Assembly (NCBI GenBank): GCA_947487905.1
Contig: CANLAV010000013.1
Location: forward strand, 1-33,116
Direction: 5' to 3'
Length of the DNA: 33,116 nucleotides
From: Bacteroidota bacterium
GTDB taxonomy: Bacteria; Bacteroidota; Bacteroidia; B-17B0; Aurantibacillaceae
Below the pieces are notes generated by a model, which had not been told where the DNA came from, did not search any database, and saw nothing but the letters and a program-made list of their open reading frames with translations. Positions 1 to 33,116 of the stretch are shown in pieces; positions within the stretch are counted from its first letter, which is position 1, and each line of letters opens with the position of its first letter. The translations under genes were made by a program, and so were the position numbers.

Positions 1-2
1 AT

Positions 3-33
3 AAAAAAGCCTTGTAAGATTTACAAGGCTTTT
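3..33 (-). terminator. Terminator of tRNA-Asp (possibly bidirectional)
   Basis: A perfect 13-bp inverted repeat (5-17 with 21-33, core GCCTTGTAA/TTACAAGGC) has a 3-base loop and A/T tails on both sides. On the minus strand it lies just downstream of the tRNA-Asp 3' end and finishes in a T-run, as expected of an intrinsic terminator. The T-rich other flank means it could also stop plus-strand transcription entering from the left. Confidence 0.8.
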
Positions 34-46
34 CTTTGCATTTCTG

Positions 47-120
47 CGGTCCGGACGGGACTCGAACCCGCGACCTCCGCCGTGACAGGGCGGCATTCTA
101 ACCAACTGAACTACCGGACC
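47..120 (-). tRNA. tRNA-Asp (anticodon GTC)
   Basis: The minus strand folds into a full cloverleaf. The acceptor GGTCCGG pairs with CCGGACC, followed by discriminator G. The D stem is GTTC/GAAT, the anticodon stem CCGCC/GGCGG encloses anticodon GTC (plus-strand 84-86), and the T arm carries TTCGAGT. CCA is not encoded: the genomic sequence after the discriminator is CA, so CCA must be added enzymatically. A promoter lies upstream (148-178) and a terminator downstream (3-33), so this is a stand-alone transcription unit. Confidence 0.97.
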
Positions 121-147
121 AACACCATCTCTTTCGATTTGGGATTG

Positions 148-178
148 CAAATTTAATACATTTTTTGATATCAACAAA
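148..178 (-). promoter_or_regulatory. Bacteroidota-type promoter of tRNA-Asp
   Basis: On the minus strand, TTTG (plus-strand 175-178) is followed after exactly 19 bases by TAAATTTG (plus-strand 148-155). This is the known Bacteroidota housekeeping-sigma consensus, a -33 TTTG and a -7 TAnnTTTG. Transcription would start near 141, about 20 bases before the tRNA 5' end. The fMet tRNA promoter at 24012-24042 has the same geometry. Confidence 0.8.
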
Positions 179-326
179 ATATTTGAGTTAAAATTTTATT
201 TTTTAATTAATTACCTTGAAAATTAATAAAAAGCTCATATTTATTTAACACAATTAAACAATATGTCTATTTTTGCAGGCTAGTATCGTTTAAACATTAT
301 TTTATCTTTACTTTAAATACAACCTT

Positions 327-986
327 ATGAAAAAACTAAGTGCCATTATAACTCTATTTCTTTTCATTATTAATTTTGCTTTTGCTCAAGATCAAGACCC
401 GAAGGCAAAACCCATTTTAGATGATTTAAGTAAAACGACTAAAGCATACAAATCCATTGTATCTGAATATATTTTCACCATTACTAGTAAAGAAAAAAAG
501 CAACTAGAAAAACAAACTGGAAAAGTTCAAGTAAAAGGCAATAAATTTAAATTAGAGATTCCAGGAAATACAATCGTATGCGACGGCAAAACGATTTGGG
601 CACATAACAAAGATGCCTCCGAAGTAACAATAAAAAGTTTTGATGGAACTAATGAAGATCAATTAAATCCAACAAAGATTTTCACAATGTATGAAACTGG
701 ATTTAAATATAAATATGATAAAGAAGAAAAAGTTGGCGCAGTTATGTGTCATTTGATTACACTTTTCCCTTCGGTTAAACCAGAAAAAAAGAAATTTCAC
801 ACCGTTAAACTTTACATTGATAAAACAAAAAAACAAATGGTTAAAATGGTTATGCTCATGAAAGATGGTAGCATTCAGACTTATGACATAAAATCATTTA
901 AACCAAACGTGGCACTTGCTGATCCCATTTTTGTTTTTGACTTAAAACCATTTAAGGCAGATCAAATAACAGACGAAAGAGATTAA
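327..986 (+). CDS. LolA-like outer-membrane lipoprotein carrier
   Basis: This 219-residue protein has a Sec signal peptide (positively charged MKK start, hydrophobic stretch to about residue 18, cut after AFA-Q), so it is periplasmic. The rest resembles the Bacteroidota LolA-like fold: helix-rich start (DDLSKTTKAYKS), then alternating strands with the typical 'GKVQVKGNKFKLEIPGNTIV-CDGKTIW' pattern, which I read as the lipoprotein-binding half-barrel. LolA proteins carry lipoproteins from the inner-membrane Lol complex to the outer membrane. The stop is 5 bases before the aroE start, so the two are probably cotranscribed. The family assignment is good; a true lipoprotein shuttle role is inferred, since related folds (LolB, other LolA-like proteins) exist. 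Confidence 0.82.
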   Translation: MKKLSAIITLFLFIINFAFAQDQDPKAKPILDDLSKTTKAYKSIVSEYIFTITSKEKKQLEKQTGKVQVKGNKFKLEIPGNTIVCDGKTIWAHNKDASEVTIKSFDGTNEDQLNPTKIFTMYETGFKYKYDKEEKVGAVMCHLITLFPSVKPEKKKFHTVKLYIDKTKKQMVKMVMLMKDGSIQTYDIKSFKPNVALADPIFVFDLKPFKADQITDERD

Positions 987-991
987 GGGCC

Positions 992-1735
992 ATGAAATTC
1001 GGTCTCATTGGTCATTCCATTTCTCATTCATTTTCTAAAACGTATTTTGAAACTAAATTTTCAGCATTACAACTAAGTCATGCTACTTATCAAAATTTTG
1101 ACATTCACGATTTAGATACGCTTAAATCTATTATCGTTGATCATCATATCAGCGGATTAAATATTACAACGCCTTTCAAAGAAACAATTATTCCTTTGTT
1201 GGATGAAGTAGATGAAACAGCCAAACAAATTGGTGCTGTAAATTGCGTAAAGGTCATTTGGAAAAACAATGCACCATATTTAATCGGATATAATACCGAT
1301 TACTATGGCTTCGCTCAAAGCATCAAACCGTTTTTAGAACCCATTCATCAGCAAGCCTTAATATTAGGGACCGGTGGAGCCTCGAAAGCCATTGCATTCG
1401 CCTTAAAAAATATTGGCATCGATTATTACTTTGTGACTTCTAGTGAAAAAAAAGCATCAAATTATTTCAACTATGAAGACTTAAATAATCATGTATTAAA
1501 TGCTTTTAAATTAATAATTCAATGTACGCCCATTGGGATGTTTCCGCAAATCAATGATTGTGTTAACCTACCTTATGAATTTCTAACTGCAGAGCATCTA
1601 TTGGTGGACTTAATCTATAATCCTGAAGAGACCATCTTTCTAAAAAAAGGAAAAGAAAAAGGAAGTATGACTATGAATGGCTTAAACATGTTGAAACTTC
1701 AAGCAGATAAAGCTTGGCAAATTTGGAATACATAA
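992..1735 (+). CDS. aroE: Shikimate dehydrogenase
   Basis: AroE reduces 3-dehydroshikimate to shikimate with NADPH in the chorismate (aromatic amino acid) pathway, in the cytosol. Visible family marks are SHSFSK near residues 11-16 (shikimate binding), NITTPFKE at 57-64 with the catalytic Lys63, GAVNC at 81-85, NTD at 101-103 with the partner Asp103, the Rossmann loop GTGGAS at 126-131, and a C-terminal MNGLNMLKLQA segment supplying the substrate-contacting Gln. The length of 247 residues is usual for the short Bacteroidota enzymes. It follows the LolA-like gene by 5 bases and ends 2 bases from the convergent permease gene. Confidence 0.95.
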   Translation: MKFGLIGHSISHSFSKTYFETKFSALQLSHATYQNFDIHDLDTLKSIIVDHHISGLNITTPFKETIIPLLDEVDETAKQIGAVNCVKVIWKNNAPYLIGYNTDYYGFAQSIKPFLEPIHQQALILGTGGASKAIAFALKNIGIDYYFVTSSEKKASNYFNYEDLNNHVLNAFKLIIQCTPIGMFPQINDCVNLPYEFLTAEHLLVDLIYNPEETIFLKKGKEKGSMTMNGLNMLKLQADKAWQIWNT

Positions 1736-1737
1736 CA

Positions 1738-2124
1738 TTACTTCCAAAAAACCATTTTTATTCCTAGTAAGATTAGAATGATACCGAAGATTTGTTTAAT
1801 CGTTTTCTGATCTAAAGAAATAGCAAATTTACTACCGAAATAACTTCCAAAAACAAACGTGCTACAAATAATAAGGGCTGTTTTATAATCTACATATCCT
1901 TCTTTATGATAATTTAAAACACCCATTATTCCAATAGGCAATAAAAACATAAATAAGGTTGTGCCTTGTGCTTGATGCTGTGAAAAGCCCAAAAAATAAA
2001 CCAATACAGGTACAATAATAATACCACCGCCAATACCAACTAAACCGCTCAAAAAACCAGCAGCTAAGCCTAAGGTCAATAAAATTAATACAATTGATCC
2101 ATCCATATTTTTTTTAGTTTGCAT
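1738..2124 (-). CDS. Half-size TauE/SafE family membrane permease
   Basis: This 128-residue, very hydrophobic protein has about four membrane segments. The first carries the TauE/SafE signature GLVGIGGGIIIVPVL, and the next has the conserved QAQGTTLFMF stretch. Full-length TauE/SafE transporters (sulfite, sulfoacetate or related organic anions) are about 240-270 residues with two such repeats; this is a single repeat with an intact start and stop, so it would have to dimerise to form a full channel. Short versions are known in Bacteroidota, so I do not call it a pseudogene. It lies 22 bases downstream of the 2147-5452 gene on the same strand and is probably cotranscribed. The substrate is unknown. 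Confidence 0.82.
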   Translation of the reverse strand: MQTKKNMDGSIVLILLTLGLAAGFLSGLVGIGGGIIIVPVLVYFLGFSQHQAQGTTLFMFLLPIGIMGVLNYHKEGYVDYKTALIICSTFVFGSYFGSKFAISLDQKTIKQIFGIILILLGIKMVFWK

Positions 2125-2146
2125 CGTCTTGTTTTTATACGCTCAA

Positions 2147-5100
2147 TTAAAAATCTGTTGATAACGATAAATAAGTCATGCCTTTTTGTTTTGTTTTATC
2201 ATCAACCCCCCAAGCAAAATCTAAACGAATAAAATAACCAACTAAACGCGAACGTAAGCCAAAGCCATATCCGCCAACAATGGGTTCCTTTTGATTGTAT
2301 ATCGTTAAGGTAATTGGATTTCCGCCAAACACATTTTTATTCAAAACATTCTCATCACTGTAAGGATTTTTTCCATACCATGCCATACCAATATCAGCAA
2401 AACCAATGATTTGAAAATTATTAATAAAATCAGATTTGATGGGTGTATTTAGTAAGTATTTAAATATAGGACAGCGTAATTCACTATTGTAAACAACAAA
2501 ATTATTTCCATTGCGTGTATTTTGTTTGAAGCCTCTTAAATTAGTTGCCAACGTTTGGAATTGGTATTGGGTCGGATTCACAATATTAATAGTTTGATCA
2601 AATTTCGGATTCACCCAATTATCAACGCCTCCTAAATAATAAATTAATTTATCCGTTCCTAAAGACGTTGCGCCAGCAAGACGATTACACCAAATTAAAT
2701 CTCTATGTAATTTTTTATAATTTCGAAAATCAAAACCAAGTGTCACTAAATCGTGTTGCTCTGATTTAATTAATCTCCAATACTCTGCCCACATTTTGAA
2801 ACGTGTCCCGTTATATAAATTCAATCCACGTTTTCTTGAATTATCAAAAATGTATTCCAATTTTGCTCCACCGTAATTATCATAAGCATGAGGTTTTGCT
2901 AAACTCACATCACTTACTGATGCAAAAACTGTTCTGTCATTGCGAAATAATAATGAAAATTTAGTAGCAGACACTTCACTGAATGGTAACTTCCAAGTAT
3001 AGCGTGCATCATGAGTTTGTACTTTAGAAATGCCGGAAAAACCATTTACTTTTAAAAATGATTGGCGGTGCAATACAAGTTGTCGATCTATTTTATAAAT
3101 TCTATTTTCCCAACTTAACAAATATTCATTATCTAATGATCCCGCAATTCTAAATCCTGCAACGATTCGTTTATCTTCAAACAAATCACTTAATCCAACT
3201 TTAAACAAAGCGTTTAATCCAGGGTTTAAATAAATAGGACTACCGCCGCCTGTAAATCTTTGGTAATTAGTTGCAAGAAAGGAGTTGTCTAATTGGGAAA
3301 CAATTTGATCTGTTTTAAAACTGGTGTAATAATTTTGTTGGATAGGAAAACGAAGTTCCTCAGTAAATGCTTGCTTTTGATTTTTAGGGCTATTCTCTTT
3401 AATTAAAAAACCATTTTGTTTGAATTGTTTTACTGGTTCATTATTAATGATAGGCCCTGAATTATCCGTTTTTTTATCAGCACCGATGATATAATTATCA
3501 ATATCTACACCTTGATTGGTGGTTGGTTCAGGATCTGTTTTTTGAGGCGTATATAAATCTTCATTTCTAATGGGATTTACTATTTTTAATTTATCAGGAT
3601 CGGATAATGGTGATTTTGGTGTACCTCTAAACCAAGTATCAGACAATTTTTGTGAAAGTAAAACGCCTGAATTTATTAAATCACACACTGTCAATTTTTC
3701 TTGATTATTTTCAATGGTAATTTCAGCAAGCTTTGTAAATGAAGAATTAATATGATACTCTTCACAATTTTTCAGATTATTACTAATGGCTTTTGTCCTA
3801 TAAAAAAAACGGTAATGCTCAACCGTGTCAACAAAAGAAATTGCACTATCAATGACACCAACAAATCTATTGTAAATGCCATTAGAATCACTTAAAAACG
3901 AAACAACGCCATTAGCGTATTCTTGTGGCTTGATTTCATTGATATCGGGAGTATGAGTGATTCTATTTAAGTAAGTCGATTTGGTTTGAGTATTATAAAC
4001 AAACAAATCATTGTTTCTAGAAAATTTAAAGTTCAATTTAGCGTCTTCATTTCCTTTAATCGTATCATGCGATCTATTAGATTCAAATACAATGCCTTTT
4101 GAATTATTAATAAAAATAGGGTTGTTATCATCCCAAGCATCATTTGTAATTTGTTCTATGCCACCGGCATTTAATGAGAAAATAAAAACATCCGATTGAC
4201 CTTTCCCTTTTTTTACAGCACTCATCACTAAACGCTTACCATCATGAGAAAAAGCAAAACTATTTATTTTTTCAAATCCAGTAATTGGTCGTTTAAAATG
4301 TTCTTTTGTTTCCGTATCATAGGTATGAATTTTCAACGTGTTTTTATACTCATAAATCATAGCAATGACGGTATTATTAGGATGCCATGCAATTAATGGG
4401 TAACTATTATCATCCAATCTTTCAAGTTTTGGAAATAATTTTATGAGGCGTTTAGTCTTTTTTTCACCAATGGTATTCAACCAAACTTTATATTGACCTA
4501 ATTCGCTTGTTGCATGAATTATTTTTTGACCATCACCACTCACTTTTAATTGATAATAATGCCTTGATTTTTTTTGCTTTTGCAAAACAGAAATAAGTGG
4601 TGAATTTTTTCGAGCAGTATCTTTAAAATCAAAATACCGTTTAGATAATAAGGTTGAAAAATCGAACGTTAAATTTTCAATGGACGTGCCTAACACATAA
4701 ACAAAAGCGTTATTGGCATTCCGACTCACTTTAGTCATATACAATAAACTTGGGATAACAGCTTCGCCATAGGTGTCTGCCACATAATACCACATGGCGT
4801 GTCCAGCCAATACTGCTTCTTTTCCTGTTAATTTATTAAACTTATAAAAACGATCATTTAAAACAGCATCCATGACACTATTATCTATGCTAGTGTTCCA
4901 TCCTTCAGAGATATAGGCGATTAAACCATTTTTAAACCAATCTGGTAATACTAATAAGGTTGAATTCCGCACTACATCACGTGTTCGCCCACCATACATC
5001 ATTTTATCAATAATTAATTCAGCTAAGGCCGCTCTAATCTGTTTATCTAAATCATAATGCGAGCCTGTGAAATATAAAAATATTTTATCTCCAATAATAC

Positions 5101-5452
5101 GTGTTACACCTCCTATGTTTCCATTTTCCTCGGTTGCTAATCCAATATTAGATTGTTTAAAATCATTTTGATTATTATAGACTATGACATCTAATTTGTC
5201 TTCTAACTGAAAATCGAGGCGTTTCTCAATAACAGGTAATTGTCTGTTGACAGATGTTGCAGCATAACGTGCAATTTCTTGTCCACCTTCGTATAAATAA
5301 ACTCTAAATCGTTCGAAATCAAAATACGTCCAATCAAAGGTTTGGTACTGCATGCGATTTTTTCCAAAATCAAGTTGCGAGCCATAATAAAATTGCGAAA
5401 AAAGTACTTTTGTAAAAAAGACACATAAAATTATAACAAGATTTTTTTTCAC
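2147..5452 (-). CDS. Large outer-membrane protein: pseudo-peptidase MA-like, TolB-type propeller, C-terminal beta-barrel
   Basis: I place the start at GTG 5452 (1101 residues). It puts a signal peptide (VKKNLVIILCVFFTKVLFSQ) at the N-terminus and avoids the 39-base overlap with the divergent hydrolase gene that the first ATG (5542) would cause. Three parts can be seen. Residues about 20-270 resemble the peptidase MA/gluzincin layout, but the HExxH position reads AELIID (144-149) and the downstream EGL position reads NGL in DWFKNGL, so it is probably not a protease. Residues about 310-560 hold TolB/PD40-type propeller blades (QITNDAWDDNNPIF, VFESNRS). The region from about 720 is rich in amphipathic strands, with a BamA/TamA-like end (GFGLRSRLVGYFIRLDFAWG) and terminal Phe typical of outer-membrane barrels. 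The function is unknown. Confidence 0.72.
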   Translation of the reverse strand: MKKNLVIILCVFFTKVLFSQFYYGSQLDFGKNRMQYQTFDWTYFDFERFRVYLYEGGQEIARYAATSVNRQLPVIEKRLDFQLEDKLDVIVYNNQNDFKQSNIGLATEENGNIGGVTRIIGDKIFLYFTGSHYDLDKQIRAALAELIIDKMMYGGRTRDVVRNSTLLVLPDWFKNGLIAYISEGWNTSIDNSVMDAVLNDRFYKFNKLTGKEAVLAGHAMWYYVADTYGEAVIPSLLYMTKVSRNANNAFVYVLGTSIENLTFDFSTLLSKRYFDFKDTARKNSPLISVLQKQKKSRHYYQLKVSGDGQKIIHATSELGQYKVWLNTIGEKKTKRLIKLFPKLERLDDNSYPLIAWHPNNTVIAMIYEYKNTLKIHTYDTETKEHFKRPITGFEKINSFAFSHDGKRLVMSAVKKGKGQSDVFIFSLNAGGIEQITNDAWDDNNPIFINNSKGIVFESNRSHDTIKGNEDAKLNFKFSRNNDLFVYNTQTKSTYLNRITHTPDINEIKPQEYANGVVSFLSDSNGIYNRFVGVIDSAISFVDTVEHYRFFYRTKAISNNLKNCEEYHINSSFTKLAEITIENNQEKLTVCDLINSGVLLSQKLSDTWFRGTPKSPLSDPDKLKIVNPIRNEDLYTPQKTDPEPTTNQGVDIDNYIIGADKKTDNSGPIINNEPVKQFKQNGFLIKENSPKNQKQAFTEELRFPIQQNYYTSFKTDQIVSQLDNSFLATNYQRFTGGGSPIYLNPGLNALFKVGLSDLFEDKRIVAGFRIAGSLDNEYLLSWENRIYKIDRQLVLHRQSFLKVNGFSGISKVQTHDARYTWKLPFSEVSATKFSLLFRNDRTVFASVSDVSLAKPHAYDNYGGAKLEYIFDNSRKRGLNLYNGTRFKMWAEYWRLIKSEQHDLVTLGFDFRNYKKLHRDLIWCNRLAGATSLGTDKLIYYLGGVDNWVNPKFDQTINIVNPTQYQFQTLATNLRGFKQNTRNGNNFVVYNSELRCPIFKYLLNTPIKSDFINNFQIIGFADIGMAWYGKNPYSDENVLNKNVFGGNPITLTIYNQKEPIVGGYGFGLRSRLVGYFIRLDFAWGVDDKTKQKGMTYLSLSTDF

Positions 5453-5503
5453 AGGAAATTTGATAATAAGCCCTAAATTTAGCAAATAAAATTTAAAAAA
5501 ACT

Positions 5504-6142
5504 ATGATAACAATTTGCAGTTTTGTATTCGGTCCATTTCAAGAAAACACCTATGTATTATACGATGAAACAAAGGAATGTGTGATAATAGACCCGGGAA
5601 ATAATACAGCAAGTGAGGATAAAAAAATGAGCGATTTTATATCTGAAAACAACTTAATTGTCAAGCGATTAATTTTAACACATGGGCACATTGATCATAT
5701 CAATGGAAATAAATATGTATTTGATACATATGGTCATTTACCAGAAGTTCATCAAAGTGATGTGTATTTTATTGAAAAACATTTGTCAAGTTCAACGATG
5801 TATGGCTTACCGGCACAACAAAGTCCAATGCCCGAAACGTATTTAAAAGAAGGTGATGTGATTGAATTTGGTAATTCGAAACTACAAACTATACACACTC
5901 CTGGCCATTCTCCTGGAAGTATTACGTTCTATCATGTAGAAGAAAAATTTATGATTGCAGGTGATGTTTTATTTTATGGCAGCATTGGTAGAACAGATTT
6001 ACCGATGGGCAATATGGATGATCTCATTTCATCAATCAAAAACAAACTATTTAACTTAGGCGATGATATGAAAGTGTATAATGGACACGGGCAATCAACC
6101 ACAATTGGATTTGAAAAATTACATAATCCTTTTCTAATTTAA
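5504..6142 (+). CDS. Metallo-beta-lactamase-fold hydrolase, glyoxalase II-like
   Basis: This 212-residue cytosolic protein of the glyoxalase II/YcbL-like branch carries the complete dinuclear metal site: THGHIDH (His60, His62, Asp64, His65), the HTPGHSPGS histidine, the AGDVLFYGSIGRTDLP aspartate, and the final NGHGQST histidine. Close relatives hydrolyse thioesters such as S-lactoylglutathione-type substrates, but the short length, without the glyoxalase II C-terminal substrate domain, leaves the true substrate open. It is divergent from the propeller/barrel gene across about 50 bases and ends 4 bases from the convergent heptose-kinase gene. Confidence 0.9.
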   Translation: MITICSFVFGPFQENTYVLYDETKECVIIDPGNNTASEDKKMSDFISENNLIVKRLILTHGHIDHINGNKYVFDTYGHLPEVHQSDVYFIEKHLSSSTMYGLPAQQSPMPETYLKEGDVIEFGNSKLQTIHTPGHSPGSITFYHVEEKFMIAGDVLFYGSIGRTDLPMGNMDDLISSIKNKLFNLGDDMKVYNGHGQSTTIGFEKLHNPFLI

Positions 6143-6146
6143 TAAA

Positions 6147-7172
6147 CTACAAACTGGTCCACGTTGTAAGACCTTGTTGAGTGAATTTAAAAGATTGTAC
6201 ATTGCCTCCAAGATTTTCTATGGCTTTGGCTACTTTAATTTTTGTAACAGCAGGGCAATAAAAAAACATAAATCCACCACCACCAGCGCCAGATATTTTA
6301 CCGCCTGATGCCCCATTTTTTAAAGCCGTTTCATAAACGGTATCTATTAATGTGTTACTGATGGAATGAGCAATTTGTTTTTTGTTTGTCCAACCAAAAT
6401 GTAAAATTTCTCCAATATTTTTTAATTCGCCACGCAATAAACTATCTTTCATTTGATGAGCTTGCTCTTTTAAATGATGCGTAGCCTCAACCGATTTTTC
6501 ATTATTATCTTTTACATTTTTCACTTGCTCGTTAATGATGGTAGCTGAAAGCCTTTGTGTAGCAGTAAAATAAAGTAATAAATTAAATTCTAATTCGTAC
6601 AACACTTCATCTTTTAATTGCAATGGATTTACAATGACTTTATCATTTGCTAAAAACTCCATAAAATTAATACCACCAAAAGTTGCCGCGTATTGATCTT
6701 GTTTACCGCCACTCATGTTTAAATCTTTTCGTTCGATTTCATAAGCTAAATGTGCAATATCATATTTACCTAAAGGTAATTTAAACCATTCTACAAAAGC
6801 ACCAATTAATGAAACAACGATGGTTGAAGATGTTCCTAGGCCTGAACCTTGGGGCGCTTCGATATAGGATGTTAATCGAAATGAAAGAGCTGGCAAATTA
6901 AATTGTTTTACGATACGATTGTATACACCAATAAATAATTCAAATCCTTCAACTAAGGCTAGTTCTTTTTCTGAATTCAGAGTTATGCATTTACCAGTGC
7001 CATCAATACAAAATTCAATGGTATTATTCGTTAATGGCTCTAAACTCGCGTAAGCGTATAAATCAATGGTTGCATTTAAAATAGCGCCTCCAAAAATATC
7101 ACTATAAGGAGAAACATCTGTTCCGCCACCTGCTAAACCAATCCTTAATGGAGCTTTACTTCTAATTATCAT
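6147..7172 (-). CDS. hddA: GHMP-family sugar kinase, D-glycero-D-manno-heptose 7-phosphate kinase-like
   Basis: This 341-residue GHMP kinase has all expected motifs: the N-terminal APLRIGLAGGGTDVSPY (residues 7-23), the ATP loop PQGSGLGTSS (107-116), the GGKQDQYAATFGGINF segment typical of the HddA branch, and the C-terminal glycine-rich GASGGKISGAGGGG loop. HddA phosphorylates D-glycero-alpha-D-manno-heptose 7-phosphate at C1 on the way to GDP-heptose, used in S-layer or surface glycans. No gmhA, gmhB or hddC gene lies in the window, so the exact sugar is inferred from family resemblance; fucokinase-like or other GHMP sugar kinases are alternatives. It is the last gene of the minus-strand run from 11219, 25 bases after the methyltransferase. 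Confidence 0.83.
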   Translation of the reverse strand: MIIRSKAPLRIGLAGGGTDVSPYSDIFGGAILNATIDLYAYASLEPLTNNTIEFCIDGTGKCITLNSEKELALVEGFELFIGVYNRIVKQFNLPALSFRLTSYIEAPQGSGLGTSSTIVVSLIGAFVEWFKLPLGKYDIAHLAYEIERKDLNMSGGKQDQYAATFGGINFMEFLANDKVIVNPLQLKDEVLYELEFNLLLYFTATQRLSATIINEQVKNVKDNNEKSVEATHHLKEQAHQMKDSLLRGELKNIGEILHFGWTNKKQIAHSISNTLIDTVYETALKNGASGGKISGAGGGGFMFFYCPAVTKIKVAKAIENLGGNVQSFKFTQQGLTTWTSL

Positions 7173-7197
7173 GTTATAAATCGTTAAATCTCAGTTG

Positions 7198-7998
7198 TTA
7201 TTTTTTAATTGCAACAAGTGCATACACCATTGGTATTTTTTTATCAATGTGTTTTATGCGGTATTTCTTAGGTTCAATTTCAATGGTATTTTCAAAACAA
7301 TTATAAGGAGAATAATCGTATTCTTCCAACGCATTTAAAACTAATCCTTGTTTTAATAAGGCGTTGACAACTTCTGACATGGAGTGATTCCAATTGACAG
7401 AAGTCTGAACAATCGGAGCGGATTTGTCAGCATAAGTTCCGTTTACAGTTTCTACGTAGGCACCGGAATTAAAATAATCATACCCCACTTTTTCAAAGGC
7501 ATCATCAAACATCCAAACAACAGGATGAAATTCAACAAATACAAACTGCCCATGTGGTTTTAAAAATCGAGAAACTATATCGGCCCATTTATCCATATCT
7601 GGCAACCAAGAAATGGTTCCATAACTTGTGAAAACGATATCAAACTGTTCATGTAAATAATTTGGTAAATCATAAATGTTACAACACATAAATGTGGCTT
7701 GGCTGTTAATTTGTTTTGAAATTTCATTTGCTTTTTCAATGGCCTTTTCTGATAAATCAATTCCAACAACACTAGCTCCTAATCGTTCCAAAGACATCGT
7801 ATCTTGCCCAAAATGGCATTGCAGATGCAAAACACGTTTACCCTTAATATCACCTAGTAATTTAAGTTCAATGTCATTCAATGATATTTGACCACTTAAA
7901 AATCCAGGCATATCATAAAAATCTGACTTGATATGCACGTCCGTTTTTTTATTCCATGTTTCTTTATTTATCTCAATATAATTATGTTCAGACTTCAT
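7198..7998 (-). CDS. Class I SAM-dependent methyltransferase
   Basis: This 266-residue protein has a Rossmann-type SAM-binding core. Motif I is VLHLQCHFGQ (57-66), here with Cys-His in place of the common GxGxG, a variant often seen in this branch. The acidic residue of motif II is Asp81 in VVGIDLS, and post-I/motif IV features follow (FDIVFTSYGTISWL, then FLKPHGQFVFVEFHPV). The substrate is unknown; relatives include small-molecule methyltransferases. It sits between the T9SS Plug gene (22 bases upstream) and the heptose kinase (25 bases downstream), which suggests cotranscription but does not define the substrate. Confidence 0.85.
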   Translation of the reverse strand: MKSEHNYIEINKETWNKKTDVHIKSDFYDMPGFLSGQISLNDIELKLLGDIKGKRVLHLQCHFGQDTMSLERLGASVVGIDLSEKAIEKANEISKQINSQATFMCCNIYDLPNYLHEQFDIVFTSYGTISWLPDMDKWADIVSRFLKPHGQFVFVEFHPVVWMFDDAFEKVGYDYFNSGAYVETVNGTYADKSAPIVQTSVNWNHSMSEVVNALLKQGLVLNALEEYDYSPYNCFENTIEIEPKKYRIKHIDKKIPMVYALVAIKK

Positions 7999-8020
7999 GA
8001 TTTGTAAAAATAGGTTGGTT

Positions 8021-9313
8021 TTATTTACGCATTGAATTTAATCTTTTTACGGCAATTAATTGATCGTAATAAGTGCCTCGTTGTCGATGATAAACATAAA
8101 TACTATAATCATTCTCCGTTTCCCAATGGTTTCCTTCTGTCAAAGTTTGATCGCCTCCTTTTTTATGATCTGATAAGAAGACATAGCTGTAGTTATAATA
8201 ACCTTGTTTCAAATATAATTTTCCTTCGTAACCTAATTTTTTATAATTATAATTGAGTCGATTGGTATGATTCGTTTTCCATTCCGTTAATTTCCCTAAT
8301 ACATAAAAATTACCTTCACTCTGAGCATTATCGTAAGGAAAAAAGAAGTGCACCCAAGCGTAATCAGCTTCAATATCAGGATTTCCAACCATGTCTTTAT
8401 TTTTAATTAAATAACTTCCATTGATATCGTTATAAAAAGAATAATTTTTAAATGTTTTTAATTCATCCGTTTTTAATTCGATGTGATACTTTGAAACACT
8501 ATCTCTATATATAAGATTTACTCTTTCTGTATAAGTTCTTAATGAGCGGGTATCAAAAAATCTAAACTCATTTCCTCCATTAAAGGTCGATTTATCATCT
8601 AACGAATAAGTTAATTTTGTTGGTTCTACAAATGTTGGTTTAATATCATTGATGGCATTATCCCATCGATTATTTTGCGTCATCACAATTTTTAAATCGG
8701 TAAATGGATTTGTTATTTCGTATCCTGAGTTTACAAGTGAAAAATCAATATGTTGTTTTTCATATTGTTCATCATTCCCAATTGCTTGATTGAGGGTAGA
8801 TAAAACAGTGACTTTGTTTTCATAAATCATAAAACGTTTAGTCAGTACTAGTTTTTCTTTATCATTATCTTGATAAACATAAACGATGTAATTTCCTGAT
8901 TTAGTAAAATTAATATTAGCCTGTGGAAAGGTGATGGAATAATGCGTGTACTTTTGAATGGTATTCGTTGAAAACGAAAAGTTTAAAATATTTGCTTCAA
9001 AAAATCCATTTATAAATTCTGAAGGCATTAAGTTAGAAGGTTCCCAATTGGCTGTACAATGTTCGAAACTCAAAGAATAATTTTTTTTATCAAAATCCAA
9101 ATCATCAAAACTTAATTCAAGCACGTTGCCACTATTTAATTCTAAAACCGCAGGGTTAGCATCAAAGGAAGATTCATGCAGCTGCACAGATAAAATAGAT
9201 GGCTGATAAGTCCAATCAGAATAATGCATGACGTTATCATTAACATAATCTGCTTGTGCAAATGTGTTAGATACAAATACAAAACATAAATATATTAGGT
9301 AATAGAATTTCAT
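8021..9313 (-). CDS. Type IX secretion system Plug-family protein (DUF5103)
   Basis: This 430-residue protein has a signal peptide (MKFYYLIYLCFVFVSNTFAQ). It matches the DUF5103 pattern: an N-terminal beta domain (DWTYQPSILSVQL, LELSFDDLDFDKKNYSLSFEHC), a central WDNAINDIKP region, NGGNEFRFFD followed by SLRTYTERV, then a C-terminal carbohydrate-binding-module-like part (NFYVLGKLTEW, LYLKQGYYNYSYV) ending RGTYYDQLIAVKRLNS. The founding member is the Plug of Flavobacterium johnsoniae, which closes the periplasmic side of the SprA translocon when no cargo is bound. It implies a type IX secretion system elsewhere in the genome; no other T9SS gene is in this window. The gene is 45 bases downstream of the GIN lipoprotein. 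Confidence 0.85.
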   Translation of the reverse strand: MKFYYLIYLCFVFVSNTFAQADYVNDNVMHYSDWTYQPSILSVQLHESSFDANPAVLELNSGNVLELSFDDLDFDKKNYSLSFEHCTANWEPSNLMPSEFINGFFEANILNFSFSTNTIQKYTHYSITFPQANINFTKSGNYIVYVYQDNDKEKLVLTKRFMIYENKVTVLSTLNQAIGNDEQYEKQHIDFSLVNSGYEITNPFTDLKIVMTQNNRWDNAINDIKPTFVEPTKLTYSLDDKSTFNGGNEFRFFDTRSLRTYTERVNLIYRDSVSKYHIELKTDELKTFKNYSFYNDINGSYLIKNKDMVGNPDIEADYAWVHFFFPYDNAQSEGNFYVLGKLTEWKTNHTNRLNYNYKKLGYEGKLYLKQGYYNYSYVFLSDHKKGGDQTLTEGNHWETENDYSIYVYHRQRGTYYDQLIAVKRLNSMRK

Positions 9314-9358
9314 TGAAATAGTAAACGTATTTAAAATTAAAAAAGTATGTGAAACGTT

Positions 9359-10096
9359 TTATTGTTTGATCAAATCCCCTTTACCGATGCGATTCAAATT
9401 GATTTGACTGGGATTTCCTTTATAATACACATTTCCATCTCGTGCTATTTGCACATCCATTAAACCGTTTTCGGGGGCATTGACAAAAGAGTTGCCTATG
9501 GTGGCAGTATACATGTAGGCATAATTTGAAATTAATAAACCATTGGCATATAAAAAATTTGTACCAACACAACTACTTTCTAATTTAACAGTATTTCCTG
9601 TTAAATAAACATCGCCATTACCATGTGTGCTAACCTTAAGTTTATTCGTATTAACTTTCAACTTTAAATCTCCAGAATTACTTGTTCTAATAGACAATTC
9701 AGTTTGTGAAATTGTATTTATAGATTCTATTGTTCCAACGCCCGCATTTTCAATATAATTAAAATACGGAGCATGAATAAACACTTTAATATTATGTTTA
9801 TATCCTCTTACCCAGTTACATTTATTGTCATTCTGTATCCGTAAGGTTTCTCCAACTACTTTTGTTTTAATAAGAGATTGTAGATTTTGTCCAGCTTCTA
9901 CTTCGACTTTAAAAACAGAATCTTGCGTGATATATACATCTATTTTATCTTCAACAAAAACAGATTTAAACGAATTCAGACTTCTTTCTTGAGTAATAAT
10001 TTTTCCTGTTGATTTTATACAGTCGAAACAATTTTCTTTCTTACAAGAAAAGAAAAAAAATCCTAAAACGATATATAAAAATACTTTAGTTTTCAT
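9359..10096 (-). CDS. GIN-domain (DUF2807) lipoprotein
   Basis: I choose the ATG at 10096 (245 residues) rather than the earlier in-frame ATG at 10144. It begins a lipoprotein signal (MKTKVFLYIVLGFFFFSC, lipobox cysteine at residue 18), and overlaps the end of the upstream gene by only 11 bases. The mature part follows the 'head GIN domain' pattern: SFKSVFVEDKIDVYITQ, then repeated short strands around GVGTIES, NSGDLKLKV and HGNGDVYLTG that would form a right-handed beta-helix-like stack. Such lipoproteins are common in Bacteroidota; their role is not established (adhesion has been suggested). It is probably translationally coupled to the upstream PagL-like gene. Confidence 0.83.
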   Translation of the reverse strand: MKTKVFLYIVLGFFFFSCKKENCFDCIKSTGKIITQERSLNSFKSVFVEDKIDVYITQDSVFKVEVEAGQNLQSLIKTKVVGETLRIQNDNKCNWVRGYKHNIKVFIHAPYFNYIENAGVGTIESINTISQTELSIRTSNSGDLKLKVNTNKLKVSTHGNGDVYLTGNTVKLESSCVGTNFLYANGLLISNYAYMYTATIGNSFVNAPENGLMDVQIARDGNVYYKGNPSQINLNRIGKGDLIKQ

Positions 10097-11219
10097 TTGA
10101 TTTTCTCTTTTTAAGTTTAAAACGATACCCAATTCCATAATCAAAATGAGATGCCACAGCCCAATGAGATTTTAATGTGAAATTAAACATGATTCCGTTA
10201 TCACAAAAATACCTAATTCCAATTCTATGAAAAATAGGTCCATCTTCTTTAGGTTTTGAGATAGCATAGTAACCCATTTCTATTGGCAAACTGACTCTTC
10301 CGATATTGTAGGCATAACAAAGTTTTGGTCCTAACTGTAATAAATCAGTCCAACCATTTGATGGATTTCCGGAGGTTTCTAAATGATATTCATTTTGAGT
10401 ATCATAGCTTACATCAAAACCAAAACCAAACTTATGTTTGTTACTTCTGTTATAATAATAATTAACACCCAATGTATTGGCAATATACTTCTGACCATTC
10501 GGTGGCTCATGTTCATTAAACCCAACAGCATCCCAAACTAAAATTTCATGCTTGGTTCCCCACACCTCAGTTGTGTCAGGTTTTATATTTTCAACAACTT
10601 CATTTTTTAATTTGAATGTCAAACCTAAATTTAAAGAAACAACATTTAATCCTAAATTGGGAACAGACGCTCTACCATTAGAAGCATGGGCAAAAGAAAA
10701 ACCTGGTTCAAGTCTTAACGTCTTATTTAAATTAACATGCCAAAACCATTTCCATTGCACGTAGGTGTTTAATCCACTACCAATAGCAATATTTTTTCTA
10801 TTAGATTGGACATCATACTTTTTAGTCAAATAACAAGCTCCCCAAGTAATACGCATGTGTAAACGTGTTTTTTTTTGTGATTTATTGAGTGGGATATCAA
10901 TAAATGGAGATAATCCAAAACAATATCCTAATTGTTTGGGATTAGCAAAATCAATAAAGTTAAAACTTAAACCTACTTCGGGCATATTATTTTCTTTGTG
11001 CCATTTTTTATTACCATGGGTTGGTTTTACATAATCTAAACCTATACCAGTTATGTAGCCCTTTACTAAATGGCCGATCGTGCTTCGATGCTCTAATATA
11101 AAACCTTGGGTTGGCGCAACTTTAAGATAATAATTTTTTGAACCCGTAAACCCATTTTGAGCATTTAGCATGTAAACAGGCAATAATAATAAATATGTCA
11201 GAAGGTTTTTAAAAAACAC
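10086..11219 (-). CDS. Acyloxyacyl hydrolase / PagL-like lipid A deacylase family protein
   Basis: This 377-residue protein has a signal peptide (to about residue 20, LNAQ) and strand-rich sequence throughout, as in outer-membrane barrels. The family motif is FAHASNG at 176-182, giving the catalytic pair His178 and Ser180. PagL removes the 3-O acyl chain of lipid A at the outer membrane. At the position 12 residues after the serine, where PagL of Pseudomonas has its catalytic Glu, this protein has Asn192, so activity is uncertain. It is about twice PagL size; the second half (from about residue 225) looks like a further set of barrel strands (GFGFDVSYDTQNEYHLE, IGIRYFCDNGIMFNFTLKSHW). It is the first gene of the putative envelope operon. 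Confidence 0.72.
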   Translation of the reverse strand: MFFKNLLTYLLLLPVYMLNAQNGFTGSKNYYLKVAPTQGFILEHRSTIGHLVKGYITGIGLDYVKPTHGNKKWHKENNMPEVGLSFNFIDFANPKQLGYCFGLSPFIDIPLNKSQKKTRLHMRITWGACYLTKKYDVQSNRKNIAIGSGLNTYVQWKWFWHVNLNKTLRLEPGFSFAHASNGRASVPNLGLNVVSLNLGLTFKLKNEVVENIKPDTTEVWGTKHEILVWDAVGFNEHEPPNGQKYIANTLGVNYYYNRSNKHKFGFGFDVSYDTQNEYHLETSGNPSNGWTDLLQLGPKLCYAYNIGRVSLPIEMGYYAISKPKEDGPIFHRIGIRYFCDNGIMFNFTLKSHWAVASHFDYGIGYRFKLKKRKSNEN

Positions 11220-11409
11220 AATTCAAATTTAATCAATGATTTTAATTAAAAAATTATTTTATCAATAAAATAAGCATAATTTAGCAGCCTGAATTAGAGT
11301 AAACATGAATAAATAACATGAGATACTTTAACATAATAAATAGTGTAAAAAAAGTGAATACGATCAACTATTCTATAATTATAATTTAAAACTGAAAATT
11401 CGTTCTTTT

Positions 11410-12351
11410 ATGTTAAACCGCCGCTACCTTAGAATAAAAACAATGCAACTCTTGTATTCATACTACCAACAAGATAAGCCTAATGTTCTGTTTTACGAGA
11501 AAGAACTTTTTAAAAGTTTAGATAAAATTTACGATTTATATATTTACGTATTAGTTCTATTTACAGATATTCATCACGTTGCTCATTTAATTTCTGAAGA
11601 AAATAAAAACAAGCGTTTACCTACAAAAGAAGATTTAGAGCCTAATGATCGCTTCTTAAAAAACACGATTTTAATATCATTAGCAAATAGCCAAGACGTT
11701 AAAAAAGAAATTCTAAATAGAAAAATATCATGGCAAGAAGATTTTGATTTAGTACGTAAATTATTTTTAGAATTAAGAGCGACTGATTTATATAAAAACT
11801 ACATGGCATCTTCTACCCCATCTTTAAAAGAAGATAAACAGTTTTTAATAAGCGTTGCAACTGAATTTTTATACGAACACGAATTAGTCAATCATGTCTT
11901 TGAAGAAAAAAATATTCATTGGGCAGATGATACATTTGGTGCCTTTTCAATGATCTCAAGAACCTTCGAAAATTTTAATGGTGAATTTAAATTAACGCCA
12001 TTATTTAAAGATGCTGAAGATGATAAAAAATTTATCTCAACTTTATTTTTAAAAACAATTGCCGGCGATAAAGATTATGAAAAATTAATTGACGATAAAA
12101 CTAAAAATTGGGAATTAGATCGTATCGCTTCTATGGATGTTTTATTAATGAAAATGGCCCTTACAGAGTTTTTACATATCAGTAATGTTCCTGTGAAAGT
12201 TTCTTTAAATGAATACATCGATATTTCGAAAGAATACAGCACGCCAAATAGTAAAACGTTTATCAATGGTATTTTAGATAAAATCATTGTAGACATAAAA
12301 CGTGACAACTTAATCCAAAAAACAGGCAGAGGTTTAATGGAAGGAAATTAG
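11410..12351 (+). CDS. nusB: Transcription antitermination factor NusB (long Bacteroidota form)
   Basis: NusB binds boxA RNA with S10 (NusE) to promote antitermination of rRNA operons. The start MLNRRYLRIKTMQLLYSYYQ is the conserved NusB N-terminus. The C-terminal part holds the NusB helical core (WELDRIASMDVLLMKMALTEFL, then VPVKVSLNEYIDISKEYSTPNSKTFINGILDKI). At 313 residues it is about twice the E. coli protein because of a central insertion, which is usual in Bacteroidota. It leads a plus-strand run; pabA starts 31 bases after its stop. Confidence 0.95.
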   Translation: MLNRRYLRIKTMQLLYSYYQQDKPNVLFYEKELFKSLDKIYDLYIYVLVLFTDIHHVAHLISEENKNKRLPTKEDLEPNDRFLKNTILISLANSQDVKKEILNRKISWQEDFDLVRKLFLELRATDLYKNYMASSTPSLKEDKQFLISVATEFLYEHELVNHVFEEKNIHWADDTFGAFSMISRTFENFNGEFKLTPLFKDAEDDKKFISTLFLKTIAGDKDYEKLIDDKTKNWELDRIASMDVLLMKMALTEFLHISNVPVKVSLNEYIDISKEYSTPNSKTFINGILDKIIVDIKRDNLIQKTGRGLMEGN

Positions 12352-12382
12352 ACTACGTTTAATGTTACTTCATGCATATTAA

Positions 12383-12949
12383 ATGAAATTATTAATACTC
12401 GATAATTACGATAGCTTTACGTATAACCTAGTTCATTTAATCGAAAAGGTAAGTAACATCCAATTTGATGTTATACAGAACAATAAAATTGAATTGTCAA
12501 CAGTGTCTTTATACGATAAAATTTTATTGTCACCAGGTCCTGGGTTACCAAAAGATGCAGGCATCATGCTAGAAGTTATCAAAAAGTATGGTCACTCTAA
12601 AGACATACTTGGTGTATGTTTAGGGCTTCAAGGTATTGGCGAATCCTTTGGAGCAAAATTAAAGAACATAAATCCTGTATGCCATGGAATAGCCACTCCA
12701 ATTAAAATTATAACTAACGATACTATTTTTAAAAACTGCCCTAGCACTTTTACAGTTGGACGATACCATTCGTGGGTTGTGGATGAACAAGAACTTCCGA
12801 ACGAACTATCAATTACTGCCATCGATGAACATGGATACATCATGGCGTTGAAACATAATACCTATAATGTCCGTGGTGTTCAATTTCATCCAGAATCTAT
12901 TCTTTCAACCTTTGGTGAAACTATTTTAACTAATTGGCTTAGAGAATAA
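12383..12949 (+). CDS. pabA: Glutamine amidotransferase, anthranilate/aminodeoxychorismate synthase component II
   Basis: This 188-residue class I amidotransferase supplies ammonia from glutamine to a chorismate-using partner (PabB or TrpE). The marks are the start DNYDSFTYNLVHLIE, the oxyanion segment SPGPGLPKDAG (50-60), the nucleophile elbow GVCLGLQ with Cys79, VGRYHSW near 125-131, and HPES with the triad residues His169 and Glu171. The elbow reads LQ where most TrpG/PabA have HQ. No pabB or trpE is adjacent, so I cannot separate PabA from TrpG; a stand-alone gene slightly favours PabA, or a shared subunit. A class IV aminotransferase of PabC type lies far to the right (31200). Confidence 0.9.
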   Translation: MKLLILDNYDSFTYNLVHLIEKVSNIQFDVIQNNKIELSTVSLYDKILLSPGPGLPKDAGIMLEVIKKYGHSKDILGVCLGLQGIGESFGAKLKNINPVCHGIATPIKIITNDTIFKNCPSTFTVGRYHSWVVDEQELPNELSITAIDEHGYIMALKHNTYNVRGVQFHPESILSTFGETILTNWLRE

Positions 12950-13046
12950 ATAAAACTAATGAATTATTAAAATCAAAAGTCGATCTTTTAGTTTAAATGA
13001 ATGCTAATTTATACTTGATTAAAGTGAAAGATAAAGAATAAAACCT

Positions 13047-13054
13047 TAAATTTG
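13047..13054 (+). promoter_or_regulatory. Candidate -7 element upstream of DUF1573/yajC genes
   Basis: TAAATTTG matches the Bacteroidota -7 consensus TAnnTTTG and lies 26 bases before the ATG at 13080, a sensible distance. The -33 position 19 bases upstream reads GTGA rather than TTG, so the match is partial. If real, it would start the DUF1573 - yajC - YbbR - coaE - pfkA transcript independently of nusB and pabA. Confidence 0.4.
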
Positions 13055-13079
13055 GATCTCATTAGTTGATTTTAAACCC

Positions 13080-13568
13080 ATGAATAAATTACAGTTATAC
13101 ATCATCGCATCATGCTTAGTGATTTTATCAGCTTGCCAACAAAATGGTAGTAAAGATATAACGACCAACGATATTCAAAACACAAATTCGGCAGACGGAA
13201 GAACAAATACTAAATTACCAGATATAAAATTTGAGGAAGAAACGCATGATTTTGGAAGAATCACACAAGGCGAAAAAGTTTCGTATAGTTTCAAATTTAA
13301 AAATACAGGAGGTAACAGTTTAATCATATCTTCTGCAAGTGGCAGCTGTGGTTGCACTGTTCCTGAATTTCCAAAAAAACCAATTTTACCAGGAGAAGAA
13401 GAAAAAATTAATGTAGTATTTAGTAGTGAGGGCAAATCTGGATTAGTTGAAAAATCTATTTCTATTGTTACGAATTGCGAACCAAGCACAAAAATAATTT
13501 ACATAAAAGCTGATATCGTAGTTCCTGCGAGCGCTAATCCAAGTGCAGACTTACCAACAGCACATTAA
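13080..13568 (+). CDS. DUF1573 domain lipoprotein
   Basis: This 162-residue secreted protein has a lipoprotein signal (hydrophobic stretch ending in LSAC, Cys19). After a low-complexity Asn/Thr linker, residues about 50-150 form the DUF1573 immunoglobulin-like domain: FEEETHDFGRITQGEKVSYSF, the SGSCGCTVPEFPKKPILPGE motif that defines the family, and the strand pair GKSGLVEKSISIVTNCEP. The function is unknown, but the domain is widespread on Bacteroidota surface or periplasmic lipoproteins. It precedes yajC by 41 bases in the order nusB - DUF1573 - yajC - YbbR - coaE, which is recurrent in the phylum. Confidence 0.9.
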   Translation: MNKLQLYIIASCLVILSACQQNGSKDITTNDIQNTNSADGRTNTKLPDIKFEEETHDFGRITQGEKVSYSFKFKNTGGNSLIISSASGSCGCTVPEFPKKPILPGEEEKINVVFSSEGKSGLVEKSISIVTNCEPSTKIIYIKADIVVPASANPSADLPTAH

Positions 13569-13609
13569 TAGTTTAACATATAAATCAATAACCAATAAAC
13601 CAAACAAAC

Positions 13610-13927
13610 ATGAACAATTTAGTAATTTTAATGGCGGGGGGAAATCAAAGTGCAATTGGCCAAATAGTGCCGTTGGTATTAATCGTAGTAGTATTTTATT
13701 TTTTTATGATTCGCCCTCAAATGAAAAAAGCAAAAGACACCAAAAAATATATTGAAGCATTAAAAGCTGGAGATAAAATTTTAACGATTGGTGGTATCTA
13801 TGGAACGATTCAAAAAATGAATGAAGACGGTACTATTATTATAGCAGTTGAAGATGGAACAAAAATAAAGATTTCGAAAAATGCTGTATCTCAAGATGCG
13901 ACATCAACCTTAAATCAAACTGTTTAA
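13610..13927 (+). CDS. yajC: Preprotein translocase subunit YajC
   Basis: YajC is a single-pass inner-membrane protein that associates with SecDF in the Sec translocase. The 105-residue sequence begins with a short periplasmic tail and one membrane helix (VPLVLIVVVFYFFMI), followed directly by the family signature RPQMKKAKDTKKYIEALKAGDKILTIGGIYGTI. Length and layout are typical. The small soluble domain ends at about residue 100. It sits between the DUF1573 lipoprotein and the YbbR protein. Confidence 0.95.
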   Translation: MNNLVILMAGGNQSAIGQIVPLVLIVVVFYFFMIRPQMKKAKDTKKYIEALKAGDKILTIGGIYGTIQKMNEDGTIIIAVEDGTKIKISKNAVSQDATSTLNQTV

Positions 13928-13961
13928 TCAATCAATCGGTGGTGTTTTTTTCAACTAATAC

Positions 13962-14933
13962 ATGAATACAAAAACCACAAATAAAATAACAAAAGTAAAA
14001 AAAGAACTTTTTAGTAAAAAAGTTTTGACGTTCTTGATATGCCTAAGCATTGCATCACTCTTATGGGTGGTGCATACTTTAAATTTAAATTATAAATACG
14101 TTATTCACATCCCGGTAAAATTTAATAATTTACCTACCAATAAAATCATTATTGGTGATATTCCAGAAAAACTTGATATTGAAATTAAAACAAGCGGATT
14201 AAAACTACTATTCATTATTTTTAGTAACCGAATTTCTGAACTCAATATTGATTTCAATTCCCTTAAAACAAATGCTAAATCACAAGCCTATTCGATTAGC
14301 AATGGAAACTTCAGTATTAAAAACAGTATTAATTTCAACGTTGAGATTTTAAAAATAAGACCTGATACGTTGTTTTTTAATTTAGCCTCAAACAATACAC
14401 GCTTAGTGCCTGTTAAGTTAAATTTAAAAACCACTATGCGTTCCGGTTATGCTATCACAAAGAATCCAGCTGTAAACCCAGCCTTTATTAGTGTTTCAGG
14501 TGATAGCCTTTCTCTGTCAAAAATTGATACTGTTTACACCATGCCAATCACCTTAAAAGATGTTTATCAAAACTACAACGAATCCATTTTATTAAATAAC
14601 ACAAATTTAAATAACCACTTCAATTTAAAAGAAGTCAACATCCAATTTAATGTGGACCGATTAACCGAAACAACAATACGTGTGCCAGTAAACTTTATTA
14701 CAAACCAATCAAACAAACACATTAAATTACTTCCTCCATTTGTAAACGTTACATACTTGGTCGCGATGAAAGATTATGATGCCATAAATTCAAACTCTTT
14801 TAAAGCCACTGTTAATTACAAACAAATAGAAGAAAAACAAACTAAGTTAAAAGTTGAACTAATCAGAAAGCCCTCTGAAATTAAAGTCCTAAAAATAGAA
14901 CCATCTACTATTTCTTATCTAAAATATAACTGA
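13962..14933 (+). CDS. YbbR-like domain membrane-anchored protein
   Basis: This 323-residue protein has a basic N-terminus and one membrane helix (about residues 20-40, LTFLICLSIASLLWVVHTL), followed by extracytoplasmic YbbR-type repeats: YVIHIPVKFNNLPTNKII with PEKLDIEIKTSGLKL, and later RLVPVKLNLKT and TIRVPVNFI segments that restart the same strand pattern. In Firmicutes the YbbR protein CdaR regulates the cyclic-di-AMP synthase CdaA; no CdaA gene is in the window, so the role here is unknown. Its stop (TGA 14931-14933) overlaps the coaE start by one base, implying translational coupling. Confidence 0.85.
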   Translation: MNTKTTNKITKVKKELFSKKVLTFLICLSIASLLWVVHTLNLNYKYVIHIPVKFNNLPTNKIIIGDIPEKLDIEIKTSGLKLLFIIFSNRISELNIDFNSLKTNAKSQAYSISNGNFSIKNSINFNVEILKIRPDTLFFNLASNNTRLVPVKLNLKTTMRSGYAITKNPAVNPAFISVSGDSLSLSKIDTVYTMPITLKDVYQNYNESILLNNTNLNNHFNLKEVNIQFNVDRLTETTIRVPVNFITNQSNKHIKLLPPFVNVTYLVAMKDYDAINSNSFKATVNYKQIEEKQTKLKVELIRKPSEIKVLKIEPSTISYLKYN

Positions 14934-15514
14934 TGATTATTATAGCGCTAACAGGTGGAATAGGAAGCGGTAAAACAACCATTGCCAAACTATTTGAAAC
15001 AATGGGTTGCCTTGTTTATTATTCTGATGAAAAAGCGAAAGAACTTTATTACCATACTGAAATAAAAAAGCGTGTCATTCAATTACTTGGTTCAGATACT
15101 TATTCAGCAAGTGGTTCATTAAATTCAAATTTTATTGCTGGAATAATTTTTAAGGATAAAACAAAATTAGAATCTTTAAATGCCATTATTCATCCAGCAC
15201 TAGAAAAAGATTTCGAAATATTTGTCAAACAACAACCTCCTGATTGTATCATCATAAAAGAAAGCGCTCTCCTTTTTGAAACTGATTCTTATAAAAAATT
15301 TAAAAATATTATTTTAGTCACTGCAACACTCGAACAAAAAATAAAAAGAGTGATGCAGCGAAATAACATGCCGAGAGAAACTGTGGTAAAAAGGATGTCA
15401 ACTCAATGGCCCGATGAACAAAAAATACCTTTAGCAAATTATATTATCTCTAATAACGACACAGAAGCCATCATTCCTCAAGTCATTTCCATTTTTAAAA
15501 AAATTAAATCGTAA
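14933..15514 (+). CDS. coaE: Dephospho-CoA kinase
   Basis: CoaE performs the last step of coenzyme A synthesis, phosphorylating the 3'-hydroxyl of dephospho-CoA with ATP. The 193-residue protein starts with the P-loop GGIGSGKTTI (8-17), then has the Asp of YSDEKAKELY in the substrate region, the NAIIHPAL motif conserved in CoaE, and KESALLFET followed by VTATLEQKIKRVMQRNNM in the lid region. Length is typical. Its ATG overlaps the YbbR stop by one base; pfkA follows after 4 bases. Confidence 0.95.
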   Translation: MIIIALTGGIGSGKTTIAKLFETMGCLVYYSDEKAKELYYHTEIKKRVIQLLGSDTYSASGSLNSNFIAGIIFKDKTKLESLNAIIHPALEKDFEIFVKQQPPDCIIIKESALLFETDSYKKFKNIILVTATLEQKIKRVMQRNNMPRETVVKRMSTQWPDEQKIPLANYIISNNDTEAIIPQVISIFKKIKS

Positions 15515-15518
15515 GTTT

Positions 15519-16486
15519 ATGAAAAAAATTGGCATCATTACACCGGGCGGAGATTCCCCAGGAATGAACGCTTGCTTGCGAGCTGTAGTGCGAACGGCCA
15601 TATCTGAAAATATTCAAGTTATTGGATTTTTTCATGGTTATGAAGGGCTCATTAATAATGATTTTATTGAATTAACATCCGATAAAGTTGCAAACATCAT
15701 TCATCGTGGAGGAACCATTTTAAAAACTGCACGAAGCAAACGTTTTATGACAGATGAAGGAATGAAGCAAGCAGTTCAAACTTTAAAAATGCAATGCTTA
15801 GATGGTTTTATTGTTGTTGGCGGAGATGGAAGTTTTAAAGGCGCTTTAGCACTAAGTAAGCATCATCAGGTAAAAACAATTGGATGTCCGGGAACTATCG
15901 ATAATGATTTAATTGGAACAGATTTCACCATTGGTTATGACACGGCTATTAATACTGTCGTTGAAGCTGTCGACAAAATCAGAGATACAGCAGAAAGTCA
16001 TGATCGAATTTTTTAGTAGAAGTGATGGGACGTGATGCTGGTTTAATTGCGTTAAGAACTGCTATTGCTTGTGGCGCCGAAGCCATACTCATTCCAGAAC
16101 GAAAAAACGACTTACAAGTATTATTAGAAAAGAAAAAAAACTGGAGACTCACCAAAAAAAGTAGAATTATAATTGTGGCTGAAGGTGATGAAAATGGCGG
16201 TGCTATTGGTATTGGAAATTTATTAAAAAAAGAGTGGCCAGAATTTGATATCAGAATTTCAATATTAGGTCATATACAACGTGGTGGAAATCCAACTTGT
16301 ATGGAACGTGTCAATGCGAGTTTAATTGGATACCATGCCGTGAAAGCCTTGCAAAATAATCATACAAATGAAATGGTAGGCATCGTTAATAAAAAAGTAT
16401 GTTATACTCCTTTCGAAAATGCAATCAAACACATTGACGAATTAAATCCTGAAATGATTTCCATTCTTGATATTCTTTCAGCGTAA
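15519..16486 (+). pseudogene. pfkA: ATP-dependent 6-phosphofructokinase interrupted by a one-base frameshift
   Basis: Two reading frames (15519-16016 and from about 16013 to 16486) together make one PfkA. The first has TPGGDSPGMNA, GGDGS (101-105) and PGTIDND (124-130, catalytic Asp128), and ends HDRIF then TAG. The second continues VEVMGRDAGLIALRTAIACGAEAILIPE and the C-terminal GHIQRGGNPTCMERV. The break is in a run of six T (16009-16014); seven T would give RIFLVEVMGRDAG without a stop and a 322-residue protein, the normal length. GGDGS and PGTIDND mark the ATP-dependent rather than the pyrophosphate type. Both halves are well conserved, so a homopolymer sequencing error, a recent mutation, or slippage at T6-TAG are all possible. 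It follows coaE by 4 bases. Confidence 0.93.
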
Positions 16487-17674
16487 TTAAATTTCTAAGC
16501 CTAGTCTTTTTTCTAATTGATGAAAATCAATTCCAAAATATTTTTTTGTTTCTTTAATTTTAATTAGGATATCATTCTTTTGCGCTTCTGTTTTTGATTT
16601 CTTTTCAGCAACAATCATTACGTTTTTTGGTGTATTTGAATCTGATACAAATTCAACAATTTTAGTGGAATAACCAAAATATTCAAGTATTAAGGCTCTT
16701 AATCCATCTGTGACCATTTCTGCCTGACGTTCTAAAAAAATACCATGCTTTAATAAAAAATCCAATTCGTTTTTTGTTTTATGTTTTTCTATTTCTCTCC
16801 GAATTTGTTTATGGCAACATGGCGCCACTACAATCAAATCAGCATGAGCATTAATACCTTTAAATATAGCGTCGTCAGTCGCAGTATCACAAGCATGCAA
16901 AGCAATTAAAACATGAATAGTTGAATTTTCATACTGTTCAATGGTACCTTCAATAAATTCTAATTGCTGAAACAACGATTTTTTTGCAATATCATTACAC
17001 AAGTTAACTAAGTCTTTTCGAAACTCAACACCAATAACTTTTGCAGGTAAATTGAGTGTATTCAATAAATAATCATACAAAGCAAACGTTAAATAACCTT
17101 TACCAGCGCCCATATCAACCACCTGAAGTATTTCGTGCTTTGGTAAATTTTTAATGAGCGGGCTTAATAATTCTATATAGTGATTAATTTGTTTGAATTT
17201 ATCCTGAGCGTGTTTATAAACTTGGCCTTTTTCATCCGTAATATTTAATTGATGTAAATACAACTTTCCGTCTGGTTTTAATAATCGCTTTTTTTCAACA
17301 TTATGCTCTAACGAAGGTAATTGCGTGTGCGTCGGCTTAACACTTCTTAAATTCGTTTTGCGATCATTTAAAAATTCAAAAATGGTATCAATCTTAACCG
17401 TGAAAACTGTTGCTAATCGAAAAGCGTTAGGTATTAAAAATTCATTTATGACCGAAATCCCCTCTTCAATGGGGTAATTCTTAACAATATCATTTGTTCG
17501 ATAGCGATATGTAAAACTTAATTTATTCTCTTGCTTAATGATAATTCTTTTGATGTAAATATATTTTAAATCTACTATGGAGCCTTTGTAATTGGCTAAA
17601 GATAATTTCACAAACGTATTTTCAAATATCGCTTTATTTAAAATTTGAATAAAATCTTCTTGGTGATTTGACAT
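16487..17674 (-). CDS. Methyltransf_32-type SAM-dependent methyltransferase
   Basis: This 395-residue protein has an N-terminal domain of about 170 residues that I do not recognise, then a class I SAM-binding domain: motif I VDMGAGKGYLTFALYDYL (from residue 186), acidic motif II in VIGVEFR, the ALHACDTATDDAI stretch, and VAPCCHK, a motif characteristic of the Methyltransf_32 family (relatives of METTL25 and GSTCD). The substrate is unknown, though eukaryotic relatives act on ribosome-linked targets. Its stop codon directly abuts the pfkA stop (convergent, no spacer). Confidence 0.82.
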   Translation of the reverse strand: MSNHQEDFIQILNKAIFENTFVKLSLANYKGSIVDLKYIYIKRIIIKQENKLSFTYRYRTNDIVKNYPIEEGISVINEFLIPNAFRLATVFTVKIDTIFEFLNDRKTNLRSVKPTHTQLPSLEHNVEKKRLLKPDGKLYLHQLNITDEKGQVYKHAQDKFKQINHYIELLSPLIKNLPKHEILQVVDMGAGKGYLTFALYDYLLNTLNLPAKVIGVEFRKDLVNLCNDIAKKSLFQQLEFIEGTIEQYENSTIHVLIALHACDTATDDAIFKGINAHADLIVVAPCCHKQIRREIEKHKTKNELDFLLKHGIFLERQAEMVTDGLRALILEYFGYSTKIVEFVSDSNTPKNVMIVAEKKSKTEAQKNDILIKIKETKKYFGIDFHQLEKRLGLEI

Positions 17675-17796
17675 AATTGAAATTTATTTAACGAAGATAC
17701 AGTTAACCTCATAATATGCATCATTGTTTCATGAAATAAATTTGAATGAATAAGTAAGGTATAAAAGAATAGTTTGTATATTCGTTTAAACACAAC

Positions 17797-18654
17797 ATGC
17801 CTAAATTATTTTTAATCATATTTTTTCTGACAACAACTTGCTACGCGCAGCAAAGTGATGCCTTTGATACATTTGGTCCATTTGGTTCTAAGGTTTATAC
17901 GGATTTAAAATTAGCATTAGAAGTAACAAAAAATGTATATAAATTAAATTTAAGTTATCAAAAAATTGATCCGAAACTGTATGATAAAATTGGGAAATTG
18001 AAAGATTTACAAGCACTAAAATTAAATGGAAATAATTGTGATAAATTTCCAAGCGGCTTTTCTGAAATGACTAATTTAATATACTTTGCTAGTTTTAATA
18101 ATGGATTCGAAAACTTTCCAGCCGATATTAAAAAACTAAATAATTTAAATTACATCGAATTTTTCGGAGCAAAATTTGATAGCATACCAAGTGACATTGC
18201 TTATTTAAATAAATTAAAAACCTTAAAAATATCTTCAACCAATGACACATTAAAGCTGCCAAAAACACTCAAGTTTTTAAAATCATTAAAAGAAGTAACT
18301 ATTGAAAACTGTGTATTAGATAGCTTCCCAAAAGAAGTATTTAAAATCCCAAACCTAACATTTTTAAGTTTAACAAATGTCAATATGTTTTTTCTCACTA
18401 AACATTTTGAACGTTTCCAGAATTTAGAAGTTTTAGTATTAGATGGAAATAAATTAAAATCAATTCCACATGAAGTATTTAAAGCAAGGCAATTAAGATT
18501 ACTTTCTGTAAAAGGGAATCAATTATCAAAGTTACCTGATTCAATTTCTCAATTAGAAAATCTCACACTACTGGATGTAAGAGGTAATGGGTTTTCAAAT
18601 GACTATATTGAAGAATTAAAAGCCTTATTGCCTGGTTGTGAAATTAGGTATTAG
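17797..18654 (+). CDS. Secreted leucine-rich repeat protein
   Basis: This 285-residue protein has a signal peptide (MPKLFLIIFFLTTTCYAQQ) and about nine leucine-rich repeats of roughly 23 residues spanning residues 50-275. The clear ones read LKDLQALKLNGNNCDKFPSG, FQNLEVLVLDGNKLKSIPHE and LENLTLLDVRGNGF, i.e. LxxLxxLxLxxNxLxxIP. It has no C-terminal T9SS sorting domain, so it is probably periplasmic or otherwise retained. LRR proteins bind other proteins; no partner is suggested by the neighbours. Its stop is 2 bases from the convergent thioesterase gene. A -7-like TAAATTTG lies at 17737-17744, without a good -33. Confidence 0.88.
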   Translation: MPKLFLIIFFLTTTCYAQQSDAFDTFGPFGSKVYTDLKLALEVTKNVYKLNLSYQKIDPKLYDKIGKLKDLQALKLNGNNCDKFPSGFSEMTNLIYFASFNNGFENFPADIKKLNNLNYIEFFGAKFDSIPSDIAYLNKLKTLKISSTNDTLKLPKTLKFLKSLKEVTIENCVLDSFPKEVFKIPNLTFLSLTNVNMFFLTKHFERFQNLEVLVLDGNKLKSIPHEVFKARQLRLLSVKGNQLSKLPDSISQLENLTLLDVRGNGFSNDYIEELKALLPGCEIRY

Positions 18655-18656
18655 TC

Positions 18657-19067
18657 TTACGGATTAAACTTTGAAACAAATGCATTCATGAACCAATCAG
18701 GTGGCATCGTCAGTTTATTTTTCAACTTATCAATAAAAACTAAAGTGACAGAACCAGTGTTAAGTAATTCATCAAGCTGATTATAGCACTCATATTCAAA
18801 TGTAATTCTAACGTTTGGTAATGTCTTTACCATTGTCACAATTTTTACTTCATCATCATATAAGGCTGGCTTCTTATAATTCACGTTTAAATTAATTACT
18901 GGCATTAGAATTCCTCTTTCTTCCATTTCCTTATAACTAAAACCTAAGCTACGCATGGCTTCAACACGGCCAACTTCATAATACTGCGCATAATTACCAT
19001 AATATACATAACCCATTTGGTCTGTTTCAGCATAACGTACTCTTAACGTTGTTTCTGTTTTAATCAT
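18657..19067 (-). CDS. Acyl-CoA thioesterase, YbgC/FadM-like hotdog fold
   Basis: This 136-residue 4HBT hotdog protein has the active-site segment RYAETDQMGYVYYGNYAQYYEVGR, with Asp16 in the place of the catalytic Asp of YbgC, followed by the hotdog helix EAMRSLGFSYKEMEERG and the strand VINLNVNYKKPALYDDEV. Such enzymes cleave short or aromatic acyl-CoA (or acyl-ACP) thioesters in the cytosol; the substrate cannot be read from sequence. In many bacteria ybgC lies with tol-pal genes, but here it is a single gene between an LRR gene and a divergent 5'-nucleotidase gene (46 bases between starts). Confidence 0.9.
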   Translation of the reverse strand: MIKTETTLRVRYAETDQMGYVYYGNYAQYYEVGRVEAMRSLGFSYKEMEERGILMPVINLNVNYKKPALYDDEVKIVTMVKTLPNVRITFEYECYNQLDELLNTGSVTLVFIDKLKNKLTMPPDWFMNAFVSKFNP

Positions 19068-19113
19068 ACAAATAATATCTTATATTTAAGACATCTAATT
19101 TAGTTTATCCAAT

Positions 19114-19866
19114 ATGAAAATCTTAATAAAAAGTTTATTTTTTTTCAGCTTACTACTTAGTATTTCCTGTCAAAAAAAAGCAAGCTTTTCAAGTATATCA
19201 GAATCGCATATTATTATTAATTCAAAAACGATTGACAGTGCTGTATACAAAACCATAAGTCCTTACAAATTATCGCACGATGCAAATATGCAAGTTGTAA
19301 TCGGGCAAAGTGAAAAAGCACTTTTAAAAACTGATGTAGAAAGCACCTTGGGCAACTTCTTTTGTGATGCTGTGATGATAGAAACAAAAAAACACTTAGG
19401 AAAGGATTCATTGTTATTAAATGCAGCCGTTTTTAATAAAGGTGGATTGAGAAACTCATTACCACAAGGTAATATTACCATTGGCAACATATTTGAATTA
19501 ATGCCATTTGATAATGAAGTTGTATTATTAAAACTTAGCGGATCACAAATAAAAAATATGGTAGAAAAAATTAGTGAAAAAGGAGGAATACCAATCAGCG
19601 GCATTCGTTTAGTTATAAAGGATAACAAACCAACTCAAGTTACAGTAAATGGGAAATCAATTGATGAATCAACATATTATTGGATTGTTACATCAGATTA
19701 TCTGGCAAATGGTGGAGATAATTATAGTTTCTTTAAAAACGCTATTGAAAGAAAAACAACAGGTATCTTATTAAGAGATATGATTATTGCGCATTGTAAA
19801 ACACTAACAAAAGAAGGTGTCCTCATAAAATCCCAACTCGATGGAAGAATACAATTATCAAAATAG
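19114..19866 (+). CDS. 5'-nucleotidase C-terminal-domain lipoprotein
   Basis: This 250-residue protein has a lipoprotein signal (hydrophobic stretch ending LSISC). The mature part is the substrate-recognition domain of UshA-type 5'-nucleotidases on its own: LGNFFCDAVM, AVFNKGGLRNSLPQGNITIGNIFELMPFDNEVV, and the SDYLANGGDNYSFF loop with the aromatic residue that stacks on the nucleobase. The metal-dependent catalytic domain is missing here but is supplied by the next gene, whose start overlaps this gene by 26 bases. The two products together would equal one complete nucleotidase, in reversed domain order. Confidence 0.9.
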   Translation: MKILIKSLFFFSLLLSISCQKKASFSSISESHIIINSKTIDSAVYKTISPYKLSHDANMQVVIGQSEKALLKTDVESTLGNFFCDAVMIETKKHLGKDSLLLNAAVFNKGGLRNSLPQGNITIGNIFELMPFDNEVVLLKLSGSQIKNMVEKISEKGGIPISGIRLVIKDNKPTQVTVNGKSIDESTYYWIVTSDYLANGGDNYSFFKNAIERKTTGILLRDMIIAHCKTLTKEGVLIKSQLDGRIQLSK

Positions 19867-20773
19867 ACGAGATTTTTTAAAGTACATGGTTGGTACGTCT
19901 GCTGTATTAGCAGGACTGCCGTTGCTATCGAAAGAAGTAATAAAAAAAAACAACTTCGTTAAATTAACCATTTTACACACTAATGATGTGCATAGTCGCA
20001 TTGAACCCTTTCCTTTAAGCGATCCTAAGTATCCTGATATGGGTGGATTTGCAAGACGATCAGCAGTTATTGAATCTATTCGACAAGAAAACGATAATGT
20101 TTTGTTGTTAGATGCTGGAGATGTATTTCAAGGAACGCCCTATTTTAATTTATACCAAGGCGAATTAGAATACAAATTGATGAGCTTAATGAAGTATGAT
20201 GCGACAACTATTGGCAATCATGAATTTGATTTGGGTATTGACAACATTGCGAAGCAAATGCCTCATGCTAATTTTTCGTTTATTAACTGCAATTATGATT
20301 TTTCTAACACGAGTCTACATAAAAAAATAATTCCATATAAAGTGTTTGAGAAGCAAGGTCTGAAAATTGGTGTATTAGGTTACGGTATTGAACTTGATGG
20401 ATTAGTAGATAAAAAAATGTGCGTAGATACTATCTATCAAAATCCATTGCCCATAGCCAATGCTACTGCCAAACATTTAAAAAAAGATTTAGGATGTGAT
20501 TATGTTATTGCTTTATCTCATATTGGATTTTCGTATAATGAAAAAAAAATAAGTGATATGAATATGGCTCCTTTAACTGAAAACATTGATTTAATAATTG
20601 GTGGGCACACACATACATTTTTAGAACATCCCGTTCAATTAAAAAATAAAATAGGTAAAGATGTATTTATAACACAAGTTGGATGGGCAGGCATTTGGTT
20701 AGGGAAAATTGATGTTATATTCTCACTAGACACTAAAAACACCTTTCATAATACAGATAATAAAAAAATTTAA
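19841..20773 (+). CDS. 5'-nucleotidase catalytic domain (metallophosphatase), Tat-type signal
   Basis: This 310-residue protein is the UshA-like N-terminal domain with all metal ligands: LHTNDVHSR (Asp49, His51), LDAGDVFQG, IGNHEFD and the GGHTHTF motif. It starts with a twin-arginine-like signal (NRRDFLKYMVG, then a hydrophobic segment), so it is probably exported folded to the periplasm. UshA-type enzymes hydrolyse 5'-nucleotides or UDP-sugars. The ATG at 19841 lies inside the preceding gene (26-base overlap), suggesting coupled translation with the separate substrate-binding domain. Expected partner: the lipoprotein of 19114-19866. Confidence 0.92.
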   Translation: MEEYNYQNRRDFLKYMVGTSAVLAGLPLLSKEVIKKNNFVKLTILHTNDVHSRIEPFPLSDPKYPDMGGFARRSAVIESIRQENDNVLLLDAGDVFQGTPYFNLYQGELEYKLMSLMKYDATTIGNHEFDLGIDNIAKQMPHANFSFINCNYDFSNTSLHKKIIPYKVFEKQGLKIGVLGYGIELDGLVDKKMCVDTIYQNPLPIANATAKHLKKDLGCDYVIALSHIGFSYNEKKISDMNMAPLTENIDLIIGGHTHTFLEHPVQLKNKIGKDVFITQVGWAGIWLGKIDVIFSLDTKNTFHNTDNKKI

Positions 20774-20834
20774 AAAAACAAGAGCAAAACAAAAATAAAT
20801 TTAAAAAAAAGTGAAATTATTTATCGTTTTCTCC

Positions 20835-20864
20835 TTGCATAAACGAATAAACCATATATATTTA
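20835..20864 (+). promoter_or_regulatory. Candidate upstream promoter of dnaA
   Basis: TTG (20835-20837) is followed after exactly 19 bases by TATATTTA (20857-20864), one base from the Bacteroidota -7 consensus TAnnTTTG. A second copy with the same spacing and identical -7 octamer lies 41 bases downstream. The sequence is AT-rich, so single matches would be weak evidence; the repeated architecture raises confidence. Confidence 0.4.
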
Positions 20865-20875
20865 CAAACTATTAC

Positions 20876-20905
20876 TTGTTAATATAACTAAACAATATAT
20901 ATTTA
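20876..20905 (+). promoter_or_regulatory. Candidate proximal promoter of dnaA
   Basis: TTG (20876-20878), a 19-base spacer, then TATATTTA (20898-20905). Transcription would start near 20912, about 10 bases before the dnaA ATG at 20922. The -7 element has A where the consensus has the final G. It repeats the element at 20835-20864. Confidence 0.45.
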
Positions 20906-20921
20906 ATAACTTATTTATTTT

Positions 20922-22352
20922 ATGAAGGAAAAAACTGCTGAAACCGTGTGGAAGAATTGCTTAAAAGTAATTCAAGATAATGTAAGCCCTCAAAATTTTG
21001 CAACTTGGTTTGAACCAATTAAAGCAATTAAAATTCAAGATAATGTGTTAAACATTCAAGTGCCATCTCAATTTTTTTATGAATGGTTAGAAGAACATTA
21101 TATTGCCATTATTAAAAAAGTTATCCGTAAAGAATTAGGTGCTGAAGGAAGAATTGAATACAGCATTGTAATGGAAAACGGAACAGGAAAATCTGAAAAA
21201 GCAGTGATGCTTAAAGTTCCAAACATCAACACAAACTTAAGAAACAATCCAGTATCTATGCCAATAGATGGCGGTTCTATTAGAAATCCATTTATTATTC
21301 CAGGTCTTAAAAAAGTTTCGGTTGAATCTCAATTAAATCCAAATTATAGTTTTGATAATTTTATTGAAGGAGATTGTAACCGTTTAGCTCGTTCAGCAGG
21401 ATATGCTGTATCACAAAAACCAGGTGGTACTGCCTTCAACCCATTGTTATTATACGGTGGCGTAGGTTTAGGTAAAACCCATCTAGTGCAAGCAATAGGA
21501 ATTGATATTAAAAAGAATTTTCCTAACAAAACAGTATTATACGTTCAGTCAGAAAAATTCATCTCTCAATTTATTGATTCAATCAAAAATAATAATCAAA
21601 ACGACTTCGTTCATTTTTATCAAATGATAGATGTTTTAATTATTGATGATATTCAATACTTAGCGGGAAAAGAAAAAACACAAGATGTGTTTTTTCATAT
21701 CTTCAATCACTTACACCAATTAGGAAAACAAATTATATTAACGGCTGATAGAGCGCCAGTTGAAATGCAAGGCATTGAACAACGATTGTTATCACGCTTT
21801 AAATGGGGATTAAGTGCAGATTTGCAAACTCCAGGTTTAGAAACTCGTATCGCGATTTTAGAGAAAAAAGTTTATAACGAAGGAATTCAATTACCAAAAG
21901 AAGTTTGCGAATACCTTGCTTATAGTATTACATCTAACGTGAGAGAATTAGAAGGTGCATTAATTTCTTTATTAGCGCAATCTTCTTTAAACAAAAAGGT
22001 AATTACGTTGGAATTAGCTAAGCAGATGATTGACAAATTTGTTAAATCAACAGCTCGTGAAGTTTCTATTGATTATATACAAAAAGTAGTGTGCGATTAT
22101 TTTGACTTAAACATTGATTTAATGAAATCTAAAACACGCAAACGCGAAGTGGTTCAAGCCCGTCAAATAGCGATGTATTTCGCTAAATGCATGACTAAGT
22201 CATCTTTAGCAACAATTGGAATGCACTGTGGTGGAAAAGATCACGCGACCGTATTGCACGCATGTCGTACAGTAAATAACTTAATGGATACTGACAAGCG
22301 TTTTAAAGCATATATTGAAGAATTAGATAAGAAAATTAGCATCACTAGCTAA
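20922..22352 (+). CDS. dnaA: Chromosomal replication initiator protein DnaA
   Basis: DnaA binds oriC, oligomerises with ATP and opens the duplex for DnaB loading. The 476 residues show domain I (about 1-85, TVWKNCLKVIQDNVSPQNFATWF), a linker, the AAA+ domain with Walker A GGVGLGKT (179-186) and Walker B VLIIDDIQYLAG (from 238), arginine-finger region QRLLSRF (288-294), and the C-terminal DNA-binding domain with GGKDHATVLHA (437-447), the DnaA-box recognition motif. It is not next to dnaN or rpmH. I see no cluster of TTATCCACA-type boxes in the 148 bases upstream, so oriC need not be here. An intrinsic terminator follows. Confidence 0.97.
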   Translation: MKEKTAETVWKNCLKVIQDNVSPQNFATWFEPIKAIKIQDNVLNIQVPSQFFYEWLEEHYIAIIKKVIRKELGAEGRIEYSIVMENGTGKSEKAVMLKVPNINTNLRNNPVSMPIDGGSIRNPFIIPGLKKVSVESQLNPNYSFDNFIEGDCNRLARSAGYAVSQKPGGTAFNPLLLYGGVGLGKTHLVQAIGIDIKKNFPNKTVLYVQSEKFISQFIDSIKNNNQNDFVHFYQMIDVLIIDDIQYLAGKEKTQDVFFHIFNHLHQLGKQIILTADRAPVEMQGIEQRLLSRFKWGLSADLQTPGLETRIAILEKKVYNEGIQLPKEVCEYLAYSITSNVRELEGALISLLAQSSLNKKVITLELAKQMIDKFVKSTAREVSIDYIQKVVCDYFDLNIDLMKSKTRKREVVQARQIAMYFAKCMTKSSLATIGMHCGGKDHATVLHACRTVNNLMDTDKRFKAYIEELDKKISITS

Positions 22353-22375
22353 CCAATAACGAATCACTTAAAAAT

Positions 22376-22405
22376 AAAAATCCCTTGGAAGCAAGGGATT
22401 TTTTT
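22376..22405 (+). terminator. Intrinsic terminator after dnaA
   Basis: A 12-bp stem, AAAAATCCCTTG (22376-22387) with CAAGGGATTTTT (22392-22403), has a GAAG loop and runs into a T-tract ending at 22405. It lies 24 bases past the dnaA stop. The first possible start codon of the next gene (TTG 22404) sits at its 3' edge. Confidence 0.9.
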
Positions 22406-23795
22406 GTATAAAGAAAATTCAATTTTAACAGCGCAACATATTTATTTTATTTTCCCCATACTTGGCTCAGTATGCGGCGCAATGCTGTGGCTCAATTATT
22501 TTATTAAAATCGATATTCTTCAACAAGAAAGAATAAGAGATATTACCATCGCCCTATTTATAGGCTTTTTAACACCTGACTTAGCATTATGGATTTATAA
22601 ATTACATGCAAGCTATGCCTGGGATTTTAATGGTGATTTTATGCACGACTTATTTTATTCTATTTTTGGAATTGGTCTAACAGAAGAAATTACAAAATTA
22701 ATTGGCGTCTTACTTGCACTATTTATACTTCGCAAGCGTTTAACTGAACCGATTAATTATTTAATTTATGGGGGAATCGTTGCATTGGGTTTCGCTATAA
22801 GAGAAAACTACATATACTATTACAATTACGGTTCTCAAATTATGACTGGCCGTACACTTATTTCTAGCTTAATACATATCATCAACACAAGTATTTGTAT
22901 ATATGGCATCTATAGATTAAAAATTTTCAATAAAGGTACATTCTGGATTAATGCCATTACCGGTGTATCAATTGCTGTTATATCGCACGGCTTATTTGAC
23001 TTCTTTTTAACTCAACAATTTATTGGGCATTTGACACCATTTTTAGCAACTGGCATTTATCTAATAGGCATTAATTTTTGGATTCAAATGATGAATAACT
23101 GCATTAATTTTTCGCCATTTTTTAATTATGAAAAATTAATAAGTACAACTAAAATGTATCAAACTATTTTAGGTTGGTATGGTGGATTATTACTGATTGA
23201 ATTTATTTATACCTGGTATTTCAAATCTTTTGAAATGGCGTGTTACGAATCTTTTTTTAACCTCTTCAAAGAAGGACTTTTATTAGTCATTGTGGCTTTA
23301 CGTGTGAGTAGATTGAAACTAAGCAAGCGAAAATATTTTAAAATAAAATTGCAATTACCCATATATATTACAAAAAATAATGACGAGGATTTTAATTTAT
23401 TGGGCATATTACCATTAAAAGTAAGGGGAGAAAACGAAAAAGAAATTCAATTTTTTAAATACATGGAAAAAATAATTCTTGTTTGCCCATTGAAATTAGA
23501 AGATTCAAAAATTCGAATAAATAGAAACGGTAGGCTAATAAAAAAATATTTCTTAAAACACGATGTGGTAACCTATTTATTTGAATTAGAAGAAGATGAA
23601 TTTCATCACAAAGAATTATTTATCCTCAAACCCAAAACATTTGGTATAACTTATTATAATGAAAAATATCCAATTGCTGGGCTTTACAGTTACGATGAAA
23701 AAAATAATCTAACCGATTCATCAAACCCGCTATCCTATAAAGATTTAAAACTCATAGAATTAGTCTTTATCAAAGATGTTACACTTCAAAAATAA
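22404..23795 (+). CDS. PrsW-like intramembrane protease family protein with C-terminal extension
   Basis: This 463-residue protein has about nine membrane segments in residues 12-310, then a soluble tail of about 150 residues that I do not recognise. PrsW-family residues are present: TEEITK (93-98, the paired glutamates of EExxK), RENYIYY (133-139) and SHGLFD (194-199, conserved His). PrsW of Bacillus cleaves the anti-sigma factor RsiW. No sigma/anti-sigma pair is nearby, so the target is unknown. The start is uncertain: no ATG precedes the first membrane helix, and the TTG at 22404 lies on the edge of the dnaA terminator. The frame is the same as dnaA. Confidence 0.78.
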   Translation: MYKENSILTAQHIYFIFPILGSVCGAMLWLNYFIKIDILQQERIRDITIALFIGFLTPDLALWIYKLHASYAWDFNGDFMHDLFYSIFGIGLTEEITKLIGVLLALFILRKRLTEPINYLIYGGIVALGFAIRENYIYYYNYGSQIMTGRTLISSLIHIINTSICIYGIYRLKIFNKGTFWINAITGVSIAVISHGLFDFFLTQQFIGHLTPFLATGIYLIGINFWIQMMNNCINFSPFFNYEKLISTTKMYQTILGWYGGLLLIEFIYTWYFKSFEMACYESFFNLFKEGLLLVIVALRVSRLKLSKRKYFKIKLQLPIYITKNNDEDFNLLGILPLKVRGENEKEIQFFKYMEKIILVCPLKLEDSKIRINRNGRLIKKYFLKHDVVTYLFELEEDEFHHKELFILKPKTFGITYYNEKYPIAGLYSYDEKNNLTDSSNPLSYKDLKLIELVFIKDVTLQK

Positions 23796-23814
23796 AAAAA
23801 GAATGAAAACAAAA

Positions 23815-23838
23815 CAGCCTCACATTTCTGTAAGGCTG
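23815..23838 (-). terminator. Terminator of the initiator tRNA
   Basis: On the minus strand, CAGCCTTACA pairs with TGTGAGGCTG around a GAAA tetraloop, with one G-U wobble (on the plus strand this would be a C-A mismatch). It is followed by a T-rich stretch (TTTTGTTTTC). It lies 6 bases beyond the 3' end of tRNA-fMet. Confidence 0.8.
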
Positions 23839-23844
23839 ATTCAA

Positions 23845-23919
<75 letters not shown>

Positions 23920-24008
23920 ATATCTTATTATTTAAATAATCTTGCTTTTTTGAGTACCAACTTCTCTAATACAGCCTCTAAAAAAATAAAAAAACATTTT
24001 TTATTGCG

Positions 24009-24941
24009 GTGCAAAGATATAATTCTTTTCTTTGTAAACAAATAAAAACTATTATTATTTCGAATTCTATCCATAAATCAGGCTTTGTAAGCATCGTTGG
24101 TTGTCCTAACGTAGGAAAATCAACACTATTAAACGCTTTAGTTGGCGAACGTCTAAGTATTATCACATCAAAAGCACAAACTACCCGACATCGTATTATG
24201 GGTATTGTAAGCGGAGATGACTACCAAATGGTGTTTTCCGACACACCTGGGATATTAAAACCAAATTATAAACTTCAAGAAAAAATGATGGAGTTTGTGA
24301 TTTCTGCATTTAGTGATGCTGATGTATTTCTATTAATAGTAGATATATATGACGATATTGTTTTAGAAGAAGAATACTTAAAGAAATTACAAAACTCTAC
24401 TACGCCCGTTTTAATTTTATTAAATAAAATTGACATGGCTACTGAAGTAAAATTATTTGAAAAATTAGCCGAATGGCAAGGTAAATTTCCAAAAGCAGAA
24501 GTGATTCCAATTTCAGCCTTAAAGAAATTTAATTTAGAAACGGTGATGTATCGCATTACACAATTACTTCCTGCAGGTGAAGCCTTTTATGATAAAGATA
24601 CATTAACGGATAAACCTGAACGTTTTTTTATGTCAGAAATTATTCGTGAAAAAATGTTGATGCGCTATAAAGCTGAAATACCATACAGTGTAGAGGTTAT
24701 CGTTAATTCATTTAAAGAAGAAGAAACTATTATTAGAATACAAGCTGATATTATTGCTGAACGCGAAAGTCAAAAAGCAATCATTATTGGACATCAAGGT
24801 GCTAACTTAAAAAAAGTTGGAACACTTGCTCGCATCGAAGCTGAAACGTTTTTTGGTAAGAAAATATTTTTAGAACTATTTGTTAAGGTCACTAAAGACT
24901 GGAGAAATAACGATATGAATCTAAAACATTTTGGATATTAA
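24009..24941 (+). CDS. era: GTPase Era
   Basis: Era is an essential GTPase that binds the 3' end of 16S rRNA during 30S assembly. It has G1 GCPNVGKST (31-39), G3 DTPGI, G4 NKID and a C-terminal KH domain (AIIIGHQGANLKKVG). Relatives start only a few residues before 'HKSGFVSIVG', here residue 22. The only canonical start in frame before that point is GTG 24009, which would add about 20 residues, all encoded across the divergent tRNA promoter. There is no ATG; ATT or ATC codons at 24051-24071 are the alternatives. The product call is certain; the start is not. Confidence 0.95.
   Translation: MQRYNSFLCKQIKTIIISNSIHKSGFVSIVGCPNVGKSTLLNALVGERLSIITSKAQTTRHRIMGIVSGDDYQMVFSDTPGILKPNYKLQEKMMEFVISAFSDADVFLLIVDIYDDIVLEEEYLKKLQNSTTPVLILLNKIDMATEVKLFEKLAEWQGKFPKAEVIPISALKKFNLETVMYRITQLLPAGEAFYDKDTLTDKPERFFMSEIIREKMLMRYKAEIPYSVEVIVNSFKEEETIIRIQADIIAERESQKAIIIGHQGANLKKVGTLARIEAETFFGKKIFLELFVKVTKDWRNNDMNLKHFGY
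24012..24042 (-). promoter_or_regulatory. Bacteroidota-type promoter of tRNA-fMet
   Basis: On the minus strand, TTTG (plus-strand 24039-24042), 19 bases, then TATCTTTG (plus-strand 24012-24019) is an exact match to the Bacteroidota consensus and has the same geometry as the tRNA-Asp promoter. Transcription would start near 24005, leaving a leader of about 85 bases. It lies inside the extreme 5' part of the era reading frame, bearing on era's start. Confidence 0.75.
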
Positions 24942-24951
24942 GAATTCATTA

Positions 24952-26886
24952 TTACACTTCGTAATTGTATTCCCAAGCTGATTTATAAAAATTATTTTTT
25001 TCGCAATACTCTATAAACGATTTATAAAATGGATGATTACCGATGGTAGATGTATCCATAACAACAACTAACTTTTTCTTAGCTCGCGTTAAAGCCACAT
25101 TCATTCTTCTAATATCTGATAAAAAGCCAATTTCTGAATGTTCATTACTTCTTACTAAGGAAATGTAAATCACATCGCGTTCTTCGCCCTGAAATCCATC
25201 AATGGTTTTAACAGCTAATTCGGAAACTGGGAATCCTGAATAATCAAAGTCAACTAATTTTTCTTTCAATAATTCTATTTGTTCTTTATAAGGAGAAATA
25301 ATTCCAATGGATATGTTTTGTTGTTCTCTGCCAAACTGATATTGTTGCAACAATAATTCCATATGTTTAAAAACTAAGTTAGCCTCTCCAACATTGGATA
25401 AACTCAAAGTTTCTGGGTTTTGTAATTCATCATAACTACACCCAGCTGTATCAATTAATTCAACAGGACTATTTAAAATATCACACTCCTCATGAAATGA
25501 TAACACTGTTTCTTTTACCGTTGCGTCAGCTTCCAATTCATTGTTATAAAAATAATGATTACTGAATTGCATAATGTGTTGATGCATCCGATATTGTCTT
25601 GTAAGCAACGTTGAAATTGCTGGGTGCTTGATGCATCGATCTAACATGGTTTCTGCTAATCCTTCTTGCTTTGCCTTATTACTTTTTACTACCGGTGGCA
25701 ATTGAAAATGATCTCCACTGAAAATAACACGTTTACATTTTAATAAAGGTATCCATGAAATGGCTTCCAATGCTTGCGACGCCTCATCAAAAAACAACGT
25801 ACTAAAATGTTTATTAGCCAAGGCCTTATTGCTTGAAGCTACTGGTGTGCAACTAATAACCTGAGCGTTTTCAAATAATGAATTCACAATGTAATCTTCT
25901 AACAAGCGAGATTCTTTTATGCAATTTCTTGCTTCTGCATAAAATAAAGCCCGTTGTTTAGCATCTTCTTTTCCAAAAGCCCTCTTATATTTTCCAGCCA
26001 TTTTAAAATATTCTTCTGCTGTTTTTCGTAAGGTCTTAATATCTTTGTAATTGACGTGACTTTGAATTTGCCCATCAATGGTCGCTTTCAACAATCCTTC
26101 AGAAACTCTTGCTGGATGGCCAACGCGCAATACATTAACTCCTTGCTCAATTAATTTTTCTGTAATTAAATCAACGGCTGTATTTGTTGGCGCACATACT
26201 AAGAGTTGTTTTTCAGATTGCAAAACTAAACGAATGGCCTGCACAATCGTTGTTGTTTTTCCTGTGCCAGGAGGACCATGAACCACAGCAATATCATTGG
26301 CACTTAAAATATGTTTGACTGCTTTATTTTGAGAATTATTCAATTGAGGAATTAATACACTGTCATCGATTTTATTAAAACTAGGACTTTCATTTCCTTC
26401 AATCATTTCCCTTAACTCCGCTACTCTATTATTTCTTGCCCCAATGACTTCATCTAATGCTTTTTGCATTTCAATGTAGCTATTATCATCAAACTGAATA
26501 TTTACACCTAATCGCCCATCATAACACCAATCAGGTAAATCGTCGGTATGAATGATGATTTTCATTTTATTTTTACTACACTGTTTGATAGTGCCCGAAA
26601 TTTCTTGAACCTCATCTGGATTTTTATTAGAGAACAAACTCACATTTTTGCCTGCACTAAATTGATGCGGCATATCTAAACTATTAGTTCGTTCAACTTC
26701 TAAATGCACGTAATCTGCATACCCTAATTCGTTACTTAATATTTGAATGGGAAACCAAGTTGCTCCATTCTTTTTTCGTTGTTCGATACTAGCCCTTAAA
26801 AACTGCTCTTTATATTGATAGAAATCTTCTTCTCTTTCAACAAATAGTAAGTCTTTTACTTTTTTTAATCTTTCAATGCTTTTCAT
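24952..26886 (-). CDS. SF1B helicase, IGHMBP2/DNA2-NAM7-like
   Basis: This 644-residue helicase of superfamily 1B has an N-terminal OB-like region (about 40-150), then the core: Walker A GPPGTGKT (204-211), Ia CAPTNTAVD, motif II FFDEASQALE, III GDHFQLPPVV, V IDGFQGEERDVIYISLVRSN and VI RRMNVALTRAKKKL. This layout matches IGHMBP2/SMUBP-2-type DNA/RNA helicases; the in vivo substrate in Bacteroidota is unknown. It is the last gene of a tight dnaB - serine hydrolase - helicase operon, starting 2 bases after the hydrolase stop. It ends 10 bases from the convergent era. Confidence 0.9.
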   Translation of the reverse strand: MKSIERLKKVKDLLFVEREEDFYQYKEQFLRASIEQRKKNGATWFPIQILSNELGYADYVHLEVERTNSLDMPHQFSAGKNVSLFSNKNPDEVQEISGTIKQCSKNKMKIIIHTDDLPDWCYDGRLGVNIQFDDNSYIEMQKALDEVIGARNNRVAELREMIEGNESPSFNKIDDSVLIPQLNNSQNKAVKHILSANDIAVVHGPPGTGKTTTIVQAIRLVLQSEKQLLVCAPTNTAVDLITEKLIEQGVNVLRVGHPARVSEGLLKATIDGQIQSHVNYKDIKTLRKTAEEYFKMAGKYKRAFGKEDAKQRALFYAEARNCIKESRLLEDYIVNSLFENAQVISCTPVASSNKALANKHFSTLFFDEASQALEAISWIPLLKCKRVIFSGDHFQLPPVVKSNKAKQEGLAETMLDRCIKHPAISTLLTRQYRMHQHIMQFSNHYFYNNELEADATVKETVLSFHEECDILNSPVELIDTAGCSYDELQNPETLSLSNVGEANLVFKHMELLLQQYQFGREQQNISIGIISPYKEQIELLKEKLVDFDYSGFPVSELAVKTIDGFQGEERDVIYISLVRSNEHSEIGFLSDIRRMNVALTRAKKKLVVVMDTSTIGNHPFYKSFIEYCEKNNFYKSAWEYNYEV

Positions 26887-26888
26887 CT

Positions 26889-28079
26889 TTATTTCTTTCT
26901 GCTCAATTCAAAATAATACATTTGCCTTCCTAACTCTGCTAAAAAAGGCAATGCAATTGAATTGTATTCATATTTTCCGTCGTTGAGAATTTGGTCTTTA
27001 TTAGTATAAATAACAGCACTTAACATAAATTCTATCTCCTTGCTTTTATTTTGAATGTAAGCACAGTCTGCCATATATCCATACGATTGCCCAACGCTAT
27101 TTGTTATTCTAATGTTTGTATCCACAATTATGTTCTTAGAATCTCCGTATATGAAATATTTTTTAAAACTATCGTGATATGTTTTAGAGTTATATATTGG
27201 ATCTTTACTTTCGCGAGGATATATAGTTAAATAATTTATTAAGAATTGTTGGTCATCCAAGCTTATTTTGAATTGATTTTCTTTAGGATAATACTCATTA
27301 AATACTAATCGTTGGAGTAAAGTATGGCTATTTTGAAGTGACAAATAATTCATTTGACTAAAATCTTTAGGCTTATTGATTCGTTTATTTTCATTGTTAA
27401 TATAAGCTTTTCCAACTTTTACTATTTCCAATGGATGCGTATATATTTTTTTGGAAACTTCTTGTTTTTGACTAAATAGTAAATTTAAATTTTCATCGTA
27501 AAACGAAACAGCATTGGTTGTAACATGCTCCAATTCTTTACAACCTCCATCAAATCGATGACGTATCCGAATGTTTGAATATCCTAAATTATTCAAACGT
27601 GCGTGTAGGTAGTCAACGCCTAAAAATTCATACACTCTTCCATAAGCGAAATTATCACTTACTAAACTCATGCGTTTAATGTAATGCGCTATGCTTGGAA
27701 AACCAGTTAATGCGGTTGAATCAGATTTTACAAAATGCTGACAAGCATATGAGCTATCTGTAAACATATATGCTTCTTTATGGACTTGAAGTGAATTTAG
27801 TTTTTCTAAAGCTAAAATAGCACAAGGTAACTTTACTAAGCTCGCAGGGTAAAAATAGTTTGTTGAATCTAAATGATACGTGAAATGTTTAAACGTTGGT
27901 ATGCCTTTACTATCTCTATTGATCTGAGTATAAATAATTTGTAAGCCAAATGTTCTTACATCTGCCCTAACTGTTTTTAAAATCGATTTTGTTTGCAATA
28001 TAGAATCGAATGATACAGTTTGTCCAACCACAGCATTTGATAGAATAAAACAAGAAAAAAAATAAATTAATTTATTCAT
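26889..28079 (-). CDS. Secreted serine hydrolase, class A beta-lactamase-like fold
   Basis: This 396-residue protein has a signal peptide (to about residue 20) and the penicillin-binding/class A beta-lactamase signature: PASLVK with nucleophile Ser80 and Lys83, and SDN (141-143). The third box, normally KTG, reads SVG (328-330), in a segment that otherwise follows the class A pattern (GQSYGYMADCAYI). Loss of the box lysine argues against an ordinary beta-lactamase; a peptidoglycan or other serine hydrolase is possible. Its ATG overlaps the dnaB stop by one base (TAATG), so translation is probably coupled to dnaB, an odd neighbour for an exported enzyme. Confidence 0.82.
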   Translation of the reverse strand: MNKLIYFFSCFILSNAVVGQTVSFDSILQTKSILKTVRADVRTFGLQIIYTQINRDSKGIPTFKHFTYHLDSTNYFYPASLVKLPCAILALEKLNSLQVHKEAYMFTDSSYACQHFVKSDSTALTGFPSIAHYIKRMSLVSDNFAYGRVYEFLGVDYLHARLNNLGYSNIRIRHRFDGGCKELEHVTTNAVSFYDENLNLLFSQKQEVSKKIYTHPLEIVKVGKAYINNENKRINKPKDFSQMNYLSLQNSHTLLQRLVFNEYYPKENQFKISLDDQQFLINYLTIYPRESKDPIYNSKTYHDSFKKYFIYGDSKNIIVDTNIRITNSVGQSYGYMADCAYIQNKSKEIEFMLSAVIYTNKDQILNDGKYEYNSIALPFLAELGRQMYYFELSRKK

Positions 28080-29650
28080 TAAAACGCCTCGTCAATATCA
28101 TTTCTTCTGACAATATCTCGTGTTGGACCGTCTTCATCAATATCCCAATTACTTTTACTTTGCAATGTTTTAGTATTTGGTTGCGATAAGAAATCCGTAT
28201 TGTTTGAAATACCTTCGCTCGCAGATGGTGTATAGGTTTGGCCGTCTTGATAATCAACATCTGTAAATTTAGCATACATACCGATGAACCTTAATGTAAC
28301 ATCTTCAAGTGCACCATGTCTATTCTTTGCAATGATAATCTGCGCTCTGTTTTTTGTTGATTGACCATCTTCATCAATTTCAATATTATAATATTCAGGA
28401 CGGTAAATAAACATAACCATGTCGGCATCTTGTTCAATAGCTCCAGATTCACGTAAATCGCTCAATTGTGGGCGTTTACTACCACCTGGTCTATTTTCAA
28501 CTTGACGACTTAACTGAGATAAAGCAATGATTGGAATTTCTAATTCTTTGGCTAAAGATTTTAAGCCGCGAGAAATTGCCGAGATTTCTTGCTCACGATT
28601 TCCTTTAGAATCAGGACCACCACTCATCAATTGCAAGTAATCAATAATAATCATTTCAATTTTTTGTTGTTCTTTCAAACGGCGAGCCTTTGCCCTTAAT
28701 TCAAAAATAGATAAAGCAGGCGTATCATCGATGTATAAAGGCGCAACAGATAATTTTTTTATCCGTTCATTTAATTGAACAAATTCATGATTATCTAAAT
28801 TTCCTTTTAAAATTTTATCTTGAGTAATTTCTGTTTCTGATGAAATCAATCGTTTGACTAATTGAACAGAAGACATTTCTAAAGAGAAGATAGCAACTGG
28901 TCTGTTGTATTCTACGGCAGCATTTTTTGCCATCGAAACTACAAAAGCCGTTTTACCCATACCAGGCCTTGCTGCTAAAATTAACAAATCTGATTTTTGC
29001 CAACCACCTGTAATTCTATCTAATGCTGTAAATCCGGATGGCACACCTAACAAGCCATCTGTTTTTTTTGCAGCCGCTTCAATATCTTCAATGGCTTTTG
29101 CAATAAGTGATGTCATTCCTACATGTTGCTTTCTGACATTAGAATCTAATATTTGAAAAATATGTTGTGTAGTCGAATCTAACAATTCAAAAACATCAGT
29201 TCCGTCTTCGTAAGCTGATTTTATCGTTTCTGTGCTAATGCGAATTAATTCGCGTTGTAAATATTTTTGTGCTACTATACGAGCATGATACTCAATGTTT
29301 GCAGAAGATGCTATTCTATTAGTTAGGGAAGACACATAAAATGATCCACCAACTAATTCTAATTCGCCACTACGTTTTAATTCTTGCGAAACAGTCATGA
29401 TATCAACTGGTTCAGAACGATTAAATAAATTGTAAATGGCTTTAAAAATAATTCCATTTTGTTCTTTATAAAAACTCTCAACCGAAATTACATCAATAAC
29501 CGAACTCAATGCATCTTTTTCTAATAGCATGGCCCCAAGAACGGCCTCTTCCAATTCAACAGCTTGTGGTTGTAGTTTTCCAATTTCATGTGAAGACACT
29601 GGAGCAATTAATTTTTTACGAATTTTATTTTGGTTATCAAAGTTTGGCAT
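28079..29650 (-). CDS. dnaB: Replicative DNA helicase DnaB
   Basis: DnaB unwinds DNA at the replication fork. The 523-residue protein has the N-terminal domain (LQPQAVELEEAVLGAMLL), a linker, and the RecA-like helicase domain with Walker A ARPGMGKT (227-234), Walker B IIIDYLQLM, the SQLSRQVENRPGGSKRPQLSDLRESGAIEQDADMV segments (family-diagnostic) and an acidic, low-conservation tail. There is no intein. It lies about 5 kb from dnaA on the opposite strand and heads an operon with a serine hydrolase and an SF1 helicase. I found no good promoter in the 255 bases upstream. Confidence 0.97.
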   Translation of the reverse strand: MPNFDNQNKIRKKLIAPVSSHEIGKLQPQAVELEEAVLGAMLLEKDALSSVIDVISVESFYKEQNGIIFKAIYNLFNRSEPVDIMTVSQELKRSGELELVGGSFYVSSLTNRIASSANIEYHARIVAQKYLQRELIRISTETIKSAYEDGTDVFELLDSTTQHIFQILDSNVRKQHVGMTSLIAKAIEDIEAAAKKTDGLLGVPSGFTALDRITGGWQKSDLLILAARPGMGKTAFVVSMAKNAAVEYNRPVAIFSLEMSSVQLVKRLISSETEITQDKILKGNLDNHEFVQLNERIKKLSVAPLYIDDTPALSIFELRAKARRLKEQQKIEMIIIDYLQLMSGGPDSKGNREQEISAISRGLKSLAKELEIPIIALSQLSRQVENRPGGSKRPQLSDLRESGAIEQDADMVMFIYRPEYYNIEIDEDGQSTKNRAQIIIAKNRHGALEDVTLRFIGMYAKFTDVDYQDGQTYTPSASEGISNNTDFLSQPNTKTLQSKSNWDIDEDGPTRDIVRRNDIDEAF

Positions 29651-29905
29651 AAATATATATTGGGATGGTAAAAATGCTTAATACTTTCTACAATATGAAT
29701 GTACGAAATTACTTACAGGTATTAGATTTTTAACAAGCTACTAACACGACTTCATAACATACTGAAAACCAATACTGGATTTGTTAGCAACCTTAGCATA
29801 TGAAATTCTTTTGTTAAGAAATGACTCACTAAACTTTTAAACAAAACACGTTGATTAAATTTGGTAACTCTTTGTTACAAATTCAAATCATATAAAAGGG
29901 TTATC

Positions 29906-31069
29906 CTAGGCTAACTTTTGGTATGTTTGCCACCATCTATCAGGCATTTCATTGCTAACTGCTAATTCATAATCTTTATATGAACAAGGTAGTAAGGTAT
30001 GACGTTCAAACTTCAAGCCTTTTGTGCTTGGATATGGGACTTCCATCCACCAACGATCACTTTTTTTGCTCTTAAAAAAATTAATAGAATATTTTTCATC
30101 TTGAAGCACCACATGAAACTTTACATAATCATTGCTTGAACGAGTTGGGAAGTCGCTTTTTCGATTATAAAAACCATCCATGAAACACCAAATCATTTGA
30201 GCCGCTAAACTCGCTGTCTTTCCTAAAACATCAAACTCTGGGTTAATTTCATAAATACCAACAGAGGTTAGTTTATCATTCATCCCTGCGTATCGCATCA
30301 TTTGACAAGCTTCTTCAGCATAAAATCCATTTGGTGAAGGAATAGGATTGGCAGGTGCATCACTGTGTTTAATAGCGGATATATCAAAACTAAACATATC
30401 AGCATGTCTGATAATAGGTTCAGATTCTTCGATCATATCTCTTACTTGCCCCAAGCGGTAGGTGTCAAAATACAATCGGTTCATCATATTTAATGAGGCA
30501 GGGTCAACTAAATACGTTTGATAACCAATGTTGCTATAATTAAATAAAAAATTAGGTTGGTGTAAAATAATTTTTCCTAAAAAGCCTTTGTTTGTAATTG
30601 ACTCATCTGGGCTTCCAATATCAAAAGCAGAATCTACCGTTGCTATATTGATTGTCTGTTCTAAATTTTCGTATCCTAAAAATTGCGCATAGGTTAAGTC
30701 TTGACTACCACCAATAATAATAGGAATGACATTATTTTTAATTAAATGTTCAACGGTAGTTTTTAAAGCATAGTAAGTATCTTCAACTTCATGACCTTGT
30801 TCAATATTCCCTAAATCAACTAGTCTTGCTCTAAAGCTGCCTTGATATAAATCGTACAAATAATTCCTGACAGAATCAGGTGCAAATTGACTACCAGAAT
30901 TATTTGAATGTCTACTTTCACACACGCCAACAATCGCCATGTCAACGTCGGATAAATCAGGGAAATGACCATTCTTAGTGAACGCGTTAATTATTCCCCC
31001 TAATTTATTTTCATAATTTGAATTTTCTACAAATTCAATAGCTTGAAAAAAATGCTGAATATCACTCAT
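29906..31069 (-). CDS. Ureohydrolase-fold (formimidoylglutamase/arginase family) protein with degenerate metal site
   Basis: This 387-residue protein follows the arginase-fold motif order but with changed ligands: GGSQD (120-124) instead of GGDHS, DSAFD (146-150) instead of DAHxD, and SFDIS (227-231) instead of SxDxD. By alignment, His, His and Asp of the six manganese ligands are replaced by Gln, Ala and Ser; three Asp remain. Similar sequences in Bacteroidota are commonly labelled formimidoylglutamase, but I would not transfer arginase or formimidoylglutamase activity. No histidine- or arginine-degradation genes are adjacent. It is divergent from the aminotransferase gene across 130 bases containing a perfect AT-rich dyad. 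Confidence 0.72.
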   Translation of the reverse strand: MSDIQHFFQAIEFVENSNYENKLGGIINAFTKNGHFPDLSDVDMAIVGVCESRHSNNSGSQFAPDSVRNYLYDLYQGSFRARLVDLGNIEQGHEVEDTYYALKTTVEHLIKNNVIPIIIGGSQDLTYAQFLGYENLEQTINIATVDSAFDIGSPDESITNKGFLGKIILHQPNFLFNYSNIGYQTYLVDPASLNMMNRLYFDTYRLGQVRDMIEESEPIIRHADMFSFDISAIKHSDAPANPIPSPNGFYAEEACQMMRYAGMNDKLTSVGIYEINPEFDVLGKTASLAAQMIWCFMDGFYNRKSDFPTRSSNDYVKFHVVLQDEKYSINFFKSKKSDRWWMEVPYPSTKGLKFERHTLLPCSYKDYELAVSNEMPDRWWQTYQKLA

Positions 31070-31086
31070 TGTCTATATTAGTTTTT

Positions 31087-31109
31087 AATATGATAAATAT
31101 TATCATATT
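31087..31109. repeat. Perfect inverted repeat between divergent genes
   Basis: AATATGATA (31087-31095) and TATCATATT (31101-31109) are perfect inverted 9-bp arms around a 5-base AT spacer, 18 bases upstream of the ureohydrolase-like start and about 90 bases upstream of the aminotransferase start. It could be an operator for either gene or a leader hairpin; AT-rich dyads also arise by chance, so function is unproven. Confidence 0.5.
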
Positions 31110-31199
31110 TATGTTTCATATGTAAGGTAATTTATTTATCTTTTCAACAATTTTTAACAGGTAATTATTGCTTATATTTATTAAGTACATTTAACGCGA

Positions 31200-32045
31200 A
31201 TGTTAGACACCAAATGCATATATAATGGTCATGTAATTAGCCTGTACGAACCAGCTATTAGTTTTTCTAATCGTGCCTTTAGATATGGTGATTCTGTATT
31301 TGAAAGTATAAGATTAATGAAGGGGAAAATAATGCTTCTTCCGATTCACATTCAACGTCTGAAATTGGCTATGACTACGTTGCGAATGAACATACCAGCT
31401 GATTTTTCAACAACCAACATTGAACATTTGATTTATGAATTAATAAAAGAAAATAATATCCAAACAGATGCGCGAATCCGTTTAACTGTTTTCAGAAATG
31501 ATGGAGGGTTTTACACACCTGAAACAAATGATATTTCTTTTTTAATTGAAGTTGAAAAAATGGAAGCCATTGGATATACCTTAAATCAAAAAGGATTGTG
31601 GGTTGATTTATACGCTGAGATAAAGAAACCCTTTTCAAAAATATCAAGTATTAAAACTGGTAGCGCTTTAATTTACGTCATGGCGGGTCTTACGAAAAAT
31701 TCATTAAAATTAGATGATTGCCTATTAGTAAATGATAATGGCCATATTATTGAAAGTATTAATTCAAATGTTTTTGTAGTGAAGAATGGCGCATTATATA
31801 CCTCGCCCATTGCAGATGGTTGCATAGATGGTGTGATGAGGAAACATATTTTATCTATTGCCAGTGAAAATAGAATTTTAACTTTCGAAAAAAATTTAAC
31901 AGTTCATACATTAGCCGATGCCGACGAAGTTTTTTTAACTAACGCCATCAGCGGCATTCAGTGGGTTGGACAATTTAAAAGCCAATTCTACACCAATAAA
32001 ATGTCGGTATTTTTTAATGAGAAATTAAACGAAACAAGTATTTAA
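31200..32045 (+). CDS. Class IV aminotransferase (PabC/IlvE-like, PLP-dependent)
   Basis: This 281-residue fold-type IV PLP enzyme has the family features FRYGDSVFESIRL (27-39), the PLP lysine Lys152 in SSIKTGSALIYV, the ESINSNVFVV cofactor segment, DGCIDGVMR, and EVFLTNAISGIQWV near the end. The family includes branched-chain aminotransferases, D-amino acid aminotransferases and 4-amino-4-deoxychorismate lyase (PabC). The size and the last motif fit PabC-like members, and a pabA-type gene exists at 12383, but sequence alone does not decide. A YbjN-like gene follows after 4 bases. Confidence 0.88.
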   Translation: MLDTKCIYNGHVISLYEPAISFSNRAFRYGDSVFESIRLMKGKIMLLPIHIQRLKLAMTTLRMNIPADFSTTNIEHLIYELIKENNIQTDARIRLTVFRNDGGFYTPETNDISFLIEVEKMEAIGYTLNQKGLWVDLYAEIKKPFSKISSIKTGSALIYVMAGLTKNSLKLDDCLLVNDNGHIIESINSNVFVVKNGALYTSPIADGCIDGVMRKHILSIASENRILTFEKNLTVHTLADADEVFLTNAISGIQWVGQFKSQFYTNKMSVFFNEKLNETSI

Positions 32046-32049
32046 TCAT

Positions 32050-32442
32050 ATGATCGAAAACTATTATAAAATAGTAGAAGAAGCTATTTTAGCTTTAGGT
32101 ATACCCGCAGAATTATCAAGAGGACCACAAATTGGACAATGGAATTTAAAAAAAGGCAAGTTTGATATTCTCATTGATGTTTGGGAACAGGAAAAAAATC
32201 ATTTATTTCAAATAGTTGCTCCCATTTGTGCTATACCTGATGATAACAGAGAAGCATTTTATTTGCATTTATTAAATAAAAATTACGGAATGAGCTCAAT
32301 GGCTTATGCTATTATGGACGATTCCGTTTTTGTGAAATATACCAGCGAAGCAAATGCTTTAACTCAAGAAATAATTCTTAATCTTTTAACTAAAGTAGCA
32401 TTTTACGCTGAACAGAGCGATTTTGTTCCTGCTGAAATTTAA
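32050..32442 (+). CDS. YbjN/CesT-like small protein
   Basis: This 130-residue soluble protein has no signal peptide. Its pattern (N-terminal helix, then strands QWNLKKGKFDILIDVW and LFQIVAPICAIP, then helix REAFYLHLLNKNYGMSSMAYAI followed by the strand SVFVKYTSE and C-terminal helix) fits the YbjN / type III chaperone-like fold. Its role is unknown; family members elsewhere act as small chaperone-like or sensory modules. It is tightly packed between the aminotransferase gene (4 bases) and the tyrosine phosphatase gene (3 bases), so cotranscription is likely. Confidence 0.72.
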   Translation: MIENYYKIVEEAILALGIPAELSRGPQIGQWNLKKGKFDILIDVWEQEKNHLFQIVAPICAIPDDNREAFYLHLLNKNYGMSSMAYAIMDDSVFVKYTSEANALTQEIILNLLTKVAFYAEQSDFVPAEI

Positions 32443-32445
32443 TCC

Positions 32446-32904
32446 ATGCAAAAAATTCTATTTGTTTGCTTAGGCAATATTTGTCGCTCGCCATTGGCGG
32501 AAGGCATTATGCTAAAATTAATTTCTGATAAAAACTTAACTCTTGAAATTGATTCAGCAGGAACGTCAAACTTTCATGCAGGCGAAAAACCAGATAATAG
32601 AACCGTATTAAATGCAAAAAAACATGGCGTTGATTTAACTCGATTAAGGGCAAGACAATTTTCTGAAAAAGATTTTGATGATTTTGATGCCATTTATGTG
32701 ATGGATAAAAGCAATATGACTAACGTATTGGCGCACGCCAAAAACAAAGAGCAAGAACAAAAAGTTGAATTGTTTTTAAACACGCTCTTCCCAAATCAAA
32801 ACATGGAAGTTCCTGATCCTTATTTTGGTGGTGAAGAAGGTTTTGAAGATGTGTTTAATCTCATCTATTCAACTTGCGAGAAGATGATTGAAAAATATAG
32901 TTAA
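32446..32904 (+). CDS. Low-molecular-weight protein-tyrosine phosphatase
   Basis: This 152-residue cytosolic phosphatase has the N-terminal P-loop CLGNICRS (Cys8 nucleophile, Arg14) and the C-terminal general-acid motif PDPYFGG. Such enzymes dephosphorylate tyrosine kinases or other targets, often linked to exopolysaccharide control; no tyrosine kinase gene is nearby. In many Bacteroidota a gene of this family lies beside dnaA; here it is about 10 kb away. It closes a three-gene run from 31200. Confidence 0.93.
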   Translation: MQKILFVCLGNICRSPLAEGIMLKLISDKNLTLEIDSAGTSNFHAGEKPDNRTVLNAKKHGVDLTRLRARQFSEKDFDDFDAIYVMDKSNMTNVLAHAKNKEQEQKVELFLNTLFPNQNMEVPDPYFGGEEGFEDVFNLIYSTCEKMIEKYS

Positions 32905-32981
32905 AAAAAACTAGTTATGATAGCTGTATATCAAAAAAAAGCTATCGCATATTACTTAGGTAATTAAAATTCAAAAAAACT

Positions 32982-33116
32982 ATGACAGACGAAAACAAAG
33001 TGGAAAATAAAAATCCTTTCCCATTTAATAATCTACTATTGATTAAAGGCATAACAACTGGGAATAATAGTTTAGGATATTATTTATTGGGAATAACTGC
33101 TGCAGTTTTAGGATAT
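32982..33116 (+). CDS. N-terminal fragment of a membrane protein (possible CPBP protease), cut by window end
   Basis: An ATG opens 45 codons without a stop to the end of the window. The predicted start MTDENKVENKNPFPFNNLLL, followed by a hydrophobic segment (YYLLGITAAVLGY), suggests a membrane protein. The NPFPFNNLLL pattern is reminiscent of Bacteroidota CPBP/CAAX intramembrane protease N-termini, but no catalytic motif is in view, so the family is only a guess. Confidence 0.5.
   Translation, partial: MTDENKVENKNPFPFNNLLLIKGITTGNNSLGYYLLGITAAVLGY

Follow-up and report, generated by a model that had tools for sequence, protein, structure and literature searches.

A protein that carries a peptidase-like domain without catalytic residues in front of an outer-membrane barrel raises the question of what such a domain is kept for. 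The protein analyzed here is encoded at positions 2147–5452 on the minus strand of a 33,116-nucleotide stretch of Bacteroidota DNA, the whole of which is referred to below as the window. The initial annotation, made from the sequence alone, described it as an exported pseudo-peptidase fused to a TolB-type propeller and a barrel, and its coordinates and reading frame are correct: translation runs on the minus strand from a GTG start codon at 5450–5452 to a stop ending at 2147, and the matching Met is the start in most aligned homologues.

Overall Architecture and Distribution of the Protein

A signal peptide is followed by a domain with a gluzincin fold and then by a propeller resembling that of TolB; a linker of variable sequence leads into a barrel of the Omp85 (BamA) type, whose last residue is Phe. 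The signal peptide (5396–5452) is type I-like, and its presumed cleavage site, read by eye from the translation, is without a lipobox Cys.

Of 60 genomes, among them the window's own, 58 contain a match to the protein at E ≤ 0.001; in two of the 58 (G013 and G052) the match covers the propeller only. A stop interrupts the frame of the gene in one genome of the window's class (G048). A search of plasmids returned a single weak match, in Salinibacter ruber. Among 198 genomes of the phylum, 11 gave no match. All 11 belong to the window's class and have a completeness rating of 100% (one from family f20, two from f22, and eight from f27), and the remaining f27 genomes gave weak matches only, the best at 1e-14. 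Outer-membrane assembly as such can therefore proceed without the protein.

The N-Terminal Domain Has a Gluzincin Fold

When the N-domain (4589–5395) was modeled alone, it was predicted with a mean pLDDT of 77 and a pTM of 0.78. Foldseek with this model retrieved a collagenase and M1 and M61 peptidases (best E 2.6e-5), and the 50 matches listed by VIA-align include collagenases, the M30 peptidase lugdulysin, and M1 aminopeptidases, with Z scores of 14.6–12.4 over 202–237 aligned residues (rmsd 3.4–4.9). We take the collagenase, M1, M30, and M61 matches to be gluzincins; 7edx_B, also listed, belongs to a TFIID entry and is presumably the aminopeptidase-like TAF2. By sequence, the N-domain profile found no solved structure (best E 0.2), and PF13485 (Peptidase_MA_2) was matched at E ≤ 0.1 by 36 of 51 family members, the window sequence not being among them. 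The peptidase MA-like domain proposed at the outset is thus borne out by the fold of the model and by the Pfam family of its relatives.

The Propeller, Linker, and Barrel

The propeller (3680–4588, C-terminal limit approximate) was expected to be of the PD40/TolB type, and TolB is indeed its best match both by sequence (1.2e-12) and by fold (Z 17.5 over 181 residues, rmsd 3.8). The score against the NCBIfam TolB equivalog is 47.6 bits, far under the cut-off of 343.15, and the propeller is fused to a barrel. A model of the full-length protein, built from 17 rows, has a mean pLDDT of 48; it is confident only to about window position 3960 within the propeller region and falls below 50 over most of the barrel, which it does not resolve in usable form.

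Between propeller and barrel lies a variable, charged linker (3347–3679, N-terminal limit approximate). In 7 of 7 measurable pairs, dN/dS is higher in a segment of about 160 codons ending at the barrel, which includes some of the end of the propeller, than in the other three parts of the protein. The linker contains the motif VDIDNYII (3485–3508), for which the family pattern is hydrophobic-D/N-hydrophobic or T-x-N/D/E-Y-x-F/I/L. This pattern, written after the alignment had been inspected, occurs within residues 561–760 in 65 of 101 sequences, with 0.41 expected from shuffles; it is present in 55 of the 75 rows with a lost active site and in 10 of the 26 with an intact one.

The barrel (2150–3346) ends in Phe and, as had been proposed, is BamA/TamA-like. 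With the family profile, matches were obtained to a POTRA-domain protein of solved structure (E 4.2e-10), to BamA chains (best 2.8e-8), and to an Omp85 protein encoded in the same genome (probability 95.7); PF01103 (Omp85) was matched at E ≤ 0.1 by 21 of 51 members, the window sequence again not among them. Two short stretches, LRGF (2528–2539) and FADIG (2387–2401), are the counterparts of the Omp85 motifs VRGF/Y and FxDxG; in 30 of 30 aligned members the R and G of the first and the F, D, and G of the second are invariant. Neither the Pfam matches of the window protein nor the 25 of 32 families listed include a POTRA family. By profile, the C-terminal part is an Omp85-superfamily barrel, preceded by a peptidase-fold domain and a TolB-like propeller in place of POTRA repeats.

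Loss of the Active Site

In a gap-free alignment to 26 intact relatives, anchored by the conserved downstream MYGG, their H-E-L-V-H falls on A142-A143-L144-A145-E146 of the window protein (5018–5032; numbering of the frame beginning at 5455), so that the window protein lacks the two His as well as the catalytic Glu. The initial annotation had placed the HExxH position at AELIID, which this alignment shows to be off by three residues; the loss of both metal-binding His stands. Its observation that the downstream Glu is replaced, with NGL for EGL, is confirmed by Asn176 (4928–4930), which occupies the column of the third zinc ligand. This column holds E in all 26 intact rows, which also keep HExxH, and N, D, Q, K, E, S, and others in the 75 lost rows.

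Both His are absent in 75 of 75 aligned sequences of the window's subfamily, the window's own row included, and the third ligand is lost in 65 of them, with E retained in 10. The loss is general within this subfamily but not across Bacteroidota: in the other classes of the phylum, each of the 99 genomes checked retains HExxH plus Glu. Of these, 80 genomes, counted apart from the 26 rows, were read from their N-terminal stretches, and 80 of 80 are intact. Within the window's own class, two families have a paralogous branch that likewise keeps the site.

The change extends beyond the zinc ligands. In a sample of 57 lost and 19 intact rows, from which the closest genus members and the paralogues were left out, the positions invariant in 19 of 19 intact orthologues include, besides H122, E123, H126, and E156 (mature numbering), E160, Y192, Y195, and R196; each of these last four is retained by less than one-fifth of the dead rows. 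The scaffold positions W22, G111, G135, P151, W153, G157, Y209, and G210 are retained in the dead rows. Judged from these columns, the catalytic residues are lost as a set and the scaffold is kept.

Before counting, we removed identical duplicates between the two collections, the window's own copies (L001 and L071), a propeller-only sequence (L002), a record of the same gene as L068 (L073), a frame split by a stop (L064), one cut by a contig end (L065), and one that was too short (L118, for which L164 was substituted). L164 and L165 were added later than the 26 intact rows and are tallied separately; both have an intact site. Two other-class genomes with a long match (G141 and G200) lie outside the intact counts, and the set of 75 leaves out the broken frame of G048 and one cut frame.

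A Probable Single Loss Followed by Retention of the Domain

In a tree of the whole protein, one branch with a support of 99 separates 58 lost from 26 intact rows, and in a tree of the barrel alone one branch, also with a support of 99, separates 49 lost from 24 intact rows. Since the barrel gives the same split, the split is not produced by the active-site columns. The trees contain 84 and 73 of the 101 sequences, respectively, and were made by a quick method with SH-aLRT support and no bootstrap; the root is the midpoint only, and the intact state is taken as ancestral because peptidases of this superfamily as a rule carry HExxH. Two sequences, L069 and L070, have long branches, and in the barrel tree long branches meet inside the intact side. 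On the simplest reading, a single loss of the zinc site occurred on the way to the window's class, after which the domain was kept; the ancestor shared with the other classes is very likely to have been an active zinc peptidase tethered to the membrane.

Selection on the dead domain was estimated with a simple Nei-Gojobori script. Most pairs were saturated; all four parts could be measured in 7 of 15, six of them lost-type and one intact-type. Across these six lost-type pairs, the dN/dS of the dead domain is 0.024–0.044, within the range of the propeller and barrel; three of these pairs involve the same three sequences, with dS of 1.3–2.9, near saturation. In the close pair L022–L023 the value is higher for the dead domain (0.029) than for the barrel (0.004). 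By these substitution rates the N-domain is a maintained pseudo-peptidase under purifying selection, and local decay is rejected as far as sequence evidence goes. The earlier concern that homologues with an intact HExxH might reveal this copy as merely decayed is rejected, because the intact relatives form a separate branch and the dead domain remains under purifying selection.

Neighboring Genes

The downstream neighbor, 22 bases away on the same strand, encodes a TauE/SafE permease (1738–2124) of 128 amino acids that covers positions 126–237 of the 237 of PF01925. It is therefore of half length, as initially described, but its proposed partnership with the barrel protein is mainly confined to the window's own family: TauE accompanies the gene at 23 of 29 loci (L003–L031, 28 of them from that family) versus 1 of 22 loci (L072–L093), and the pairing was rejected as a general feature. 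The more widely kept neighbor is a divergent gene on the plus strand (5504–6142) for a metallo-beta-lactamase-fold hydrolase, GloB-like below the cut-off of the model. Such a gene lies upstream, divergent, and either adjacent or about 1.2 kb off in 46 of 70 class genomes and in 0 of 27 intact-type loci. A promoter scan of the divergent region gave 3 sites, with 1.7 (SD 1.4) expected.

Possible Roles of the Pseudo-Peptidase

By analogy with BepA and BamB, we favor, with a probability of roughly 0.4, a reading in which the dead domain would be the non-cutting, substrate-holding part of an outer-membrane assembly or quality-control protein. The N-domain and propeller would lie in the periplasm beneath the barrel, as the N-terminal parts of Omp85 proteins do. 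There the old substrate cleft may still hold on to stretches of outer-membrane proteins or lipoproteins that are unfolded or misfolded, without cutting them, the propeller may act as a docking platform like BamB and TolB, and the barrel may participate in insertion or release. The protein would then be comparable to BepA and BamB joined to a BamA-type barrel, serving in holding and triage and not in proteolysis. A bolder and doubtful extension is that the phylum contains a lineage of single-chain machines for outer-membrane assembly or triage (peptidase, docking propeller, and Omp85 barrel), that the window's class made the protease a non-cutting substrate receptor at its origin, and that the linker motif (x-D-x-x-N-Y-x-F) might supply an internal strand or peptide that docks at the barrel seam or on a partner.

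The protein could instead tether the envelope, its propeller binding a Pal/OmpA-type peptidoglycan-binding protein and its dead domain binding cell-wall peptides uncut, so as to replace part of Tol-Pal. TolB is the nearest propeller in sequence and fold, and passages of a 2025 study derive TolB from OMP-TolB-like proteins and propose PorE as a tether between outer membrane and wall in Bacteroidetes (PMC12204202). Such a tether could do without an Omp85 barrel, however, and the window protein has no wall-binding family in its Pfam matches; we consider this role unlikely.

An accessory function in type IX secretion is suggested by linkage to the plug gene, which lies at 8021–9313 in the window, 2.6 kb away, and about equally near in a related record (L041); in family f43 of another class, 20 of 22 genomes have the intact homologue no more than 0.5 kb from the plug gene, as judged by comparing positions by hand. 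This linkage does not hold as a general feature. Adjacency was observed in 0 of 58 intact-type genomes tested from other families, and the two genes lie within 10 kb in 1 of 77 class genomes, the window's own, although split contigs can hide linkage. In addition, the plug match is absent in 18 of 80 intact-type genomes, and f22 and f27 genomes of the class have the plug without a full-length copy of the protein. We consider this function quite improbable.

Pseudo-proteases that act as decoys or regulators of active relatives are known in general, and at least one genome of the class (G214) encodes an intact paralogue (L121) alongside its dead copy (L077), and the latter might compete or assemble with the former. 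A search of the window's genome, however, found no second full-length copy, no active paralogue, and no PF13485 protein over the cut-off, so that a decoy or regulatory role is impossible there, and it is highly improbable as the explanation of the family. That the domain is a relict without a role, as the missing zinc ligands and catalytic Glu and the broken frame of G048 might suggest, is scarcely credible in view of its low dN/dS, its predicted intact fold, and its retention in 75 aligned sequences across the class.

The family offers a natural experiment, with the site intact in all other-class genomes checked but inactivated throughout the window's class. From the intact copies one would predict a protein that handles polypeptide substrates; the dead copies suggest that keeping hold of them is sufficient. 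The favored substrate-holding role becomes testable in the active members and in either lineage, and it would add a candidate player to outer-membrane assembly in a phylum whose BAM complex was first reported as unusual in 2025.

Comparison with Known Systems

Fusions of a WD40/TolB-type propeller to an Omp85 barrel are already known. The WD40-Omp85 subfamily, cataloged without a function, is described as having an N-terminal propeller most like TolB and an Omp85 barrel, without POTRA domains, and is compared to a BamA-BamB fusion (Heinz and Lithgow, 2014; PMC4104836). These features are shared by the window's family, which is likely to be this subfamily. The published description, as far as its main text goes, gives neither a peptidase domain nor the state of an active site, and the word "peptidase" occurs 0 times there; a separate "Metallo" subfamily in the same article is defined by another domain, PF00149. 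OMP-TolB-like proteins, often annotated as TolB, likewise combine an outer-membrane barrel with a TolB-like periplasmic propeller (PMC12204202). The domain beside their propeller is called a Rossmann fold, whereas that of the window protein has a gluzincin fold, and HExxH, gluzincin, and metalloprotease do not occur in that text.

The N-domain resembles Peptidase_MA_2 (PF13485) and the gluzincin peptidases M1, M9, M30, and M61 in fold and scaffold residues, and its intact relatives carry HExxH...E; unlike these enzymes, the window's clade is without both His and mostly without the third ligand. BepA, the periplasmic zinc peptidase that acts with BAM in Escherichia coli, is described as promoting LptD maturation or leading to its degradation (PMC8423444). 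It too belongs to outer-membrane protein assembly, but it is active and a separate protein, and the likeness drawn here is one of function. BamA and TamL share a homologous Omp85 barrel but have POTRA repeats where the window protein has a peptidase fold and a propeller, and TolB of Tol-Pal is a free periplasmic two-domain protein, whereas the similar propeller here is fused to a barrel. In the passages searched of papers on the Bacteroidota BAM and TAM, no subunit combines a propeller with a peptidase; a propeller protein is described there, BamI, which is a lipoprotein of the cell surface. As far as searched, what is new in this family is the recognition of its N-domain as a peptidase fold, the class-wide inactivation of that domain, and the conserved short motif in the linker.

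Domain Organization of the Propeller-Omp85 Fusion

The gene lies on the minus strand at 2147-5452, begins with a GTG start (5450-5452) and encodes a product of 1101 residues. On translation, a signal peptide precedes a peptidase-like N-domain (4589-5395), which is followed on the same strand by a TolB-like propeller (about 3680-4588) and a variable linker (about 3347-3679). The chain closes with an outer-membrane barrel (2150-3346) whose last residue is Phe. With the window sequence alone, Pfam gave mainly weak propeller-type matches, PD40 included, and the NCBIfam TolB model matched in part, scoring far below its cut-off; the non-propeller domains were detectable only via relatives. TolB was the top match for the propeller in both sequence and fold searches.

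The N-domain was modelled alone with 16 relatives (pLDDT 77, pTM 0.78). The peptidase domains of clostridial collagenases were the best Foldseek matches to this model (E 2.6e-5), with M1 and M61 peptidases next, and VIA-align scored a collagenase at Z 14.6 (224 residues, rmsd 3.4), lugdulysin, an M30 peptidase, at 14.2 and M1 aminopeptidases at about 13. PF13485 (Peptidase_MA_2) was matched at E ≤ 0.1 by 36 of 51 aligned members (best 3.7e-18), the window sequence not among them; since the 51 include 24 intact types, with HExxH and the downstream Glu ligand, at least 12 dead types, lacking both His, match it too. The peptidase-like fold proposed in the initial annotation is therefore borne out as a prediction, by the model matches and by PF13485 in relatives.

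A 51-row barrel profile matched a solved POTRA-domain protein (4.2e-10), BamA chains (from 2.8e-8) and an Omp85 protein encoded in the window's own genome, and PF01103 was matched by 21 of the 51 members at E ≤ 0.1. LRGF (R and G) and FADIG (F, D and G), which we take to be the counterparts of the Omp85 VRGF/Y and FxDxG motifs, show no variation at these positions among the 30 aligned members. By profile and motifs, the barrel is of the Omp85 type; the full-length model was too weak to show closure.

The linker, where the protein varies most, contains a short pattern, VDIDNYII in the window (3485-3508) and typically VDFRNYVF in intact relatives. It is present in 65 of 101 sequences (55/75 dead, 10/26 intact), where shuffles predict 0.41, a descriptive contrast because the pattern was defined after the alignment had been viewed. 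That it recurs in both groups parted by the deepest split points to a binding element or an ordered strand.

Loss of the Catalytic Residues

The window protein was matched at E ≤ 0.001 in 58 of 60 genomes (its own counted), two by the propeller alone. Of 198 genomes from the phylum, 187 had a match to a 30-row profile, the weakest matches again being partial. The homologues examined fall into two states, dead and intact. Both HExxH His are absent from all 75 sequences of the window's subfamily, window included, which come either from genomes no more distant than the same class or from named Bacteroidota records grouping with them. The 26 remaining homologues keep both HExxH and the downstream Glu; 24 of them belong to genomes of other classes (main copies in 19 cases, paralogous branches in 5) and two are in-class paralogues. 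A further 80 main copies from other-class genomes, compared over their N-terminal part, are all intact, bringing the total of main copies to 99 of 99. The in-class paralogous branch (L119 and L121, together with L164 and L165, which lie beyond the 26 and have HExxH as well) coexists with the dead type in genome G214.

Since the alignment across the active site is gap-free and anchored by MYGG just after it, the counterpart of HELVH in intact relatives is AALAE. The loss of HExxH noted in the initial annotation is thus real, but its site lies three residues ahead of the AELIID to which it had been assigned. At the third-ligand position Glu is kept in 10 of the 75 dead-type sequences, none of them with a His. 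E160, Y192, Y195 and R196 (mature numbering), invariant in 19 intact orthologues, are each kept in fewer than one-fifth of 57 dead rows; scaffold Gly, Trp, Pro and Tyr positions are common to both types.

A Single Split and Maintenance of the Dead Domain

One branch (support 99) parts dead from intact types in a midpoint-rooted tree of 84 full sequences, with L069 and L070 on long branches; shuffled labels need a mean of 22 changes. The same one-branch split (support 99) was obtained with 73 sequences from the barrel alone and is therefore not driven by the active site. From the superfamily, we infer loss rather than gain of the active site. One class genome (G048), in which a stop interrupts the reading frame, was excluded from the dead-type set.

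For six lost-type pairs, limited to those with measurable synonymous change and three of them near saturation, dN/dS was 0.024-0.044 in the dead N-domain, 0.005-0.106 in the propeller and 0.004-0.054 in the barrel. These low values, on the scale of propeller and barrel, indicate that the dead domain is maintained.

Neighboring Genes

Of 29 loci, 28 belonging to the window's family and one to another, 23 have a half-length TauE gene after the window-type gene; elsewhere in the class this holds for just 1 of 22 loci. A metallo-beta-lactamase-fold hydrolase gene (5504-6142) is head-to-head with the window gene. Such a gene is present upstream, either directly adjacent or some 1.2 kb off, in at least 46 of 70 class genomes, a lower bound as the flanks inspected were mostly 1.5-3 kb, and beside none of 27 intact-type loci; the pairing may stem from a common promoter region and not from a shared function. 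Elsewhere in the window, a LolA lipoprotein chaperone gene (327-986) stands beside a shikimate dehydrogenase gene, and a sugar kinase gene (6147-7172) has a strong D-glycero-D-manno-heptose 7-phosphate kinase match, under the cut-off (398.5 of 600 bits).

Possible Role and Relation to Known Systems

The identity of the parts, the one-branch split and the retention of the dead domain are established. By analogy, and with a probability of about 0.4, the protein may hold substrates: the N-domain and propeller would lie in the periplasm, the former active-site cleft would hold the substrate, docking would occur via the propeller, and together with the barrel they would take part in insertion or triage. 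That the protein instead acts as a wall tether seems unlikely.

A role as a secretion-system accessory, on which the T9SS plug gene in the window (8021-9313) bears, is more doubtful still. By distances compared by hand, 20 of 22 genomes from a single family in another class (f43) have a plug gene no more than 0.5 kb from the intact homologue, as do none of 58 other intact-type genomes tested; a plug match is absent from 18 of these 80. The window's own genome is the only one of 77 class genomes in which plug and window-type gene are no more than 10 kb apart; a related record (L041) shows the same linkage. Regulation of active paralogues is the least probable of these roles.

No mention of a peptidase domain was found in the accessible text on WD40-Omp85 proteins (PMC4104836) or on OMP-TolB-like proteins (PMC12204202, 2025); the latter describes a Rossmann fold beside the propeller and puts these proteins forward as the source of TolB. 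Neither the domain nor its loss is reported in the titles and abstract openings among the matches listed, a set mostly outside subscription papers. The available parts of recent Bacteroidota BAM/TAM papers describe no propeller-peptidase subunit; BamI, the propeller protein of one, is given there as a surface lipoprotein. The window protein is well supported as a maintained pseudo-peptidase within a class of Omp85 proteins that is known but has yet to be characterised, and as such offers a clear handle for experiment. The substrate-holding or triage role proposed here is modelled, by analogy, on BamB and BepA. The WD40-Omp85 subfamily with a TolB-like propeller was defined by Heinz and Lithgow (2014), who compare it to a BamA-BamB fusion.
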